NCBI RefSeq assembly: GCF_003074135.1
Contig: NZ_PPDK01000002.1
Span: forward strand, 372,001-436,000
Source: Euzebya tangerina
GTDB taxonomy: Bacteria > Actinomycetota > Nitriliruptoria > Euzebyales > Euzebyaceae
Length of the DNA stretch: 64,000 bases
Direction of reading: 5' to 3'
The notes beneath the pieces are model-generated. The model did not search any database, was not told where the DNA came from, and was given only the letters and a program-made list of their open reading frames with translations. A program made the position numbers and the translations under genes. Shown here piece by piece: positions 1-64,000 of this stretch; position 1 is the first letter of the stretch; the number at the start of each line of letters is the position of its first letter.

Positions 1-1223
1 TCGGTGACATCGAGGGGCTGCCGTTCCTCGAGGCGATCCGCCAGATCCGCTACGACGTCGGCCGCGAGAACATCTGCTACGTGCACTGCGCGCTGGTGCC
101 CTTCATCGGACCCACGAAGGAGCTGAAGACAAAACCGGCGCAGCACTCCGTCCGCGAACTGCGCTCGATCGGGATCCAACCGGACGCACTGGTCTGCCGC
201 GCGGACCGTCCCATTCCGCTGGAACTCAAGCGCAAGATCGCGATGCTGTCCGACATCGACCTCGACGGCGTCGTCAGCGCGCACGACGCCCACTCCATCT
301 ACGCCGTCCCAGCCGTCCTGCAGGAGGAGGGGTTGGACCAGTTCGTCGTCCGTCGGCTGGGGCTCGACCCCAAGGTCGAGCCGGACATGACCGAGTGGAA
401 CGCGATGGTCTCGCGGCTCGAGAACCCCAAGGAGATCGTGCGCATCGGCCTGGTCGGCAAGTACGTGTCTCTGCCGGACGCCTACCTCTCCGTGGTCGAG
501 TCGCTGGACCACGCCGGCATCCACCATCAGGTCGACGTGGACATCCAGTGGGTGCAGTCAGACGAGTTGGTGAACCGCTCCGTTGCGGAGGAGAAGTTGG
601 CCAACCTGGACGGCATCCTCATTCCGGGCGGGTTCGGCATCCGCGGTGTGGAGGGCAAGATCAACGCCGGCCGGTGTGCCAGGGAGCGACAGATCCCCTA
701 CCTGGGCATCTGCTTGGGCCTGCAGACGGCCGTGATCGAGTTCGCCCGCAATGTGCTCGGCCTACCGGAGGCCCACTCCTCGGAGTTCGACGCGGACACG
801 CCCGACCCGGTCATCGCCCTGATGGAGGAGCAGCGCGACGTCACCGATCTGGGCGGCACCATGCGGCTGGGGATCTATCCCTGCAAGCTGACGCCCGGGA
901 CGAAGTCGGAGGCGGCCTACGGCCAGAACTTCGTCTACGAGCGACACCGGCACCGCTGGGAGGTCGCCAACAAGTACCGGTCGCGGCTCGAGGCCGCGGG
1001 CATGGTGCTCTCGGGCCTCTCACCCAACGACAGGCTGGTCGAGATGATCGAGTTGGCCGACCATCCCTGGTTCGTCGCCACCCAGGCGCACCCGGAGTTC
1101 CTCTCGCGACCGAATCGGCCGCACCCGCTGTTCCGGGACTTCGTCGGCGCCGCCTTGGACCGGATGCTGGCTCGCCAGGGTCGGCTGCCGAACGTCAACC
1201 CGCCACCCGTTACGGTGTCGTGA
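1..1223 (+). CDS. pyrG: CTP synthase, 5' end cut by window edge
   Basis: Converts UTP to CTP with glutamine as nitrogen donor, the last step of pyrimidine nucleotide synthesis. The frame is open from base 3 to the stop, so only about 406 C-terminal residues of a protein of about 550 are present. The first residues (GDIEGLPFLEAIRQ) match the conserved end of the synthase-domain phosphate-binding region. The second half is a class-I glutamine amidotransferase: an IPGGFG oxyanion loop, the nucleophile cysteine in YLGICLGLQ, and the late His/Glu in QAHPEFLSRP. The stop overlaps the next GTG start, so it heads a coupled gene chain. Family assignment is secure. Confidence 0.97.
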   Translation, partial: GDIEGLPFLEAIRQIRYDVGRENICYVHCALVPFIGPTKELKTKPAQHSVRELRSIGIQPDALVCRADRPIPLELKRKIAMLSDIDLDGVVSAHDAHSIYAVPAVLQEEGLDQFVVRRLGLDPKVEPDMTEWNAMVSRLENPKEIVRIGLVGKYVSLPDAYLSVVESLDHAGIHHQVDVDIQWVQSDELVNRSVAEEKLANLDGILIPGGFGIRGVEGKINAGRCARERQIPYLGICLGLQTAVIEFARNVLGLPEAHSSEFDADTPDPVIALMEEQRDVTDLGGTMRLGIYPCKLTPGTKSEAAYGQNFVYERHRHRWEVANKYRSRLEAAGMVLSGLSPNDRLVEMIELADHPWFVATQAHPEFLSRPNRPHPLFRDFVGAALDRMLARQGRLPNVNPPPVTVS

Positions 1224-1786
1224 ACGAACCGTTCACGGTCGAGTCATCCGAAACCGTCTTCGAGTCGCGCTGGACCACGATCCGACGCGACCAGGTCCGG
1301 ATGCCGGACGGTAGTTCGGCGCTGCGCGAGATCGCCGAGCACCTCTCCGCGGTTGGTGTGGTCCCGATCGACGGGGACGACAACGTGGTCATGCTGCGGC
1401 AGTACCGGCACGCCTTCGGCGACCACTTCCTCGAGATCCCAGCCGGGGTGCTCGATGTCGCCGACGAGGAACGGGTCGCAGCCGTGCGGCGGGAACTGGT
1501 GGAGGAGGTTGCGCTCCACGCCGACAGCGTGCAGGAGCTCCTGACGTTCACCAACTCAGCCGGCTGGACCACCGAGACGACAACCGTCTACCTGGCCACC
1601 GATCTGCAGCCCACCGAACGGCCGGCCGACTTCGTGTTGGAGGCCGAGGAGGCCGACATGACCGTCGTCCGGATTCCCCTGGATGAGGCGGTCAGGATGG
1701 TGCACGAGGGTGAGATCGTGGACGCCAAGACCGTCATCGGCCTGCTGGCCGCATGGACCCAGCTGGATGGGGTTATGTCAAGCTAG
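1220..1786 (+). CDS. NUDIX hydrolase, ADP-ribose pyrophosphatase-like
   Basis: A 188-residue protein expected to hydrolyse a nucleoside diphosphate linked to another moiety, most likely ADP-ribose. The PAG that precedes the box in ADP-ribose pyrophosphatases is present (EIPAGVLDV), and the metal-binding core reads RRELVEEVAL. Compared with the standard GX5EX7REUXEEXGU box it has one extra residue between the first Gly and Glu, and Ala replaces the last Gly. The GTG start overlaps the pyrG stop by GTGA, so translation is probably coupled; earlier in-frame codons would read through pyrG and were discarded. Substrate is inferred from the family only. Confidence 0.9.
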   Translation: MNEPFTVESSETVFESRWTTIRRDQVRMPDGSSALREIAEHLSAVGVVPIDGDDNVVMLRQYRHAFGDHFLEIPAGVLDVADEERVAAVRRELVEEVALHADSVQELLTFTNSAGWTTETTTVYLATDLQPTERPADFVLEAEEADMTVVRIPLDEAVRMVHEGEIVDAKTVIGLLAAWTQLDGVMSS

Positions 1787-1837
1787 ATGGGCTAGGCTCA
1801 GACGACACCGACGTGTCGCACGAATCGAGACCCGCCA

Positions 1838-2821
1838 GTGCTTCCCCCGCACGCTGAGAGCTACCTGGACCACCTCGCCGCCGAGCGAGGCCTGTCCGAG
1901 CACAGCCTGGCGGCCTATCGGCGTGACCTGCGGCTCTACGGCACCTACCTCGAGTTGGAGGGCATCGGGTCGCCCGTCGGTGCCGATACCGAGGACGTGA
2001 CGGGTTTCGTGGCCTGGCTGCGCTCACAGCAGACCTCACGCGGCAAGCCGTACGCCAAGGCCTCCATCGCCCGGACGCTCGTGGCCGTCCGTGGACTGCA
2101 CCGGTACCTGGTGAAGGAGGGCATCACCGACGTCGACACCTCCACGGAGCTCAGTGCACCGCGGCCCGGCCGCACCCTGCCCGACACCCTCACCCAGGCT
2201 CAGGTCGACGACCTGCTGGCCCAGGCCGAGGGTGGGGAGCCGGCGGACCTCCGCGACCTGGCGATGCTGGAGCTGCTCTACTCCGCCGGACTGCGGATCA
2301 CCGAGCTGATCTCGCTCGACGTCGATGATGTCGATGTGGTGGACATGACGGTCCGCTGCCTCGGGAAGGGCTCCCGAGAGCGGGTGGTCCCGATCGGACG
2401 GATGGCCACGCAGGCGGTGAAGCGGTGGCTGGGCGACGGCCGACCCGAGATGGCCCCGCGCGGCCCGACGCTGTTCTGCAACACCCGCGGTGGCCGGCTG
2501 ACTCGGCAGGGTGGCTGGAAGATCGTCAAACGCCGCGCTGATGCGGCGGGGCTCGGCGACGCGGTGAGCCCGCACACCCTCCGACACTCCTTCGCCACCC
2601 ACCTGATCGAGGGAGGCGCTGACATCCGCGTCGTCCAGGAGCTGCTGGGCCACTCGAGTGTCAACACCACACAGGTCTACACCCACACCAGCCACGCACG
2701 CCTGCGGGCGCTGTACGACCGCGCGCATCCGCGTGCCACCATGGCCGATGCTGACGCTGCCGCGGGCACCGTCGCCGGCGCAAGCCCCACGACCCCGACA
2801 CGACAGGACACGGCCGGATGA
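1838..2821 (+). CDS. xerD: Site-specific tyrosine recombinase XerD
   Basis: Catalyses strand exchange at dif to resolve chromosome dimers. The 327-residue protein has an N-terminal SAM-like core-binding domain (about 1-90, starting SYLDHLAAERGLS) and a C-terminal catalytic domain. Catalytic residues are visible: Arg in SAGLRITEL near 152, His/Arg in HTLRHSFATH near 246-249, His in LLGHSS and the nucleophile Tyr in TTQVYTH near 281. Its position upstream of scpAB is the usual XerD context in actinobacteria. The GTG start is preceded by a spacer of about 50 nt carrying a TAGGCT -10-like element. Its stop overlaps the following ATG. A phage integrase is unlikely: no element ends or cargo surround it. 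Confidence 0.93.
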   Translation: MLPPHAESYLDHLAAERGLSEHSLAAYRRDLRLYGTYLELEGIGSPVGADTEDVTGFVAWLRSQQTSRGKPYAKASIARTLVAVRGLHRYLVKEGITDVDTSTELSAPRPGRTLPDTLTQAQVDDLLAQAEGGEPADLRDLAMLELLYSAGLRITELISLDVDDVDVVDMTVRCLGKGSRERVVPIGRMATQAVKRWLGDGRPEMAPRGPTLFCNTRGGRLTRQGGWKIVKRRADAAGLGDAVSPHTLRHSFATHLIEGGADIRVVQELLGHSSVNTTQVYTHTSHARLRALYDRAHPRATMADADAAAGTVAGASPTTPTRQDTAG

Positions 2822-4119
2822 ACCCCGTTGCGTTGATCGAGCGGAAGCGGGACGGCGGCGAGCTGTCCCAATCGGAGTATGCGGCCTTCATCTCCGGCTA
2901 CCTGGACGGCGAGCAGGTGCAGGAGGGCCAGATGGCGGCCCTGCTCATGGCCGGCGTCATCCAGGGCTTCTCCGTGCAGGAGGCCAAGGCCCTCACCGAG
3001 GTTCTCCTCGACTCCGGCGACCGGCTCGATCTGGCACAGCTGCGAGGACCGACGGTGGACAAGCACTCAACCGGAGGGGTCGGGGACGGCACCACGTTGG
3101 TGGTCGCCCCGCTGCTGGCCGCCGCCGGGCTGCAGGTCGTGAAGCTGAGCGGCCGGGGACTGGGCCACACCGGTGGGACGCTCGACAAGCTGGAGTCGAT
3201 CCCGGGCATGCAGGTGCAGCTCCCCCTCGACCGGATCACCGAGATCGCCGAGGAGGTCGGCTGCGTCGTGGCCGCCCAGACCGCCGACCTGGTACCGGCG
3301 GACAAGGCCTTGTACGCCCTCCGTGATGTGACCGGGACCGTTCCCAGCATGGCACTGATCGCCTCGTCGGTGATGTCGAAGAAGCTGGCCAGCGGTGCGG
3401 GGACCATCGTCCTCGACGTCAAGGCGGGTGACGGTGCGTTCATGGAGACTGCCGCGGCGGCCCGTGAGCTGGCGGAGCTCTGCGTGTCCATCGGGGCCGG
3501 GGCAGGGCGGAACACCCGGGCGATCGTCTCGGACATGAGCACGCCGCTCGGGGTCGGCATCGGCAACGGATTGGAGGTGGCGGAGGTCGTGGAGACGCTC
3601 GCCGCACCCCCCGAGGGGCGGTTCGCCGAGGTGTGTCTGAAGCTCGCGTCGCTGGCCGCCTCGCAAGCGGAGGGCATCAGCGAGCGTGAGGCCCACGACC
3701 GACTGGTCAGCCTGTGGACCGACGGGTCGGCGCTCGAGACCCTGCAGCTGATGATCCAGGCCCAGGGCGGCGACCCGGCCGTGTGCCAGCGGCCGCGCGA
3801 GGTCCTGCCGTCCGCTCCCGTCCAGGTGCGGGTGACCGCCGCACGGACTGGAACGATCGCACGCATCCCCGCCCGCGCCGTGGGACTGCTGTCGATGCAG
3901 TTGGGAGCCGGACGGGTCCAGTCGACCGACGACGTCGATCCGGCGGTGGGCATCGACCTGCAGACCGGCGAGGGGGCCAGCGTTGAGCAGGGGCAGGTCC
4001 TGGCCGTCGTGCACGCTCGGACCGACGCCGACGCCGAGGCGGTGGTTGCGCGCCTCGGGGACCTGATCGAGATCGGGGACGACGGCGAACCGGCGCCGAC
4101 CGTCCTCCACGTCATCTGA
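2818..4119 (+). CDS. Pyrimidine-nucleoside (thymidine) phosphorylase
   Basis: Cytosolic salvage enzyme that splits thymidine or uridine with phosphate into base and (deoxy)ribose-1-phosphate. The length of 433 residues is typical. The N-terminal alpha domain starts IERKRDGGELSQSEYAAFI; the phosphate-binding signature KHSTGGVGDGTT lies near 81-92, followed by KLSGRGLGHTGGTLDKLE. The C-terminal domain (about 340-433) is the lipoyl/barrel-sandwich-like fold of the family. It begins with an ATG overlapping the xerD stop, hence is co-translated. I cannot separate deoA (thymidine-specific) from pdp (broad) by eye, so no symbol is given. Confidence 0.93.
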   Translation: MNPVALIERKRDGGELSQSEYAAFISGYLDGEQVQEGQMAALLMAGVIQGFSVQEAKALTEVLLDSGDRLDLAQLRGPTVDKHSTGGVGDGTTLVVAPLLAAAGLQVVKLSGRGLGHTGGTLDKLESIPGMQVQLPLDRITEIAEEVGCVVAAQTADLVPADKALYALRDVTGTVPSMALIASSVMSKKLASGAGTIVLDVKAGDGAFMETAAAARELAELCVSIGAGAGRNTRAIVSDMSTPLGVGIGNGLEVAEVVETLAAPPEGRFAEVCLKLASLAASQAEGISEREAHDRLVSLWTDGSALETLQLMIQAQGGDPAVCQRPREVLPSAPVQVRVTAARTGTIARIPARAVGLLSMQLGAGRVQSTDDVDPAVGIDLQTGEGASVEQGQVLAVVHARTDADAEAVVARLGDLIEIGDDGEPAPTVLHVI

Positions 4120-4131
4120 GAGTCCTCTCGA

Positions 4132-4148
4132 TAGACTCAGGAGGTCCC
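4132..4148 (+). promoter_or_regulatory. TAGACT -10-like box and AGGAGG RBS before scpA
   Basis: A TAnnnT hexamer TAGACT is followed at once by CAGGAGGTCCC and the scpA ATG. The AGGAGG is one of the strongest Shine-Dalgarno sequences in the window and fixes the start. The promoter reading is tentative because the run is otherwise operon-like. Confidence 0.45.
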
Positions 4149-4967
4149 ATGTCGGCCACCTACCACGTCTCCGTCTCGGCCTTCGAAGGGCCCTTCGACC
4201 TGCTGTTGCACCTGATCGCGCGGCGCAAGGTCGACATCTACGAGGTGTCGATCGCCGAGATCACTGATGACTACCTGGCAGTGCTCGCGCAGATGGACAC
4301 GGTCGACCTGGGCGTGACCACGGAGTTCCTGGTGGTCGCGGCCACCCTCGTCGAGCTCAAGGCCGCCCGTCTGCTGCCGACGGAGGACGATCCCGAGCTC
4401 GACGAGTTGGCGCTCGAGGCTCGTGACCTGCTGTACGCGCGGCTGCTGGACTACCGCACGTTCCGGGAGGCGGCCTTCCATCTGCGTGAGCGCCTCGACA
4501 CATTCGGCGGCTACGTGGCGCGCGAGGTGTCGATGGAACCGCAGTTCGCCGGCTTGAACCCGGATGCCGTGCTCGGCGTGGATCCGACGGGCCTGGCGCT
4601 GATCGCCGCCCGCGCGTTCGCCGAGCAGCCCGACACCGCGATCGACCTGTCGCACATCCAGCCGGTCCGGATGACCGTCCGGGAGGCGGCCGGGATGATC
4701 CTGGACGAGCTGAGCCGCGGCGACGGCCCACTCTCCTTCGACGAGTTGACCGCCGGCTGCCGACACGTGGCCGAGGTGGTGGTCCACTTCCTGGCCTGCC
4801 TGGAGCTGTACAAGCTGGAGCACGTGGACCTCGAGCAGGAGGGCAACTTCGGATCCCTGCGGATCACCTGGACACCGGAGGCGGCCGACGCACTCGGTGG
4901 CGCCTACCCCTCCTTCGAGCTCGAGACCTACGACGCCGTCCCCGTCGAGACGACGGAGCCGTCATGA
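4149..4967 (+). CDS. scpA: Segregation and condensation protein A (kleisin)
   Basis: Kleisin subunit that bridges the SMC dimer and, with ScpB, forms the condensin-like complex for chromosome compaction and segregation. At 272 residues it fits the family. The N-terminal signature VSAFEGPFDLLLHLIARRKVD-like start is obvious (FEGPFDLLLHLI), followed by YDEV-type helices that bind the SMC neck, and a C-terminal winged helix (VVVHFLACLELYKLEHVDLEQ region) that contacts the SMC head. The strong AGGAGG upstream sets the start. It overlaps scpB by ATGA, the standard scpAB arrangement. Confidence 0.95.
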   Translation: MSATYHVSVSAFEGPFDLLLHLIARRKVDIYEVSIAEITDDYLAVLAQMDTVDLGVTTEFLVVAATLVELKAARLLPTEDDPELDELALEARDLLYARLLDYRTFREAAFHLRERLDTFGGYVAREVSMEPQFAGLNPDAVLGVDPTGLALIAARAFAEQPDTAIDLSHIQPVRMTVREAAGMILDELSRGDGPLSFDELTAGCRHVAEVVVHFLACLELYKLEHVDLEQEGNFGSLRITWTPEAADALGGAYPSFELETYDAVPVETTEPS

Positions 4968-5875
4968 GCGGATCGGAGACTGGCGCGGCGCCAGCGGCCG
5001 CGAGCGCCGAGCTGGCGCGGTCGGATGAGGATCCCTCGAGCACCGAGTTGCGGCTGGAGCCTGAACTCCGCAAGGCGCTCGAGGCCATCCTGCTGGTCGT
5101 GGATGAGCCGGTCGATGTCGAGTCCCTCGCCCAGGTGCTGGAGGTCCCGCCCGGCGATGTCGAGGACGGACTGCTGGCCCTGGCCGCGGAGTACATCGAT
5201 GATGGCCGAGGGTTCGTGCTGCGCCGGGTCGGCGGTGGCTGGCGGATGTACACCGACCCCGGGGCCGCCCGCTACGTCGAGCAGTTCGTGCTGCACGGCC
5301 GGACCGGGCGGCTCAGTCAGGCAGCCCTCGAGACCCTCGCGATCGTGGCCTACAAGCAGCCGGTGACCCGGTCGGCCATCTCCGAGATCCGCGGGGTCGA
5401 CGCCGACGCCGGGGTCCGAAAGCTGGTGAGCCGCGGACTGGTCGAGGAGATCGGACGTGAGGACTCGCCGGGGCAGCCGCTGCTGTACGGCACGACCAGC
5501 TCGTTCCTGGAGAAGCTCGGCCTCGACTCGCTGGACGATCTACCTGCGCTCCCGGACCTGAGCCCCGGCGGGCCACCCCCGCCGGAACCCGCGCCTGGCG
5601 GGTACAAGGCCGCTCGCAAGGAGCTGATCAGCCTGGAGGAGCACGACGGCGCTGTCGCCGGAAATTCGGCCGTGGTCGACCGCGGACTGGACGGTCCCGA
5701 GGACGAGGAGATCGACCGCATTCTCTCGTCACCCACGCCCAAGCCGGGGGAGCGGCTGACCGCACTGCTGGAGGACCCGTTCGACGATCACGCTGACGAT
5801 GACGTGGGCGCCGACGGCGACGGCGACATCGAGGCGGATGCCGAGGACCGGGACGGTGCCACCGATGGCACGTGA
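4964..5875 (+). CDS. scpB: Segregation and condensation protein B with long acidic tail
   Basis: Partner of ScpA in the SMC complex; two winged-helix domains occupy about residues 20-190 (LRKALEAILLVVDEPV; then QAALETLAIVAYKQPVTR and YGTTSSFLEKLGL). The protein is 303 residues, roughly a third longer than usual. The extra C-terminal part (from about 200) is Pro-rich, then strongly Asp/Glu-rich and looks disordered, ending in repeated Asp-Gly-Asp. It is coupled to scpA at its start and runs 11 nt past the start of rluB. The tail's role is unknown; it could be an actinobacterial variant or contact the nucleoid machinery. Confidence 0.93.
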   Translation: MSGSETGAAPAAASAELARSDEDPSSTELRLEPELRKALEAILLVVDEPVDVESLAQVLEVPPGDVEDGLLALAAEYIDDGRGFVLRRVGGGWRMYTDPGAARYVEQFVLHGRTGRLSQAALETLAIVAYKQPVTRSAISEIRGVDADAGVRKLVSRGLVEEIGREDSPGQPLLYGTTSSFLEKLGLDSLDDLPALPDLSPGGPPPPEPAPGGYKAARKELISLEEHDGAVAGNSAVVDRGLDGPEDEEIDRILSSPTPKPGERLTALLEDPFDDHADDDVGADGDGDIEADAEDRDGATDGT

Positions 5876-6617
5876 GCGAGTCCAGAAGGTCCTGGCCGCC
5901 GCTGGCCTCGGAAGCCGTCGGGTCAGCGAAGGGCTGATCGCCGAGGGCCGCGTCACCGTCAACGGCGATGTCATCACCTTGGGCGACCGGGCAGACCCGT
6001 CGACGGACGTCATCGCAGTGGACGGCGAACGGGTCCACGTCAACACGGACCTGGTCTACCTGCTGCTGAACAAGCCGCTGGGCTGCGTGACCACCGCCGA
6101 CGACCCCGAGGGCCGGCCCACCGTCCTCGACCTGGTGCCGCCGACTCCACGCGTCTTCCCCATCGGGCGACTGGACCAGAACACCTCCGGACTGCTGCTG
6201 CTCACCAACGACGGCGAGTTGGCACACCGGGTTACCCACCCGCGGTACGAGGTGCCCAAGACCTACATGGTCCAGGTCAGCGGACCGATCCCCAAGCACA
6301 CGCTGAACCAGCTGACCAGTGGGGTGATGCTGGACGACGGCATCGCCCGGGCACGTTCCGCCAAGGTCAAGGTCGCGGACCAGACCCGCTCCCTGCTCGA
6401 ACTGGTGCTGACCGAAGGGCGCAAGCGCGAAGTCCGCCGCATGATGCAGGCCGTCGGGCTCAACCTCGAGGCGCTGGTCCGGACCCGGGTGGGTCCCATC
6501 CATCTGGGGGACATCAAGCCGTCCAAGGTCCGTCCACTCAACGGCAAGGAAGTCCGCGAGCTCTACGCCGCCGTCGGCCTGGACGGCCGACCGGATCGCG
6601 AGTCCGCCCGCTCATGA
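5865..6617 (+). CDS. rluB: 23S rRNA pseudouridine synthase (RluB/RsuA family)
   Basis: Makes pseudouridine in 23S rRNA. The 250-residue protein has an N-terminal S4 RNA-binding domain (ERVQKVLAAAGLGSRR, about 1-60) and the RsuA-family catalytic domain with the active Asp in GRLDQNTSGLLLL near residue 104, followed by HPRYEVPKTY. An in-frame codon 66 nt upstream would extend it into scpB without family similarity, so the ATG at MARERVQ was chosen. Placement right after scpB is the common order in Gram-positive genomes. RluB rather than RsuA or RluE is inferred from that context. Confidence 0.92.
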   Translation: MARERVQKVLAAAGLGSRRVSEGLIAEGRVTVNGDVITLGDRADPSTDVIAVDGERVHVNTDLVYLLLNKPLGCVTTADDPEGRPTVLDLVPPTPRVFPIGRLDQNTSGLLLLTNDGELAHRVTHPRYEVPKTYMVQVSGPIPKHTLNQLTSGVMLDDGIARARSAKVKVADQTRSLLELVLTEGRKREVRRMMQAVGLNLEALVRTRVGPIHLGDIKPSKVRPLNGKEVRELYAAVGLDGRPDRESARS

Positions 6618-7729
6618 GCAGCCACGACACGGTCCGGGTGGCACTCATCGGGACCGGCCTGATCGGCGCGTCCCTGGGTCTGGCGCTGGCGGAGGTCGAG
6701 GAGGTCGGCAGCGTCATCGGCTTCGACGTCGACGCCGAGCAACTGGCCCAGGCCAAGGCCATGGGCGCCATCACCGACACCGCCGACACCGCCGAGGCCG
6801 CCGCCGAAGCTGCGGACGTGGTCGTGCTGGCAGTCCCGCCCTCGCACATCCCCTCGGTGGCCGAGCAGATCGCGGATCACCTTCGACCCGGGACCATCCT
6901 CACCGACGTCGGCAGCGTCAAGGCTGAGGTCGTGGCAGCCATGGAGCGTGCTGCTCCTGACGGCGTCCACGTCGTCGGCGGTCACCCCATGGCCGGGTCA
7001 CACGAGCACGGGGCGGCCCACGCGTCGGGGACCATGTTCGTCGGGGCCACCTACCTCCTCACCCCCACACCCCGCACCGACGCGGCGGCGATGCAACGCC
7101 TGAACACCCTGATCGAGGCCATCGGCGCCCGGGTCGTCGTCGTCGACACCGAGGCCCACGACCTGCTGGTCGCCATCGTCAGCCATCTGCCGCAGCTCAC
7201 CGCGACGACCCTGATGAGCCTGGCGGCCGAGCGGGCGCGACGACAGGACGCCCGGCTGCTGCTCCTCGCTGGAGGAGGATTCCGGGACGCCACCCGCGTG
7301 GCCGCCAGCAACCCCGCGATGTGGCTCGACATCTGTCGTGACAACCGCGAGGCCATCGTGGCGGTGCTCGACGAGTACGCCGCCCGGATCGGCCAGCTCC
7401 GCATGATGCTGTTCGAGGGCGATGAGGACCGCCTGGTGAGCCTGCTGACGGATGCGCGGGAGGCTCGTCGGTCCTTGCCGGGCAAGGAGAGCGTCTCCGG
7501 TCAACTGGTCGAGCTCCGGATCCCCATCCCCGACCGGCCCGGCGCGATCGCGGAGATCACCACCACGGTCAGCGACCTCGGCGTGAACATCGAAGATCTG
7601 GGCATCGAACACGCACCGGACGGTCGTGGCGGGACGATGCGCCTGGCCGTCAACGGTCTGCAGGCCGCCGGCACCGCTCATGCGGCCTTGGAGCAGCACG
7701 GCTACGAGGTCATCGAGCGGCGTCCGTGA
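6614..7729 (+). CDS. tyrA: Prephenate dehydrogenase with C-terminal ACT domain
   Basis: Oxidative decarboxylation of prephenate to 4-hydroxyphenylpyruvate for tyrosine synthesis, NAD(P)-dependent. Residues 8-15 carry the Rossmann motif GTGLIGAS; GGHPMAGSHEHG is the substrate-site signature of the TyrA family; SHLPQL follows in the helical dimerisation domain. From about residue 295 an ACT domain begins (RIPIPDRPGAIAEIT), which in relatives binds tyrosine for feedback inhibition. Starts on ATGA overlapping rluB and overlaps aroA by GTGA, so the three shikimate/nucleotide genes tyrA-aroA-cmk are likely co-translated. Confidence 0.94.
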   Translation: MSSHDTVRVALIGTGLIGASLGLALAEVEEVGSVIGFDVDAEQLAQAKAMGAITDTADTAEAAAEAADVVVLAVPPSHIPSVAEQIADHLRPGTILTDVGSVKAEVVAAMERAAPDGVHVVGGHPMAGSHEHGAAHASGTMFVGATYLLTPTPRTDAAAMQRLNTLIEAIGARVVVVDTEAHDLLVAIVSHLPQLTATTLMSLAAERARRQDARLLLLAGGGFRDATRVAASNPAMWLDICRDNREAIVAVLDEYAARIGQLRMMLFEGDEDRLVSLLTDAREARRSLPGKESVSGQLVELRIPIPDRPGAIAEITTTVSDLGVNIEDLGIEHAPDGRGGTMRLAVNGLQAAGTAHAALEQHGYEVIERRP

Positions 7730-9057
7730 GCCACGCCTACCCCGAGCGGCTGGAGGTCGTTCCCACCGGGCCGCTCCAGGGGGTCGTGCGCGCACCAGGC
7801 TCGAAGAGCGTCACGAATCGCCTGCTGCTGATGGCCACCCTGGCATCGGGGACATCGCGGCTCCGTGGGCCGCTGGACAGCGACGACTCTGCCGCGATGC
7901 GCGACCTCGTGACCGCTCTTGGCGCCACGATCGACCACGGTCCGGAGGCTGCTGCGCCGACGGGAGACGGCCACGCCGCGCCATTCTGGGACATCATCGG
8001 GGTTGGCGGGCAGCCGACGGCCCCAGCCCAGCCGATCGACTGCCGGCTCTCCGGCACCACGATCCGCTTCGGCACCGCGGTGGCCGCGCTGGCCCCATCG
8101 CCGGTGACCTTGACGGGCGACCGGCCGCTGCGGGCTCGACCGCTCGGTGCGCTGACCGCGGCGCTGCACACCCTGGGTGCGAGGATCGAGGGCGGGCCGC
8201 CGTCGTACCCGCCGGTCACCATCGGTGGCGGGTTGCAGGGCGGCGCCGTCACCGTTGATGCCAGCGGGTCCTCGCAGTTCGTGAGCGCGGTCCTCCTGGC
8301 CGCCCCCTACGCGGCCACCGATGTCCACATCACCGCCGAGGGCAGCTTCCCGGCCGCCTATGTCGACCTGACGGCCGAGACCATGCGGCGGTGGGGGGCC
8401 GTGGTCGAGCGGCCCGACGAGCGGTCCTGGCTGGTTCGAGCCGGAGTGACCTATCAGGCGCGGACGGTTGATGTCGAGTACGACGCCTCGGCGGCAGCAC
8501 ACCTCTATGGGTTGGCAGCTGCGACCGGCGGTCGCGTGACCATCCCCGGTGTCACCCCCTCGGTCCAGCCCGACTCCCAGATCGGACCGGTCCTCGAGCG
8601 GTTCGGCGCCATGGTCGAGCACGCCGGGGATCGGGTGACCGTCAACGCGCCCGCGACGCTGCGGCCGGGCGGGCAGATCCATCTGGCTGCCATGCCGGAC
8701 CAGGTCACCACCGTCTCCGCCTTGGCCGCACTGGCACCCGGGGTCACCGAGATCACCGGTGTCGAGGTCGTCCGTGGCCACGAGACCGACCGTCTGGCTG
8801 CCCTGGCAACCGAGTTGGCCAAGCTCGGCACCACGATCTCCGAGCGCCCGGACGGCCTGGTCATCGACGGCCGCACCACGACGGGAGGGCCGGCGACCCT
8901 GGACACCTACCACGACCACCGGTTGGCGATGGCCTTCGCCGCCGTCGCCGCACGCCTGCCCGGCGTCACGATCAACCAGCCGGGCTGTGTCGCCAAGACG
9001 TTCCCCGGATTCTGGGACGCCCTGGTGGGGTTGGGCGGGGAGGTTGGGCCAGGGTGA
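7726..9057 (+). CDS. aroA: 3-phosphoshikimate 1-carboxyvinyltransferase (EPSP synthase)
   Basis: Transfers enolpyruvyl from PEP to shikimate-3-phosphate in the aromatic pathway. Length 443 residues. The N-terminal PGSKSVTNRLLLMA motif (Lys and Ser contacting the substrates), the LSGTTIRFG segment (where many enzymes have NAGTA), SSQFVSAVLLAAPYA, and the C-terminal DHRLAMAFA near residue 400 are all present. The GTG start overlaps the tyrA stop. The motif near residue 105 reads SGTTIRF rather than NAGTALR, a variation known within the family, so glyphosate-binding class cannot be judged. Followed by coupled cmk. Confidence 0.95.
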   Translation: MSHAYPERLEVVPTGPLQGVVRAPGSKSVTNRLLLMATLASGTSRLRGPLDSDDSAAMRDLVTALGATIDHGPEAAAPTGDGHAAPFWDIIGVGGQPTAPAQPIDCRLSGTTIRFGTAVAALAPSPVTLTGDRPLRARPLGALTAALHTLGARIEGGPPSYPPVTIGGGLQGGAVTVDASGSSQFVSAVLLAAPYAATDVHITAEGSFPAAYVDLTAETMRRWGAVVERPDERSWLVRAGVTYQARTVDVEYDASAAAHLYGLAAATGGRVTIPGVTPSVQPDSQIGPVLERFGAMVEHAGDRVTVNAPATLRPGGQIHLAAMPDQVTTVSALAALAPGVTEITGVEVVRGHETDRLAALATELAKLGTTISERPDGLVIDGRTTTGGPATLDTYHDHRLAMAFAAVAARLPGVTINQPGCVAKTFPGFWDALVGLGGEVGPG

Positions 9058-9698
9058 GCCGCCCACCGGTTGTTGCCATCGACGGGCCCGCGGGTTCCGG
9101 CAAGTCCACGGCCGCCAAGGCACTTGCCGACCGGCTCGGTGTTCCCCACATCGACACGGGGGCCTACTACCGGGCAGCCGCTCTGGCGGTCATGCGAGCG
9201 GGTGTGGATCCCCAGACCGCCTCAGCTGACGCGATCTCCGACATCGTCCGAGCGGTGTCGATCGACCGCATGGGCGGGCGCACCCTGCTCGACGGGCAGG
9301 ACGTGGAGGCCGAGATCCGCGGAGAGGCCGTCACCGCCCACGTCAGCGCGGTCGCCCGCGTGCAGTCCGTCCGAGACCAGCTGCTCGCCGCCCAACAGGC
9401 GGGGATCGAGCGGGACGGCGGCGTGATCGAGGGCCGCGATGCGGCCACTCGCGTGGCACCCACGGCAGACGTCAAGGTCTGGCTGGATGCCGACGTCGAA
9501 GAGCGTGCTCGGCGGCGCGCCAGCCAGGCGGGTGAGGCCGACCGCGTCGACTTCCACGCCGACGACCTGGCCCGACGGGACAGCGCGGACGCCGCGCAGA
9601 TGGAGGTGGCCGCAGACGCGATCGTCCTGGACACCACCCGCATGGCACCGGACGAGGTCGTCGACGCCGTCGTCGAGCTCGTCACGGCTCGTCGGTGA
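9054..9698 (+). CDS. cmk: Cytidylate kinase
   Basis: Phosphorylates CMP and dCMP with ATP. The 214-residue protein begins almost directly with the P-loop GPAGSGKST (about 9-17), then the IDTGAYYRA substrate motif; the NMP-binding domain contains VIEGRDAATRVAPTADVKVWLDA, and the lid has EERARRRASQ. GTG start overlaps the aroA stop. cmk followed by der is a widely conserved order. A 181-nt repeat-bearing spacer separates it from der. Confidence 0.95.
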   Translation: MSRPPVVAIDGPAGSGKSTAAKALADRLGVPHIDTGAYYRAAALAVMRAGVDPQTASADAISDIVRAVSIDRMGGRTLLDGQDVEAEIRGEAVTAHVSAVARVQSVRDQLLAAQQAGIERDGGVIEGRDAATRVAPTADVKVWLDADVEERARRRASQAGEADRVDFHADDLARRDSADAAQMEVAADAIVLDTTRMAPDEVVDAVVELVTARR

Positions 9699-9883
9699 TG
9701 TGGTTGGGCGTGACGCGGCCCTTCGGTGACATGGTGCAGGTGGCTGCGGTCCTGCAGGCTTCGTGCACCATGTCACCTGAAGTCGTGTCACCTGAAGTCG
9801 TGTCACCTGAAGTCGTGTCACCCGAAGTCGTGTCCACTGAAGTCGTGCCACGGAAGACGTCGCGAGGAGAACCGCAACCATGA
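9695..9883 (+). CDS. Possible 62-residue coupled ORF with SPEVV pentapeptide repeats
   Basis: This frame starts on a GTG that overlaps the cmk stop (GTGA) and ends with a TGA that overlaps the der ATG (ATGA), exactly the coupling pattern used by its neighbours. The middle of the product is about five copies of SPEVV produced by the 15-nt DNA repeat; there are no charged-helix or membrane features and I recognise no family. The repeat period is a multiple of three, so the frame is preserved. No good ribosome site precedes it. It may be a genuine linker peptide, or only a spacer kept open by chance; I favour neither strongly. Confidence 0.3.
9725..9777. repeat. Perfect 14-bp inverted repeat in the cmk-der spacer
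   Basis: GGTGACATGGTGCA (9725-9738) is followed after 25 nt by its exact reverse complement (9764-9777). With one bulged base the stem extends by CTTC/GAAG. The right arm is also the first unit of the tandem repeat that follows, so the left arm can alternatively pair with each downstream unit. A transcript would fold into a strong hairpin; there is no T-tract, so a simple intrinsic terminator is unlikely. Confidence 0.8.
9771..9856. repeat. 15-nt tandem repeat, six decaying units
   Basis: The unit TGTCACCTGAAGTCG recurs with exact 15-nt spacing at 9771, 9786, 9801 and 9816 (one substitution), then degenerates at 9831 (TGTCCAC) and 9846 (TGCCACG). It lies wholly in the spacer between cmk and der. 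Too short and spacer-free for CRISPR. Confidence 0.9.
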
Positions 9884-11277
9884 GTCGGTGGCAAGCCAGG
9901 ACAACCGGCGGCGCTCGCGTCGCCATCGTCGGACGGCCAAACGTGGGGAAGTCCACCCTGGTCAACCGCATCGCCGGACGACGGGACGCCATCGTGCAGG
10001 AGAAGCCCGGAGTGACCCGGGACCGTTCGACCCACGCCGCGGAGTGGATCGGCCGCGACTTCACCCTGATCGACACCGGCGGGTGGACACCCGGCTGGGC
10101 GCCGGACCGGACCACGATGGACGAACTGGTCAGCCTCCAGGCCGAGATCGCGACGACCGAGGCCGACCTGGTCCTGTTCGTGGTCGACGCCACCGTCGGC
10201 ATCACCTCCGAGGACGAGGCCGTCGCCAAGTGGCTGCGCACCTCCGGCATCCCGGTGATGCTCATCGCCAACAAGGCGGACACGCTCAGCGAGGTCGAGA
10301 CGGCGTCGGTGCTCGGCGAGCTCTACGCGCTGGGCCTGGGTGACCCGACCACGATGTCGGCCCTCCACGGACACGGCTCGGGTGACCTGCTGGATGAGGT
10401 GGTGACGCGGCTGCGCGACAGCGGGGCGTTCGACCGTCCCCCGGAGACCGACGACGGGGTCCCCGGGATCGCGCTGATCGGTCGGCCCAACGTCGGCAAG
10501 TCGAGCCTGTTCAACCGGCTGGTCGGCCAGGACCGCGTGATCGTCGACGAGGTCCCTGGTACCACCCGCGACCCGATCGACACGCTGCTGGACGTCCAGC
10601 GCGACGACGGGGAGGTCCGCACATACCGCTTCATCGACACCGCCGGACTGCGCAAGAAGACGGCCAAGCTCGACTCGACGGAGTTCTACTCCACTGTCAG
10701 GACCCGCAAGACCCTGGAGCGGGCCTCGGTTGCCCTTCTGCTCCTCGACAGCGCCCAGAGCATCGGCGAGCAGGAGCAGCGGCTGGCTCGCGAGATCATC
10801 GACTCCGGCCGGGCTGTCGTGCTGGTCCAGAACAAGTGGGACTTGGTTGACACCGACCGACGGCTGGCCATCGCCAAGGAACGGGATCGGCTGCTGCAGT
10901 TCCTCGACTTCGCCCCGACGCGCCGCATCTCGGCGCTGACCGGACGGAGCGTCAGCAAGCTCTTCGGCGATATCGACCGAGTCCTCGACGCGTGGAACTT
11001 CCGCGTTCCGACCGGTCGTCTGAACCAGTGGCTGTCCGATGCGGTAGCCGCCACGCCGCCGCCGCTCGGCCGCAATCATCGACCGGTCAAGATCCGCTAC
11101 GTGACCCAGGTCGACACCCAGCCGCCCCGGTTCAAGCTGTTCACCAACCAGCGCCTCGAGCCCGCGTACCTGCGCTACCTGGAGCGTCGGCTGCGCGAGC
11201 GGTTCGGGTTCGACGGCACCCCGTTGCGGCTGGACACCGCGATCCGGACCAACTGGGAGGACCGCGACCCGACCTGA
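9880..11277 (+). CDS. der: Ribosome biogenesis GTPase Der (EngA)
   Basis: Double-GTPase required for 50S subunit assembly. 465 residues with two tandem G domains: GRPNVGKST near 20 with DTGGW switch II and NKAD, and GRPNVGKSS near 205 with DTAGLRKK and NKWD; a KH-like domain follows (about 350-450, ending [20 protein letters not shown]). GAGGAGAA 10 nt upstream of the ATG is a good ribosome site, so it can be initiated independently of the repeat ORF before it. Last gene of the long forward run; it is convergent with the next gene with only 23 nt between. Confidence 0.96.
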
Positions 11278-11300
11278 GCGGTGAGGCCGGGCTGGGCTGG

Positions 11301-12083
11301 TTACTCGTCCACCGGTGCGGCGGGGTCGACCGGGCAGCCAGGTGTCCCGTTCCACAGCAGTCGTGGGACGCTGTCGTCGGCGGTCTCCGAGGCGGCCATG
11401 GTGACCCCGCCCTGCGTCTCGACCGGAGAGACGGCCGCAAGCGTCAGGACGAGCGGACGCCCGGGTGCGAATCCCTGGGTGAAGTACTGCTGGTAGCCCG
11501 CAGTGATGTCCAGCGTCACCGTTCCGGTGGTCTCGAACAGGGCGGTTGCCATCGGGGTCTGCGTGGCCCGCAGGTCGCCGTCGATCGCCTGGTTGTCGAC
11601 CACACCGACCGGGTCGTCGATGGTTGAGGCATACACCCCGACCTCCGTCGCCGATGCCACCTCTACCGCCGTCAGATTCAGGTTCATCAAGGCCATGCAC
11701 GCCGGGGCGCCGGGCGGGATCTCGAACGCGATGACGGCGGAGTCTGCCGGGTCGTCGGAGAGCACCAGCACGGGCTGATCGACGTCTGCCACGATGTCGT
11801 TGACGAAGAAGTCGGCAACCGGTGTGGCCGCCCCGTCGGTCACGGGACCGGTCGGAGGCTCGAGGGTCTCGGGCGCCAACTCGGCGTCCGGGATGTCGAG
11901 CGCGTCCTCGTCTTCCTCCGGCTCGTCTTCCGTCTCCGGCGCGAGGATCGAGCCACTCGCGTCGAACTCGATCATCTCACCAGCCGCCTCACCCAATCGG
12001 GGGAGTGCGTAGTTGACAACAGCCAGCAGGCCGATGATGGCCAGCGGCCAGCGCAGAATCGTCCAGACACGGGCAAAGGTCAT
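11301..12083 (-). CDS. Signal-anchored hypothetical exported protein
   Basis: I do not recognise a characterised family. The 260-residue product starts with a short basic segment and a hydrophobic helix (about 12-28, WPLAIIGLLAVVNYALP), then an acidic linker (residues 45-75, many Asp/Glu), then a beta-rich domain whose pattern (AVIAFEIPPGAPACMALMN, later LDITAGYQQYF) resembles DNRLRE-type extracellular beta-sandwich domains. Likely exported and membrane-tethered, with the bulk outside. The ATG was chosen because upstream extension loses the signal sequence. It lies 11 nt behind a small zinc-ribbon gene and is probably co-transcribed with it. Confidence 0.7.
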   Translation of the reverse strand: MTFARVWTILRWPLAIIGLLAVVNYALPRLGEAAGEMIEFDASGSILAPETEDEPEEDEDALDIPDAELAPETLEPPTGPVTDGAATPVADFFVNDIVADVDQPVLVLSDDPADSAVIAFEIPPGAPACMALMNLNLTAVEVASATEVGVYASTIDDPVGVVDNQAIDGDLRATQTPMATALFETTGTVTLDITAGYQQYFTQGFAPGRPLVLTLAAVSPVETQGGVTMAASETADDSVPRLLWNGTPGCPVDPAAPVDE

Positions 12084-12094
12084 GGGCAGTGATG

Positions 12095-12265
12095 CTAACC
12101 GGAGCCTGGCGCCGTCACCGTCACGTGCTGTCGACACCATGGACAGGGAAGTCGTCCGATCACGGGCGTGATCGTGAAGTCGACCCGGGCCCGCATGACC
12201 TTGGTGCACGCCGGGCATGGGGCGAACATCGGGACCGATTGCAGGGGAGGACGGTTTCGACTCAT
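12095..12265 (-). CDS. 56-residue zinc-ribbon protein
   Basis: A small reading frame overlooked by a 60-residue cutoff. It encodes two CPxC knuckles (APCPACTK at about 17-20 and LPCPWCRQ at about 41-44) spaced as in a zinc ribbon, joined by a beta-like segment (VMRARVDFTITPVIGR). The start is supported by a TACGGT -10 element placed 8 nt before the ATG, the same leaderless arrangement seen at many genes here. No named family is recognised; it may bind nucleic acid or be a small accessory factor. It sits just upstream of the exported-protein gene on the same strand and diverges from the DUF445 gene. Confidence 0.65.
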   Translation of the reverse strand: MSRNRPPLQSVPMFAPCPACTKVMRARVDFTITPVIGRLPCPWCRQHVTVTAPGSG

Positions 12266-12273
12266 CACACGGG

Positions 12274-12279
12274 ACCGTA
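12274..12279 (-). promoter_or_regulatory. Leaderless-type -10 (TACGGT) for zinc-ribbon gene
   Basis: Hexamer TACGGT on the reverse strand ends 8 nt before the ATG; a start site 6-8 nt downstream would coincide with the start codon. Confidence 0.45.
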
Positions 12280-12332
12280 GGGCCGGGGTGCGACACCGGC
12301 TTCACGGCGGTACGACGTGCCCGGCGGAGCGT

Positions 12333-12338
12333 TAGGCT
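12333..12338 (+). promoter_or_regulatory. Leaderless-type -10 (TAGGCT) for DUF445 gene
   Basis: TAGGCT ends 7 nt before the GTG chosen as start and supports that start over an upstream in-frame codon. Confidence 0.5.
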
Positions 12339-12345
12339 CCGGGCG

Positions 12346-13632
12346 GTGAGCACCACCGCCACCACCGCCCCGGTCGGCAGCAGCGCCGCCGCGGAGTCCG
12401 AGCGCCGTGCCGACCTGGCGCGGATGAAGCAACGCGCCACCGGGCTTCTGGTGCTGGTCGCGGCGGCGTGGCTGATCTTGCTGATCACCACCGAGGACGT
12501 GGGTTGGGCCGGCTACGCCATCGCGGCCGCCGAGGCCGGCATGGTGGGTGGCCTGGCCGACTGGTTCGCCGTCACCGCGGTGTTCCGGCATCCGCTCGGG
12601 TTGCCGATCCCCCACACCGCGGTCGTCGCCGCCCGCAAGGACCAGTTCGGAGAGACCCTCGGTCAGTTCGTCCAGGAGAACTTCCTGGCACCGGAGGTCG
12701 TGGGGGAGCAGCTGCGGCGCGCGGACATCGCCCGGCGCCTGGGTGCGGTCCTCGTGGTGCCCGACACCGCGGAGACGGTGGCCGGGCACGTCGCCGAGTT
12801 CCTCGGCCGGGTTGCCCGCAACGCCCGGGACGACGACGCCATCAGCCTGATCGAGACCGAGGTCCGCAGGCGGCTCAACACCCTGGACGTCGCGCCCACG
12901 GTCGGACGGTTCCTGGAGGTGCTGACCGTCGGTGGTCACCATGAGGAGCTGCTGGACGAGCTGCTGGGGGTGCTGGACACCTTCCTGCTCGAGTCAGAGC
13001 CGGCGCTGCGAGACCGCTTCGTCGCCGACGCGCCGTGGTGGCTCCCCGAACCCATCGACGACGTGATCTTCCAGCGGCTCTTCACCGGTGTGCGCAACAT
13101 CCTTGCTGGCGCCGCGACACCGGGGGAGGACGGCGACGGCGTCCGGGAGCAGATCCACGCCTCGGTCGACGACTTCGTCACCCGGCTGCGTTACGACCCG
13201 GTCTTGATCCAGCGAGCCGAGGAGCTGAAGCAGGATCTTCTGCAGAGCGAGCAGGTCAGGCAGTGGGTCTCTGCCGTCTGGGAGGAGATCAAGGGCCGGC
13301 TACAGGCCGAGGCGGCCCAGCCGGAGTCGGTGCTCCGTGCCCGGCTGACCAGCGGTGTCGTGTCCGCGGGGCAGCGGCTGGTGGACGACGACGCCACGGC
13401 CGACCGGGTCAACCAGCTGGCGGTCCAGGCGGCTCGGGCGGGTGCGGAGCAGTTCAAGGACGAACTGGCCGCCCTGGTCTCGGAGACCGTGTCCCGCTGG
13501 GACAGCGAGGAGACCAGCGACCGTCTGGAGCTGCTGCTCGGCCGTGACCTGCAGTTCATCCGGATCAACGGGACGGTCGTCGGCGCTGCCGCCGGCCTGG
13601 TGATCCACCTGGTGTCCCAACTCACGGGCTGA
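12346..13632 (+). CDS. DUF445 family membrane protein
   Basis: A 428-residue member of the DUF445 (YjiN/YheB-like) family of unknown function. After about 30 polar residues there are two N-terminal transmembrane helices (ATGLLVLVAAAWLILLI and the segment around AAAEAGMVGGLADWFAV), where GGLADWFAVTAVFRHP is the family hallmark. The long remainder is helical and charged, probably cytoplasmic coiled-coil-like, and a hydrophobic C-terminal helix (VGAAAGLVIHLVSQL) may return to the membrane. Start GTG chosen because of the -10 element 7 nt upstream; an upstream in-frame start would add 43 residues of low-quality sequence. Convergent with tRNA-Pro. Confidence 0.88.
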   Translation: MSTTATTAPVGSSAAAESERRADLARMKQRATGLLVLVAAAWLILLITTEDVGWAGYAIAAAEAGMVGGLADWFAVTAVFRHPLGLPIPHTAVVAARKDQFGETLGQFVQENFLAPEVVGEQLRRADIARRLGAVLVVPDTAETVAGHVAEFLGRVARNARDDDAISLIETEVRRRLNTLDVAPTVGRFLEVLTVGGHHEELLDELLGVLDTFLLESEPALRDRFVADAPWWLPEPIDDVIFQRLFTGVRNILAGAATPGEDGDGVREQIHASVDDFVTRLRYDPVLIQRAEELKQDLLQSEQVRQWVSAVWEEIKGRLQAEAAQPESVLRARLTSGVVSAGQRLVDDDATADRVNQLAVQAARAGAEQFKDELAALVSETVSRWDSEETSDRLELLLGRDLQFIRINGTVVGAAAGLVIHLVSQLTG

Positions 13633-13643
13633 GAGACGCGGAC

Positions 13644-13667
13644 GGCCGCCCGCTGATGGGGGCGGCC
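13644..13667. terminator. Hairpin between DUF445 gene and tRNA-Pro
   Basis: GGCCGCCC, 8-nt loop, GGGCGGCC: perfect 8-bp GC stem in the space where two convergent transcription units end. No T-run on either side, so it would be an atypical bidirectional terminator. Confidence 0.5.
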
Positions 13668-13695
13668 GAGTCGGGTCGCAGGTGCGACGATGTGG

Positions 13696-13769
13696 TCGGG
13701 ACGAGAGGATTTGAACCTCCGATCTCTTGTCCCCCAGACAAGCGCCTTGCCAAACTAGGCCACGTCCCG
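13696..13769 (-). tRNA. tRNA-Pro (anticodon GGG)
   Basis: Read on the reverse strand it folds fully: 7-bp acceptor CGGGACG/CGTCCCG with discriminator A, D arm GCCT/AGGC, anticodon arm CTTGT-CTGGGGG-ACAAG, 5-nt variable loop, T arm with TTCAAAT loop. Loop bases 34-36 are GGG, reading CCC/CCU. CCA is not encoded. A reverse TACGCT -10 lies about 12 nt upstream. Confidence 0.95.
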
Positions 13770-13781
13770 GTGGGGACGGGA

Positions 13782-13787
13782 AAGCGT
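13782..13787 (-). promoter_or_regulatory. -10 (TACGCT) for tRNA-Pro
   Basis: TACGCT on the reverse strand, 12 nt before the first tRNA base. Confidence 0.45.
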
Positions 13788-13791
13788 ACCC

Positions 13792-14676
13792 ATGCCAACT
13801 CCAGACCGCACACCGGGGACCCCGCCGACGGCGGGGCCGCCGGGCGAGCACTCCCCGCCGCACCCGCCGAGCCAGGGCCCTGGACCGGGGCCGGGGTACC
13901 CGCCGAGACAACACGGCTCCCCACCGGGACAGCAAGGCTCCCCACCGGGACAGCAGGGCTCCCCAGCATGGCAGCAAGGCTCTCCGCCGGGACGGCAAGG
14001 TTCCCCAACCGGGTATCAGGGCTCCCCACCGGGGTACGCAAGCTTCCCCGCGGGGCAGCAAGGTTCCCCAGCCGGGCCGTACGCGGGCCCCGTCGGCCCG
14101 GCGGGCCACCCCGGCTACGCCGACCATCCCGGCTACGCCGGCCATCCGGGCCCTCCCGCCTACCCTGCCGTCCAGCCCGCCCACTGGTCCGGCGCGCGCA
14201 TGTTCTTCATCACCTTCGGGTTCGCCGTGCTCGCCGGCGTCGTGGTCGGCGCCGTCACGGGTGCCCTCGTCGGCGGTGGTCTCGGCGCACTCTTCGGCGC
14301 CGGGGTCAACGAGTTCGGTCAACTCGGGGCGCCGACCCCATCACCCACCGAATCGGTCGCGGTCGCGCTCGTCTTCGGCATCATGATCGGCGGGTTCGTG
14401 GGTTTCGGTCTGTCCCTGTTCTACGGCGCGATGGCCGCAGGACTGGCCACGGGCCTGCACACCCGCCTGTCAGCGGGCACGGCCGGCCTGATCGCGGCCG
14501 GCGTTCCCAGCCTGATCTTCGGTCTGTGGTCCCTCAGCGGCTTCGGCACCGACCCGATCCAGGCCGGCGTCACCGTCGCCGTCATCGGCATCACGATCAT
14601 GTTCCTCCCGCTCTTCCTCGTCACGTTCAGCACGATCCGCCGGTCCCAGCGGGCCGCAGCTGGCATCCCTGGCTGA
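13792..14676 (+). CDS. Membrane protein with Pro/Gly/Gln-rich repetitive N terminus
   Basis: A 294-residue hypothetical protein. Residues 1-130 are disordered and built largely from a heptad-like PPGQQGS repeat followed by HPGYA repeats; the rest contains about four hydrophobic helices (ARMFFITFGFAVLAGVVVGA; AVALVFGIMIGGFVGFGL; a Gly-rich segment; VAVIGITIMFLPLFLV). Such Pro/Gly-rich tails on small actinobacterial membrane proteins are common, but I know no function. It starts 22 nt beyond tRNA-Pro, reading away from it, and ends just before the CDP-alcohol phosphatidyltransferase, which has its own promoter. Confidence 0.75.
   Translation: MPTPDRTPGTPPTAGPPGEHSPPHPPSQGPGPGPGYPPRQHGSPPGQQGSPPGQQGSPAWQQGSPPGRQGSPTGYQGSPPGYASFPAGQQGSPAGPYAGPVGPAGHPGYADHPGYAGHPGPPAYPAVQPAHWSGARMFFITFGFAVLAGVVVGAVTGALVGGGLGALFGAGVNEFGQLGAPTPSPTESVAVALVFGIMIGGFVGFGLSLFYGAMAAGLATGLHTRLSAGTAGLIAAGVPSLIFGLWSLSGFGTDPIQAGVTVAVIGITIMFLPLFLVTFSTIRRSQRAAAGIPG
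13914..14076 (+). repeat. 21-nt coding repeat (PPGQQGS units)
   Basis: About seven units of roughly CTCCCCACCGGGACAGCAAGG with increasing divergence. The 13-mer GCAAGGTTCCCCA occurs at 13995 and 14058 and reappears, inverted, in the intergenic repeat near 48.4 kb. Confidence 0.8.
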
Positions 14677-14688
14677 CACCCGGCGTCC

Positions 14689-14694
14689 TACACT
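14689..14694 (+). promoter_or_regulatory. Leaderless-type -10 (TACACT)
   Basis: TACACT ends 8 nt before the ATG of the CDP-alcohol phosphatidyltransferase and supports that start against a much longer open frame. Confidence 0.5.
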
Positions 14695-14702
14695 CGGCCG
14701 CC

Positions 14703-15365
14703 ATGGTGCGACTGTTCGATGCCGGGTTGCAGGAGGACCAGCCCGTCGTCGTCCACGACAAGGTCTGGACCGTCGCGAACGGCATCACCTTCGTCCGGCT
14801 GCTCGGACTGCCGCTCTTCGTGTGGCTCATGCTCGGTCCGCAGGCCTACGGCATGGCCTTTCTCACCCTGGCCGTGGTCGGCGCAACCGACTGGGTCGAT
14901 GGGTACGTCGCCCGACGGTTCGACCAGGTCACGCGGCTCGGCAAGCTGATCGACCCGCTCATCGACCGGGCACTCCTGGCGACCGCGGGCCTGACCCTGG
15001 CCGCCGTCGGGTTCCTGTCGTGGTGGATCATCGCGGCCATCCTGTTCCGGGATGTCCTGTTGCTCGGCGGCGCGCTCGTCGTCTTCGGCACGAACCCGGA
15101 GATCCCCGTCACCCGCCTCGGGAAGTTCGCGACCGCCAGCCTGCTGATCGGCGTCCCGGCCTTCCTCCTGGCGGGCATGGACTGGGGTGGCGCTGCCGCG
15201 TTCGGCGTCGTCGGGTGGGCCGCCACCGCCGTTGGGCTGGTCAGCTACTACGCTGCAGGGGCCCAGTATGCCAAGATCGCCCACGGCATGACCGGCCCCG
15301 ACCAGCGCCAGCCCGACCAGCACCAGCCCGACCAGCACCAGCCCGACCAGCAGGAGACCCCGTGA
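14703..15365 (+). CDS. CDP-alcohol phosphatidyltransferase (PgsA/cardiolipin synthase type)
   Basis: Integral membrane enzyme moving a phosphatidyl group from CDP-diacylglycerol to an alcohol acceptor. The 220-residue protein holds the whole family signature D-x2-D-G-x2-A-R-x8-G-x3-D-x3-D as DWVDGYVARRFDQVTRLGKL followed by IDPLID, within about six hydrophobic helices. The last 20 residues are a polar tail of QPDQH repeats encoded by a 15-nt DNA repeat. In mycobacteria a pgsA-like gene also lies near gcvH and garA, which supports orthology with that neighbourhood; whether the acceptor is glycerol-phosphate or phosphatidylglycerol is open. Overlaps gcvH by GTGA. Confidence 0.88.
   Translation: MVRLFDAGLQEDQPVVVHDKVWTVANGITFVRLLGLPLFVWLMLGPQAYGMAFLTLAVVGATDWVDGYVARRFDQVTRLGKLIDPLIDRALLATAGLTLAAVGFLSWWIIAAILFRDVLLLGGALVVFGTNPEIPVTRLGKFATASLLIGVPAFLLAGMDWGGAAAFGVVGWAATAVGLVSYYAAGAQYAKIAHGMTGPDQRQPDQHQPDQHQPDQQETP
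15309..15353 (+). repeat. 15-nt coding repeat at gene end (QPDQH)
   Basis: CAGCCCGACCAGCAC three times in tandem (15309, 15324, 15339, last unit diverging in its final codon). Confidence 0.85.
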
Positions 15366-15739
15366 ACCCCGAAGACCTCGCCTACACCTCTGAACACGAG
15401 TGGCTGCGCATCGACGGCAACCGCATCACGGTCGGCATCACCGACTACGCCCAAGAGGCGCTGGGCGATGTCGTCTACGTGGACCTGCCCGCGACCGGGA
15501 CCGAGGTCGAGGCCGGCCAGCCGTTCGGTGAGGTCGAGTCCACCAAGAGCGTGAGTGACCTCTTCGCGCCGGTCTCCGGCACGATCGTGGAGCGCAACAG
15601 CGCGCTCGAGTCCAGCCCCGAACTGGTCAACTCCGATCCGTACGGGGACGGCTGGATGGTGGTCCTCGAGGTCTCGGACGACGCCGAACCGGAGACGATG
15701 GGTGCCGCCGACTACACCGCGATGGTGGAGGACGCGTAG
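15362..15739 (+). CDS. gcvH: Glycine cleavage system H protein
   Basis: Carries the aminomethyl group on a lipoyl arm between the P, T and L proteins of glycine decarboxylation. The 125-residue protein starts NPEDLAYTSEHEWLRI, the usual H-protein beginning, and contains the lipoylation site Lys in GEVESTKSVSDLFAPV near residue 62. GTG start overlaps the preceding stop. No gcvP or gcvT is in the window. A lipoate-protein ligase encoded near 55.4 kb could modify it. gcvH followed by an FHA protein is the conserved mycobacterial order. Confidence 0.96.
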   Translation: MNPEDLAYTSEHEWLRIDGNRITVGITDYAQEALGDVVYVDLPATGTEVEAGQPFGEVESTKSVSDLFAPVSGTIVERNSALESSPELVNSDPYGDGWMVVLEVSDDAEPETMGAADYTAMVEDA

Positions 15740-15886
15740 CCCGCTGAGGGCGAGAACCCACGGGCGCTGGGCCCGGGCAGGCTTCGCGCGCGCCATCACA
15801 CCCCGCTGCTACGCTGCACCTCCAGCCGGGTTCTGGCCCGGACACCGCGCATGGGGCGCCGCCCCGACTGACCCTCCGGATCCTCG

Positions 15887-16408
15887 GTGAGACCGCAGAT
15901 GTACTGCACCCAATGTGGCAACAAGAACCCCGACGGCGCGAAGTTCTGCGCCCAGTGCGGGTCTGCCCTGGGCGCATCGGCAGACGCCACCACCGGCATG
16001 CTGCCGACCAGCGTCGAGGACCTCACGCCCGACTCCGGCCCCCGGGTCGACGACGGCACGATCCGCCAGGAGCTCTCACCCGGCACCGCCCTGCTGATCA
16101 GCGTCCGCGGGCCGAACGTCGGGGCACGGTTCCTGCTTGACAAGGCCGTGGTCACGGTCGGCCGTCACCCCGACTCGGACATCTTCCTCGATGACATCAC
16201 CGTCTCGCGTCGCCATGCCGAGTTTCGTCGGACCGAGACGACCTTCGCCGTGGTGGATGCCGGCTCGCTCAACGGGACCTACATCAACGGCTCCCGGTCG
16301 GACGAGAAGGCGCTGGCCCACGGCGACAACGTCCAGGTCGGCAAGTTCCGCCTGCAGGCCGTGATCCCCGCACCCGCCGACGACGCACCACAACCGGACC
16401 GGGCGTAG
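15887..16408 (+). CDS. garA: GarA/OdhI-like FHA protein with N-terminal zinc ribbon
   Basis: In mycobacteria GarA binds and regulates 2-oxoglutarate dehydrogenase and glutamate enzymes, switched by PknB/PknG phosphorylation. The FHA domain (about 68-160) is very close to GarA: GRHPDSDIFLDDITVSRRHA, then DAGSLNGTYIN and GDNVQVGKFRL. Unlike mycobacterial GarA the N terminus is a CxxC-x12-CxxC zinc ribbon (YCTQCGNKNPDGAKFCAQCG) and no ETTS phospho-motif is seen; the nearest candidate is DATTG near residue 37. Start may be the GTG or the ATG four codons later. Position between gcvH and merR supports the name; the ribbon is an unusual addition. Confidence 0.85.
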   Translation: MRPQMYCTQCGNKNPDGAKFCAQCGSALGASADATTGMLPTSVEDLTPDSGPRVDDGTIRQELSPGTALLISVRGPNVGARFLLDKAVVTVGRHPDSDIFLDDITVSRRHAEFRRTETTFAVVDAGSLNGTYINGSRSDEKALAHGDNVQVGKFRLQAVIPAPADDAPQPDRA

Positions 16409-16415
16409 CGCGACG

Positions 16416-17243
16416 ATGCCACCGAGCAGCGTGCGAGGAACAGCCGACGGGCCGCAGGGGTTCACGATCGGTGAGGTCCTGAACCAGCTCAAGGAGGACT
16501 TCGAGGACATCACGATCTCGAAGATCAGATTCCTCGAGTCCGAAGGGCTGATCTACCCGGACCGAACCGAGTCGGGATACCGGATCTTCTCCGAGGACGA
16601 TGTCGACCGGCTCCGGTTCATCCTGACCGCCCAGCGCGACCACTACTTGCCACTCAAGGTCATCCGCGAACAGCTGGACCGCCTGGATGCCGGGGAGGGG
16701 CTGGCAACCGGTCCTGGCCCGGCACCGCCGCCCGCGCTGGTGTCCGGGACGGCAGAGGACGACGAGGAGCTGACGCCGACGCAGGTCGCCCTGCAGATGG
16801 CGAAGGCGGTCGAGAGCGCCGCTGCTGGCACCGACGCCGCGGTGCTGGATGCCCCCACGGCGGCCGTCGAGCTGACGCTGCGCGAGTACTGCGAGGCGAC
16901 GGGGCTCGACTCGGCCCAGGTCCGGGCGCTCCGCGAGTACGCCATCGTCGGTGATCCCGACGACGAGACCGCCCCCTTCGATGCCGACGACCTCCTGACC
17001 GGCCGCGCTGCACGTGAGTTGTTGGCCCTCGGCCTCGAACCACGCCACCTCCGCATGTACCGCCAGTTCGTCGACCGAGAGGTGGCGCTGTTCGAGCAGT
17101 TGGCCACACCGCTGCTCCGACAACGCAACCCCGAGGCCCGCCGCCAAGCGGGGCGGCAGCTGGAGAAGCTGTCCGGGCTGACCTCACGCCTCAAGCGATC
17201 CCTGCTGTCCCGCGAGCTGCGCCGCTACGTCCGCGGCGCGTGA
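16416..17243 (+). CDS. MerR-family transcriptional regulator (Rv1828-like)
   Basis: A 275-residue DNA-binding protein. Residues 16-85 form the MerR winged helix (FTIGEVLNQLK; ISKIRFLESEGLIYPDRTESGYRIFSEDDVDRL). The C-terminal half is helical and lacks the cysteines of metal sensors; it resembles the mycobacterial Rv1828 type, whose gene holds the same place after garA. An acidic, Ala/Pro-rich linker (about 90-130) joins the domains. Its inducer is unknown. It begins 7 nt after the garA-like gene and its stop overlaps the next start. Confidence 0.85.
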   Translation: MPPSSVRGTADGPQGFTIGEVLNQLKEDFEDITISKIRFLESEGLIYPDRTESGYRIFSEDDVDRLRFILTAQRDHYLPLKVIREQLDRLDAGEGLATGPGPAPPPALVSGTAEDDEELTPTQVALQMAKAVESAAAGTDAAVLDAPTAAVELTLREYCEATGLDSAQVRALREYAIVGDPDDETAPFDADDLLTGRAARELLALGLEPRHLRMYRQFVDREVALFEQLATPLLRQRNPEARRQAGRQLEKLSGLTSRLKRSLLSRELRRYVRGA

Positions 17244-18664
17244 CACCCGCTCACACGAGGTCGGCCCGAACGAGGTCGCCGATCCGGGTCGCACGTGTGG
17301 CCGCCGCCCTGGTGGCGCTCACGGTGCTGGCCGTGCTCACGGGCTCAGGAAGCATGGCTGCCGCCCAGGAGGGCGCAACGCTCGAGGCGACCACCACGCC
17401 ATCGCCGTCCGCGGGATCTGCGACACCCACCGACGTCGATCCGAACGCACCAGCGGCCGTACCCCCGCTGCCGACCGACGCTCCCCTGCAGTCCGGCCTC
17501 ACCCCGGAGCAGGTGGCCGCCGCCACGATCCCGGGGCCACGACCGGACCCACCGACCGTCACGGCCACCGGAGCGGTACTCTTCGACCCGGCTGACGGCG
17601 TGCTGCTGGCCGCCGTCGATCCCCGGACCGCCCTCCCGATGGCCTCGACCACGAAGATCATGACGGTCATGCTGGCGCTCGAGGCACTGGAGACCGGTCA
17701 GGTCGGCCCCGAGGTGACGGTCTCAACGGCCGCCGCCGCCACCGGTCAGCTCCCCGGCGTCGCCACGCTCGGACTTCGGGAAGGCGATGTCGTACCGCTG
17801 CTCGACCTGTTGGCTGCCGATCTGCTGCAGAGCGGCAACGACGGTGCCGTCGCCATCGCCGAACACGTCGCCGGGAGCGAGACCGGGTTCGTGGCGATGA
17901 TGAACGCCCGAGCCGCCTCGCTGGGACTCGAGGACACCGGCTTCGTCGACGCCTCCGGTCTCTCCGACGATCCCGCCCACCGCGCAACACCGCTGGACCT
18001 GGCGCTCCTCGGTCAGGAGGCCATGACCCATCCGTCGTTCGCGGCGTGGGCCGGCTCGGCGTCGCTCGACGTGCCTCCCTTCGGTGTCCTGGAGAACCGC
18101 AACGAGCTGCTGACCCTGTACGAGGGGACCACGGGGATCAAGACCGGGTTCACCAGCCGTGCCGGGCTGACCCTGGTCGCCAGCGCCGAGCGTGAGGGAC
18201 GGACGCTCTACGCCGTGGTCCTCGGCAGCGAGGATCGGGTCAGCGACACGATTGCCCTCTTCGACCACGGCTTCGGTGACTACACACGGCCGATCGGGGC
18301 CGCGCCCGACCAGCCGGTTGGCGTGTACCGCACCGGCGCCGGGGACGTGTCGCTGTCGGTCGCGGAGCCCCTGACCCGCACCGTCGGGACCGGCGCGACA
18401 CTCGAGACGCTGATCCGGCTGGCACCGGACGTGACGCCACCCATCGCGGCGGGCACCCCGCTCGGCGAGATCGTCCTGCTCGTCGAGGGTGAGGAGACCG
18501 AACGCCTGCCGTTGCTCGCTGACCAGGACCTTGCCGATTCGGCGCAGGGGAGCCCGAACCAGGTCGGGGGCCCGAGCACGGTCGGGCTGGCCGTTGCCGA
18601 CGCCCTCCGGGCATTCGCGCGCCTGCCCGAGCGGCGGGCTGCGGTTGGTGCAGCGCCCCCGTAG
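17240..18664 (+). CDS. D-alanyl-D-alanine carboxypeptidase (PBP5 type)
   Basis: Secreted serine carboxypeptidase trimming the terminal D-Ala of peptidoglycan stem peptides. The 474-residue protein has a long signal segment (hydrophobic about 16-40, ending near AAAQEG), and the three active-site motifs of S11 peptidases: SxxK as MASTTKIM near 136, SxN as SGNDGA near 198, and KTG as IKTGFTSRAG near 301. A C-terminal beta domain follows but no C-terminal anchor is visible, so it may be released or held by the uncleaved signal. It interrupts the merR-DUF151 adjacency known in mycobacteria and is coupled to merR by GTGA. Confidence 0.92.
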   Translation: MTPAHTRSARTRSPIRVARVAAALVALTVLAVLTGSGSMAAAQEGATLEATTTPSPSAGSATPTDVDPNAPAAVPPLPTDAPLQSGLTPEQVAAATIPGPRPDPPTVTATGAVLFDPADGVLLAAVDPRTALPMASTTKIMTVMLALEALETGQVGPEVTVSTAAAATGQLPGVATLGLREGDVVPLLDLLAADLLQSGNDGAVAIAEHVAGSETGFVAMMNARAASLGLEDTGFVDASGLSDDPAHRATPLDLALLGQEAMTHPSFAAWAGSASLDVPPFGVLENRNELLTLYEGTTGIKTGFTSRAGLTLVASAEREGRTLYAVVLGSEDRVSDTIALFDHGFGDYTRPIGAAPDQPVGVYRTGAGDVSLSVAEPLTRTVGTGATLETLIRLAPDVTPPIAAGTPLGEIVLLVEGEETERLPLLADQDLADSAQGSPNQVGGPSTVGLAVADALRAFARLPERRAAVGAAPP

Positions 18665-18667
18665 AGT
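18662..18667 (+). promoter_or_regulatory. Leaderless-type -10 (TAGAGT) before DUF151 gene
   Basis: TAGAGT overlaps the stop codon of the carboxypeptidase gene and ends 9 nt before the ATG. Confidence 0.45.
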
Positions 18668-18676
18668 GAGGTCACG

Positions 18677-19156
18677 ATGATCGAGCTGGAATTGGTCGGG
18701 GTCAGGGTAGAACTACCGCAGAACCAGCCGATCGTCCTGCTCAAGGAGACGACGGGGGAGCGGTTCCTGCCGATCTGGATCGGTGCGGTGGAGGCGACGT
18801 CGATCGCCTTCGCCCTTCAGGGGGTGGAGACCGCACGCCCCATGACCCACGACCTGATCATCGACGTCCTGGGTGCCCTCACCGTGACCGTGGAGCGGGT
18901 GGTCGTGACAGAACTGCGGGATGGGACCTTCTACGCCGAGATCATCATGACCGGCCCGACCGGGGAGACCGTGGTGTCCTCCCGGCCCTCCGACGCCATC
19001 GCCGTGGCCGTGCGTGCCGGAGTCCCCGTCTTCGCCGACGAGGACGTCCTGGACGAGGCGAGCATCCTGATCGATGACGCCGACGAGTCCGAGACCGAGG
19101 TCGAGAAGTTCAAGGAGTTCCTGGACACCGTGACGCCCGAGGACTTCGCCCCGTAG
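18677..19156 (+). CDS. Bifunctional nuclease family protein (DUF151)
   Basis: A 159-residue member of the DUF151/BFN family (mycobacterial Rv1829 relative). Conserved features: VELPQNQPIVLLKE, RFLPIWIGAVEATSIAFAL, ARPMTHDLI and the SRPSDAIAVAVRAGVPVFA region. Family members have been described as nucleases, but the role in actinobacteria is not settled. It lies between the two MerR genes as in mycobacteria, which argues for a shared conserved process. Last 25 residues are acidic. Confidence 0.92.
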   Translation: MIELELVGVRVELPQNQPIVLLKETTGERFLPIWIGAVEATSIAFALQGVETARPMTHDLIIDVLGALTVTVERVVVTELRDGTFYAEIIMTGPTGETVVSSRPSDAIAVAVRAGVPVFADEDVLDEASILIDDADESETEVEKFKEFLDTVTPEDFAP

Positions 19157-19178
19157 GCGGGTCCGACGACGCCGAGGC

Positions 19179-19208
19179 TTGACGGCGGGGCAGGACAGCC
19201 CGTACCGT
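19179..19208 (+). promoter_or_regulatory. Sigma-70-like promoter for second merR
   Basis: TTGACG and TACCGT separated by 18 nt, about 50 nt before the ATG. One of the few full -35/-10 pairs in the window. Confidence 0.6.
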
Positions 19209-19256
19209 CAGCTGACCACACACATGTAGTTCTCCGAAGGCGGTTCTGGACGGACA

Positions 19257-19772
19257 ATGGCAGCGAACCGGTACACCCGCAACATCCCGCTTCCGGGCAT
19301 CAGTGACGGCCGTTCGGGCTATCGCGGGCCGGCGGTGGCCAAGATCGTCGGGATCTCCTACCGGCAGCTGGACCACTGGACGTCAACCGGGCTGGTCGTG
19401 CCCAGCGTCCGTGATGCCGAGGGGTCCGGCTCGCAGCGGCTGTACGCCTTCGAGGACATCGTCCGCCTCAAGGTGATCAAGCGGCTCCGCGATGCCGGTG
19501 TGAGCCTGCAGCGGATCCGCAAGGCACTCGACGAGGTGGTCCAGCGAGGACTGTCTCTCGAGGAGCTGATGTTGGCCTCCGACTCCGCCGGCAACGTCAT
19601 CGCCGTCGACGACCAGCAGCAGGCCATGGACCTGCTGATGAGTGGTCAGGGCGTCTTCTTCATCAGCATCGACCCGGTCAGCGAGGAGGTCAGCCGCGAG
19701 GTCGCCGCCATCACACCCGAACGAGCCGAGCCGGCCGTGATCATGCCGCTGAACCGGGACCAGGCGATCTAG
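19257..19772 (+). CDS. MerR-family transcriptional regulator (Rv1830-like)
   Basis: A 171-residue regulator with a MerR winged helix at about 20-90 (YRGPAVAKIVGISYRQLDHW, RLYAFEDIVRLKVIKRLRDAG) and a short C-terminal domain (VDDQQQAMDLLMSGQGVFFI). This form closes the conserved garA/merR/DUF151/merR block; in mycobacteria the corresponding protein is linked to growth and cell division. It has its own promoter and ends 16 nt before the convergent asnC-type gene, with no clear hairpin between. Confidence 0.9.
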   Translation: MAANRYTRNIPLPGISDGRSGYRGPAVAKIVGISYRQLDHWTSTGLVVPSVRDAEGSGSQRLYAFEDIVRLKVIKRLRDAGVSLQRIRKALDEVVQRGLSLEELMLASDSAGNVIAVDDQQQAMDLLMSGQGVFFISIDPVSEEVSREVAAITPERAEPAVIMPLNRDQAI

Positions 19773-19788
19773 ACCAGCGCAGCCGGAT

Positions 19789-20232
19789 CTAGTCGGGCAG
19801 GGCCTGCCGCGGGCCGGTCTCCTCGATCATCAGCACCGACTCAGTGCGGGTGATCCCCGGCATCGTGCGCAACTCGTCGACCAGCAGCCGGCGCAGCTCG
19901 TCCACCGAGGCCACGCGGGCCATGATGAAGCCGTCGTAGGCACCCATCGTCAGCCCCCAGTGCTCCACGCTGCTCATCGAGTCCAACTGCGCCCGCAGGG
20001 TGTCCAGCTGTGAGTGGTCCACACCGAACAGGACCAGCGCCGCAACGGGCAGGCCGACCTTGGCTGAGTTGATCCGCGCGGTGTAGCCCCCGATGACCCC
20101 CCGGTCATGCAGCTTGGTGATCCGGCCGTGCACGTTGGTCCGGGAGACGTGGACACGGTCCGCCAACTCAGTCAGCGTGATCCGGCCGTCATCCCGCAGC
20201 GTGCGCAGGATCCCCATGTCGACATCATCCAT
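19789..20232 (-). CDS. Lrp/AsnC-family transcriptional regulator
   Basis: A 147-residue feast/famine regulator: N-terminal HTH (LRTLRDDGRITLTELADRVH, then SRTNVHGRITKL) and C-terminal RAM ligand domain (VAALVLFGVD to GITRTESVLMIEE). The family senses amino acids and often autoregulates. A TAAGGT -10 lies 6 nt before the ATG, so the mRNA is probably leaderless. It is transcribed in the same direction as capA upstream, but 76 nt separate them and it has its own promoter. Target genes cannot be deduced from the window. Confidence 0.92.
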   Translation of the reverse strand: MDDVDMGILRTLRDDGRITLTELADRVHVSRTNVHGRITKLHDRGVIGGYTARINSAKVGLPVAALVLFGVDHSQLDTLRAQLDSMSSVEHWGLTMGAYDGFIMARVASVDELRRLLVDELRTMPGITRTESVLMIEETGPRQALPD

Positions 20233-20238
20233 TCGGCA

Positions 20239-20244
20239 ACCTTA
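20239..20244 (-). promoter_or_regulatory. Leaderless-type -10 (TAAGGT) for asnC-type gene
   Basis: Ends 6 nt before the ATG on the reverse strand. Confidence 0.5.
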
Positions 20245-20308
20245 CCGAACCAGCTTCCCCGGGTTGGCGGCCTGGCAGATCGGTCGACCACCTCCAGCCC
20301 TGGACCGG

Positions 20309-21463
20309 TCAGGATGCCTGGGGCGGCCCACACTGCGGGCCGGTGGAGGTCTCGGTCACGGTGTCACCCGAGGGGATCGGTGCCTGGCTCTCGACGGGAG
20401 TCGGGCGTCCCTCGCGAATCTGGCCCGGCGACCAGGACACCGGGATCCGCTCCGCGTCCGGGTCGCCCAATGTCACGGTCAGCACGCCGGTCTGCTGGGT
20501 GGCCGGCGTCCGCGCGTAGAAGGCGAAGTTCCCCAGCCCGTAGGCCACCACGGTGCCATCGATGCTCACCACGCCCTGCAGCACGTGGGCGTGATGTCCC
20601 GCGATGACGTCGGCACCCGCCGCTGAGAGCGCCCGCGCGAGGATCTCCTGGTTCGCGTCGGGGCACACGTGCCGTTCTCGACCCCAGTGGATGGTCACCA
20701 CGACGTGTTCGGCCTGACGGGCCGCCTGCCGCACTGCCTCGATGGCGAGGTCGAGGTCGTACGCCGAGGCCAGACCGGGACCGTCCTCCGAGGCAGCCCA
20801 GTCGATCCGCGGCATGACGCGGGTCAGGCCGACGACGGCGACCGTGCGGCCGCCGATGTCGAGGACCAGCGGCGCGTAGGCCTCAGCGGCGTCCTCGCCG
20901 TACCCCACGACCTGCAGGCCCGCTGACTCGGCGATCAGGACGGTCTCACGTGCCCCCTCGTAGCCGTAGTCCAGACCGTGGTTGTTGGCCATGCTCACCA
21001 CGTCGACACCGGACTCGGCCAACGTGGTCGCCAGCGCCGGCGGGGCCTGGAAGACGAACAGCTTGTCGTCCGGTGATCCGGCCGACCCCACGGGGGTCTC
21101 CAGATTGGCGATCGTGATGTCGGTGTCGCTCAGGCGGGGTGCGAAGGCGTCGAAGGGGTTCTCACCGGTCGCGAGGGCATCAGCGATCGGCGGCTCGCCG
21201 TGTACGTCACCGACGAACGACACCGTGACCGGCGGTGCGTTCGACGGGGTTCCCTCAAACGTCGGGGCCGGCAGTGGCTGCAGTGTCGCCAACGGGTCGA
21301 CGGCTGGTGCGAGCGCGAAGTCGGGGATGGTCGGGGCCGGCCGCGCCCCGGTCGCCACGTCCACGTCGTCCGTCGAGGCCTGCTGGAGGAGCACCGCGAT
21401 CAGCAGCAGCGCGGCAACGCTCGCCAAGGCCAGCAGCCCCTCGGTCCGTCGTCTGCTCACCAC
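20309..21463 (-). CDS. CapA-family metallophosphatase-like protein, membrane-anchored
   Basis: Belongs to the PGA_cap/CapA family, calcineurin-like metal phosphoesterases linked to poly-gamma-glutamate capsule; many actinobacterial members lack the capsule operon. About 384 residues: N-terminal anchor (LLALASVAALLLIAVLL, about 8-24), then VSFVGDVHGEPPI (metal site), ANNHGLDYG, VTIHWGRERH and GHHAHVLQGV, the family hallmarks. No capB or capC adjoins, so poly-glutamate export is not supported. Start is one of two adjacent GTG codons before SRRRTEG; longer frames run into dut. Divergent from dut. Confidence 0.85.
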   Translation of the reverse strand: MVSRRRTEGLLALASVAALLLIAVLLQQASTDDVDVATGARPAPTIPDFALAPAVDPLATLQPLPAPTFEGTPSNAPPVTVSFVGDVHGEPPIADALATGENPFDAFAPRLSDTDITIANLETPVGSAGSPDDKLFVFQAPPALATTLAESGVDVVSMANNHGLDYGYEGARETVLIAESAGLQVVGYGEDAAEAYAPLVLDIGGRTVAVVGLTRVMPRIDWAASEDGPGLASAYDLDLAIEAVRQAARQAEHVVVTIHWGRERHVCPDANQEILARALSAAGADVIAGHHAHVLQGVVSIDGTVVAYGLGNFAFYARTPATQQTGVLTVTLGDPDAERIPVSWSPGQIREGRPTPVESQAPIPSGDTVTETSTGPQCGPPQAS

Positions 21464-21549
21464 GGCATTGTGCAGCGTCGGTCCGGTGGTCGCCGACAGG
21501 CGCCTCCAGGGAGCGCGAGTCCGCGGACGGCAGTCGACGGACGGGCTAC

Positions 21550-21555
21550 TAGCAT
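21550..21555 (+). promoter_or_regulatory. Leaderless-type -10 (TAGCAT) for dut
   Basis: TAGCAT ends 9 nt before the dut ATG. Confidence 0.45.
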
Positions 21556-21564
21556 GCGGACCAC

Positions 21565-22014
21565 ATGAGTGAAGCCATCGGCGATCTGCCGGTCCAGGTC
21601 GTCCGCCTGGACCCCGAACTGGCACTGCCGACCTACGCCCGACCCGGCGACGCCGGCCTGGATCTGCGAGCACGGGAGGACGCGGTGATCCGACCGCTGG
21701 GTCGTGTCCTGATGCCGACCGGTGTGGCACTGGCGATCCCCGTCGGCTACGTCGGCCTGGTGCACCCGCGGTCGGGGCTCGCCGTCAGGCAGGGCCTGTC
21801 GGTGACCAACGCGCCAGGAACCATCGACGCCGGATACCGGGGCGAGGTCATGGTGCCCCTGCTCAACACCGATCCGCAGACACCGATCACCATCCACCGC
21901 GGGGACCGGATCGCCCAACTCGTCGTGCAACAGGTCGCACAGGTGCGCCTGATCGAGGTGGCGGAGTTGGACGCTACAGATCGCGGAGCGGGTGGCTTCG
22001 GCTCCTCCGGCTGA
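21565..22014 (+). CDS. dut: Deoxyuridine 5'-triphosphate nucleotidohydrolase
   Basis: Hydrolyses dUTP to dUMP, keeping uracil out of DNA. A 149-residue trimeric-type dUTPase with all motifs: [10 protein letters not shown] (1), [11 protein letters not shown] (2), [14 protein letters not shown] (3), [11 protein letters not shown] (4) and GAGGFGSSG (5, C-terminal Phe arm). Complements the ung gene elsewhere in the window. Starts from a close -10 element and diverges from capA. Confidence 0.97.
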
Positions 22015-22038
22015 TCCGTTCCGGCCATCGTGCGCCGG

Positions 22039-22067
22039 TTGCACGCCAGATCGCGTTGAGGCAGACT
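22039..22067 (+). promoter_or_regulatory. Possible promoter of tRNA-Gly
   Basis: TTGCAC, 17-nt spacer and CAGACT end about 9 nt before the tRNA. The -10 is weak; position is the main support. Confidence 0.4.
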
Positions 22068-22078
22068 TCGTCCCCTGC

Positions 22079-22152
22079 GCGGATGTAGCTCAGCTGGCTA
22101 GAGCATCTCGTTGCCAACGAGAAGGTCGCCGGTTCGAATCCGGTCATCCGCT
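22079..22152 (+). tRNA. tRNA-Gly (anticodon GCC)
   Basis: Acceptor GCGGATG/CATCCGC with discriminator T, D arm GCTC/GAGC, anticodon arm TCTCG-TTGCCAA-CGAGA (anticodon GCC), variable AGGTC, T arm GCCGG-TTCGAAT-CCGGT. All stems pair. CCA is not encoded. Confidence 0.97.
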
Positions 22153-22207
22153 CTGGACCTGCTCGCCTCCCCCGTGGAGGGAACGAGGAGATCCCAACCC
22201 CCGGCAG

Positions 22208-22235
22208 AGCCCCCGACGTCTTCGGGGGTTCTTCT
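22208..22235 (+). terminator. Intrinsic terminator downstream of tRNA-Gly
   Basis: AGCCCCCGA, 5-nt loop, TCGGGGGTT (9 bp with one wobble), followed by CTTCT. Orientation fits the tRNA transcript. Confidence 0.7.
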
Positions 22236-22269
22236 GGTTGTGGGCCGGGCCGTGACCGGCGTGACGCCG

Positions 22270-23538
22270 TCAGCGCTGGTGCTTGCGAGGCCCCTTCGAG
22301 CGGGCGCCCTTGCTGCGGTGACGGTGCTTCGGACGACTCTGCTTCGAACGGCTTTGCTTTGGGCCGCCCTGCTTGGGCCGACCCTGCTTGGGGCGACCCT
22401 GGTCGGAGCCACTCTCCGTGGCTGGTGGGGAGAACGAGCCGTCGACGGTCGGGGAGATGGACAGTGACCGGCGAAGCGAGCCTGCGTCGTCCTCCATGTC
22501 GCTCGGCACCACGGCGACGACGGTGCCGTCGGCCCCGGCGCGGCCGGTTCGCCCCGATCGGTGGGTGTAGTCCTCCGCCGTCGCCGGCAGGTCGTAGTGG
22601 ATGACCACGTTCACATCATCGACGTGGATGCCCCGAGCAGCGATGTCGGTGGCGACCAGCACCTTGACCTCACCGGTGGCGAATCGCGCCAGGGCTCGCT
22701 GCCGCTGGTTCTGTGACCGGTCGCCGTGGATGGCTGCCGCGCTGTGGCCGGCTTTGCCCAACTGGCGCGCCAGGCGATCGGCGCCGCGCTTGGTCCGGGT
22801 GAAGACGATGGCGGAGTTGTGGCGGTCCAGCACCTTCTCGGTGGTGGACCGGCGGAGCTGTCGGTCCACCACGTGCCAGGTGTGCGTCACGGTCCCCTTG
22901 GCCACCGGCGTGTGGTCGACGTCGACGCGCACCGGGTCGCGCTGATAGCGCCGCTCCAACGCGCCCGTCGTGTCGTCCAGGGTCGCAGAGAAGAGCAGCA
23001 GTTGACCGGCCCTGCATGCCGTTGCGTCCAGTAGGCGGGTCACGTCCGGGATGAAGCCCATGTCAGCCATCCGGTCGGCCTCGTCCAGCACGGCCAGCGA
23101 GACGTGGGACAGGTCCAGATCGCCGCGCTGCAGCAGGTCGAGCGACCGGCCGGGACAGCCGACGACGATGTCGATGCCGCGTCCCAGGGCCGATGTGTCC
23201 TTGGTGATCGACGTGCCGCCGATCAGGGTGCGGACCCTGAGATCGTTGTGGTGGGTCAGCGGTCGCAGGACCTCGGTGATCTGCAGTGCGAGCTCACGGG
23301 TCGGGGCAAGCACCAGCCCGACGGGGTGTCCGTCACCGCGCTGCATCTGCGACAGCGGCAGCGCGAAGGCCAGGGTCTTGCCGGAACCGGTCGGGGCTCG
23401 TCCGCAGACGTCCCGGCCGGCGAGCCCGGCGGCGACCGTATCGGCCTGGATCGGTCGGGGCGTGTTGATGCCGGAGCGACGAAGCGTGCGTGCGATCGAG
23501 GCGTCGACGCCGAGGTCGGCGAATGTTGGAGTTGTCAC
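22270..23538 (-). CDS. DEAD-box ATP-dependent RNA helicase
   Basis: A 422-residue RNA helicase of the RhlE/CshA kind. Motifs in order: Q-motif region TPTFADLGVD, GINTPRPIQ; I APTGSGKT; Ia PTRELALQ; GG; II LDEADRMADMGF; III SATL; IV IVFTRTK; V TDIAARGIHV; VI HRSGRTGRAG. The last 45 residues are basic repeats of the type RPKQG, likely RNA-contacting. The GTG at VTTPTFADL was chosen: AAGGA lies 9 nt upstream, while the longer open frame adds 65 residues with no helicase similarity. A 311-nt gap to the divergent LysM gene would contain its 5' leader, as often seen for cold-induced helicases. Confidence 0.92.
   Translation of the reverse strand: MTTPTFADLGVDASIARTLRRSGINTPRPIQADTVAAGLAGRDVCGRAPTGSGKTLAFALPLSQMQRGDGHPVGLVLAPTRELALQITEVLRPLTHHNDLRVRTLIGGTSITKDTSALGRGIDIVVGCPGRSLDLLQRGDLDLSHVSLAVLDEADRMADMGFIPDVTRLLDATACRAGQLLLFSATLDDTTGALERRYQRDPVRVDVDHTPVAKGTVTHTWHVVDRQLRRSTTEKVLDRHNSAIVFTRTKRGADRLARQLGKAGHSAAAIHGDRSQNQRQRALARFATGEVKVLVATDIAARGIHVDDVNVVIHYDLPATAEDYTHRSGRTGRAGADGTVVAVVPSDMEDDAGSLRRSLSISPTVDGSFSPPATESGSDQGRPKQGRPKQGGPKQSRSKQSRPKHRHRSKGARSKGPRKHQR
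22330..22412 (-). repeat. Degenerate 15-nt coding repeat in helicase tail
   Basis: About five units each encoding five residues (RPKQG, RPKQG, GPKQS, RSKQS, RPKH). A third example in this window of a short in-frame repeat at a gene's 3' end. Confidence 0.7.
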
Positions 23539-23849
23539 AGGTGAGTCCTTCGAGTGTGCGCAGGAGGTCGCGGAGGCCGGTTCGGCCGAGCGCCCGGGGC
23601 ACGTGGCGTGCGTCGAGGTGTCTGCGCGGGGAGGGGCCGGGCCCTTCGCGTCGAAGGTCTGGCCCGCGAGGCCGGATCGGCGTCGCGAGCTCTCCATGAT
23701 GCCGCGCCGCGGCCGCTCTGCTGCCTGTATCAAACGGGCGGCTGGCGCGCTGCGACAGATTCCACTACCGTAACTTGACCAACTTCAGCAACTCTAGCCA
23801 CATCAGCCACCTCAGTAACAGACCTTTCGCCGATTCAGGAGCCACGGTC
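23539..23849. other. Divergent 311-bp intergenic region
   Basis: Separates the helicase and LysM genes. On the forward side TACCGT (23766) would start a leader of about 75 nt before the LysM ATG, which has AGGAG 8 nt upstream. I looked for the c-di-AMP (ydaO) riboswitch that precedes many actinobacterial wall-hydrolase genes and did not find its conserved blocks. No short gene is evident. Confidence 0.5.
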
Positions 23850-24734
23850 ATGACCGCAGTTGCGTGCACTCGTCCCCACCTGCCACCGCGCGTCTGGCGC
23901 TCCGGCAGCGGCGCGGGACTGATCGTCGGCCTTGCTCTGGGGGCACTGCTCATCGTCCCGTCGACGGCGCAGGCGTACGAGGTCGAGTCCGGCGACACGC
24001 TGTCCGAGATCGCCGCGCGCAACGGGGTCTCGACCCGGGCGCTGGCCAGCGCCAACGGGATCGACGATCAGGACATCATCAGGAGCGGACAGCAGCTGAC
24101 GATCCCGGGTGCGACGGGAGGCTCCGTCGCGGGTGGTGGCCAGCACACGGTCCAGGCCGGTGAGACGCTCTCGCAGATCGCGGCGCAGCACGGCGTCAGC
24201 ACTCGTTCCCTGGCCGCCGCCAACGGCATCACCGACCCTGATCTGGTCCGCAGCGGCAGTACCATCAGCCTTGATGGCGCGGCAGTCGCGCCGTCGTCGG
24301 GCGGATCGGGCTCGAGTTGGTCGTCGTCCAATGCACCGTCCAGTGGCACCGCCCGCCAGTTGATCTCCGAGGCCGCGGCCCGCCACGGCTGGGACCCTGC
24401 CATCCCGCTCGGGCTGGCCATGCAGGAGTCCGGGTGGAACAACTCCGTCGTCTCCTCCGCCGGCGCCCGAGGGATCATGCAGGTCATGCCCGCGACGGGG
24501 GAGTGGGTCGGCCGCGTTCTGCTCGATCGGCCCATCGACCTGGGCGACCCCTCCGACAACACCGCGGCCGGGGTGGCCTACCTCGATCACCTGTACAACC
24601 GCTTCGACCGGGACCTCGAGCGCACCTTGGCCGCCTACTTCGAGGGGCAGGGCAACGTCCAGCGCCGCGGGCCGTCGGAGGCCGGGCTGCGGTACGCCGC
24701 CAACGTGATCGCTCTGGCCGAGCGCTACCGCTGA
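23850..24734 (+). CDS. Secreted LysM-lytic transglycosylase
   Basis: Peptidoglycan hydrolase of about 294 residues. Signal peptide about 15-40 (GLIVGLALGALLIVPSTAQA), then two LysM domains (VESGDTLSEIAARNGVSTR and VQAGETLSQIAAQHGVSTR, each ending in an isoleucine-rich IRSG/VRSG strand), a Ser/Gly linker, and an SLT domain from about 175 with the catalytic Glu in AMQESGWNN and the GARGIMQVMPATGEWVG signature. The ATG has AGGAG upstream and directly precedes the signal peptide; a TTG 75 nt upstream lies too close to the -10 to be used. Followed by an overlapping lipoprotein gene. Confidence 0.92.
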   Translation: MTAVACTRPHLPPRVWRSGSGAGLIVGLALGALLIVPSTAQAYEVESGDTLSEIAARNGVSTRALASANGIDDQDIIRSGQQLTIPGATGGSVAGGGQHTVQAGETLSQIAAQHGVSTRSLAAANGITDPDLVRSGSTISLDGAAVAPSSGGSGSSWSSSNAPSSGTARQLISEAAARHGWDPAIPLGLAMQESGWNNSVVSSAGARGIMQVMPATGEWVGRVLLDRPIDLGDPSDNTAAGVAYLDHLYNRFDRDLERTLAAYFEGQGNVQRRGPSEAGLRYAANVIALAERYR

Positions 24735-25378
24735 GCACTGCACCACGCGGTGGGCGGACGGCCATCGTCGTCGTCCTCCTCACCGCGCTGCTGACCGGTT
24801 GCACCGACGAGGCGGTCCCGTCGAGTGGCGGGCCGGACGCCGAGGTGCTCGGTGAGACGCTGGTGGAGGTATTGGGAGGCCTGGTCGCCGAGCAGGAGGC
24901 GGCCGGCGTGGCGGAGGGACCGCTCGGACGTGCGGTGGAGACGTGCCCGATCCTGGACCAGGAGGCGCTGGACGGTCTCGGCATGGTGTTGGGGGTCGAG
25001 CCAGGGACCGTGCAGGTGCTCTCCGCCCAGATCACCACCCCCTCGGCCAGTCCTGGCGTCACGTGCGCGTTGCGCGTCTCCGATGCATCCGCCGGGGCGG
25101 TCGTGGTCGGCGCCGTGCCCACCGACCAGAGCCTGGAGGAGGTCGTCGCCGAGCTCGAGGCCGCCGACTTCAACCTGGCCGGTGAGGGCGGCGCGGACGG
25201 ACTGCCTGACAGCGAGGTCGTGCTGCTCGACTCCACCCGCTTCGACGCCAGCCGAGCCGTCTGGAGCCGACCGGGACTGGCCGTCAGCGTCACCGGCAAC
25301 ACCGACGTGGTGGCCGACGGTCAACTGCTGACCCTGCTGGCCAGTGCTGTTGAGGAGGTGCAGCGCATCCTCAGGTGA
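24731..25378 (+). CDS. Small lipoprotein of unknown function, probable CTG start
   Basis: A 215-residue exported lipoprotein. The signal ends in LLTALLTGC, a clear lipobox, about 23 residues after a CTG that overlaps the stop of the LysM gene (CTGA). No ATG, GTG or TTG is available in frame before the hydrophobic segment, so either CTG is used or the start is by coupling. The mature part (ETCPILDQEALDGLGMVLGV, then VTCALRVSD) has a Cys pair and a layout reminiscent of DUF3558-type mycobacterial lipoproteins; this is only a resemblance. Context suggests a cell-wall role with the transglycosylase. Confidence 0.6.
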   Translation: MSTAPRGGRTAIVVVLLTALLTGCTDEAVPSSGGPDAEVLGETLVEVLGGLVAEQEAAGVAEGPLGRAVETCPILDQEALDGLGMVLGVEPGTVQVLSAQITTPSASPGVTCALRVSDASAGAVVVGAVPTDQSLEEVVAELEAADFNLAGEGGADGLPDSEVVLLDSTRFDASRAVWSRPGLAVSVTGNTDVVADGQLLTLLASAVEEVQRILR

Positions 25379-25427
25379 GGTGCACACGTCACCGACCTGT
25401 GGATAGCCGGGCACAGTCTCCGGGCCC

Positions 25428-26183
25428 ATGCGGTTCCATGGGGCGATGCCTACCTACCGTTCCCACCCGCCACCTCCCCGGCTGCTCGGCCAGATACAGC
25501 GGGAGGTCCACCACAGCTTGGCGTCGGGGCGGGCACTGACGACATCGGCGATCCGGCACCACCTGGCACCGGTGCTGGAAGGAGACCTGCCGGCCACACC
25601 GTGGCTCGAGGTGCTGCTGGCGGAAGACGTGATGGTTCAGCAGGTCGGGCGGGCCGCCTGGGTCCACGTCGGCGCGGTGCTCGACGGGAGGGTGTTCACC
25701 TGTCACCTGGAGGGTGGCGCAACCGCGGACGCCTCACAGCAGGTGCGCGATCTGGACGACCTGGCTGCGATACGCCGTCGCTACTCCGGCTGGGGGCGGA
25801 TACCGCTCCGGTTCGCGCGCGCGACGGGGTGGTTGGACGACACCGGCCGCCTGTGGTCGCCGACGGCTCTGCCGACTGGTCCGACCGCACTGGTCGCCAC
25901 CGTCGAGGGTGTGGTTCTCGGCAGCGCGGAGATCGACCTGGCCGCCGACCGCCACCTGGGTCGCGCGCTACGACGGTTCGCCGCAGAGAGCCCGGCGATC
26001 CGTGGCAGGCAAGACGGCGGGACGGAGGCCGGCGGCCCGACGAATGCTGGCCCGACGGATGGCGGCCCGACGGACCGGATGGCGGTTCTGTGCCGGGTCC
26101 TCGCGGCCGATCATCGCCTGGCTGTGACGCCCACACGTCCGCTCAGTGAGTGGCCGCTGCAGGTACCGTCTCGTGCGGCATGA
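25428..26183 (+). CDS. Hypothetical protein with GPTDG repeat tail
   Basis: A 251-residue (or 245 from the second ATG) soluble protein without a recognised family. The first 190 residues look globular (RALTTSAIRHHLAPVLEGDL; WLEVLLAEDVMVQQ; RIPLRFARATGWLDD), with no signal or membrane segment. A repeat of GGPTDA/GPTDG follows near 200-216, then a short conserved-looking end. It has no close ribosome site. Its stop overlaps the start of the DUF5522 gene, so the two may be translated together. Confidence 0.6.
   Translation: MRFHGAMPTYRSHPPPPRLLGQIQREVHHSLASGRALTTSAIRHHLAPVLEGDLPATPWLEVLLAEDVMVQQVGRAAWVHVGAVLDGRVFTCHLEGGATADASQQVRDLDDLAAIRRRYSGWGRIPLRFARATGWLDDTGRLWSPTALPTGPTALVATVEGVVLGSAEIDLAADRHLGRALRRFAAESPAIRGRQDGGTEAGGPTNAGPTDGGPTDRMAVLCRVLAADHRLAVTPTRPLSEWPLQVPSRAA
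26031..26078 (+). repeat. 15-nt coding repeat (GGPTD units)
   Basis: GGCGGCCCGACG-type units repeat three to four times in frame. Confidence 0.7.
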
Positions 26184-26488
26184 CCGACACCCACGCGAGG
26201 GCGCTGCGACGTCGCGGCGAGCCGCTGCCCGACGCGCTGATCGACCCGCATCCACAGCGGGTGGCCGCCCTCGGGCAGGAGGACGCGACTCTGCAGGCCC
26301 ACCGGGCCGCGGTGCGGGATGGGCTGGACGGATATCTCGATCCGTCGACCGGACTGTTCTGCTTCACGGCCGTCTACCACTGGGACAAGGGGAGCTGCTG
26401 CGAGCTGGGATGTCGGCACTGCCCCTGGCTGGACTCAGACGCCCGCCTCCGCCAGACGCACATGCACCAGGACTTCGATGACGATTAA
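26180..26488 (+). CDS. DUF5522 family protein
   Basis: A 102-residue protein with the family's cysteine-rich end: FCFTAVYHWDKGSCCELGCR followed by HCPW. The four cysteines and His suggest a metal site; function is unknown. A TACCGT element lies 10 nt before the ATG inside the previous gene, and the ATG overlaps that gene's stop, so both coupled and independent expression are possible. Its own TAA stop is part of the -10 element of the following CWB2 gene. Confidence 0.85.
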   Translation: MTDTHARALRRRGEPLPDALIDPHPQRVAALGQEDATLQAHRAAVRDGLDGYLDPSTGLFCFTAVYHWDKGSCCELGCRHCPWLDSDARLRQTHMHQDFDDD

Positions 26489-26491
26489 GGT
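26486..26491 (+). promoter_or_regulatory. Leaderless-type -10 (TAAGGT) overlapping a stop codon
   Basis: TAAGGT includes the TAA stop of the DUF5522 gene and ends 6 nt before the next ATG. Confidence 0.5.
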
Positions 26492-26497
26492 GTTCGC

Positions 26498-28474
26498 ATG
26501 ATCTTCCCCGCACGTGAACTGTCCGTTCGGCTGGCGCTGTGTCTGGCGCTCGCGCTACTGGCTGGTCTCATCGCGACCGCGCCGGCGGCCGCAGTCGAGG
26601 ACGTCACGACCAACCGGCTCGAAGGGCCCGAACGGACCGCGACCGCCGCCGAGATCGCGCGTGCGGCGTTCCCGGACGGCACGACCCGGGCGGTTCTGGC
26701 CACCTCCGTCGAGGCCCCCGACGCCCTCACCGCCAGCGCCCTGGCCGGTGCCACGGATGCCGCCATGCTGCTGCTGCAGCCCGACCGCGTCCCCGGCCCA
26801 ACGGCCGACGCGCTGCGGGACCTCGGTGTGGTGTCGGTGACCATCGTCGGGGGACCGATCTCGATCAACGAGGACGTCGCGACCGAGTTGGCGGAGGACT
26901 ACGACGTGCGCCGGATCTTCGGCGAGGACCAGTACGAGACCGCGGCCGCCGTCGCCACGGAGGCGCTGACGGAGTCGAACCTTCCGGTCATCGACGGCCA
27001 GCGCACGGTGATCCTGGCCAGTGGCGAGAACTTCCCCGACGCCCTGGCCGGCAGTGCGGCGGCTGTCGCCGGCCCTGTCCCGGTGCTGTACGCCGAGACC
27101 GACACGCTCACGGATAGCACCCGTGACTTCCTGGACGCCCAACCGGTTGAGCAGGTGGTCATCCTCGGCGGCCCGGTGGCCGTGGCGCAGTCCGTTCAGG
27201 ACGAGCTGGAGGATCGGGAGTTGAGCGTCGTCCGGCTCGGCGGCGGCGATCGTGTCGAGACGGCGGCGATCGTCGCGGAGTGGACCTCGGAGAACTTCTC
27301 CTTCCAGCAGGAGACCGTGCTGTTGGCCCGGGGCGATGACTTCCCCGACGCGCTGACGGCGGGACAACTGGCCGGCCGCTTCGGACGGCCGCTGGTGCTC
27401 TCCGCCACACCACGCATCCTGCCGCCTGTGGCGGAGCAGTACTTCGCCGACGGCTGCGAGACGATCGAGGTTGTGACGGCCATCGGTGGGATCAACGCCG
27501 TCGCCGACGACATCCTCAGCGTTGCCGAGGTCGCGGCGGAGCAGTGCAGAATCGGTGGTGGCACACCGGTGGACGGACAGTACGTGGCCACCCCGGCGGA
27601 GCTGCAGACCGAGACACTCGTCGTCGACTCCATCGTCTTCAGCCAGCTGGGATCCACGACCAGCTTCGACGCGATCATGCTCCCGTGTGCATCGGTGACC
27701 ACCTCCTCCACGGGCACCACGTTGGCGCTGGACGACGAGGGTGAGGTCCGGGGCTACGGCTCGACCCAGACCTCGTCGAGTCTCATCACCGGCATCAACG
27801 GTGCCGACGTCGACAACGTGGCCTTCACCCAGGGGGTCGAACCTGAGGACGGTGAGTTGTCCGTCGAGGTCTCGGCGTTCGACGACGACTGTGCCGTGGT
27901 GATGCTGATTCCCGCTCAGGACAGCGAGACCATCCCGGTCGACGACGAGGGCGCGCCGACCACGGACTTCGGCGTCTCGTTCGTGACCTTCGGCTCACCG
28001 CCGGACCCCGGCCGAGGCCCGGATCAGGTCTACACCATGGAGCCGACGGAGCCACGTGTCGTTGCGCCCGGCACGGCGACGGAGGTCGTCGTCACCGGCC
28101 GCTTCGACGGTGAGGACATCACCGCCGACCTGGACCTGGTGTTCTTTCCCTGCGAGTCGAGCAGCGTGCTGACGAGCGACGTCGACCGGTTCGACGACGA
28201 CGACCGTGACCGCGGAGCCGACGGCTTCGGGGAGAGCGACACCGGCAACGTCATGGCCACCGCGGTGAACGGCCAGGCGATCGACCCCGACACCGTCGTG
28301 GGGAACCTGCAGTTGGATGCTGAGGGGCAGATCCGCATCACGCTGGAGAGCGACGCTGCCGACTGCGCGACGATCACGGTGATCGACGGCAACGGCAACG
28401 GGAAGTTCGACATCACCGCCGACGGTGTGCCCATAGAGGAGTACGGCGTCACGCAGGTGCGCTTCGAGACGTAG
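26498..28474 (+). CDS. Secreted CWB2 protein with duplicated Cys-paired C-terminal domain
   Basis: A 658-residue exported wall protein. Signal peptide 1-33 (LALCLALALLAGLIATAPAAA); three CWB2 modules (about 38-335) each opened by a motif like RLEGPERTATAAEIA, RIFGEDQYETAAAVA and RLGGGDRVETAAIVA, with VTIVGGPISI and VVILGGPVAV loops. CWB2 modules bind anionic polymers of the wall in Clostridioides. The C-terminal half has two copies of an unrecognised beta-rich domain, each with an early PCxS cysteine and a late DDCAV or DCAT cysteine; the second copy has an Asp-rich loop (DRFDDDDRDRGADGFG) that could bind calcium. Function of this domain is unknown. Confidence 0.85.
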   Translation: MIFPARELSVRLALCLALALLAGLIATAPAAAVEDVTTNRLEGPERTATAAEIARAAFPDGTTRAVLATSVEAPDALTASALAGATDAAMLLLQPDRVPGPTADALRDLGVVSVTIVGGPISINEDVATELAEDYDVRRIFGEDQYETAAAVATEALTESNLPVIDGQRTVILASGENFPDALAGSAAAVAGPVPVLYAETDTLTDSTRDFLDAQPVEQVVILGGPVAVAQSVQDELEDRELSVVRLGGGDRVETAAIVAEWTSENFSFQQETVLLARGDDFPDALTAGQLAGRFGRPLVLSATPRILPPVAEQYFADGCETIEVVTAIGGINAVADDILSVAEVAAEQCRIGGGTPVDGQYVATPAELQTETLVVDSIVFSQLGSTTSFDAIMLPCASVTTSSTGTTLALDDEGEVRGYGSTQTSSSLITGINGADVDNVAFTQGVEPEDGELSVEVSAFDDDCAVVMLIPAQDSETIPVDDEGAPTTDFGVSFVTFGSPPDPGRGPDQVYTMEPTEPRVVAPGTATEVVVTGRFDGEDITADLDLVFFPCESSSVLTSDVDRFDDDDRDRGADGFGESDTGNVMATAVNGQAIDPDTVVGNLQLDAEGQIRITLESDAADCATITVIDGNGNGKFDITADGVPIEEYGVTQVRFET

Positions 28475-28479
28475 CGCCC

Positions 28480-30096
28480 TCAGGCTCGGACGGTGACCAC
28501 GGTGGTCATCAGACCGGTGGCGCCGTTCGGGAAGGGCGGCTGGCGTTCATCCGTCTGCACCTCTCCGGTCGTGCTGGTCGCGCGGACCGTGACTCGGTAG
28601 TTGCCGGGCTCTGACACCGACCACGGGAAGCGCCACTGCCGCCAGGTGTTGTCGTTCAGCTCCTCGGCGAGCTCGGCGGGTTCCCACTCACCGTCGTCGA
28701 TGCGGATCTCGACGGCCTCGATGCCGTGCGGCTGGTGCCAGGCAACACCCGCCACCATCACATCCCCCGCCTGGATCGACTGCGCCGGCCGGGGAACGTC
28801 GATCCGGGACTGCAGCTTGATCGGCGCCTCACGATCCCAGCCGCGCTCCACCCAGTACTGATCGAAGGCCTCGAAGGTCGTCAGCTCGATCTCACGGATC
28901 CACTTGGTGGCCGAGACATACCCGTACAGGCCGGGAACGACCACTCGGGCGGGGAACCCGTGGGCGGCTGACAGCGGCTCACCGTTGAACAGCAGCGCGA
29001 GCATGGCCGGACGGCCGTCATCCAAGGTGTCCACCGGGAAGCCCGTGGAGAAGTCACCGTCGTCACGGCCCACCAACTGGTCGGCGCCGTCCTGGACGCC
29101 CGCCTCCTCCAGCAGGTTGGTCAGCGGAACCCCGGTCCATCGACCGCTCGACACCAGCGAGCCGCCCACCTCGTTGGAGACACACGTCATGGTGATGTCC
29201 GCCTCGATCAGGTCGTCGCGGCGCAGGAGCTCCTCGTAGCCGAACTCGAGTTCGTTGTCGACCATGCCGTGGATGCGCAGGCTCCACTCGTCCGGGTCGA
29301 TCTGCGGCGTCGCCAGCTCGATGTCGATGCGATAGAAGTCCTCGTCGGCGGTCTGGAACGCCTCGAGGCCCTCGATGTCGAAGCTGACGTCGTCCGGCAA
29401 CGGCGGCAGGGGATCATCCACCACGCCGAGCGGCCGCGTCGCGGTCTCGGTGGTGGTGTCGGCACCGCTACTGCCGGTCCCCGACCCGATCTGGCTGGCG
29501 ATCGCATCACGGCTCTCGTCGATCGCGCCCTGCCGCGCGTTGATCAAGGCCCGGCCGGTGCCGACGGCTGCCGCAGATGCCGCAACCAGGCCACCGGACA
29601 GCGCCAGGAACGACCGGCGGCCGGAGCTACCGGCGTCCGATGTTCCCTCGGTCTCGGATGCAGCCGTGCTCTCTCGGGGCGCCGTTCGGAGCAGCAGGGT
29701 GATGACGGGGATGCCGACGGCGACGGTGATGACGCTCGGCACGCTGGAGGCCAGGCCATCCTGCACCGTGGAGGCCGCCACGCCGACGACGCCGAACGCC
29801 ACGATCCCGGACCAGGCGATGGCGATGCGCTTGCGCCCGAGGACGCCAAGGACTGCGCCGAAGATCAGGGTGATGATCAACGTCCCCATGATCAGCGCCA
29901 GCTTGTCTGCCGTACCGAAGACGTCGATGGCGAACTGCTTGACCGGCTGAGGCGTGTAGAAGATGAAGCGGTCCCCGACGGCTTGGACGGGGGAGTACCA
30001 GGAACGGACCAGGCCCGCGGCCAACTCGCCGATCGAGAGCGAGGCGATGGTGGCGAGCAGGCCGGCGAGAGCGGCGTAGCGGCGTGTAGTGGTCAT
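28480..30096 (-). CDS. Membrane-anchored sulfite-oxidase-like molybdopterin oxidoreductase
   Basis: A 538-residue protein in which about five N-terminal helices (to about residue 145) precede a Tat-like twin-Arg segment (GRRSFLALSGG, near 160), then a sulfite-oxidase Mo-cofactor domain (about 235-430) with the molybdenum-ligating Cys in ITMTCVSNEVGG near 304, and a C-terminal Mo-co dimerisation domain (VAGVAWHQPHGIEAVEIRID). The family oxidises or reduces small substrates outside the cell; the substrate is unknown. AGGTGAC precedes the ATG. No haem partner gene adjoins. It is convergent with the CWB2 gene with only 5 nt between stops. Confidence 0.9.
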   Translation of the reverse strand: MTTTRRYAALAGLLATIASLSIGELAAGLVRSWYSPVQAVGDRFIFYTPQPVKQFAIDVFGTADKLALIMGTLIITLIFGAVLGVLGRKRIAIAWSGIVAFGVVGVAASTVQDGLASSVPSVITVAVGIPVITLLLRTAPRESTAASETEGTSDAGSSGRRSFLALSGGLVAASAAAVGTGRALINARQGAIDESRDAIASQIGSGTGSSGADTTTETATRPLGVVDDPLPPLPDDVSFDIEGLEAFQTADEDFYRIDIELATPQIDPDEWSLRIHGMVDNELEFGYEELLRRDDLIEADITMTCVSNEVGGSLVSSGRWTGVPLTNLLEEAGVQDGADQLVGRDDGDFSTGFPVDTLDDGRPAMLALLFNGEPLSAAHGFPARVVVPGLYGYVSATKWIREIELTTFEAFDQYWVERGWDREAPIKLQSRIDVPRPAQSIQAGDVMVAGVAWHQPHGIEAVEIRIDDGEWEPAELAEELNDNTWRQWRFPWSVSEPGNYRVTVRATSTTGEVQTDERQPPFPNGATGLMTTVVTVRA

Positions 30097-30310
30097 GTCA
30101 CCTGTTGTTCGTTGCGGAGGATGCCGACGATTGGTCGTCTCCTGGCGGTGGGCGCGTCAGCTGCGCTTCAGCGGCAGGGTCCATCGGCGGGGCTGTTACC
30201 GTGAGGCTTCCCGATCGACAGGGTTCTTATCGGCAGCTCGGCGGCCGGCCTTACCCGGTGGCGCGACGTCGTGGTGACCTCACGCGGCTGGACCGACTGG
30301 AGGAGGCAGG
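30097..30310. other. Intergenic region of 214 bp
   Basis: Lies between two reverse-strand genes. It should hold the promoter of the molybdopterin gene (GGTAAC about 95 nt upstream is a weak -10 candidate). No gene or clear hairpin seen. Confidence 0.4.
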
Positions 30311-32134
30311 TCAGCAGCTCTGGGGGAAGCCCTGGCTCGCGTCGACGTCGTCGACCAGCCAATCCTGGCCCGCTGCCGGGATCAGCGTCCAGCGCAACTC
30401 CCAGCGGGAGCAGGTCTGGCCATCCGGGCCGAGCTCGGCGCTCTGGTTCGACTGGAAGCGGATGATCACACGGCGTCGGGGGCCATCCTCGGTGACCTGG
30501 AGCAGCCGGGCGTCGCTGATCGTGCTGGTCGAATTGCCGTCGGCGAATCGGGTGAAGGTCACGCGGTCGCGCAGGGCCGGCGAGTACAGGTCGAAGGCGT
30601 CGGCGTACGCACCCTCGTTGATGCCGGCCCCCCAGCGTCCGAGCACGGAGGCCAACGCCGGAGCGTCGGGGTGGTCGGCCGTGATGTCCACCGGTAGACC
30701 AGCGGGCGGCGGAGGGTCCGGGGGTGGCGGATTCGGGGTCGCGGGTGGCGTCGTCGGTGCCGGCGAGGTTGGTTCATCGGGCGGCGTCGGTGTCGACGGG
30801 GGTGTGGACGTCGCGGTTGGCCCGCTGTCCGGGGCGGACGTCTGTGCCGCGGACGACGGGGTTCCCGTGGGCGCGGGTCCTCCAGCGGGTGCGATGGCTT
30901 GTTCGAGCTCTGAGTTGTCCTGCCGGTCGAGGGCCAGGTACACCCCGCCGCCGGCCAGCGCCGCCAGGAGCAGCAACGACACCACGACCGTGCCCCACCC
31001 AGGAACCCTCGAACGCTTCACCGGAGCCGGCGTGCCGGACTCGTAGGCGTAGGACGGGTAGGGGTCCGGCGACCCGCTCGGCGTCGTCTGTCCGCGGGGG
31101 TCGGGGGTCATGGGCGTGACCGGCGGTGGGTTGGCGACGACCGGCGTCGTCGGGGTCGTCGGGGTCACCGTGAGGGGCGCCTGGTCCGGCGACGTCACGA
31201 CCGGCGGGATGGCCACCGGCGGGAGCGCCAGGGTCCGCTCCTGCTCGGTGCCCTGGTCAGAACCCTTGGGCAGCACCATCGGCACGTCGCCGGCACCAAC
31301 CGTGCGACGTGCGGCCTGGAGGTCCTGGCCGAGGCGGACGACGGAGGGCGTTCGCTGCTCCGGCGACCTGGCCAGTCCCCGCGCCACGGCTGTCGCCACC
31401 GGCCCGGGAACGCCGAACTGCTCAAGGCTCGGTGCGTCGTCGCGCATCATCCGGGCGACCACCTGGGTGAAGGACTGGTCGTCCGGCCGGACGAACGGTG
31501 CGTGACCGACGACGAGGGCGAACGTGGTCGCGGCCAGCGCGAAGACATCCGTCAACTCATCGGGACGACCACCATCCAGGAGTTCGGGCGGGGAGTAGGC
31601 GACCGTGCCCGTTATCTTGCCGGTGGCCGTCATCGTCGACACGTCGCCACTCGTCACGCTGGCGATCCCGAAGTCGCCCAGGACGGGCGCGCCGAACTCA
31701 TCCACCATGATGTTGTCCGGCTTCACGTCGCGGTGGATGATGCCCGCCCGGTGTGCGGTCCCCAGGGCGCCGGCGATCTTGATCGCGATGGCGGTCGCCT
31801 CATCCCACGACAGCGGTCCCTCGGTCGCCAGCCGTTGTCCCAGGGAGCCACCGGTCATGTACGCCATCACCAGATACGGATGTCCGCCCTCGGTCAGCCC
31901 GGTCTGGTGCAGGGTCACGATGTGTGGATGGGTGGAGAGCTGTCCCGTGGTGGTCGTCTCCGTCTCGAACCGGCGGCGGGCGACGGAGTCCAACTGGGTG
32001 GCATCGACGCTCAACACCTTGATGGCCACGTCACGGCCGAAGCCCTGTTGCGGTGACCGGTACACAACACCGAACCCACCCCGCCCGATCGGGGTCAGGT
32101 CGTCAAAGCCTGGGATTCGATGTGGGGTGGCCAT
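30311..32134 (-). CDS. Receptor-type Ser/Thr protein kinase
   Basis: A 607-residue PASTA-less kinase. The N-terminal kinase domain (about 12-270) is complete: Gly loop IGRGGFGVVYR, AIKVL Lys, HRDVKPDN catalytic loop, DFGIAS, and an activation loop with STMTATGKITGTVAYSPPE where Thr residues would be autophosphorylated. A Pro/Thr-rich linker leads to one transmembrane helix (about 381-402) and an extracytoplasmic Pro/Thr stalk, then a C-terminal NTF2-like or DUF4878-type domain (VLGRWGAGINEGAYADAFDL to WLVDDVDAS). Its targets are unknown; the GarA-like protein in this window is a classical kind of substrate. -10 TAGGGT lies 9 nt upstream. Confidence 0.92.
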   Translation of the reverse strand: MATPHRIPGFDDLTPIGRGGFGVVYRSPQQGFGRDVAIKVLSVDATQLDSVARRRFETETTTTGQLSTHPHIVTLHQTGLTEGGHPYLVMAYMTGGSLGQRLATEGPLSWDEATAIAIKIAGALGTAHRAGIIHRDVKPDNIMVDEFGAPVLGDFGIASVTSGDVSTMTATGKITGTVAYSPPELLDGGRPDELTDVFALAATTFALVVGHAPFVRPDDQSFTQVVARMMRDDAPSLEQFGVPGPVATAVARGLARSPEQRTPSVVRLGQDLQAARRTVGAGDVPMVLPKGSDQGTEQERTLALPPVAIPPVVTSPDQAPLTVTPTTPTTPVVANPPPVTPMTPDPRGQTTPSGSPDPYPSYAYESGTPAPVKRSRVPGWGTVVVSLLLLAALAGGGVYLALDRQDNSELEQAIAPAGGPAPTGTPSSAAQTSAPDSGPTATSTPPSTPTPPDEPTSPAPTTPPATPNPPPPDPPPPAGLPVDITADHPDAPALASVLGRWGAGINEGAYADAFDLYSPALRDRVTFTRFADGNSTSTISDARLLQVTEDGPRRRVIIRFQSNQSAELGPDGQTCSRWELRWTLIPAAGQDWLVDDVDASQGFPQSC

Positions 32135-32143
32135 GCCGCGACA

Positions 32144-32149
32144 ACCCTA
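32144..32149 (-). promoter_or_regulatory. Leaderless-type -10 (TAGGGT) for kinase gene
   Basis: Ends 9 nt before the ATG on the reverse strand. Confidence 0.45.
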
Positions 32150-32173
32150 CGGCCGCTCGACTTCGGAGGTGGC

Positions 32174-32195
32174 GCACACCTGGTGCAGGGTGTGC
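32174..32195. promoter_or_regulatory. Operator-like inverted repeat upstream of kinase gene
   Basis: GCACACC, 8 nt, GGTGTGC; with a one-base slip the symmetry extends through CTG/CAG. It is centred about 38 nt upstream of the kinase -10, in a divergent promoter region. Confidence 0.35.
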
Positions 32196-32351
32196 AATCG
32201 TCAGCGACGGCGGACAGCTGAGCCAACGTTACCACACGCCAACTCGTCTCCGTGCGTCTCCACGATGTTGTGGACAGCTCCGTGGGGTTCTCCACACGCT
32301 TGCCCCATGGCCTCCCCAGCGGGGCCTGGGGCAGACGTACGGTCCACGACC

Positions 32352-32837
32352 ATGAACGTTGCACAGGCCCTTCGCCGACTTCATCTGCAGGCACGTCATG
32401 AGCCTGACGAGGCGACGCTCCTGGCGCTGCTCGTCGACCTCCTCAGCCAACTGGACCCCCAGGAGTGCCGAGCCGTCATCCGCCACTCGTACTGGCGGCT
32501 GCCCGAGATTCCGACGGGCATCCTGGAGGAGGCAACCGGTGGCGCGGACGCCCTGCTGGCGGCCGCCGGCCGAGGACCGATCGAGGGGGAGTGCTCTCGC
32601 TGTGGACAGCCGCTTCGGGCCCTGACGCGCGACCAGCACCCCCCGCCCGTGTGTCGGCCATGCACCGCCGTCCCGAGCACCGACCAGGGACGACGTCGAG
32701 AGCCTGTCGTCCGGGCGCCACCGACCGCCTGGGAGTACGAGCCCCCTCCGGTCCCGCATCGCTCCAGCGAGGTGACCGTGCTGCTGGCTGACCGGCGCCG
32801 GTGGGCGGAGGACTACCCCGACAACGTCGTGGCGTAG
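32352..32837 (+). CDS. Hypothetical protein with single zinc ribbon
   Basis: A 161-residue soluble protein: an N-terminal helical part (LHLQARHEPDEATLLALLVD, ECRAVIRHSYWRLPEIPTG) then a CxxC-x18-CxxC ribbon (GECSRCGQP and PVCRPC) and a basic, Pro-rich C terminus. No family is recognised. The ATG was chosen because upstream codons in the open frame run antiparallel through the kinase gene. The 217-nt gap to the kinase holds both promoters and the inverted repeat. It ends 55 nt before the ribonuclease Z gene. Confidence 0.65.
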   Translation: MNVAQALRRLHLQARHEPDEATLLALLVDLLSQLDPQECRAVIRHSYWRLPEIPTGILEEATGGADALLAAAGRGPIEGECSRCGQPLRALTRDQHPPPVCRPCTAVPSTDQGRRREPVVRAPPTAWEYEPPPVPHRSSEVTVLLADRRRWAEDYPDNVVA

Positions 32838-32879
32838 GTGTGATGGAGGCCTGCAGCGCGCCCGACGTGGCGGTGGCCC

Positions 32880-32885
32880 TACCCT
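32880..32885 (+). promoter_or_regulatory. Leaderless-type -10 (TACCCT) for rnz
   Basis: Ends 7 nt before the GTG start. Confidence 0.5.
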
Positions 32886-32892
32886 GGATGCC

Positions 32893-33867
32893 GTGGATCG
32901 GGAGTTGATCGTGCTCGGAACAGCCAGTCAGGCACCAACCCGAGAGCGCAACCACAACGGGTATCTGCTGCGGTGGGGATCGGACGCCGTGCTGGTCGAC
33001 GCCGGCGAGGGGACGCAGCGCCAGATGGTCTACGCAGGCGTCAAGTCGAGCAGCATCAGCCACATCTGCCTCACCCACCGACATGGCGACCACACCCTCG
33101 GACTGCCCGGTGTCCTTCAACGAATGGTGCTCGACCAGCGTCGCGACCCGGTCACGGTGATCTACCCCGACGAGGCAGAGCGTCACGTCGCGGCCCTGCT
33201 GAGCGTCGCCGATGTGGGGGACGCGGTTGAGGTCATCCGACGTCCGCTTCCCACCTCCGAGTCGTCCCGTGTGCCGATGGCCACCGGGTCGACGATCGTT
33301 GCCGTGCCCCTGGACCACCGCGTCCCCACGTTGGGGTACCGCATCCAGGACGAGGATCAGCAGCGGTTGGACGCCGACGGTCTGCGGGCCCGAGGGTTGT
33401 CAGGGCCACCGGTCGGCGAGCTCGTCCGGACGGGGCAGGTCACCGTCAACGGGGAACGCGTCCATCTCCGTGAGGTCAGCGTGACCCGTCCCGGCCGCTC
33501 GGCGGCAGTGGTCATGGACACCAAGCTGTGCCCGGGAATCGCTGAGCTGGTCGCTGATGTGGACCTGGCGGTGGTGGAGGCCACCTATCTCCAGCAGGAC
33601 GAGGAACTCGCCGAGGCCTACGGCCATCTCACCGCCGAGCAGGCGGCTCGAGCGGCGGCCACGGCTGGGGCGCGGCGCCTGGTCCTGACCCACTTCTCAC
33701 AGCGCTACCCCGATCTCCGCTGCTTCGCCGACGAGGCTGCGCCGCACCACCCGGACGTGGTCATCGCCCGTGACCTCGACCGTGTCCTGGTACCGACTCG
33801 GGCCGACCGGCAGCCAGGGGCGGATCACGAGCCAGCTCAACCTCTGGTTCCCAGCGTCGACAGGTAA
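32893..33867 (+). CDS. rnz: Ribonuclease Z (tRNase Z)
   Basis: Metallo-beta-lactamase-fold endonuclease that trims tRNA 3' trailers; useful here since none of the window's tRNAs encode CCA. The 324-residue protein has VLGTASQAPTRERNHNGYLL at the start, the metal motif LTHRHGDHTLGLPG near 60, PLDHRVPTLGYRI in the exosite area, the VMDTKLCPG and VVEATY strands, and LTHFSQRY near 265. C-terminal tail of about 20 residues is low-complexity. It ends 3 nt before the next start. Confidence 0.92.
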   Translation: MDRELIVLGTASQAPTRERNHNGYLLRWGSDAVLVDAGEGTQRQMVYAGVKSSSISHICLTHRHGDHTLGLPGVLQRMVLDQRRDPVTVIYPDEAERHVAALLSVADVGDAVEVIRRPLPTSESSRVPMATGSTIVAVPLDHRVPTLGYRIQDEDQQRLDADGLRARGLSGPPVGELVRTGQVTVNGERVHLREVSVTRPGRSAAVVMDTKLCPGIAELVADVDLAVVEATYLQQDEELAEAYGHLTAEQAARAAATAGARRLVLTHFSQRYPDLRCFADEAAPHHPDVVIARDLDRVLVPTRADRQPGADHEPAQPLVPSVDR

Positions 33868-33870
33868 CCG

Positions 33871-35547
33871 ATGGATCGTCGATCACCAGCTCACCTCGGG
33901 GTCGCACCGACCGCCGCCGTGTCCATCAGGCAGTCCGTCGGTCACGCCACGGTGCTGCCCGTCCTGCTGTCGCTCCTCCTGCTGCTCGCCGCCGTCCCCG
34001 CTGGCGCGGTGGAGGCGACTCACTCGACCGGGGCGGCGCAGGGAACGACGGAGGTCCGCCGTCTGGCCGGCCCCAACCGCTATGGCACGGCCGCCGAGCT
34101 GTCCCGAGACGGCTGGGCCACGGCTGCGTCCGTGGTCGTCGCCGATGGCGGATCGGCGTTCGAGGCGCTGGTGGCCGGGCATCTGGCAGCCCGTCTGGAC
34201 GCCCCGCTGCTGCTATCCACCCCACCGAGCAGCGGCCTGCCCGCACCGACGGAGACCGTCGAGGAGCTGAGGCGGCTGGACCCATCGCTGGTCTATCAGA
34301 TCAACGACGCCGTGCTGCCCGCGTTGGACGAGGAGTCCGTCGAGGTCCAGTCGGTACGCGGCTCCTCGCCGGCCACGCTGGCCGTCGCTGCGCTCCGAGC
34401 TGTCCCGGGCCCGCCCGGGCTGCCGACCGTGGTGGCCAGCAGCGCCGTGTTCGCCGACGCCCTCTCGGCTGCCAGCCTGGCGCCGGCCCAACTGCTGCTG
34501 ACCGCCCCAGACCAGCTCCACCCGAGCAGTCGGGCCTACCTGGCCGAGGCGGACGCCGCCGAGGTCCACGTCATGGGCGGTCCGGCTGCGGTGACTGAGG
34601 AGACCGTCGGCCAGATCACGGCCCTCGATCTCCCCGTCAGCCGTGTCGCCGGGCCCAACCGCTACGCGACCAGCGTGGTCGCGGCCGACGTTGCGGGTGC
34701 GACAGCGACACACCTGGCCGTCGCATCGGGGCAGGACTGGCCTGACGCTGTGGCGCTGGTCCCCTGGGCCGCACGCCGCGATGCTGCCGTGCTGCTGTCC
34801 ACCAAGGCGGAGTTGCCGCCCGAGGTTCGCGACGCCCTGGGACCTCCCACAGGATCCGATCGCCCCCCGCTGGCGACGATCGAGGACGTCGCAGTGGCCG
34901 GGGGCACGGTGGCGGTTGGCAACTACGTCGACGACCAGATCACGGCCCGACTGGCTGGTCAGCCCGATCCGGGTGCTGCTGCAGAGGTCCGTGCGCTGAC
35001 CATGGAGGAGCGTGCCGCGATGACCGGTGTGTCGTGGCGGCCCGGATGCCCGGTCGGCTTGGACGACCTGCGGGTGGTGCAGGCGCGCCGGTGGCTGTTC
35101 GACGGAACGGTCGCAGATGGCGGTCAGCTCATCGTCCACGTCGACGTCACCGCGGACGTCACGCAGGTCCTCCAGCGGATCTTCGAGGCGCGCTTCCCCA
35201 TCGCCCGGATGGAGCCGGTCAGGCGGTACGCCGCGGATGACATCGCGTCGATGGACGCCAACAACACCTCGGCGTTCAACTGTCGAGTGGTGGCCGGGAC
35301 CACACGCTGGTCAGAGCACGCGTTCGGCCGTGCCGTGGACATCAACCCGATCGAGAACCCCTACGTCGGTCGCACGGTCGTCCTGCCCGACGCTGGCCGC
35401 GCATACCTCGACCGGAGCGACGTGCGCCCGGGCATGATCATCCGCCCCGGCCCCGTCGTCGCGGCTTTCGCCGAGGTCGGCTGGTGCTGGGGAGCGGACT
35501 TCAGCAGCAGCGACGACTACCAGCACTTCAGCGAGTCGGGCCGCTGA
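33871..35547 (+). CDS. Secreted CWB2-M15 peptidase (D-Ala-D-Ala carboxypeptidase-like)
   Basis: A 558-residue exported wall enzyme. Hydrophobic signal near 30-48 (LPVLLSLLLLLAAVPAGA), CWB2 modules about 65-345 ([53 protein letters not shown]), then an M15-type zinc peptidase domain from about 370. The metal and catalytic residues are seen in RWSEHAFGRAVDINP (His and Asp) and the end motif DDYQHFSE (His). This domain cleaves D-Ala from wall peptides in VanY-like enzymes. The last 20 nt overlap the convergent YczE-like gene. Confidence 0.88.
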   Translation: MDRRSPAHLGVAPTAAVSIRQSVGHATVLPVLLSLLLLLAAVPAGAVEATHSTGAAQGTTEVRRLAGPNRYGTAAELSRDGWATAASVVVADGGSAFEALVAGHLAARLDAPLLLSTPPSSGLPAPTETVEELRRLDPSLVYQINDAVLPALDEESVEVQSVRGSSPATLAVAALRAVPGPPGLPTVVASSAVFADALSAASLAPAQLLLTAPDQLHPSSRAYLAEADAAEVHVMGGPAAVTEETVGQITALDLPVSRVAGPNRYATSVVAADVAGATATHLAVASGQDWPDAVALVPWAARRDAAVLLSTKAELPPEVRDALGPPTGSDRPPLATIEDVAVAGGTVAVGNYVDDQITARLAGQPDPGAAAEVRALTMEERAAMTGVSWRPGCPVGLDDLRVVQARRWLFDGTVADGGQLIVHVDVTADVTQVLQRIFEARFPIARMEPVRRYAADDIASMDANNTSAFNCRVVAGTTRWSEHAFGRAVDINPIENPYVGRTVVLPDAGRAYLDRSDVRPGMIIRPGPVVAAFAEVGWCWGADFSSSDDYQHFSESGR

Positions 35548-36226
35548 ACCCAGGCCGGGCGAGCAGGGCCCTGACGCGGGCATCCAACGCCAGGCCCCCC
35601 TGGACGGACGGGCCGATCAGCAGGGCGAACACCACCGTGCCCACACCAACGGTCCCGCCCAGCACCCACCCGATGCCCAGCGCCGAGAGTTCGATGACCC
35701 CACGGACCAGCGAGATCGGCACGCCGGTGAGGCGGTTCAGGCCGGTCATCAGACCGTCACGTGGTCCGGGGCCGTGGTTGGTCCCCAAATACAACCCGGA
35801 GCCCACGCCCACCGTCACCACACCGAGCAGGAGGTAGGCGGTCCGGAGAACCAGACCCTCCGGGTCGTCCAGCACGAACAGCGTTGCGTCGATGGCGATC
35901 CCGATGAGGAAGAGGTTGAGGACGGTTCCGATCCCGGGCCTAACCTGCAGCGGAATCCAGATGAGGAAGATCACCACGCCCGTGACGATCGTCGCGACGC
36001 CGATGGTCATCGGTGTGCGCAGCGCCAGTCCCTCGGCGAAGACCGTCCAGGGCGAGTTCCCAAGCGTGGACAGCACCATCAGGGCCTCACCTACGCCGAA
36101 GAGGACCAGCCCGAGGATCAGACGCGTGAGACGACCTGGGGACGTCCGCCACAGCGTCTCCTGCCCGCGCCGGGTTTCGGGATCGTGCGCACCGGACGTC
36201 CTCGCCTCGGTCTCTGCTCCAGACAT
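35528..36226 (-). CDS. YczE/YitT-like membrane protein
   Basis: A 232-residue polytopic protein with about five helices (LILGLVLFGVGEALMVLSTL; IGVATIVTGVVIFLIWI; TVLNLFLIGIAIDATLF; TAYLLLGVVTVGVGSGLYLG; FALLIGPSVQGGLAL). The pattern GVGSGLYLGTNHGPGPRDGL is typical of the YczE/BCR-YitT family, of unknown transport role. A TATCGT -10 lies 6 nt before the ATG, which fixes the start; a longer open frame upstream crosses the divergent MFS promoter. Its 3' end overlaps the CWB2-M15 gene. Confidence 0.82.
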   Translation of the reverse strand: MSGAETEARTSGAHDPETRRGQETLWRTSPGRLTRLILGLVLFGVGEALMVLSTLGNSPWTVFAEGLALRTPMTIGVATIVTGVVIFLIWIPLQVRPGIGTVLNLFLIGIAIDATLFVLDDPEGLVLRTAYLLLGVVTVGVGSGLYLGTNHGPGPRDGLMTGLNRLTGVPISLVRGVIELSALGIGWVLGGTVGVGTVVFALLIGPSVQGGLALDARVRALLARPGFSGPTR

Positions 36227-36232
36227 GACGTG

Positions 36233-36238
36233 ACGATA
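36233..36238 (-). promoter_or_regulatory. Leaderless-type -10 (TATCGT)
   Basis: Ends 6 nt before the ATG of the YczE-like gene. Confidence 0.5.
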
Positions 36239-36320
36239 GGTCCTGGCCCGCAGCCACTCCGCCACCCACTTGCGGGAGCGACGGCCCGGACGGACGGGCT
36301 CGCACGATGACACGCGGCAG

Positions 36321-36326
36321 TAGAAT
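36321..36326 (+). promoter_or_regulatory. Leaderless-type -10 (TAGAAT) for MFS gene
   Basis: TAGAAT is the closest match to consensus among these boxes and ends 8 nt before the GTG. Confidence 0.55.
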
Positions 36327-36334
36327 CCGCCACT

Positions 36335-37849
36335 GTGAGCTCGCCGACCGCCGATGGGTTGCACTTCGCCTCGACGGCGGGGCGGTGGGCGATCGCCGCA
36401 ACGGTGGCCGGCTCTGCCGTCGCTCAGATCACCGGGACCGTGGTCAACGTGGCGCTGCCGGACATCGCGCGGGGATTGGATGCCGGCACCACCGGCGTGC
36501 AGTGGATCCTGAACGCCTACATGTTGACGCTCGCGTCGCTGATCCTGATCGGTGGCGCGCTGGGTGACCGCTTCGGTCGCCGGCGGGTCTATCTGCTCGG
36601 CACGGTCATCTTCGGGGCCTCGTCAGTGGCCGCGGCGCTGGCTCCTACGCTCGGCGTGCTGCTGGCGGCCCGGGCCGTGATGGGCGTCGGGGGCGCGCTG
36701 CTCACGCCCGGCAGCCTGGCGATCCTCGAGGCCTCGTTCGTCAAGGACGACCGCGCCGCCGCCATCGGCGCCTGGTCGGGACTGGGCGGGGTCGCAGCGG
36801 CGATCGGGCCGCTTCTCGGCGGTGTGATCCTCGACGTCGCCGGGTGGCGGTGGCTGTTCGTCCTCAACGTGCCCGTGTGTGTGCTCGCCATCATCTGGAC
36901 CACGCGCCATCTGCCCGAGAGCACCGACCCGGATGCGACGGCGCACCACATCGACTGGGCCGGCACGGTGACCGGGGCCCTGGGACTGGGGTTGCTCACC
37001 TACGGCCTGATCGGTCTGGGCGGTGGCGTATCGCTGACCGGCGTGACCATCGTGGTCGCCGGCGCCGCCGTCCTGGCGCTGTTCGTGGAGACCCAACGGC
37101 GTGGTGAGGCCCCGCTGGTGCCGCCGTCCATGTTCGCCGACCGCGTGTTCGTCATCGCCAATGCCCTCACCTTCGTCGTCTACGCCGCTCTCGGCGGGGT
37201 GTTCTTCCTGCTGGTCGTCTTCCTTCGGCAGGTGCTGGGGTACTCGGGGTTCGAGGCGGGTGCTGCAACCCTGCCGGTGACGCTGCTGATGTTCGCGCTC
37301 AGTGCCCGGTCCGGCCGGCTGAGCAACCAGATCGGCCCTCGCATCCCGCTGACGGTCGGGCCGCTCCTGCTGGCCGGCGGGATGCTGCTGTTCGGACAGT
37401 TGGATGATGGGAGCAGCTACACGACCGGGGTTCTCCCGGGCGTGCTGCTGTTCGGGTTCGGGCTGGTCTGCCTGGTGGCGCCGGTGACGGCGACGGTGCT
37501 CGCCGCCGCGGACGAGCGGCGAGCCGGCCTGGCGTCGGGGGTCAACAACGCGGTGGCGCGGACGGCTGGGCTGATCGCCGTGGCCGTCCTGCCGGTGGCC
37601 GCAGGGCTCGGGCCCGATGCGCTCGAGTCCGTCACGGCCCTGACCGACGGCTTCGGTCAGGCGATGACGATCTGCGCGGGCCTGGCCGTCGCGGGGGCCG
37701 CCCTTGCGGCGGTGGGGTTGCCGGGCTCCCTGTCCGTCTCACGGCGGGACGACCGGGTGCCCGAGGCGCACGAGCATCCGCACACCAGCGTGGACTGCCC
37801 GGCTCCTGCCCGCCGCGACCTGGCGCGGGCGGGGACTGACCAGCCCTAG
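36335..37849 (+). CDS. MFS drug/proton antiporter, DHA2 family
   Basis: A 504-residue exporter of the EmrB/QacA type with 14 predicted helices. Motifs: NVALPDIARGL in helix 1 (motif D1), GALGDRFGRRRVYLLG (motif A) after helix 2, and MGVGGALLTPGSLAIL plus GPLLGGVILDVAGWRWLFVLNVP (motif C and following loop). It likely expels drugs or metabolites; the substrate cannot be read from sequence. No TetR regulator adjoins; the divergent gene is a small membrane protein. The stop TAG overlaps the stop of the convergent ligase gene on a shared CTAG. Confidence 0.92.
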   Translation: MSSPTADGLHFASTAGRWAIAATVAGSAVAQITGTVVNVALPDIARGLDAGTTGVQWILNAYMLTLASLILIGGALGDRFGRRRVYLLGTVIFGASSVAAALAPTLGVLLAARAVMGVGGALLTPGSLAILEASFVKDDRAAAIGAWSGLGGVAAAIGPLLGGVILDVAGWRWLFVLNVPVCVLAIIWTTRHLPESTDPDATAHHIDWAGTVTGALGLGLLTYGLIGLGGGVSLTGVTIVVAGAAVLALFVETQRRGEAPLVPPSMFADRVFVIANALTFVVYAALGGVFFLLVVFLRQVLGYSGFEAGAATLPVTLLMFALSARSGRLSNQIGPRIPLTVGPLLLAGGMLLFGQLDDGSSYTTGVLPGVLLFGFGLVCLVAPVTATVLAAADERRAGLASGVNNAVARTAGLIAVAVLPVAAGLGPDALESVTALTDGFGQAMTICAGLAVAGAALAAVGLPGSLSVSRRDDRVPEAHEHPHTSVDCPAPARRDLARAGTDQP

Positions 37850-39402
37850 CCCTGGCCTGCTGAGTCGCCCAGGGCCTTGACGGTCGCCAACGTGTCGACC
37901 TCCGACGGGTCCTTGTCATCGCGATAGCGCAGCACCCTGGCGAAGCGCAGCGCCACGCCGCCGGGATACCGCCTCGAGGTCTGGATGCCGTCCACCGCGA
38001 TCTCCACGACCTGCTCCGGACGCACGTGGACGACGTGCTTGGTGCGCCGGACCTCGAGCGACAGGAAGCGCTCCGTCTGCCAGGCCAGCATCTGGTCGGT
38101 CATGCCCTTGAAGGTCTTGCCCAGCATCACGAACCCGTCTCCGTCGCGGGCGCCGAGGTGGATGTTCGACAGCCACCCCGTTCGTCGACCGGAGCCCCAC
38201 TCCACCGCCAGGACGACAAGGTCCAGCGTCTTGACCGGCTTGACCTTCCGCCACGCCTTGCCGCGCCGTCCCGCGGCGTACGGCGCGTCGAGCGACTTGA
38301 CCATGACCCCCTCGTGACCACGATCGAGGGCCGCGGACAGGATCGCCTCCCCGGCATCCGCGTCGTCGACGATCTCACTGGGAATCCGCTGGGCCTCGTC
38401 TAGGAGGCGATGCAGGATCCGCCGCCGCTCGGACAGCGGGTCATCGATCAGGTCGTCACCGTCCAAGTGGAGGATGTCGAAGAAGAAGGGGGAGAGGCCA
38501 CGCTCTTCCACCTCGTCGGCCGAGAAGGCGCTCATGGTGTCCTGGAACGCCGACGGACGGCCATCCGGGCCGACGGCCAGGACCTCACCGTCAAGGATGA
38601 GCTGGCGGGCGGGCAGAGCGCTGACCACCTCCACGACGGCGGCGGAGCGCTCGGTGACGTCGTTCAGGTTCCGGGTGAAGACCCGGATGCCATCGTCGGT
38701 CCGGTGTACTTGGATCCGCGCGCCGTCGAGCTTCCACTCCACCACGGCCGTGCCCATCCCCTCCACGGCCTCGCGGACCGACGCCGCGGTCGAGGCGAGC
38801 ATCGGCTGCACACCCTGCCCCACAGCGAGCCGGGTCGCCTCCAGCGCGGCGCGGGCCGCCGCAGGCCCGCCGTCCCGCCACGACGACACCGCTGCCGTGG
38901 CGGTGCCGCCCAGATCCGCAGACAACATCACAGCACGTCGCACGACCGTCTCGGGCACCTCGGCTGCCGTCGCGACCGCCTTGGTGACGACGCCAGCCGA
39001 CGCGCCCAGGCGCATCTCACCCAGGATCAGGCGACGGAGGAAGTCCTGTTCGTCGTCGGTCGCCCGGCCGAAGAGCTCATCGAGCACGGCCCGACGAGAT
39101 CCGACGGAGCCCGGGCCGCCTGCCGTCGCCAGCTGGTCCAGGGCGGCGTCGACGTCGCCCAGGCGAAGGGTCGAGGTCGGAGCGGGGTCGACGTCGATGT
39201 CGTAGACCGACGCCCACCCGACGTCCAAGCGCCGCCTGCTCGGCTCGCCGGCCAGGTAGGTCGCGACGAGGGCCACGTCCTGCTCGCCCCCGTTCCGGGC
39301 GGTACCCCGCAGCAGGTCTCGGATCAGCGCGACCTTCTCGTTGCGCCCCGAGGTGGCCGCCACCCGCTCCGCGACCGCCACCAGCTGTGCCAGTGCGGTC
39401 AC
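37846..39402 (-). CDS. ligB: ATP-dependent DNA ligase (LigB type)
   Basis: A 518-residue ligase of the archaeal/mycobacterial LigB kind. N-terminal DNA-binding domain about 1-190, then the adenylation domain with the nucleotide Lys in [14 protein letters not shown] near 223, LDGEVLAVG (motif III/IIIa), [23 protein letters not shown] (motif IV) and [20 protein letters not shown] (motif V/VI), and an OB domain at the end. Starts with GTG overlapping the ung stop, so Ung and this ligase are probably made together for base-excision repair. Non-essential, accessory role expected next to a NAD-dependent LigA elsewhere. Confidence 0.92.
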
Positions 39403-40076
39403 GGCAGGCGCCAGTCGATCGGTGGCGCACCCGCGGCCTCCAGGTGCTGGTTGACGCTCGAGAACGGTCGTGACCCGAAGAAGCCACGCGAGGCGGACAG
39501 CGGCGAGGGGTGGACGCTCTCGATCGTGGGGGCGTCGAGGAGCCACGGCTTGGTGTTGCGGGCGTCGCGGCCCCACAGCACGCCCACCAGGGGCTTGTTG
39601 CGCATGGCCAGGGCCCGGATGGCCTGCTCGGTGATCGGCTCCCAGCCCTTGCCGCGGTGGGAGGCCGGGTTGCCAGGTGCCACGGTCAGCGATCGGTTGA
39701 GCAGCATGACCCCCTGATTGGCCCACGGCGTCAGGTCACCGGTGGTCGGCGGCGGGTGCCCGAGGTCGTCGGCGTACTCGGTGAAGATGTTCTGCAACGA
39801 TCGGGGGAGGGGTTGGACGTCCGGGTGGACGGAGAAGGACAGGCCCATGGCGTGGCCGGGTGTCGGGTAGGGGTCCTGACCGAGGATGAGGACCTTGACG
39901 TGGTCGAAGGGGATGCCGAAGGCGGCGAACACCCGATCGGGGGCCGGCAGGAACGAGCGGCCCTCTGCGATCTCGGCGCGCAGGAAGTCGCCCATGGCAG
40001 CGATCGCGTCGGCGACCGGCTCCATGGGTTTGGCCCAGCCCGGTCCGAGCACGTCATCAAGGGGGCGAGGTGGCAC
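39399..40076 (-). CDS. ung: Uracil-DNA glycosylase, family 1
   Basis: Removes uracil from DNA. About 225 residues with family-1 motifs: catalytic Asp in [41 protein letters not shown] and the C-terminal [13 protein letters not shown] (catalytic His). Two GTG codons are possible; the upstream one lies inside the TAGAGT -10 element, while the one used here is 7 nt behind it, matching the leaderless pattern elsewhere. Its stop overlaps the ligase start. Confidence 0.95.
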
Positions 40077-40083
40077 CCGGCGC

Positions 40084-40089
40084 ACTCTA
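40084..40089 (-). promoter_or_regulatory. Leaderless-type -10 (TAGAGT) for ung-ligB
   Basis: Ends 7 nt before the second GTG and overlaps the first, deciding the ung start. Confidence 0.5.
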
Positions 40090-40102
40090 GTGCGTCCCCG
40101 TG

Positions 40103-40927
40103 TCAGGCCTCCAGCAGCGCCAGTATGTCGCCGGTGGGTTGGTCGAGGGGACCATCAGGCTCCACCGTCAACCCGATGAGTTCGAAGTCAGCCGTGACGG
40201 CGAGGGCCTCACCGTCGGTCAGCTGACCGACAGGCGCCGGCACTCCACCGTCGATGGTCCACAGCGCGTAGATCTCGTCGTCGCTGATCACGGACAACCC
40301 GTCACTGACCACCACAGCTGCGCCGTCGCTGACCGACAGCACCGCGTTGAGCGTCCCGCCACCCTCGACGTCGACCGTGACCTGGCGGGCATCGTCTGCG
40401 GCCACGACGGCGGCGATCTGATCGGCCTGCTGCTCGATCGAGTCAAGCCGCTCGTTCAGGTTGGCCAGCGACACGGCCAGCACGACCGCCACGCCGGCCG
40501 CAACCGCGCCGGCCCCGAGCGCCAGTCGGGTCCAGACGCCCGTCGCGCCACGTCGGTCGTCGCGGTCGCGCGCACGGTCCGCCAAGGAGATGACGACGTC
40601 CTCGCGGTCCGGCTCAGCTGTGGCCTCGGGCTGCTCGGAGCTCAGGTCGTGCTCGACGACGAGATCGGACTCCTCGCCGATGACGGCGACCGGACCCGGA
40701 ACCTGCCAGGTCTCGTCCACCGCGGCCATGACACGGCCCTTGAGGCTGGCCGGGGGCGCCTCGGCAGCGGTCTCCGCCAGCGCGGTCAGGGCGTCCCGAA
40801 GCTCCGCAACCTCAGCGGCGGCCTCGGGCGAGGTCGACAGGTACTGCTCCACGGCGGCTCGCTCCTCAGCGTCCAGCGCATCCAGGACGTAGGCGCCGAT
40901 CAGGTCGTGTTCGGGAGGCAGGCTCAT
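40103..40927 (-). CDS. Anti-sigma factor, RskA-like
   Basis: A 274-residue single-pass membrane anti-sigma factor. N-terminal cytosolic part holds the anti-sigma fold ([35 protein letters not shown] region; no ZAS cysteines), a helix at about 134-155 ([18 protein letters not shown]), and an extracytoplasmic anti-sigma-K domain ([53 protein letters not shown]). Signal-driven proteolysis would free the sigma factor. ATGA overlap with the sigma gene ahead confirms they form a unit. Confidence 0.9.
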
Positions 40928-41484
40928 GAGCTGGCCTCCATCGCGTTTCGCAGTCGGATCAGCCCGTCACGCATCCTGGTCTTGACCGTGCCCAGCGGCG
41001 CGTCCAGGTCGATCGCAACCTCCCGGTACGTCTTGCCGCCGAAGTAGGCCAGCTCGATAGCCTGGCGCTGCACGTCGCTCAGGCTGTCCAGGGCCTCCCG
41101 GACCTGCGCGGTCTCGAAGCGGTGTTCGACTTCGCTGGCGACCCGGTCGAAGGGCCGATCGGTGTCCCGGCGGGCGACGCGCTCCTCCCGATCGCGGGAC
41201 GACTGCTCCGAGCGCACCCGGTCGACGGCTCTGCGGTGCGCCATCGTCAGGATCCAGCCTCGGGCGGACCCGCGGTTGGTGTCGAATCGCGGCGCAGTTC
41301 GCCACACCTCGGTCAACACGTCTTGGGTCACCTCCTCGGATTGGGCAGGGTCACGGAGAACTCGGCGGATCACGCCGAACACCTGTGGTGCCATCAGGTC
41401 GTACAGGGCTTCGAATGCTGCGCGGTCGCCTGTTGCCACCACGGTCATCAACTGGTCGGGGTCATCAGGAGACGGAGACTGCAT
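40924..41484 (-). CDS. ECF sigma factor, SigK type
   Basis: A 186-residue ECF sigma factor. Sigma-2 domain about 15-85 (FEALYDLMAPQVFGVIRRVL; WILTMAHRRAVDRVRSEQS) and sigma-4 about 120-180 (LSDVQRQAIELAYFGGKTYR; APLGTVKTRMRDGLIRLR). The ATG at MQSPSP is preceded by AGGGA at 6 nt, so I prefer it to a GTG 84 nt upstream. Paired with an RskA-like membrane anti-sigma. In mycobacteria SigK controls secreted antigens and senses redox state; here the regulon is unknown. Confidence 0.9.
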   Translation of the reverse strand: MQSPSPDDPDQLMTVVATGDRAAFEALYDLMAPQVFGVIRRVLRDPAQSEEVTQDVLTEVWRTAPRFDTNRGSARGWILTMAHRRAVDRVRSEQSSRDREERVARRDTDRPFDRVASEVEHRFETAQVREALDSLSDVQRQAIELAYFGGKTYREVAIDLDAPLGTVKTRMRDGLIRLRNAMEASS

Positions 41485-41597
41485 GACATCCCTGGCCGGT
41501 GGCAGGGTTTCAGCAGGCCCTGACACTGGTTCGGCGCGGGGTGGGTCCCCGGATTGGTCTCCCTGCACGTCGGTCAGCGTATCGTCACGCTGCGAAC

Positions 41598-44096
41598 ATG
41601 GGGTCGATGGCCGGATCGCTGCCCACGCTGCCGATCACCGAGGTCCTGGACACCCTCGGTGAGGCCGTGCGCCAGCAGCCGAGGGTCGTCCTGCACGCTC
41701 CGCCCGGCGCTGGCAAGACCACGCTGGTGCCGCTGAGCCTGGTCGAGAGCCCCTGGCACACGGGACGCTGCCTGGTGCTCGAACCCCGCCGGATCGCGGC
41801 TCGGGCAGCGGCCGAACGGATGGCGGAGCTGCGGGACGAGCCGGTCGGCGGCACGGTTGGCTACACCACCGGTGACGGCCGGTCGGTGTCGGCCGCGACG
41901 CGCGTGGAGGTGATCACCGAGGGCGTCCTGGTGCGCCGCATCCAACGTGATCCGGCGCTTGAAGGCGTCACCTCGGTGATCCTGGATGAGTTCCACGAGC
42001 GCTCGATCGAGGCCGACCTGGCGTTGGCGTTCGCGCTGGAAGCGCAGTCGGCGCTCCGCCCGGACCTTCGCCTGCTGGTGATGTCGGCGACGCTGGAGGC
42101 GCAGCGGGTTGCCGATCTGCTCGAGGACGCCGCCGTGGTGCAGAGCCTGGGCCGGTCCTATCCGGTCACCACCGTCCACCGACCCGTTCCCAGCGGCCGG
42201 GAGTTGCCAGCCGGCGTTGCCCGGGCGACCGTGCAGGCACTGGATGAGCACGAGGGGGACGTGCTGGTGTTCCTGCCAGGCCGATCGGAGATCGAGCGGA
42301 CCGTGCGTGAGCTGCGCGGCCGTGTACCTGAATTCGATGTCCGGCCGCTGTATGGGGCGTTGCCGGCCGAGGAGCAGCGGAGGGCGCTGCGCCCGGGTGG
42401 AGATCGTCGCCGGATCATCGTCGCGACCGACATCGCCGAATCCAGCCTGACCGTCCCCGGGGTCCGGATCGTCGTCGACGGTGGGTACGTCAGACGCCCG
42501 GCGTTCGACCCCTCCTCCGGCATGTCCCGACTGGTCACGACCCGCGTCTCGGCCGCCGCCGCAGACCAGCGGCGCGGGCGAGCAGGGCGGGAGGGCCCCG
42601 GGCTGTGCCTGCGGCTGTGGGCCGGGACCGAGGCGTTGGTCGCCCATCCGGCGCCCGCGATCGCCGAGGAGGATCTGACGGCCACCGCGCTCGAGGTCGC
42701 GGCGTGGGGCACACCCGTGGAGGACCTGGCGCTGCTCGACCAGCCGCAACCGGCCAGCTGGGACGCTGCCGAGCAGGTGCTGGCCGACCTCGGGGCGACC
42801 ACGGACGATGGCTCGCTGACCGACCACGGCCGTGCTTTGGTCGACCTGCCACTTCACCCCCGCCTGGGCCACATGGTGCTGACCGCGCCACCCGCGCAGC
42901 GGAGGACGGCGGTCCAGGTCGCCGCACTGCTGGGCGAACGGGACATCCTGCAGCGACGCGACACCGACCTGGGCCTTCGGCTCCAGGCACTGCGCGGAGC
43001 CCCGCCCGGCGATGTGCACCGCGGCGGCCTGGCTCGGGTCATCCGGGGCGTGCGGCGGATCCAGCGCCTGGTCGACCGCGCCGGCGCGTCCGCACCGTCG
43101 TCAGCCGAGTCGGCCGCCCCGTGGCCCGACCGTGGCGACGAGGTCGGACGACTGGTCGCCCTGGCCTACCCCGACCGGGTTGCGATGGCCCGCGGCGAAC
43201 GAGGCTCCTTCGTGATGGCCGGTGGCCGAGGGGCCCGCCTGCGAGACGGCGACGCGCTGGCCGGTGAGGAGCTGATCGTGATCGCCTCGCTGGATCGCGG
43301 CGCACAGGAGGCCCGGGTGTACCTCGCGGCCGCCCTGGATCCGGCCTCGGCCCGCGACATGGCATCCGACGTGGACGTGGTCAGGTGGGGCCGCCGACGC
43401 CCGGACGCCGATCCCGACGTGATCGCGGAACGGCAGTTGCGCTACGGCGCCGCCGTGCTCTCACGGACGCCGCTGCCCGACCCACCGGTGGATCAGGTCC
43501 ACCGTGCGCTGCTGCAGGGCATCGCCCAGGAGGAACTCCGACCCCTGCCGTGGACGGCGTCGACGACCCACCTGCGGGACCGGCTGCGCCACCTCAACCG
43601 GGTTGACCCCGAGGCCGGGTGGCCAGCGATGGACGACGAGACCCTCATCCGTGAGCTGCCGGAGTGGCTGGGGCCCTTCCTCACCACGGCCCGACGCCGT
43701 GCAGACCTCCAGGCCATCCCGTTGCGGGACGCGCTGCTCGCCCGTGCGCCCCATGCGTTGCAGGCCCAGGTGAGCGTCCATGCGCCCTCCCGCGTCGAGA
43801 TTCCGACAGGGCGGGAGGTGCGGCTGGACTACACCGGCGAGCGACCGGTGCTCGCGGTCAAGCTGCAGGAGCTGTTCGGCCTGGACCTGACGCCGACGGT
43901 CGGGGGGGAGCCGGTGCTGGTCCATCTGCTCAGCCCCGCGGGTCGGCCGCTGCAGGTCACCGACGACCTCGCCGGCTTCTGGCGGGGCTCCTACGCCGCC
44001 GTCCGAGCGGATATGCGTGGCCGCTACCCCAAACATCCGTGGCCCGAAGACCCGCTCTCCGCCAGACCGACCGCCAAGACCAAACGCCGGAGGTAG
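41598..44096 (+). CDS. hrpB: ATP-dependent helicase HrpB
   Basis: A DExH-box helicase of about 832 residues. Motifs: I APPGAGKTTLVPLSL, Ia LEPRRIAARAAAERMA, II ILDEFHERSIEADL, III MSATLEA, V IIVATDIAESSLTVPGV, VI QRRGRAGREGPGLCLR; then the HA2-like region and the HrpB C-terminal domain (LDYTGERPVLAVKLQELFGL to HPWPEDPLSARPT), which tells it from HrpA. Start uncertain: the open frame extends 33 codons upstream, but a TATCGT -10 12 nt before the ATG and divergence from the sigma gene favour this one. Cellular role poorly known in bacteria. Confidence 0.9.
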   Translation: MGSMAGSLPTLPITEVLDTLGEAVRQQPRVVLHAPPGAGKTTLVPLSLVESPWHTGRCLVLEPRRIAARAAAERMAELRDEPVGGTVGYTTGDGRSVSAATRVEVITEGVLVRRIQRDPALEGVTSVILDEFHERSIEADLALAFALEAQSALRPDLRLLVMSATLEAQRVADLLEDAAVVQSLGRSYPVTTVHRPVPSGRELPAGVARATVQALDEHEGDVLVFLPGRSEIERTVRELRGRVPEFDVRPLYGALPAEEQRRALRPGGDRRRIIVATDIAESSLTVPGVRIVVDGGYVRRPAFDPSSGMSRLVTTRVSAAAADQRRGRAGREGPGLCLRLWAGTEALVAHPAPAIAEEDLTATALEVAAWGTPVEDLALLDQPQPASWDAAEQVLADLGATTDDGSLTDHGRALVDLPLHPRLGHMVLTAPPAQRRTAVQVAALLGERDILQRRDTDLGLRLQALRGAPPGDVHRGGLARVIRGVRRIQRLVDRAGASAPSSAESAAPWPDRGDEVGRLVALAYPDRVAMARGERGSFVMAGGRGARLRDGDALAGEELIVIASLDRGAQEARVYLAAALDPASARDMASDVDVVRWGRRRPDADPDVIAERQLRYGAAVLSRTPLPDPPVDQVHRALLQGIAQEELRPLPWTASTTHLRDRLRHLNRVDPEAGWPAMDDETLIRELPEWLGPFLTTARRRADLQAIPLRDALLARAPHALQAQVSVHAPSRVEIPTGREVRLDYTGERPVLAVKLQELFGLDLTPTVGGEPVLVHLLSPAGRPLQVTDDLAGFWRGSYAAVRADMRGRYPKHPWPEDPLSARPTAKTKRRR

Positions 44097-44113
44097 GCCG
44101 GACCCAGGGAGAT

Positions 44114-45934
44114 CTACTGGTAGCTGATGAAGTCCGGGACGGGATCCAGAGCCAGGACCTCCGCAGGCGTGAAGAGATCGGGGTCCTCGTCGTAGAACAG
44201 CTTGAAGCCGTTGGCCCAGCGGCCGGTGTCATCGCTGATGAACCGGTAGGTGTCCAGCTTGACCGCCTGTCGGCCCTGGCCGTCCATGTGGAAGGTCACC
44301 GCCAGTTCGGGCGGGTTGATGATGGCGTCACGGTTCTCGACCATGCGGATCTGGAACTGGTGGACCACCAGCAGCTTCTGTGGAAGCCGCTCCTCGCGGA
44401 CCAGCCCGGAGAGGTACTCGGCGACCGCATTGACCTCGGCCGCGTCGACCTCGCCGACGTTGCCGGTGGGGGTCTCACCAGGATCGAGCCGCCACTCGGG
44501 GTCGAGCGCGAGGCCGACGTCGGGCTGGCGTAGGAACTCCTCGTATCGCCTCGCCTCCGTGAGGAAGTCCGTGCGCCCCGACTGCAGGTCGAGGACCAGG
44601 TACGCGCCATTGCGACGGGCCGCGTCGAGCCACGGCTGGATCTGCTCGGGCGTGGAGGGCGCGCTGTAGTCCCCGTCGGGGCCTGCGGCGGCCGTCGCGA
44701 CGGAGACGATCAGCTCGAAGGTCGGCAGGACCTGGCGGGTGCCGGCCTCGTAGGGCTCGGCCTGGTCGAGGAGTCTGTCGTACGCGGCGTCCGTAGGCTG
44801 CTCACCGAGTACCCCGAGCCCGGCGGTCGAGTGGTTGCCGTAGAAGGCGACCATGCGGTTGCGGGGAAAGAGCGTGAACCCGCCGCCGGGGAGTTCGCTC
44901 CCGGTCGTGATCGTCGGGATCTGCCACTCGACGTCGTCAGTCACGGCCGCCGTGCCACCGAGCACCTGAACGGTCGTCGTCCGCTCCTCGGCGACCTGCG
45001 AGCGGATGCGCAGAGCGACCTCCAGTGGCTCCCGAAGGTCAGCGCCGTCCACCAGGAGCAGCGACCCGCCACGCGCCGCCACAGCAGGGCCGACTGCCAG
45101 CGCATCGGGGAAGTCTCGCCCGGTCGCCACGGTGAGGACCGTGGGGTCGGCGCCCCGTTCCATCGCGGCGGACTGGACGGCGGCCGCGGTCGCGTAGCGG
45201 TTGGAGCCAGCGATTCGTCTGACCGGGGCGACCGCCGCCAGGTCGTCGGCGACGGAGGCACCGACGGCCGACTCACCGCCGACCAGCAGGACCTCGGTCG
45301 GTTGCCGCTCATCCAGGACCGCACGCGTGGCGGCTGGGAGCGCGTCCTGTTCGGTGATCAGGAGCGGCCAGCCGAGCAGCGCCGCCATCGGACCGGCGGC
45401 CAGCGCGTCGGGGAAGTCCTCACCGGTGGCGACAACGACGCCGTCGGCCTCCGGCAACTCCGCGGCCACCGCCGCACTGGTCTCATACCGGTCCTCGCCA
45501 GCGATCCGGCTGTGGCTGACCTCGCTTCCCAGATCCTCCAGCACCGAGTCCGACACGGCCTCCTCACCGCCCAGGACCAGGACGGTCTGGGCCCCCAGTC
45601 GTTCCAGCTCAGATCGGACGTCGTCCCGCAACGTGCGGCCGTCGGTCAGCAGCACCGGCCCACCCACCTCCGCCGCCCGTGGCCCGGCGGTCAGTGCGTC
45701 CGGAAAGGCGTCCGCGCGGACCAGGACGACGGTGGAGGCGGAGTCGAACGTCACGCGACTGAGGGCGACTGCCGTGCCGATCCGATCGCTGCCCGCCACA
45801 CGCTGAACGTCCGGCGCCTCCGGCTCGGAGCTGATCTGTGCCGGGGCCACGGGAACCCCGAGCGCGGTGACCAGCAGCCACATCGTCACCAGAGCCATGA
45901 TCCTGCGTCGCATCCCCATCAGTGTTGGCTTCAC
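44114..45934 (-). CDS. Secreted CWB2 protein with C-terminal TIM-barrel-like domain
   Basis: A 606-residue exported wall protein. Signal peptide about 8-33 (IMALVTMWLLVTALGVPVAPA); three CWB2 modules (about 43-330) opened by QRVAGSDRIGTAVALS, SRIAGEDRYETSAAVA and RRIAGSNRYATAAAVQ with VLVLGGEEAV and VLLVGGESAVG loops. From about 345 a different domain starts (RMVAFYGNHSTAGLGVLGEQ) and continues WLDAARRNGAYLVLDLQSGR, LALDPEWRLDPGE and LVVHQFQIRMV, a strand-helix alternation like a glycoside-hydrolase barrel. The Glu/Asp in DPEW are candidate active-site residues. Enzyme activity is inference. Confidence 0.85.
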   Translation of the reverse strand: MKPTLMGMRRRIMALVTMWLLVTALGVPVAPAQISSEPEAPDVQRVAGSDRIGTAVALSRVTFDSASTVVLVRADAFPDALTAGPRAAEVGGPVLLTDGRTLRDDVRSELERLGAQTVLVLGGEEAVSDSVLEDLGSEVSHSRIAGEDRYETSAAVAAELPEADGVVVATGEDFPDALAAGPMAALLGWPLLITEQDALPAATRAVLDERQPTEVLLVGGESAVGASVADDLAAVAPVRRIAGSNRYATAAAVQSAAMERGADPTVLTVATGRDFPDALAVGPAVAARGGSLLLVDGADLREPLEVALRIRSQVAEERTTTVQVLGGTAAVTDDVEWQIPTITTGSELPGGGFTLFPRNRMVAFYGNHSTAGLGVLGEQPTDAAYDRLLDQAEPYEAGTRQVLPTFELIVSVATAAAGPDGDYSAPSTPEQIQPWLDAARRNGAYLVLDLQSGRTDFLTEARRYEEFLRQPDVGLALDPEWRLDPGETPTGNVGEVDAAEVNAVAEYLSGLVREERLPQKLLVVHQFQIRMVENRDAIINPPELAVTFHMDGQGRQAVKLDTYRFISDDTGRWANGFKLFYDEDPDLFTPAEVLALDPVPDFISYQ

Positions 45935-45977
45935 CGGAATCCGTCCCGGGGAAACACCACGTCCGGGACTTCTCCTC

Positions 45978-45983
45978 TAGTCT
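45978..45983 (+). promoter_or_regulatory. Leaderless-type -10 (TAGTCT)
   Basis: Ends 8 nt before the ATG of the metallopeptidase gene and argues against longer in-frame starts. Confidence 0.5.
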
Positions 45984-45991
45984 CGACAGCG

Positions 45992-46873
45992 ATGAAGTTC
46001 GAACGACGTGGTCAGCTGTCCGACGACATCGAGGATCGGCGTGGAGAGCGCCCTCGGGGTCGGACGGCTGCCATCGGTGGCGGAGGACTGGGTCTGGGGG
46101 CCATCCTGGTGCTGGTGTTCACGCTGCTCACCGGCAGCGGAGGCGATCTTGGCTCGATCCTCGGGGAGGTCGGCGCCCAGGTGGCCCAACCAGCCGGTGG
46201 CAACGACGACATCGTCGAGACCGGTGGCGAGGCGACCTCCGAGCAGGACCAGTTCATCTCCTTCGTGCTCGATGACATCCAGGCCTTCTGGACCGACCAG
46301 TTCGCCGCCACCGGACGAATCTACGACCGCACCACCCTGGTGCTGTACACCGGCGGGACCGACACGGCCGGATGCGGGTTCGGGTCCGCCACGACCGGCC
46401 CGTTCTACTGCCCGGCCGACAGCAAGGTCTACATCGACCTGACCTTCTTCAACCAGCTGGCCAGCCGCTTCGGGGCCCCCGGCGACTTCGCCCAGGCCTA
46501 CGTCCTGGCGCACGAGATCGGTCACCACATCCAGAACGTCCTGGGCATCTCCAGCCAGGTCCGCAACGAACAGCAGGCCAACCCGGGCCAGGCCAACGAC
46601 CTCTCCGTCCGGCTCGAGCTGCAGGCCGACTGCCTCGCCGGTGTCTGGGCCTTCTCAGCCTTCAGCGACGACCTGCTCGAGTCCGGCGATCTGGAGGAGG
46701 GTCTGCGCGCCGCTGCGGCCGTCGGGGACGACTCCATCCAGTCGAACGCCGGGGTGCCGGTGAACTCCGAGACCTGGACGCACGGCTCGTCCGAGCAACG
46801 GATGCGCTGGTTCCGGGAGGGCTTCGACGCTGGCGATCCCAACGTCTGCGACACGTTCAGCGGCTCGATCTGA
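45992..46873 (+). CDS. Neutral zinc metallopeptidase, YpfJ family
   Basis: A 293-residue membrane-bound putative zinc peptidase. It begins MKFERRGQLSDDIEDRRG, a family hallmark, then a hydrophobic helix (about 29-45), and the extracytoplasmic domain with VLAHEIGHHIQNVLGI (HExxH) near 178, the downstream RLELQADCLAGVWA (third ligand region) and a Cys pair (TAGCGFGSATTGPFYCP). The product and target are unknown. It lies behind its own -10 and 18 nt before a coiled-coil gene that may share the transcript. Confidence 0.92.
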   Translation: MKFERRGQLSDDIEDRRGERPRGRTAAIGGGGLGLGAILVLVFTLLTGSGGDLGSILGEVGAQVAQPAGGNDDIVETGGEATSEQDQFISFVLDDIQAFWTDQFAATGRIYDRTTLVLYTGGTDTAGCGFGSATTGPFYCPADSKVYIDLTFFNQLASRFGAPGDFAQAYVLAHEIGHHIQNVLGISSQVRNEQQANPGQANDLSVRLELQADCLAGVWAFSAFSDDLLESGDLEEGLRAAAAVGDDSIQSNAGVPVNSETWTHGSSEQRMRWFREGFDAGDPNVCDTFSGSI

Positions 46874-46891
46874 GGGTGACCGGGCAACCAC

Positions 46892-48364
46892 GTGGCCGAT
46901 CCATCCCGTGATCGCATGACCCCCGACGGGGAGGACGGTCTCGCGCCGACCGATCAGGAGTCAAGCCGGGCACTCGGCAGCCGCCTGACGGCGCTGCAGA
47001 TCCGGATGGAGACCAACCACGCCCAGACCAACCGTCTGCTGACCCTGGTGTCCGGGCTGTCCTCGCAGGTGGCGACGGCGCTCGCGGACGCGAGCAGCAG
47101 CGCTGACGGGATCGGTGGGCGGATGCAGCACCTCGCCCGCGATGCCGAGAGCATGCTGGCTCGGCTGCTGAGCGCCACCCAGACCACGAACGAGGCAATC
47201 GCTGACGTGGCCCTGCGCGTGGATCGCCTGGGAGGTGCGACGGGCGAGTACAGCCGCCGTCTGCGCTCGGACATCGAGGCGTACGAGGTCTCGACCCTCG
47301 GTGCGATCAGCAGCCTGGAGCGGGCAGCGGCAACGATCGGGACCAGCCTGGTCGATGACATCGCCGAGGTGCTGACGGCGCTGCGGGTGGCGGTGACCGA
47401 CACCGGTGCCGACCTGGCCGGCATCGCTGACGACGGCCAGGTGCGCCTCCAGCGGATGATCGACCGGCTGGACCAGCGCGTCTCCGATCACACGGGTCTG
47501 CTGACCGCCGCCACCGAGCAGTTGGGTGTTGCGGTCGCCGACCTGGCCGCGGCCCGGGACACCGCCGCCGATGCCTCCCAGCAGATGGCCGACACGGCCG
47601 CGAACCTCCACACGATGTCCGTGGCAGCGCTGGACCGCATCACCGAGTCGGCCGGAGCCCTGGAGCAGCGGATCAGCGAGATGCTCGACGCCGTCCTGAC
47701 CGCCGGGACCGAGCAGACGGCGGCGGAGGTGCAGGCGCTGTCCACCACGCTGGCGTGGGCCACGCGCAGCATCCAGCAGGTGGTCGAGACGTTGACCGAC
47801 GACCTCGCGTCCACCACCAAGGCGTCGCTGCGGCGCATCGACGAGGCGGGGGAGGCGGCGCTCGAGCGACTCCGCGCGACAGTTGATCACGCCGAGGAGT
47901 CGATCACGCAGGAGGTCCGGCACAGTGTCGAGCCGCTGCGGGAGGAGACCCACCGCATCGCCGAGCAGCAGGGCGAGTTGGCGCGCACCATCCACGACAC
48001 CACCGCGTTGCTACGACGGCGTGCCGACGAGGCCCAGGCGCAGGAGGACGCCGCGGCCCGCCTGGACCAGGTGACGCGGCAGGTCCTCTCGGTCATCGAG
48101 GAGCACACCGAGGGCGTGCGGTCGGAGCAGGCCGAGGCGCTGGAGCGGGCGGAGGCCGTCGCCGACCGTCTGGATGACGGCGCGGGCCGGGCGGAGGCGG
48201 TCATCGGCCGTCTGGCTGACGTGGCCGATCAGTTGCACGACGCCGCGGACGCCGCGGACCGCTCTCGCCAGGAACTGCAGGCGCTGGTCACCAGAGCACA
48301 GGAGGTCTCAGCCGCAGCGGCGGCCCGGCGCCGGACGGCCGCCGTCGTCCCGCCGCCGACCTGA
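46892..48364 (+). CDS. Long coiled-coil protein of unknown function
   Basis: A 490-residue soluble protein, almost entirely alpha-helical, rich in Ala, Glu, Asp, Arg and Thr with heptad-like spacing across about 30-465; no membrane segment, signal, cysteine or known catalytic motif. It resembles the signalling stalk of chemoreceptors or apolipoprotein-like helical bundles (AADASQQMADTAANLHTMSV; LEQRISEMLDAVLTAGTEQ), but there is no CheA-binding hairpin. Such proteins in actinobacteria can be cytoskeletal (polar or septal scaffolds). First in-frame GTG used. Possibly co-transcribed with the metallopeptidase. Confidence 0.75.
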   Translation: MADPSRDRMTPDGEDGLAPTDQESSRALGSRLTALQIRMETNHAQTNRLLTLVSGLSSQVATALADASSSADGIGGRMQHLARDAESMLARLLSATQTTNEAIADVALRVDRLGGATGEYSRRLRSDIEAYEVSTLGAISSLERAAATIGTSLVDDIAEVLTALRVAVTDTGADLAGIADDGQVRLQRMIDRLDQRVSDHTGLLTAATEQLGVAVADLAAARDTAADASQQMADTAANLHTMSVAALDRITESAGALEQRISEMLDAVLTAGTEQTAAEVQALSTTLAWATRSIQQVVETLTDDLASTTKASLRRIDEAGEAALERLRATVDHAEESITQEVRHSVEPLREETHRIAEQQGELARTIHDTTALLRRRADEAQAQEDAAARLDQVTRQVLSVIEEHTEGVRSEQAEALERAEAVADRLDDGAGRAEAVIGRLADVADQLHDAADAADRSRQELQALVTRAQEVSAAAAARRRTAAVVPPPT

Positions 48365-48392
48365 TCTGCCCGTGGCACCGGGGGTCTGGCCG

Positions 48393-48470
48393 CGTGGTGG
48401 GGAACCTTGCCTCGTGGTGGGGAACCTTGCCTCGTGGTGGGGAACCTTGCCGTGTGGCTGGGAGCCGCGG
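48393..48470. repeat. 20-nt intergenic tandem repeat
   Basis: CGTGGTGGGGAACCTTGCCT three times without error (48393, 48413, 48433; the last lacks the final T) and a degraded fourth unit. It fills most of the 106-nt gap between two convergent genes. The core TGGGGAACCTTGC is the reverse complement of a 13-mer in the coding repeat near 14.0 kb. Confidence 0.9.
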
Positions 48471-49397
48471 TCAGGCCGCGTCCACCAGGGTGGGGGGTGG
48501 GATGCCGGGCTCGTAGTGCTCGGTCGGAGGGAGGTGCACCGCGGAGGAGGGAGCGGGCCACTCGGCCTCGCCCGGTCCCTCACCCCGGCCGCCGTGACGG
48601 GTGGTCTGGGCGAACTCCTCGACCAGCAGGTCCGCAAGCGCGCTCGCGACCGCCTCGGCCAGGACGGCGTATCCCGCGGGGTTGGGGTGGTAGCCGTCGG
48701 CGCTGAACAGCCGCCGGCTCATGGTGGCGAAGTCCTGGAAGACGGCTGACCGCACATCGATGTAGCGCGCGCCAGGATGTGAGCAGGACACCCGTCGCTG
48801 CACCAGGTGGAGTGCGTCGCCGACCAGGCCGGCCACACCCTTCAGCGGCCAGGCGAGCAGGGGCGCGGTCGACAGCGGAGGGATGCCCATGAAGACGACG
48901 GGGGCGCCTCCGGTCCGCGTCGACGCCTCCGTCGTCAGGTGGTCGACCCGCCGACCGAACTCGCGGGGATTGGCCGCTCGTGTTGCGTCATTGGCACCGA
49001 CCAGGACCACGACCAGATCGACGGAGTGATCCAGCTCCGGCACCTGCTCTGCAATGACGTGCTCGATCCGACTCGACGCTACGCCGTGGCCCCGCATGTG
49101 GACCGGACGACCGAGATGGGCAGCCAGTCGGTAGGCGGTCTGCGCCGGCAACGACTGCTCGGCCAGCGGTGCTCCGACGCCGGCCACGAGAGAGTCGCCG
49201 AGGAACGCCACGGAGAGGACGTCGCCGTCCACCCACGGGGGACTGACCCGCAGGTCCACGTCGTACTCGGGGAGCGGCAGGAACCCGTGTCGCCGCGCTC
49301 GGTTGATCTGGTTGCCGATCACGACACCCAACGTGCTGGGAACCCCGATCAGCGCCCCGGCGACGAACGCTCCGACGGTCGAGCGTGACGTGGGCAT
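48471..49397 (-). CDS. SGNH/GDSL hydrolase with N-terminal anchor
   Basis: A 308-residue esterase-type protein. N-terminal hydrophobic segment (VGAFVAGALIGVPSTLGVVI), then block I VAFLGDSLVAGVGAP (nucleophile Ser), block III VVLVGANDATR, and block V DGYHPNPAGYAVLA (Asp/His). AAGGA about 10 nt before the ATG selects this start over a TTG 48 nt upstream. Likely anchored and facing outside; substrate (acyl or acetyl ester of lipid or polysaccharide) unknown. The C-terminal 40 residues are Pro/Gly-rich. A second SGNH protein is encoded at the window's right edge. Confidence 0.88.
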   Translation of the reverse strand: MPTSRSTVGAFVAGALIGVPSTLGVVIGNQINRARRHGFLPLPEYDVDLRVSPPWVDGDVLSVAFLGDSLVAGVGAPLAEQSLPAQTAYRLAAHLGRPVHMRGHGVASSRIEHVIAEQVPELDHSVDLVVVLVGANDATRAANPREFGRRVDHLTTEASTRTGGAPVVFMGIPPLSTAPLLAWPLKGVAGLVGDALHLVQRRVSCSHPGARYIDVRSAVFQDFATMSRRLFSADGYHPNPAGYAVLAEAVASALADLLVEEFAQTTRHGGRGEGPGEAEWPAPSSAVHLPPTEHYEPGIPPPTLVDAA

Positions 49398-49591
49398 TGG
49401 ATCACCGTCCTTGGGCTGCGTGGGGTATCGCCAATGATCGGACAACCCCGACGTTGCCTTGAGTCATTCCCCGTGTCATCGAACCGTCATCTTCCCGAAC
49501 AACAACAGCACGGTCGGAACTCGAGCCCGCTGTCCCCGGCGAGGAAATGAGGCCGTTGCATCCCTGCGCCCTGGATGTGACCCGTGAGGGT

Positions 49592-49597
49592 TACCGT
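49592..49597 (+). promoter_or_regulatory. Leaderless-type -10 (TACCGT)
   Basis: Ends 6 nt before the ATG of the ACT-domain gene. Confidence 0.5.
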
Positions 49598-49603
49598 GCT
49601 GCC

Positions 49604-50278
49604 ATGCGGTTTGCGATTCGCCTGTCCCTCCCCGATCGGCGGGGAGCCCTCTCGGCGGTCTCGAGCGCCATCGGCAAGGCCGGTGGCAACATCCTGTCCC
49701 TCGACGTCGTCGGCGTCGTTGACGGCATGGCCGTGGACGACATCACGGTGGAGGCCGAGGTCGAGCCGGATCTGCTGCGTCGGGCGATCGAGGACGTCCC
49801 CTCCGTGGTGGTCGAGACCATCGTCCACAGTGACACCTTCCGTGACCTGACCGCTCCGCTACGCCTGGCCACCCGCCTGGTCGATGGTGGAGTGGGGGCG
49901 GTCCGGTTGCTCGTCGACGGGCTGCCGGAGGCCCTGTGGGCGACGTGGGCCATCGTCGTGGCCGGGACCCACACCGGACCGGAGATCCTCCACCGCAGCG
50001 GCAACGTCCCGTCGGTCGAGGGGCTGGAGGCGCCGTGGATGCCACTGGATGACGGCCGGCGGCTGCAGCGCGCGCCCTGGATGCCGGAGGCGTGGCAGGA
50101 CCTGACGCAGCTGCAGGTGGCGGCCGCGCCGTTGGTGGAGCGCAACACGGCCGTGCTGATGGGTCGCAATGAGGGCCCCCGATTCCTGCCGGCGGAGGTC
50201 GACCAGTTGGGGCGACTGGCCCACATCGCGGTGCGGGCGGAGGTGCTCGGCGCTGGCGCCAGCCGGTTGCAGGCCTGA
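49604..50278 (+). CDS. ACT-domain protein with GAF-like C terminus
   Basis: A 224-residue protein. Residues 1-75 form an ACT domain (FAIRLSLPDRRGALSAVSSA, GGNILSLDVV, DDITVEAEVE), a small-molecule sensing fold usual in amino-acid regulation. The remainder (about 90-224: LRLATRLVDGGVGAVRLLVD; VAAAPLVERNTAVLMGRNEG; FLPAEVDQLGRLAHIAVRA) resembles a GAF-type sensor and lacks DNA-binding or catalytic motifs. The -10 6 nt upstream supports this ATG over an in-frame one 57 nt earlier. It precedes the acyltransferase gene by 32 nt; a link between them is unproven. Confidence 0.75.
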   Translation: MRFAIRLSLPDRRGALSAVSSAIGKAGGNILSLDVVGVVDGMAVDDITVEAEVEPDLLRRAIEDVPSVVVETIVHSDTFRDLTAPLRLATRLVDGGVGAVRLLVDGLPEALWATWAIVVAGTHTGPEILHRSGNVPSVEGLEAPWMPLDDGRRLQRAPWMPEAWQDLTQLQVAAAPLVERNTAVLMGRNEGPRFLPAEVDQLGRLAHIAVRAEVLGAGASRLQA

Positions 50279-50296
50279 TCGCCCGACAGCCGCCGA

Positions 50297-50302
50297 TACC
50301 AT
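50297..50302 (+). promoter_or_regulatory. Leaderless-type -10 (TACCAT)
   Basis: Ends 8 nt before the ATG of the WS/DGAT-like gene. Confidence 0.5.
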
Positions 50303-50310
50303 CGCGGTCT

Positions 50311-51744
50311 ATGGCAGTTGACCGGCTCAGCGTCCTCGACTCCTCGTTCCTCAACCTCGAGACGACGGCTCACCACATGCACGTCGGCGGGTTGGGCGTG
50401 TTCGAGCCGGGCCTGCGCTACGCCGACGTGGTCCGCGTCCTGCGCGAGCGGATCGATCGGATCCCGAAGGCCCGCAAGCGGGTTGTCTTCAACAACCCCG
50501 TCGCCGGCCGGCCGATCTGGGTGGACGATCCCGACTTCGACCTCAGCTACCACGTCCGCCACGCCGCCCTCCCCAGCCCCGGTGACCGCGGGCAGCTGGG
50601 AGAGTTCCTGTCGCGCCTGATGAGCCGCCGGATGGACCGCGACCGGCCGCTGTGGGAGATCTACGTCATCGACGGATTGGAGGGCGACCGGGTCTGCCTC
50701 TTCCGCAAGGTGCACCTGGCGATGGCCAACGGCCAGGACGGTGACCCCTTCGGCCCGCTCCTCGACGAGGAGCCGACGGACCTCACCGCCGGCGCCGGTC
50801 GGTTCCAGCCGTCCTGGCATCCGGACCGGCCGCCGCCGCAGTCCGCGATCGTGGCCGACGCGATGGCCGAGCGGGTGCACCGCGGACAGCAGGCCGTCTT
50901 GGCGGTCATCGAGTCGATCGATCCGCGGGTGTACCTGCGGAACGCCGCCGGGGTGGCGGGAGCCGCCGGGGGTCTGATCGGTCGGCTGACGCGAGGTGCG
51001 CCGCAGTCGCCGCTGAACCGCCGCCTCAGCCAGCATCGGCGATTCGCCACGGTTGAGTGCGAGTTGGAGGATCTGCGGGACATCCGCCGGGCCTTCGGGG
51101 GGAACATCAACGACGTCGTCGTCGCCGTGGTCGGTGATGCGGTCGGGCGGCTGCTGCGCTGGCGGGGACACGAGACCAAGGACCTCGATCTGAAGGTCAT
51201 GGTGCCGGTTCGGGTCGACGAGCCCGAGCCGGGGCCACGTGGCTTCGGCGAGGCCCGCACCGTGGGGGACGGCGTGGTCGGCGTGCTGGCTCCGCTCCCC
51301 GTCATGCAGATGGACCCGGTCGCCAGGCTGTACCGGATCATGGGGGAGATGGCGGGGCTCAAGGAGTCACGCCAGGCGGTCGCGGCCGACCAGTTGGTGA
51401 AGCTCGCCGGGTACGCCCCGCCGGCCCTGCACGCCCGCGCGGCGCGACTGGTGCTGGCCGAGGAGCGCTACAACGTGGCCCTCTCCAACGCACCGGGGCC
51501 CCAGGAACCCCGCTATCTGGCGGGCACCCTGCTCGAGGAGTCCTACCCGTTCATTCCTCTGGCGGGTGAGAGTGCCCTCTCGATCGCCGTCTCCTCCTAC
51601 GCCGGCCGCATGCACTTCGGGCTGCTCGGCGACCGGGACACGCTGTTCGACATCGAACGGCTGGGGGACTTCATCACCGAGTCCATCGCCGACCTGCACG
51701 AAGCGGCGACGAGCCCGGCAGCCGGACCGAAGAGCCTGTCATGA
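50311..51744 (+). CDS. WS/DGAT-family acyltransferase with degenerate catalytic motif
   Basis: A 477-residue member of the wax ester synthase/diacylglycerol acyltransferase family that makes storage lipids in actinobacteria. N-terminal LSVLDSSFLNLETTAHHMHV and RPLWEIYVIDGL, later NINDVVVAVVGDAVGRLL, VPVRVD and SNAPGPQEPRYLAG, give clear membership. However the active-site motif, normally KVHHAMVDG, reads KVHLAMANGQDG at residues 133-144: the catalytic second His is Leu136 and the Asp is Asn140. Standard chemistry is therefore not expected. Length is normal, so this looks like repurposing, not decay. A 10-nt gap with AAGGAG precedes the XdhC gene. Confidence 0.85.
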   Translation: MAVDRLSVLDSSFLNLETTAHHMHVGGLGVFEPGLRYADVVRVLRERIDRIPKARKRVVFNNPVAGRPIWVDDPDFDLSYHVRHAALPSPGDRGQLGEFLSRLMSRRMDRDRPLWEIYVIDGLEGDRVCLFRKVHLAMANGQDGDPFGPLLDEEPTDLTAGAGRFQPSWHPDRPPPQSAIVADAMAERVHRGQQAVLAVIESIDPRVYLRNAAGVAGAAGGLIGRLTRGAPQSPLNRRLSQHRRFATVECELEDLRDIRRAFGGNINDVVVAVVGDAVGRLLRWRGHETKDLDLKVMVPVRVDEPEPGPRGFGEARTVGDGVVGVLAPLPVMQMDPVARLYRIMGEMAGLKESRQAVAADQLVKLAGYAPPALHARAARLVLAEERYNVALSNAPGPQEPRYLAGTLLEESYPFIPLAGESALSIAVSSYAGRMHFGLLGDRDTLFDIERLGDFITESIADLHEAATSPAAGPKSLS

Positions 51745-51754
51745 AGGAGCTGTC

Positions 51755-52528
51755 ATGAGCGTGTACGACGCGCTGGCCAAGGCCCGCGGGGGCGGGCAGA
51801 CCGTGGTGCTGATCACCGTGCTCGAGGTGACCGAGAACGCCTCCTCGCACACCGGCGCGAAGCTGGTGGTCGGCGCCGACGGCCCGATTGCCGGGTCGCT
51901 GGGCTGCTCGGAGTTCGACACCGCTGGGATCGAGGTTGCGACCGAGGCCCTCGCGAACGGCGGGCCGATCAGGCGACGGGTCGAGTTCGGCGGGCACGGC
52001 GAGGAGCGGGCCATCGAGGTCTTCGCCGAGGTCCACCACCCGCAGGAGTCGATCCTGATCTTCGGTGCCGGACCGGTCGGACAGGCTGTCGCGGCCCAGG
52101 CGACGCTGCTCGGCCGCCGGGTCGTGCTGGTGGCGCCAGGTGGCACGACCGACGTGCCCGCTGGGGTGGAGGTGAAGGCCGACGACCCCGGTCGGTACCT
52201 GCTGGCGGCACCGCCGGGAGCCGGTGACTCGGTGCTGCTCAGCGATCACGACGCGCCGTACGTGGACGAGGTCCTGCGGGTGGCGCTGGCCAGTGACGCC
52301 CGCTTCGTGGGCATGCTCGGGTCGAGGCGCCATGCACCCGAGGCGGTGGCGCGCCTGCGCGACAGCGGGACGCCGGAAGACCATCTGGCCCGGCTGCGGG
52401 CGCCGGTCGGCCTGGACATCGGCGGCCGTGAGCCCGCCGAGATCGCCCTGTCCATCGTGGCGGAGATGCTGATGGTCGAGCACGACCGGACAGGCGGCCG
52501 CCTGGGTCTGGACTGGTCGGAGGTATGA
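51755..52528 (+). CDS. XdhC/CoxI-family protein
   Basis: A 257-residue protein with the N-terminal XdhC_CoxI domain (VVLITVLEVTENASSHTGAK LVV region, GSLGCSEFD) and a C-terminal Rossmann domain (SILIFGAGPVGQAVAAQATL; FVGMLGSRRHAPEAVARLR; GLDIGGREPAEIALSIVAE). XdhC proteins insert or sulfurate the molybdenum cofactor of xanthine-dehydrogenase-type enzymes. No such enzyme is encoded here; the window's molybdoenzyme is of the sulfite-oxidase family, which does not use XdhC. AAGGAG before the ATG; the stop overlaps the miaE start. Confidence 0.88.
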   Translation: MSVYDALAKARGGGQTVVLITVLEVTENASSHTGAKLVVGADGPIAGSLGCSEFDTAGIEVATEALANGGPIRRRVEFGGHGEERAIEVFAEVHHPQESILIFGAGPVGQAVAAQATLLGRRVVLVAPGGTTDVPAGVEVKADDPGRYLLAAPPGAGDSVLLSDHDAPYVDEVLRVALASDARFVGMLGSRRHAPEAVARLRDSGTPEDHLARLRAPVGLDIGGREPAEIALSIVAEMLMVEHDRTGGRLGLDWSEV

Positions 52529-53163
52529 GCCCGCCAGCGGCGGACCAGCCGGCGCGCGACCCCTTCGTGCCCGATGAGCGGGTCGAGGCGTTGCTCATCG
52601 CCACACCGCCCGGCTGGGAGGAGGTCGCCCTCGGGAACCTCCACGCCACCATGAGCGACCACGCCCACGCGGAGAAGAAGGCCGCGCTCTCCGCGCTGTC
52701 GCTGCTCAACGCCAACCCGGCGCGAGACGAACTGGTCTACAAGATGGGCAAGCTCGCGCGGGAGGAGATCCGCCACCTGGACCAGGTGATCGGGCACATG
52801 CGACGGCGCGGCTGGTCGCTCCTGGCCGACCGGCCGGACCGCTTCGCCGGGGCGCTGCTGTCGGAGCGGCGTGGTGGGGGAGCGGAGGGGTTGTGCGACC
52901 GGCTGCTGGTGGCGGCGCTCATCGAGGCCCGATCGTGGGAGCGGCTGAACCTGCTCGGGCGGGCCCTGCGGTCGGCCGGGGACGTCGAGTTGGGGGAGTT
53001 CTACGGCGAACTGGCCAGGTCGGAGGCCGGTCACTACCGGGTCTTCGTCGAGCTGGCCGACGCTGAGTGCCCGGGCGTGGACGTGCACGGTCGGCTGTCG
53101 GAACTGGCGCAGGTGGAGGCCGGCGTCATCGCCGACCTCCCCCACGAGCCGCGCATCCACTGA
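52525..53163 (+). CDS. miaE: tRNA-(ms2io6A)-hydroxylase, MiaE family
   Basis: A di-iron ferritin-like enzyme hydroxylating the isopentenyl group at A37 of tRNA. The 212-residue helical bundle contains the paired carboxylate/His ligands: DHAHAEKKAALSAL, KLAREEIRHLDQVIGHM (ExxH) and ARSWERLNLLGRAL, ARSEAGHYRVFVELA (ExxH). Overlaps the preceding stop by ATGA and is 5 nt before otsB. Placement with XdhC and OtsB has no evident pathway logic. Actinobacterial MiaE substrates are not established, so function is family-based. Confidence 0.85.
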   Translation: MSPPAADQPARDPFVPDERVEALLIATPPGWEEVALGNLHATMSDHAHAEKKAALSALSLLNANPARDELVYKMGKLAREEIRHLDQVIGHMRRRGWSLLADRPDRFAGALLSERRGGGAEGLCDRLLVAALIEARSWERLNLLGRALRSAGDVELGEFYGELARSEAGHYRVFVELADAECPGVDVHGRLSELAQVEAGVIADLPHEPRIH

Positions 53164-53168
53164 TCAGG

Positions 53169-53930
53169 ATGGACCACACCATGGCTGACTGGCCCGACAC
53201 CGCCCCCGACCGTGCCTGCCTCGTGCTCGACTTCGACGGCACGCTGGCCCCGATGACGGCCGACCCGGCGAGGTCGGCCATGCCGGACAGCACCGCGCAG
53301 ATCGTCCAGGGCCTGGTCGGTCAGCTGGGGCGCGTGGCCATGGTCTCCGGGCGGCAGGCGGCCTTCCTGGCCGACCGGGTGCGCATCCCGGGTGTGGAGC
53401 TGATCGGGCTGTACGGCCTGGAGCGGGTCGTCGACGGTGAGATCGTGCCCGACGACCGGGTGGCGCCGTATGAGGAGGACCTCGACCGGGCCCGTGAGGT
53501 GCTGGCCGCTGTCGTGGCCGAGTGGGCCGGAGCCGAACTCGAGGACAAGGGGCGGGCACTCGGGGTCCACTGGCGTCGGGCGGACTCACCGGACGCCGAG
53601 CAGGCCCTCGTCCGGGCCGTGCAGGACGCGGCCGGCGAGCTCGCGGTCGAGGAGGGGAAGATGGTCATCGAGCTCCGACCCCCGGTGCCGGCCGACAAGG
53701 GCACCGCTGTGGCCGGGCTGGCGGAGGGCTTTGCGACCGTGGTCTACGCGGGCGATGACGTCGGCGACCTTCCCGCCTTCGCCGAGGTCGCACGTCGTGG
53801 TGGCCTTGGCGTCGCCGTCGACCACGGGGCCGAGACCGACCCTCGGGTCCTGCGCGCGGCGTCGGTCGTGGTGGACGGCACCGAGGGTATGGCCCGGTGG
53901 CTGCGGGCCGTCCTCGACCGCGTCACCTGA
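53169..53930 (+). CDS. otsB: Trehalose-6-phosphate phosphatase
   Basis: HAD-type phosphatase of 253 residues. Motif I VLDFDGTLAPMTADP near residue 18, motif II VSGRQ, cap region with LYGLERV, motif III Lys in PVPADKGTAVAGL and motif IV YAGDDVGDLPAF. Follows miaE on the same strand and is convergent with the GT20 synthase gene, so OtsA and OtsB lie tail-to-tail, 28 nt apart, sharing a palindrome. Two ATGs are possible (12 nt apart); the first is annotated. Confidence 0.9.
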   Translation: MDHTMADWPDTAPDRACLVLDFDGTLAPMTADPARSAMPDSTAQIVQGLVGQLGRVAMVSGRQAAFLADRVRIPGVELIGLYGLERVVDGEIVPDDRVAPYEEDLDRAREVLAAVVAEWAGAELEDKGRALGVHWRRADSPDAEQALVRAVQDAAGELAVEEGKMVIELRPPVPADKGTAVAGLAEGFATVVYAGDDVGDLPAFAEVARRGGLGVAVDHGAETDPRVLRAASVVVDGTEGMARWLRAVLDRVT

Positions 53931-53961
53931 GCGACGGCCCCGGTCGTCCGGCGGTCGCTCA
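53928..53961. terminator. Palindrome spanning both stops of otsB and the GT20 gene
   Basis: TGAGCGAC at the otsB stop pairs with GTCGCTCA at the opposing stop (8 bp perfect), with an inner CCGG-TCGT-CCGG stem. No T-run. Position suggests a bidirectional terminator. Confidence 0.5.
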
Positions 53962-55422
53962 GTACGCCAGCGCCTCCTCCAGCGCTGCCTCCTGTGCCGC
54001 GAGCCACTCCGCGGGTGCGCCGAGGTCGGCGGCCGCGCGCAGACCGGCGGCTCGCTCGGCCCGCTCCGTCGCGTTCATGGTCAGTGCGCGATGCAGCGCC
54101 TCGGCCTGCTGCGCCACATCGAAGGGGTTGATCATGATCGCGTCCTTCAGGACGGTGGCGGCACCGGCGTTGCGTGAGAGCACCAGCACCCCGTCGTTCT
54201 CGTTCAGAGACGGGCCCTCCTTCGCCACCAGGTTGGTGCCGTCGATCACCGGGTTGGTGAAGAGCACGTCGTACTCGCTCATGGCCGCGACCACCCGCGG
54301 GAAGTTCTGCTCGGTGTCGACCAGCAGCACCGCCTCGCCCCACACCTCGCGGATCCGATCGGCCTCCTGCAGGCACCGGTCGAGGTACTCGCGATACTCC
54401 TCGACGCCCTGACGAGAGGTGTTCAGCAGCATGCGGAAGTGCACCCGATCGGCCAGGTCGGGGTGGGTCTGCAGCAGCAGGTCGTAGGCGTGCAGGCCGC
54501 GCAAGATGTTCTTGGAAAGGTCGGTGCGATCGGCCCGCACGATCAGCTGGCGCTGGCCCACCTGCTCGCGCAGGTCCTCGCGCTCGCGCCTGGCGGCGTC
54601 GGAGTCCTGGACCGCCAGCAGGCCGGGTCGGTCGATGCCGAGGGTGAAGTCCCGGACCAGCGTGCTGCCATCAGCGGTGCGGATTCGGTCGAAGTCGGCG
54701 ACGCCGCCGCCAACCGTCGTCAGGCAGTCGCGGACGTTGTGCGCCCACTCAGGTGCGGAGATGCCCACCAGATCGCAGGCGGAGAGACCCTCGAGAATCG
54801 CGGAGACCATGCGGTCGGGTAGCCGTTGCAGGTACTGCGGATGCACCCACGGCGTATGGATGTACAGCAACATCCTCGCGTCCGGCAGCGCGGTGCGGAT
54901 GGTCGGTGCGGCGGTCAGCAGGTGGTAGTCCTGCAGGTGGATCTCGCACTCCAGGGACGAGCCATCCTCGTCGGTGGCCTCGGAGATCACGGCCTCGGCG
55001 ATCATCTCGTTCACCGCGAGGTAGTCCTCGAACGGGTCGGACCAGTTCATGCCGCTCGGCCGGTACGGGTCGGACCAGAGCTGGTGCAGCGTGAACCACA
55101 GCAGCCGGTTCGCGACCCGGTTGTAGTACTGGTCGTAGGCCTCGCCGGCATCGACCAGCCGCAGGGTGAACGTCCCGCGGTCGGTCTCCGCGTCGAAGGC
55201 TGCGCCGTCGTGCGCTGCCGCCATCTCCACGTCGCCCTCCTCCAGTGCCACCGACACCCACACGCCCGGCCGGTCCATCAGCGCGCCACCGAGGGCGACG
55301 ATCAGTCCGCCGCTGCCGCGGGTGGCGGTCCACGAGCCGTCGTCTTCACGGCTCCAGGAGACCGGCCCGCGATTGGACGCCACGATGAGCTTGCGCTGCG
55401 ATTGGTCATCACCAGAGGTCAT
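53959..55422 (-). CDS. otsA: Trehalose-6-phosphate synthase-like GT20 glycosyltransferase
   Basis: A 487-residue GT20 enzyme expected to join UDP/GDP-glucose and glucose-6-phosphate. Landmarks: IVASNRGPVSW at the start, GSGGLIVALGG, LQDYHLLTAAP, LLYIHTPWVHP, GISAPEWAHN, and VNPVIDGTNLVAKEGP-like FTNPVIDGTNLVAKEG near the C terminus. The phosphate-binding segment reads VRADRTDLSKNILRG, not the VDRLDYTKGI of classical OtsA, a variant also seen in some actinobacterial GT20 enzymes including pseudo-glycosyltransferases; the acceptor may differ. It overlaps lplA upstream by ATGA. Adjacent OtsB favours trehalose. Confidence 0.82.
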   Translation of the reverse strand: MTSGDDQSQRKLIVASNRGPVSWSREDDGSWTATRGSGGLIVALGGALMDRPGVWVSVALEEGDVEMAAAHDGAAFDAETDRGTFTLRLVDAGEAYDQYYNRVANRLLWFTLHQLWSDPYRPSGMNWSDPFEDYLAVNEMIAEAVISEATDEDGSSLECEIHLQDYHLLTAAPTIRTALPDARMLLYIHTPWVHPQYLQRLPDRMVSAILEGLSACDLVGISAPEWAHNVRDCLTTVGGGVADFDRIRTADGSTLVRDFTLGIDRPGLLAVQDSDAARREREDLREQVGQRQLIVRADRTDLSKNILRGLHAYDLLLQTHPDLADRVHFRMLLNTSRQGVEEYREYLDRCLQEADRIREVWGEAVLLVDTEQNFPRVVAAMSEYDVLFTNPVIDGTNLVAKEGPSLNENDGVLVLSRNAGAATVLKDAIMINPFDVAQQAEALHRALTMNATERAERAAGLRAAADLGAPAEWLAAQEAALEEALAY

Positions 55423-56114
55423 GCTGCGACCCTTCCCGATACCGCCTCGATTATCGCCTGGTTCTCGATAGGGTCCTGCGTCACGTCGTCGAGCCCGATG
55501 GCAGCCGCACGGATCGCCTGGGCTGCTCGACCGACGTCCAGGGCCGCTATCAGCGGGTCAGGTCGCCAGCGACGGAGCAGCCCGCACTGGATGAGGGCCC
55601 CGTGACGGCGGCGACGTTGGGACAGCCCGACCAACTTCTGGCCGCCGCTGCTGACCTCTCCGCGGCCGAGCGAGGCGTAGCAGATCTCAGCGAGCGGCCG
55701 CTGTTCGGGCGGGCCGAGGCGGGTGGCCGTCGCCGGGCCGGTGTGGATGGTGATGCCGGGGACCCCGAGCGCGGTCAGGGCGTCGGCCCATGCCTGTCCG
55801 ACGGGGTCGAACACCTGCCCCAGGTCCGCTGCAGCGAGCCACGGGTGCCCCGTGGGCAGGATGACGTCGAGGGAGAGGAGGTGGCGGTCCATGAGCACGG
55901 CCCCGCCGCCGGAAGGACGGCCGATCACCGCGTAGCCGTCCACCGGGGTGGGGTCGCGTTGTCCTCGGCCGAGGACGATGGCCTGGTCGGTCGGCAGGTA
56001 CCACCGCAGGCGGGGCCGTCCGTCCTCGCCGGTCTGGGCGAGCAGATCGACGGACCGCTCGAGGAGGGCGGCGCTGGTGTCCTGCTCCAGGCCCAGATCC
56101 ACCCACTCGGTCAT
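55419..56114 (-). CDS. Lipoate-protein ligase A family protein
   Basis: Attaches lipoate or octanoate to carrier lysines such as that of GcvH. The 231-residue protein has the BPL/LplA/LipB fold: AIVLGRGQRD, the substrate loop GRPSGGGAVLMDRHLLSLDV, EICYASLGRGEV and the catalytic Lys in SGGQKLVGLSQRRRRHGALI near 165. The C-terminal accessory domain of long LplA is missing, as in LipM/LipL-type transferases, so octanoyl transfer is an alternative. Translationally coupled to the GT20 gene downstream. No SD is obvious at its ATG, and it follows the DUF3467 gene by 4 nt. Confidence 0.85.
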   Translation of the reverse strand: MTEWVDLGLEQDTSAALLERSVDLLAQTGEDGRPRLRWYLPTDQAIVLGRGQRDPTPVDGYAVIGRPSGGGAVLMDRHLLSLDVILPTGHPWLAAADLGQVFDPVGQAWADALTALGVPGITIHTGPATATRLGPPEQRPLAEICYASLGRGEVSSGGQKLVGLSQRRRRHGALIQCGLLRRWRPDPLIAALDVGRAAQAIRAAAIGLDDVTQDPIENQAIIEAVSGRVAA

Positions 56115-56118
56115 GCGC

Positions 56119-56406
56119 TCAGCCGACGTCGTTGACCAGTCCGAACTTGTCCTCGTAGCCGGTCATGTTGGTGTTGAGGGCCCGGATGACCTTTCCGACC
56201 ATGGTCGGGGCGATCTTGACCCGGCTCACCACCTCGGCTCCGACCTTCCCGGCATCGCCGCCGGGCATGATCTGGCAGAAGTCCAGCGTGAACTCGTGGG
56301 CGGAGTGCGAGACCACCAGGAAGTTGGCGTACTCCCCGAACTTGCGGTCGTCGTCGACCTTGATCGAGATCTTCGGTGCGGCTGGTGGGGTCGGGGTGTC
56401 GCTCAT
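56119..56406 (-). CDS. DUF3467 family protein
   Basis: A 95-residue soluble protein of the DUF3467 family (core FGEYANFLVVSHSAHEFTLD FCQIMPG region, VVSRVKIAPTMVGKVIRALN near 60-80, FGLVNDV at the end). Function unknown. The ATG before SDTPT is chosen since a TACGAT -10 ends 7 nt upstream; the other in-frame ATG overlaps that -10. It heads a three-gene reverse unit with lplA and the GT20 gene. Confidence 0.85.
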   Translation of the reverse strand: MSDTPTPPAAPKISIKVDDDRKFGEYANFLVVSHSAHEFTLDFCQIMPGGDAGKVGAEVVSRVKIAPTMVGKVIRALNTNMTGYEDKFGLVNDVG

Positions 56407-56413
56407 GGGCGGC

Positions 56414-56419
56414 ATCGTA
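56414..56419 (-). promoter_or_regulatory. Leaderless-type -10 (TACGAT) for DUF3467 unit
   Basis: Ends 7 nt before the chosen ATG and covers the alternative one. Confidence 0.5.
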
Positions 56420-56456
56420 GGATGGTGGACCCGCCGTCGCTGACGGACAGGCTCTC

Positions 56457-56530
56457 GGGCGCTTAGCTCAGATGGCGAGAGCGCCTCGTTTACACCGAGG
56501 AGGTCGGGGGTTCGAGCCCCTCAGCGCCCA
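56457..56530 (+). tRNA. tRNA-Val (anticodon TAC)
   Basis: Acceptor GGGCGCT/AGCGCCC, discriminator A; D arm GCTC/GAGC; anticodon arm CCTCG-TTTACAC-CGAGG (anticodon TAC); variable AGGTC; T arm GGGGG-TTCGAGC-CCCTC with one wobble. CCA not encoded. The AT-richer patch begins about 230 nt beyond its 3' end. Confidence 0.97.
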
Positions 56531-56829
56531 CTGGGACCGACTCGCTCCGCCGACGCGAGCATCCTTCACCTGGCAGGTCACTCCGCGTCCCAGCGGGCAA
56601 GCCCAGGCGTCCTAGCTCCGCCGGGCGTTCAGGCCAGGCCGGGCTGAACCAGTGACGGTGCCCGACGGCGTGCGGGGGGCTCTCTCGCGTGTCTGGATTG
56701 CCGATTGGGCGCCTCAGAAGTCTTAGGGCGGGCTTGTGGCCGTACGGACCCCGTACGCTTTAGGCTCAAGACGACGTTCTCAGATCAATGCCAGCAGGTG
56801 GGCGAGGACATCACAGGGAGAACGCCAGC
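56531..56829. other. 299-bp region downstream of tRNA-Val
   Basis: Contains no gene I can support. Near its end are the palindrome at 56741-56757 and a TAGGCT box (56761), likely the promoter region of the lipoprotein pair. No exact copy of the tRNA 3' end was seen up to 58.2 kb, so integration at the tRNA is not shown. Confidence 0.45.
56741..56757. promoter_or_regulatory. Operator-like inverted repeat CGTACGG-N3-CCGTACG
   Basis: Perfect 7-bp arms with a 3-nt centre, 4 nt upstream of a TAGGCT -10-like box that would drive the lipoprotein pair. Could be a repressor site. Confidence 0.45.
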
Positions 56830-57162
56830 ATGAAATTGCGAGTAGCTGTTTGTCTGGTGGCCCTCACGGCTGCCGCTGCGGGATGCGATCTTCTCCGGGG
56901 CCCGATCGACATGAGGATAGTTAACAACACGGATCAGGACATCTTCGTCGAGTCCGCCGCGCCCGGTCGGGACTACTCCACGGTGAGAGTAGCGGCCAAC
57001 AGTGTCGCCCTGGCGCCATCAGACCCAGGCAGGGACTGCCCAGGCATGGCGGCAGTTGCCCGCCACAGTGATGGAAACGAAGTAGCTCGTGTTGATAGAG
57101 CCTTCTGCAACGGCATGGAGTGGATCTTCAACGCCGATGGGTCGATCGAGTTCAACGAGTAG
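56830..57162 (+). CDS. Small lipoprotein, first of a tandem pair
   Basis: A 110-residue exported lipoprotein with signal and lipobox TAAAAGC (Cys19). The mature part begins LLRGPIDMRIVNNTDQDIFV, a probable beta-sandwich strand pattern, and ends with FCNGMEWIFNADGSIEFNE. Two more cysteines (DCPG and FCNG) could form one disulfide. It is about half identical to the next gene's product and the last 75 nt are nearly identical at DNA level. No named family is recognised. GGGAG lies about 10 nt before the ATG. Base composition is clearly lower in GC than neighbours. Confidence 0.8.
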   Translation: MKLRVAVCLVALTAAAAGCDLLRGPIDMRIVNNTDQDIFVESAAPGRDYSTVRVAANSVALAPSDPGRDCPGMAAVARHSDGNEVARVDRAFCNGMEWIFNADGSIEFNE

Positions 57163-57216
57163 TTGATGGCGATGCGTAATTTCCTCTCGCCGTTCAAGAA
57201 CGAAAGAGTTCACTTC

Positions 57217-57549
57217 ATGAAACCCCGACTAGCGTCCTGTCTCGCCGCTCTGGTCATTGCTGGCGCGGGCTGCGGTCTCCTGCGAGGTCCGGACGACATG
57301 AAGATTGTCAATAACTCCGATGTTGACATCGTCATTACCTCGCCAATCCCGCGCTACGAAGACTGGTCGCTGAATGTGCCTGCGGGCGCTATCACCTCAG
57401 CGGCCTCAGCGGGCAGAGACGACTGTCCACCTCGACCGGCCGTGGCCCGTGATACGGCCGGCAACGAGATCGCGCGACTGGACAGAGCCTTCTGCAACGG
57501 GATGGAGTGGATCTTCAACCCCGATGGGTCGATTGAGTTCAATGAGTAG
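57217..57549 (+). CDS. Small lipoprotein, second of a tandem pair
   Basis: Paralogue of the preceding gene, also 110 residues: lipobox VIAGAGC (Cys19), LLRGPDDMKIVNNSDVDIVI, two further cysteines (DDCPP, FCNGME) and the shared end WIFNPDGSIEFNE. The 54-nt leader between the pair is only about 46% GC. GAAAGAG lies before the ATG. The pair reads as a tandem duplication with divergence in the middle and constraint at both ends, which suggests the ends bind something common. Function unknown; a phage-exclusion or surface-defence lipoprotein is possible but speculative. Confidence 0.8.
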   Translation: MKPRLASCLAALVIAGAGCGLLRGPDDMKIVNNSDVDIVITSPIPRYEDWSLNVPAGAITSAASAGRDDCPPRPAVARDTAGNEIARLDRAFCNGMEWIFNPDGSIEFNE

Positions 57550-57621
57550 TGGCTCTTCTCCGTAGATCGTGGCGAGTGCCTACGTGGTCTCGCTGAGTGT
57601 GCGCGATCCAGGATTGGGCCG

Positions 57622-57930
57622 CTACAGGACATCGTCAAGGTCGATCGTGCGGAGCAGGCGGCTCACGAGGTCATGAACCGAGATCGGATCCTGGCTGGTT
57701 GGCCTCAGAACGATGATCCCTTGGTGACTGCCAGGCGGATACGCCCGGATGTCACCGAATCCACGGTCTTGCGTCAAGATCGTTCTGCCCTCGGTCCGAG
57801 CAGCCTCTAGGACGTCAAGGTCAGAACTCACTACCAACCCTTCGTCAGCAACGGTGTCAACGTCGTGGCCCATCTCGGCAATCACTGGAACGAGATGGTG
57901 CGAGAGATTCTCGTCAAGCTGTAAGTTCAC
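57622..57930 (-). CDS. DUF5615 PIN-like toxin candidate
   Basis: A 102-residue PIN-fold protein of the DUF5615 family, normally the toxin (RNase) partner of DUF433. Acidic residues of the PIN site are visible: LQLDENLSHHLV (Asp), SSDLDVLEAARTEG (Asp) and ILTQDRGFGDIRAY (Asp). The GTG start overlaps the stop of the DUF433 gene (GTGA), the usual antitoxin-toxin coupling. Toxic activity has not been shown for most members. Confidence 0.88.
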   Translation of the reverse strand: MNLQLDENLSHHLVPVIAEMGHDVDTVADEGLVVSSDLDVLEAARTEGRTILTQDRGFGDIRAYPPGSHQGIIVLRPTSQDPISVHDLVSRLLRTIDLDDVL

Positions 57931-58160
57931 GCCAGAAGCGGCAGTACTTCCTCGCGAGCCAGGGCTGCAGCGTACGCAGATACCGCACTGACTCCGTCGG
58001 TCCCGAAGGACGGATAGTGGCTCATGATGTCTCGCTCGGTAAGACCGCTACCCAGGCAGTCCAGTACGACGCTCACTGGGATTCTTGTTCCGCGGATGTG
58101 TGCTTGTCCGTGGAGCACGTCAGGGTCGCGCACGATGAGGTCAACCTGATCTCCTGTCAT
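57927..58160 (-). CDS. DUF433 antitoxin-like protein
   Basis: A 77-residue DNA-binding antitoxin candidate: VDLIVRDPDVLHGQAHIRGT R, IPVSVVLDCLGSGLTERDIM, then SHYPSFGTDGVSAVSAYAAA. This is the standard DUF433 layout (winged helix for DNA plus toxin contact). The ATG at MTGDQ is preferred over a longer in-frame start because the family starts there. First gene of the two-gene reverse unit. Confidence 0.88.
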   Translation of the reverse strand: MTGDQVDLIVRDPDVLHGQAHIRGTRIPVSVVLDCLGSGLTERDIMSHYPSFGTDGVSAVSAYAAALAREEVLPLLA

Positions 58161-58247
58161 GAGAACCAGAATAGGTCTACAAGTTTCGACGCCCGGCGGG
58201 AGCACACGCGACGGTCGGGTGCAACCCCGCTGATCGCCACTGGCCTC

Positions 58248-58640
58248 TCAGCGGCGGAGGATGTCCTCCACCTCGAAGCGGGTCCAGTAGCGGAGGTGGC
58301 CCACCGCGTCAGCCGGCAGCGCGTCCACGACCTGCCGCTTGACCGCGTCGTCCTGTGCGGCGACGCCCACGAGGATCTGCCCCTCATCCAGCGCCTGGAC
58401 CGCTTCGTGACGGATTCCGCCCTCGGCGCCGAAGTGCTCGATGGCGTGGGCGAGTCGGCCCAGCAGCCCATCCCCGTGATGGTCATCCAACGCCTCCCTC
58501 GCCTCGGGGCCACACAGCAGCCGGATCTCATCCTCGCCGAACCCAGCGCCGTGCAGCGCATCGACCACCTCACCGGCCCGCGACGGATCGGCGATGATCC
58601 CCGTCACCTCGTGCCTGGGGGTGGACAACTGCTCGCTCAT
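58248..58640 (-). CDS. Small stress-protein-like protein (YflT/general stress 17M type)
   Basis: A 130-residue soluble protein. It starts HEVTGIIADPSRAGEVVDAL HGAGF, typical of the YflT heat-induced stress family N terminus, followed by an acidic linker and VGVAAQDDAVKRQVVDALPA and YWTRFEVEDILRR. No signal or membrane segment. GAGGAG seven nt before the ATG makes the start firm. Expression is probably stress-linked by analogy only. Confidence 0.72.
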   Translation of the reverse strand: MSEQLSTPRHEVTGIIADPSRAGEVVDALHGAGFGEDEIRLLCGPEAREALDDHHGDGLLGRLAHAIEHFGAEGGIRHEAVQALDEGQILVGVAAQDDAVKRQVVDALPADAVGHLRYWTRFEVEDILRR

Positions 58641-58805
58641 CGAAGAACTCCTCGGTACGGGGGCGACGGACCACCACGGCGGTGGGACTGGAGTCTAGGG
58701 CCGCACTACCAGCGATGCCCCACCACCAACAGATGCCCTGGACACGCCGCCGGCGCTGGTCTTGACTGGGTCGTGCACCGATCCAGCCGCCGCAAAGGAC
58801 CCGCC

Positions 58806-59201
58806 GTGCGCTACACGAGCATCGCTCTCCTGACCGCCCTCCTCCTGCTCGCCGCCTGTTCGAGCGACGGAGGCGAACCCGCCGTCGCGTTCGAGGACCT
58901 GAGCGACGGCGACACGGTCACCAGCCCGGTTGAGGTGTCCTTCGACGTCACCGACTTCGAGGTCGAGGAGGCCGGCGAGGTCGTAGACGGGGCCGGCCAC
59001 ATGCACGTCATGGTCAACACGCCGTGTGTGACCCCTGGCGAGGTGATCCCCTCCGACGACGCGCACCTCCACTACGGCGATGGTTCCACCTCCACGACCT
59101 TGGAGCTTGAGCCCGGTGAGTACTCCCTCTGCCTCCAAGCCGGTGACGGCGCCCACACGGCACTCGACCTCACCGACGAGGTCAGCATCACCGTCGAGTA
59201 G
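58806..59201 (+). CDS. DUF4399 lipoprotein
   Basis: A 131-residue exported lipoprotein. Signal with lipobox LLLLAACSS (Cys18), then a DUF4399 domain: VAFEDLSDGDTVTSPVEVSF, GHMHVMVNTPCVTPGEVIPS, DAHLHYGDG and EYSLCLQAGDGAHTAL. The His residues (HMHV, HLHY) and the Cys pair suggest a metal or disulfide-stabilised beta domain; function unknown. AAAGGA lies 7 nt before the GTG. A TTGACT about 55 nt upstream is a possible -35. Confidence 0.85.
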   Translation: MRYTSIALLTALLLLAACSSDGGEPAVAFEDLSDGDTVTSPVEVSFDVTDFEVEEAGEVVDGAGHMHVMVNTPCVTPGEVIPSDDAHLHYGDGSTSTTLELEPGEYSLCLQAGDGAHTALDLTDEVSITVE

Positions 59202-59250
59202 GGCGCCCGATTTGCCGCTGAGGCGTCGCTGATTCCGCGACGGCCCGCGG

Positions 59251-59256
59251 TACCGT
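59251..59256 (+). promoter_or_regulatory. Leaderless-type -10 (TACCGT) for VanW gene
   Basis: Ends 6 nt before the GTG. Confidence 0.5.
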
Positions 59257-59262
59257 GTCCGC

Positions 59263-61137
59263 GTGCGTGAAGCCAGTGTCTCTGACGATCACGCCCGTGA
59301 CCTCGAGGACCAGCATGCCGCAGATGAGGCGGAGCCTGCCCTGCTGTCAGATGAGGACGGGCCTGACGATGCTGACGATTGGCACCCCGTCATGTCGGTG
59401 TCGTCGTGGGAGCCGACGATGGCGGTCGAGCCGACCGGCCGGAACTGGACCCTGCTGATCAGCGGTCTGGCAGCTGTGGTGCTCCTTGCCGGTGCCGCGT
59501 TCTTCACGGCAACTCGACTGCCGGGCACCACCACGTTGGCCGGTACCACCGTGGCCGATGAGGCCGACGCCGACGCCGCCCTGGACGCCGCCCAGCAGGC
59601 GCTCGACGAGCTGCCGATCCTGCTCACGACCGCGGCGGGCAGCGAGGTGACGGTCAGCGGTGCCGATCTCGGCCTCGAGGTCGACCGCGAGCGGAGCACC
59701 GACCCGGTGCGCACCGGCCTGCCGTCCATCCAGACCTGGTTCCGTCGTGTGGTCCAGGGTCCGCAGGCCAACCCGCTGGTCCTCGACTCGATCGAGACGG
59801 CTCCGCTGACCCGTGCCGCCGAGCAGCTCACCGTCGCCCCGACCAACGCCGATGTGCTCGTCGAACCCGCCGGCATCGAGGTCACCGAGGCCGACGACGG
59901 GCTGGACATCAGTGCGGGCGCGGTCGAGGACGCCGTCATCGATGCCGTCGCCCAGGTCGACACCGTCGACCCCAGCGAGTGGCCTGACGAGCTCACCCGC
60001 GGCGTGGACGGCACCGCCGCCGGCCCCACGGTCCAGCAGGCCGACATCGATGCCGTCATCGCTCAGATCGAGACACTCGAGTCGGCCGACGTCACCTTGG
60101 TCGCGGACACCCCGGCGCCGCCAACGGAGGGTGATGGCGGAACGGCCGTCGGCAGTGAGCGCATCCAGACCGAGATCACCCTCTCACCTCGCGAACTCCG
60201 TGCACTCGTGACCGTCGAGGAGGCCGGTGGGGGCGAGTTGATCCTCGAGCCCGACCTGGCCGCCGCCCCCGCGCGGGTCATCGCGCTCCTCGATCTGGCC
60301 CAGATCGACCCGATCATCCAAGCGCGAATCGAGAATCGGTCCCCGACCCCCGGACGAGGGGAGGACCTGACCGACGTCGCCTCGATCACCGGCGACATCG
60401 TGCTGGAGGACTCCCAGGGTGGGTTCGTCCCCAACCGCGAGGCCACACTGGCCGGCATCATCGAGGCCGGACTGGCCGGCGGCGGCACCGTCGCGGTGCA
60501 GGGGGACAGCGGCGAGCAGGCGACGCCGGAGACGATCGGGATCGTCGAACCCATCTCGACCTTCACCACCTTCTACACGGCCGGCCAATCCCGGAACATC
60601 AACATCCAACGGATGGCCGAGATCGTCGACAACACCATCATCCCGGCTGGCGAGACCTATGAGTTGAACCACGCGGTCGGTCGCCGCACGGTCGACAACG
60701 GGTTCGTGGCGGGTGGGGCGATCATCGACGGGGAGCTGACGACCGACATCGGCGGCGGCGTCAGCCAGTTCGCGACCACGTTCTTCAACGCCGCCTGGTT
60801 CGCCGGGATCGAACTGGTTGACTGGAAGGCCCACAGCATCTACTTCTCCCGCTACCCGGCGGGCCGAGAGGCCACGGTCAACTACCCGAACGTCAATCTC
60901 GAGGTCAGGAACGACACGCCCCACGCGATCCTCGTGGACACCGAGGCCGACGCCAACTCCGTCACCGTCACCTTCTGGTCGCTGCCGTACTGGCAGGTCG
61001 AGACCATCAGCGGGCCGTGTGCCTGTGGCGGTGAGTTCTCCATCACCGTCGACAGAATCCGGACGCCGCCCGACGGGGCACCGATCCAGGAATCATGGAC
61101 GACCTTCTACACAGTGGAACGACCACGTGACTCCTAG
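59263..61137 (+). CDS. VanW-family protein with peptidoglycan-binding domain
   Basis: A 624-residue membrane-anchored, outward-facing protein. About 60 cytosolic acidic residues, one helix (LLISGLAAVVLLAGAAFF), a long extracytoplasmic region with a PF12229-type peptidoglycan-binding-like repeat (TLAGTTVADEADADAALDAA; TVSGADLGLEVDRER), and the VanW domain from about 430 (NIQRMAEIVDNTIIPAGETY; GAIIDGELTTDIGGGVSQFA; SIYFSRYPAGREATVNYPNV). VanW accompanies vancomycin-resistance clusters, but free-standing copies are common and have no known activity. Cys-rich end (GPCACGGEF). Confidence 0.92.
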   Translation: MREASVSDDHARDLEDQHAADEAEPALLSDEDGPDDADDWHPVMSVSSWEPTMAVEPTGRNWTLLISGLAAVVLLAGAAFFTATRLPGTTTLAGTTVADEADADAALDAAQQALDELPILLTTAAGSEVTVSGADLGLEVDRERSTDPVRTGLPSIQTWFRRVVQGPQANPLVLDSIETAPLTRAAEQLTVAPTNADVLVEPAGIEVTEADDGLDISAGAVEDAVIDAVAQVDTVDPSEWPDELTRGVDGTAAGPTVQQADIDAVIAQIETLESADVTLVADTPAPPTEGDGGTAVGSERIQTEITLSPRELRALVTVEEAGGGELILEPDLAAAPARVIALLDLAQIDPIIQARIENRSPTPGRGEDLTDVASITGDIVLEDSQGGFVPNREATLAGIIEAGLAGGGTVAVQGDSGEQATPETIGIVEPISTFTTFYTAGQSRNINIQRMAEIVDNTIIPAGETYELNHAVGRRTVDNGFVAGGAIIDGELTTDIGGGVSQFATTFFNAAWFAGIELVDWKAHSIYFSRYPAGREATVNYPNVNLEVRNDTPHAILVDTEADANSVTVTFWSLPYWQVETISGPCACGGEFSITVDRIRTPPDGAPIQESWTTFYTVERPRDS

Positions 61138-61138
61138 G

Positions 61139-61144
61139 TAACCT
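61139..61144 (+). promoter_or_regulatory. Leaderless-type -10 (TAACCT)
   Basis: Ends 9 nt before the ATG of the GGDEF-EAL gene and abuts the VanW stop. Confidence 0.45.
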
Positions 61145-61153
61145 TCGGGGTCT

Positions 61154-63460
61154 ATGCTGCGAGCAATCCCAACTCCGTATCTGGCTCTCTGTGGCGTGAC
61201 GGCCGCAGTGTGCCTGTTGGGGGTCGCGCTGCTGGTCCCCGCGGAGCACGCCCCTCGGGCGGCGGTCGAGCTGCTGATGGCGAGCGCGGCTGGTGTGGCA
61301 TCGTTCTGGCGTGCCTCCCGCGTGCCGCGTGGGCAGGCGCTGCCGTGGCTGGCGTTCGGGTCGGTCGCACTCGGCACGATGGTGCTGAACACGGCACGCC
61401 GCGCCGCGGACTTCGAGACCTTCGCAGCCGAGGCCGCGTCGCCGATCCGCATCGCCGACGTGGTGACCCGTGTCATCATCCTGTTCGGCATCTTCGCCGT
61501 CGTTCGGCTGCGGTCGCGGGGGAGCCACATCGAGTTGCTGGTCGACGGCCTGGTTGCCTCGTTGGTCCCGCTCGTGGTCGTGGCGGAGGTTCTCATCGGT
61601 CCGGCAGTGGCTGACGGGGCCGCGGTCCAGCCGCTGATCGTGGCGGCCGGCGACTTCTTCTTCTGCTGCACGCTGGCCTGCCTCACGGTCGCCATGTACC
61701 TGCGAGGGCCCCGAACACCGAGTCTGACGCTGATCCTGGGTGCGGCCTTGGCGTACGTCGCGCACTCGCTGCTGCTGGTCCTGGCCACGGCGACGCCAGG
61801 GACGCCCTCGGCCGTGCTGACAGGTGTCATGGTGACCGGGGGGATCGGCGGCCTCATGGCTGCCGGGGCCACACTTCCGCCATCGGCCCAGACGCTCACC
61901 GACATCGGCGAACCACAGCTCCCGCGGCTGGGACTGAACCAGCTCGTCTTCCTCAGCTGCAGTGTTGCCGCCCTCCCGATCGGCCTGATGGTCGGTCCGT
62001 CGTGGCCGGGGGAGGTCAGGGCCTACGCGTTTGCGGGCCTGGCCGTCCTCGCGGTGTTCGTGCCCCGCGTCAACGCCGTCCTCAGACAACGTGACGCGGC
62101 GATCGACCGTCAGCAGGCCACGCAACGCGACCTGCGGCGTCGGGTCAGCTTCGACCAGCACACCGGCCTGCCGAACCGGCAGATGATCGAGCGCTACCTC
62201 GCGGACAGCCTGCGGCTGGACCCGCAGACGGTGGCGGTGCTGTTCATGGACCTGGACGACTTCAAGCTCATCAACGACAACTTCGGCCACGCTGCTGGCG
62301 ACGATGTCCTCGCCTCGGTGGCCGACCGGCTGCTCATGGCGCAGGGTCCCTCCGAGTTGGTCGCGCGCTTCGGCGGCGACGAGTTCATCGTGGTGCTGAC
62401 CGACGCCGTTGGCGTCAGCGATGCGGTCAAGGCCGGTCATCGCTACGTCGCGGCAGCCAGCGGTCTCGAGTCGGTTGCCGAGTACGAGGTCCGGGTCCAG
62501 TCGAGTTGTGGTGTGGCCATGGCGGACCACGCCTCGACACCCGAGTCGCTCATCCGCGACGCCGACCTCGCGATGTACGCCGCGAAGCGCGGGTCCGTGC
62601 GGGTTGTGCCCTTCAACGATGTGCTCCGGACGGCTTCGCTGGAGCAGCTCCGCGTCGAGCAGGGGCTGCGTCGCGCATTGCGGAACGACGAGCTGATGAT
62701 GCAGTACCAGCCCCTGGTCGACCTGGAGGGCGACCGTGTGGTCGGTGCAGAGGCGCTGGTGCGGTGGAAGGACAGCGCCGGGGTCGTGCACAGCCCCCAC
62801 CTGTTCATCGACGTCGCCGAGCGCAGTGGGCTCATCCACCAGGTCGGCCATCAGGTGCTCGAGATGGTCTGCGAGCAGATCGCGCGGTGGCGGGACCAGG
62901 CCATCGACATCCCGGTCAGCATCAACGTGTCCGCCAACGAGTTGGCTCGTGACGATTACGTCACCAACCTCCTCAGCACCCTCCAGCAGCACCAAGTCCC
63001 GCCCTCGTCGATCGTCATCGAGTTGACGGAGCGCGCGATCGTCGGCGACTCCGCCCGGCTGATCAACGCACTCGGACAGCTGCGGGCCGCAGGCATCAGC
63101 ATCGCCGTCGACGACTTCGGAACCGGCTACTTCTCCTTCTCGCAGCTTCGGAGCATCCCCATCGACGTCCTCAAGATCGACCGGTCCTTCGTCAAGGACA
63201 TGATGGTCGATCCCGCGGCGGCCTCGATCGTGCGAGCCTGCCTCGAGCTTGCTGCGGGCGTCGACGTGCCCTGCACGGCGGAGGGGGTCGAGAGTGCCGA
63301 TGTCCTGGAGGAGTTGATGTCGCTGGGGTGCCGGCAGGCGCAGGGGTTCCACCTGGGTCGACCGATGCCGGCAGCAGACGTCGGCGCGATCGTGCAGTCG
63401 CAGACCATCCCGGACGACCCGTCACTCCTGGACGGGTTCGACCGGCAGCCCGGGCAGTAG
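61154..63460 (+). CDS. Membrane GGDEF-EAL protein (c-di-GMP turnover)
   Basis: A 768-residue bifunctional-type signalling protein. Residues 1-300 carry about eight hydrophobic helices (sensor region). The GGDEF domain (about 325-490) has an intact RFGGDEFIVVL near 405; the inhibitory RxxD motif is lost (position reads GPSE). The EAL domain (about 505-755) keeps EALVRW, NVSANEL, ELTERAIV, DDFGTGYFSF and KIDRSFVKDM, so it should hydrolyse c-di-GMP. Both activities look possible; net effect unknown. Its last 39 nt overlap the convergent SGNH gene. Confidence 0.93.
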   Translation: MLRAIPTPYLALCGVTAAVCLLGVALLVPAEHAPRAAVELLMASAAGVASFWRASRVPRGQALPWLAFGSVALGTMVLNTARRAADFETFAAEAASPIRIADVVTRVIILFGIFAVVRLRSRGSHIELLVDGLVASLVPLVVVAEVLIGPAVADGAAVQPLIVAAGDFFFCCTLACLTVAMYLRGPRTPSLTLILGAALAYVAHSLLLVLATATPGTPSAVLTGVMVTGGIGGLMAAGATLPPSAQTLTDIGEPQLPRLGLNQLVFLSCSVAALPIGLMVGPSWPGEVRAYAFAGLAVLAVFVPRVNAVLRQRDAAIDRQQATQRDLRRRVSFDQHTGLPNRQMIERYLADSLRLDPQTVAVLFMDLDDFKLINDNFGHAAGDDVLASVADRLLMAQGPSELVARFGGDEFIVVLTDAVGVSDAVKAGHRYVAAASGLESVAEYEVRVQSSCGVAMADHASTPESLIRDADLAMYAAKRGSVRVVPFNDVLRTASLEQLRVEQGLRRALRNDELMMQYQPLVDLEGDRVVGAEALVRWKDSAGVVHSPHLFIDVAERSGLIHQVGHQVLEMVCEQIARWRDQAIDIPVSINVSANELARDDYVTNLLSTLQQHQVPPSSIVIELTERAIVGDSARLINALGQLRAAGISIAVDDFGTGYFSFSQLRSIPIDVLKIDRSFVKDMMVDPAAASIVRACLELAAGVDVPCTAEGVESADVLEELMSLGCRQAQGFHLGRPMPAADVGAIVQSQTIPDDPSLLDGFDRQPGQ

Positions 63461-64000
63461 CGGGAGCACCTGCTGGGCCAATCGCTCCGCCCCGGCTCGC
63501 GTCAGGTGGATGCCATCGCTCAGTCGCATCTGCGACAGCTGGCCGGTCGCCCCCGGCAGGTAGTCGGCGTACCGGCCCTGGTCGTCGTCGAACACACGGC
63601 GCGAGTTGACGAAGGACACCAGGGGCCGAGCCGCCGCCTGCTGCTCGTACAGTTCTGACACGTACCGCATCGAGTTGTCGAACTCCGAGGAACGCATCAC
63701 CGGCTGGCCGATCCAGATCACCGCACGGCCGTCCTCGGTCAGCTGGTCCATCAGCGCCCCCACCCGGCGTTCATAGACCGCCTCCCACTCGTCGGAGCCG
63801 ATCTGCTGGAACCGACCCTCGGCGTCGCGCACGTCCTGGGCGTCGTTGGCCCCGAGCATCACCACCCAGACATCGGGGTCGAGCTGCTCCGCCAGGCTGG
63901 CCGCCTCGGCCGGCCAGTCGAAGAAGTCAGGGCGCGTGAGGCCGGAGGAGTAGGTGAACTCGTGGGTCACCACCGTCGGGACGGTGCTCCGCGCGGCCTG
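63422..64000 (-). CDS. SGNH hydrolase (DUF459-like), 5' end cut by window edge
   Basis: The frame stays open to the right edge, so only the C-terminal 190 or so residues are here. Features: WVVMLGANDAQDVRD (block III), IWIGQPVMRSSEFDNSMR, FVNSRRVFDDDQGRYADYLP and the catalytic pair in DGIHLTRAGAERLA. The GTG at 63973 is not taken as the start because upstream codons remain coding-like. DUF459-type proteins are secreted and thought to deacylate polysaccharides. It overlaps the end of the GGDEF-EAL gene. Confidence 0.85.
   Translation of the reverse strand, partial: QAARSTVPTVVTHEFTYSSGLTRPDFFDWPAEAASLAEQLDPDVWVVMLGANDAQDVRDAEGRFQQIGSDEWEAVYERRVGALMDQLTEDGRAVIWIGQPVMRSSEFDNSMRYVSELYEQQAAARPLVSFVNSRRVFDDDQGRYADYLPGATGQLSQMRLSDGIHLTRAGAERLAQQVLPLLPGLPVEPVQE

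Follow-up and report, generated by a model that had tools for sequence, protein, structure and literature searches.

A WS/DGAT-family protein of Euzebya tangerina with a replaced catalytic centre

The window, the whole stretch of 64,000 nucleotides of Euzebya tangerina DNA analysed here, encodes a WS/DGAT-family protein in which the catalytic centre is replaced. The protein lacks the second His and the Asp of the HHxxxDG motif, and both losses are shared by its orthologues in one actinobacterial order. It is probably a repurposed WS/DGAT fold that binds lipid instead of esterifying it. The gene and its motifs are as follows, with counts for the full-length orthologues and for the intact homologues.

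50311–51744, + strand: WS/DGAT-family protein with replaced catalytic centre (TIGR02946, PF03007 and PF06974 matches; AlphaFold2 model)
50647–50658, + strand: PLWE (aa 113–116), kept in 13/13 full-length orthologues
50707–50733, + strand: KVHLAMANG (aa 133–141) replacing KxHHxxxDG by alignment, with L136 at the second His, N140 at the Asp and the first His kept as H135
51109–51114, + strand: ND (aa 267–268), kept; N in 11/13 and D in 13/13 full-length orthologues
51202–51219, + strand: VPVRVD (aa 298–303) for VPVSVR, Ser301 to Arg; Arg in 13/13 orthologues, Ser in 35/36 intact homologues
51265–51270, + strand: GD (aa 319–320) for GN; D, E, S or T in 13/13 orthologues, N in 35/36 intact homologues
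51484–51501, + strand: SNAPGP (aa 392–397) for S/TNVPGP; Ala394 in 13/13 orthologues, Val in 36/36 intact homologues

The reading frame starts with ATG and stays open over its full length of 477 aa. TIGR02946 matches the protein with 382.4 bits (cut-off 309.95) and all positions 1–453 of 453 are aligned, which agrees with the first-pass annotation of this DNA that the full length is kept. The matches to PF03007 (197 bits) and PF06974 (101 bits) are nearly end to end. AlphaFold2 gave a model with pLDDT 78.4 for the window protein and one with 79.4 for the intact homologue L045, and the top PDB matches of both models by Foldseek are the solved WS/DGATs 6chj and 7nxg. Against 6chj_A, the window protein gives an E-value of 2.4e-33 and a TM-score of 0.66 by query length, in line with a WS/DGAT fold. 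The PLW and ND motifs of WS/DGAT enzymes are present, and HLxxxNG stands in the place of HHxxxDG. Profile and fold make the product a WS/DGAT homologue; as a WS/DGAT enzyme it is putative because the defining motif is missing.

L136 and N140 align with the second His and the Asp of 6chj and 7nxg, whose motifs at this site are KVHHSLVDG and KIHHAMVDG. The replacement of these two residues had been read from the sequence at 50703–50740, and the alignment places it inside that interval. The same annotation held that every other family motif is kept. This did not stand: PLWE and ND are intact, but VPVSVR is VPVRVD, GN is GD and NVPGP is NAPGP. The VPxSxR, GN and NVPGP motifs line the catalytic site in the WS/DGAT family and its clan.

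To compare conserved positions, 47 columns that are at least 95% conserved in the 36 intact homologues were scored in the 13 full-length orthologues. All 13 orthologues keep 31 of the 47 columns, and 10 or more orthologues keep 38. In six columns the conserved residue is missing from every one of the 13. Five of these are real replacements: the second His and the Asp of HHxxxDG, Ser301 of VPxSxR, Asn320 of GN and Val394 of NVPGP. The sixth concerns the Gly of HHxxxDG and comes from alignment gaps; the ungapped reading gives Gly in 7/13 orthologues. R303 of VPxSxR, which is present in 33/36 intact homologues, is also gone in 13/13. In addition, each of the 13 orthologues has D276, D291, D293 and E346, residues untypical of intact homologues. 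Because every complete replacement lies in a motif, and in two cases the new residue is itself fixed, the pattern looks like remodelling rather than decay. Since three more conserved motifs are changed in 13/13, the centre appears to have been rebuilt, which is more than a two-residue change. These replacements suggest that acyltransferase activity has been lost.

Thirty genomes of the order were searched, and 14 contained an orthologue, at about 55–81% identity. The carriers are four genomes of the genus (G000–G003, of which G000 is the 4.78-Mb window genome) and ten of family f2 (G007, G014, G015, G016, G017, G019, G020, G022, G023 and G025). Thirteen of the copies are full length and that of G023 is split across two contigs. 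The second His is absent in 14/14 (Val in G014, Leu in each of the rest), and so is the Asp, replaced by Asn, Gly or Ala. Relatives with an intact HHxxxDG had been named beforehand as the mark of a strain-specific mutation; 0/14 orthologues have one, and the reading survives. All 13 full-length orthologues pass the TIGR02946 cut-off. G005 has no full copy and contains a relic-like piece of about 40–60 aa similar to the gene (L145:3791–3967, G005:C75), which lies on a contig other than that of the conserved locus. The class-wide search gave some kind of match in 51/66 genomes. Among the next class homologues (about 40% identity), HHxxxDG is intact in 14 of the 16 that were fetched and placed in the tree, and the second His is N in L116 and Q in L127.

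The tree was built from 106 proteins with the motif columns excluded, as a quick tree with SH-aLRT support only. The set is biased: of the 488 candidates of one search, only the best 80 were used. Merging nine duplicate pairs brought it to 106. L016 and L017 (fragments) and L098–L102 (repeats of places already included) were left out, and eight more loci were skipped: the fragment L118 and seven whose extended match contains an in-frame stop and in which the motif is visible with Q or P at the second His. The 13 full-length orthologues form one clade (SH-aLRT 100), and its sister is the intact class homologues, with an SH-aLRT of only 84. The second-His state requires six changes on this tree, and five of the changes are forced by starred branches.

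Selection was measured in the four genomes of the genus (six pairs) with our own Nei-Gojobori script for pN/pS, dN and dS. The pN/pS of the gene was 0.045–0.375, versus 0.060–0.402 for the intact paralogue (L002, L007, L008, L009) in the same genomes. For the closest pair, G001 and G002, dN and dS were 0.013 and 0.37 for the gene, and 0.020 and 0.44 for the intact paralogue. Purifying selection on the gene within the genus is thus as strong as on the intact paralogue. The first-pass idea of a non-catalytic or altered acyltransferase under selection fits the fixation in 14/14, the single clade of 13 and a pN/pS like that of the intact paralogue, but a change of two residues understates what is altered in 13/13.

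We propose the following history. The orthologous group of WS/DGAT-fold proteins, which in this analysis occurred in a single actinobacterial order (Euzebya and Egibacteraceae relatives), would have lost two residues of HHxxxDG, the general-base His and the Asp, most simply in one event on its stem. In the same lineage, the Ser of VPxSxR would have become Arg, the Val of NVPGP would have become Ala and the Asn of GN would have been replaced, while the scaffold, the first His, PLWE, ND and PGP would have been retained. The protein probably no longer carries out His-catalysed transfer from acyl-CoA to an alcohol or diacylglycerol, because the second His is the directly catalytic one: in the WS/DGAT described in PMC11948995, His133 is directly responsible for catalysis and His132 is structural. 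The tunnel may be kept as a putative binding site for an acyl chain, acyl-CoA or a neutral lipid, and the modelled fold is consistent with such a lipid-binding role. Such binding could have a part in storage, delivery, sensing or recruitment, and an anionic head group could be favoured in the pocket by the fixed Arg301.

That the protein is still an O-acyltransferase seems considerably less probable, though it is the strongest of the alternatives. The first His, a clade-specific residue or the substrate would then replace the second His, perhaps with another acceptor, and D276, D291, D293 and E346, given their invariance in the 13, are possible new catalytic residues. The purifying selection, equal to that on the intact paralogue, would fit a working enzyme, as would the finding of the protein as the sole family member in G007 and G022. 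Against it, the Asp, Ser301 and Asn320 are gone too, and both His are reportedly essential according to one WS/DGAT mutagenesis paper.

The many actinobacterial relatives with a replaced second His, in which the Asp is mostly kept, speak for retained activity. One of these genes, atf10 of RHA1, in which the second His is Ser (PMC2667194), is reported as up-regulated during TAG storage (PMC4850399). Among the 106 proteins, 57 outside the orthologue clade carry Q, P, N, S or L in place of the second His. They keep the Asp in 55/57, Ser301 in 52/57, Val394 in 53/57 and Asn320 in 41/57. L116 and L127, both from Nitriliruptoria, are among the 57; the other 55, from other actinobacteria, lie on a separate tree branch. 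Loss of the second His is described for atf4, atf10 and atf14 of RHA1 and for H[L/S/P]xxxDG proteins of R. opacus PD630 (PMC2667194, PMC3169528). Such Rhodococcus atf-type proteins share the second-His loss with the orthologue clade, but the clade has also lost the Asp and further motifs. In other known variants the first His is affected. Halobacterial and protist WS/DGATs have NH, SH or DH for HH, with the second His kept, and a Thraustochytrium pair with an altered first His is reported to be active in vitro (PMC11948995, PMC5513132). An altered motif is common to them and the window protein, whereas the latter keeps the first His and alters the second.

A DUF6912-like gene lies at most 300 bp downstream of 55/55 non-Nitriliruptoria second-His-replaced proteins, and not at L116 or L127. 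This neighbour count covers 105 of the 106 proteins (one tandem gene has no locus of its own); three DUF6912 calls were confirmed as PF21853 by Pfam and the rest were made by tblastn. Among the 35 intact proteins, DUF6912 is there in 2, about 950–985 bp further in 4 and absent in 28 within searched loci that extend only about 1.5 kb past the match; in 1 the stretch was too short. Examples of this conserved neighbour pair are at L020:7383–7874, L069:7403–7969 and L073:7435–7977, plus 52 further loci. When second-His loss was compared with DUF6912 adjacency on the tree, five independent starred-branch pairs were obtained, one concordant and four without difference, which is not significant; DUF6912 adjacency itself requires only two changes. 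PF21853 was found in 0/14 of the Nitriliruptoria genomes searched, including that of the window. The window protein, with the Asp lost too and no DUF6912 neighbour, falls outside this Atf10-like DUF6912-linked group. At a Prescottella locus of the group, an Fer2 oxidoreductase and two fatty-acid desaturases lie alongside, resembling RHA1 atf10, which is described as adjoining fatty-acid desaturase genes (PMC2667194). For M. tuberculosis, the literature treats the gene pair Rv3233c–Rv3234c as a single interrupted coding sequence, with ppk-2 and Rv3231c as neighbours (PMC2277376, PMC4899718).

It is improbable that the protein assists or regulates, without catalysis of its own, an intact WS/DGAT paralogue of the same cell. 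The window genome does have two intact paralogues, with NHHAAIDG and FHHSVFDG. In contrast, the search of the 14 carrier genomes with PF03007 and TIGR02946 found no further WS/DGAT copy in G007 and G022, where the sole family matches (G007:C1:230877–232256 and G022:C163:38768–40126) both lack the catalytic residues. G007 is a single contig at 95% completeness and G022 is 96% complete, so that an overlooked paralogue is possible. As the only family copy found in these two genomes, the protein need not serve an intact paralogue. The same search of G023 (76% complete) found only the two pieces of the split gene. A tandem WS/DGAT pair with HHCMADG and HHCMVDG, 28–32% identical to the window protein, was seen in G003 (L013, G003:C57:775–3485).

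Still less likely is the gain of a different chemistry (dehydratase, hydrolase or other), such as is found in further proteins of the condensation-domain-like fold. In its favour, all 13 orthologues carry Arg301 and Ala394, and Foldseek places an AzeD dehydratase fourth, behind the WS/DGATs; however, the intact homologue gives the same fourth match, which makes the ranking a sign of the shared fold and no more. In glycopeptide NRPS, the X-domain belongs to the same broad fold class and also has a degenerate HHxxxDG. It is described as having HRxxxDE, being inactive and conserved, and recruiting P450s (PMC6565677). It serves here only as a precedent from the wider fold and is part of a megasynthase, whereas the window protein is a stand-alone ORF with two WS/DGAT domains only.

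A strain-specific mutation, a decaying gene or pseudogene, or a sequencing or assembly error, for which only the relic-like fragment in G005 speaks, was rejected as very improbable, because 14/14 genomes agree, pN/pS is low and 13 ORFs are full length.

The genes next to the one described above are as follows.

49604–50278, + strand: ACT-domain protein (PF01842), directly upstream; position varies in relatives
51755–52528, + strand: XdhC/CoxI-family protein (PF13478, 104 bits; PF02625, 42 bits), start 10 bp past the stop codon; next gene in 11/14
52525–53163, + strand: MiaE-family protein (PF06175), overlapping the stop codon of the xdhC-like gene
53169–53930, + strand: trehalose-phosphatase, OtsB-like (PF02358)
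53959–55422, − strand: GT20 trehalose-phosphate synthase, OtsA-like (PF00982), conserved flank by synteny
55419–56114, − strand: lipoyl ligase family protein (PF21948), conserved flank by synteny

The gene and the xdhC-like gene on the same strand perhaps belong to one operon. The xdhC-like gene is not next in 3/14 carriers (G015, G016 and G017). In the seven order genomes without the gene that were examined (G005, G006, G010, G011, G012, G026 and G027), the neighbourhood is partly retained, and their fetched stretches contain XdhC in 7, the lipoyl ligase in 6 and OtsA in 5. XdhC-like proteins at least 55% identical to that of the window occur in 23/66 class genomes (a 24th is partial), all in the order of the window. 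A dedicated partnership with xdhC is weakened by the close-type xdhC in gene-less genomes and by the carriers without adjacency. The xdhC link is one of place and is not obligate.

More tentatively, the observations on motifs, paralogues and neighbours can be joined. The WS/DGAT of this order may have become a stand-alone lipid binder whose pocket was rebuilt (Leu replacing His, Arg replacing Ser, Ala replacing Val). It would persist in genomes in which other WS/DGATs were not found and may work with the XdhC-like protein; the repeated shedding of the His elsewhere in the subfamily would then point to an old non-catalytic role of the fold. A joint reading of this breadth is possible, and we give it less credence than lipid binding as such.

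The AtfA-type bacterial WS/DGATs (TIGR02946, PF03007 plus PF06974; 6chj, 7nxg) share with the window protein the profile, the predicted fold, the first His, PLW, ND and PGP. They differ in the second His, the Asp, the Ser of VPxSxR, the Asn of GN and the Val of NVPGP, which all 13 orthologues replace. For Rhodococcus atf genes, proteins changed at the second His only are already in the literature. No description was found in the literature searched of a loss that extends to the Asp and further motifs and is fixed in every carrier within an order. The search for a WS/DGAT pseudoenzyme found none, and that on Euzebya gave a single paper, a metagenome survey; different wording might have missed some in either search.

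WS/DGAT genes are taken as evidence for wax or fat storage. Automatic annotation would call storage-lipid synthesis from a protein that is probably unable to do it. Such annotation would mislead, because 13/13 orthologues pass TIGR02946 without the catalytic residues and no further copy was found in G007 and G022. With their intact sisters for comparison, the orthologues are also a series of pseudoenzyme-like proteins provided by nature and maintained by selection, and they allow a direct test for a non-catalytic role of the fold.

Elsewhere in the window, a 606-aa ORF at 44114–45934 on the − strand has repeated VxRIAGxxRYxTA-like stretches, which by eye resemble cell-wall-binding repeats.
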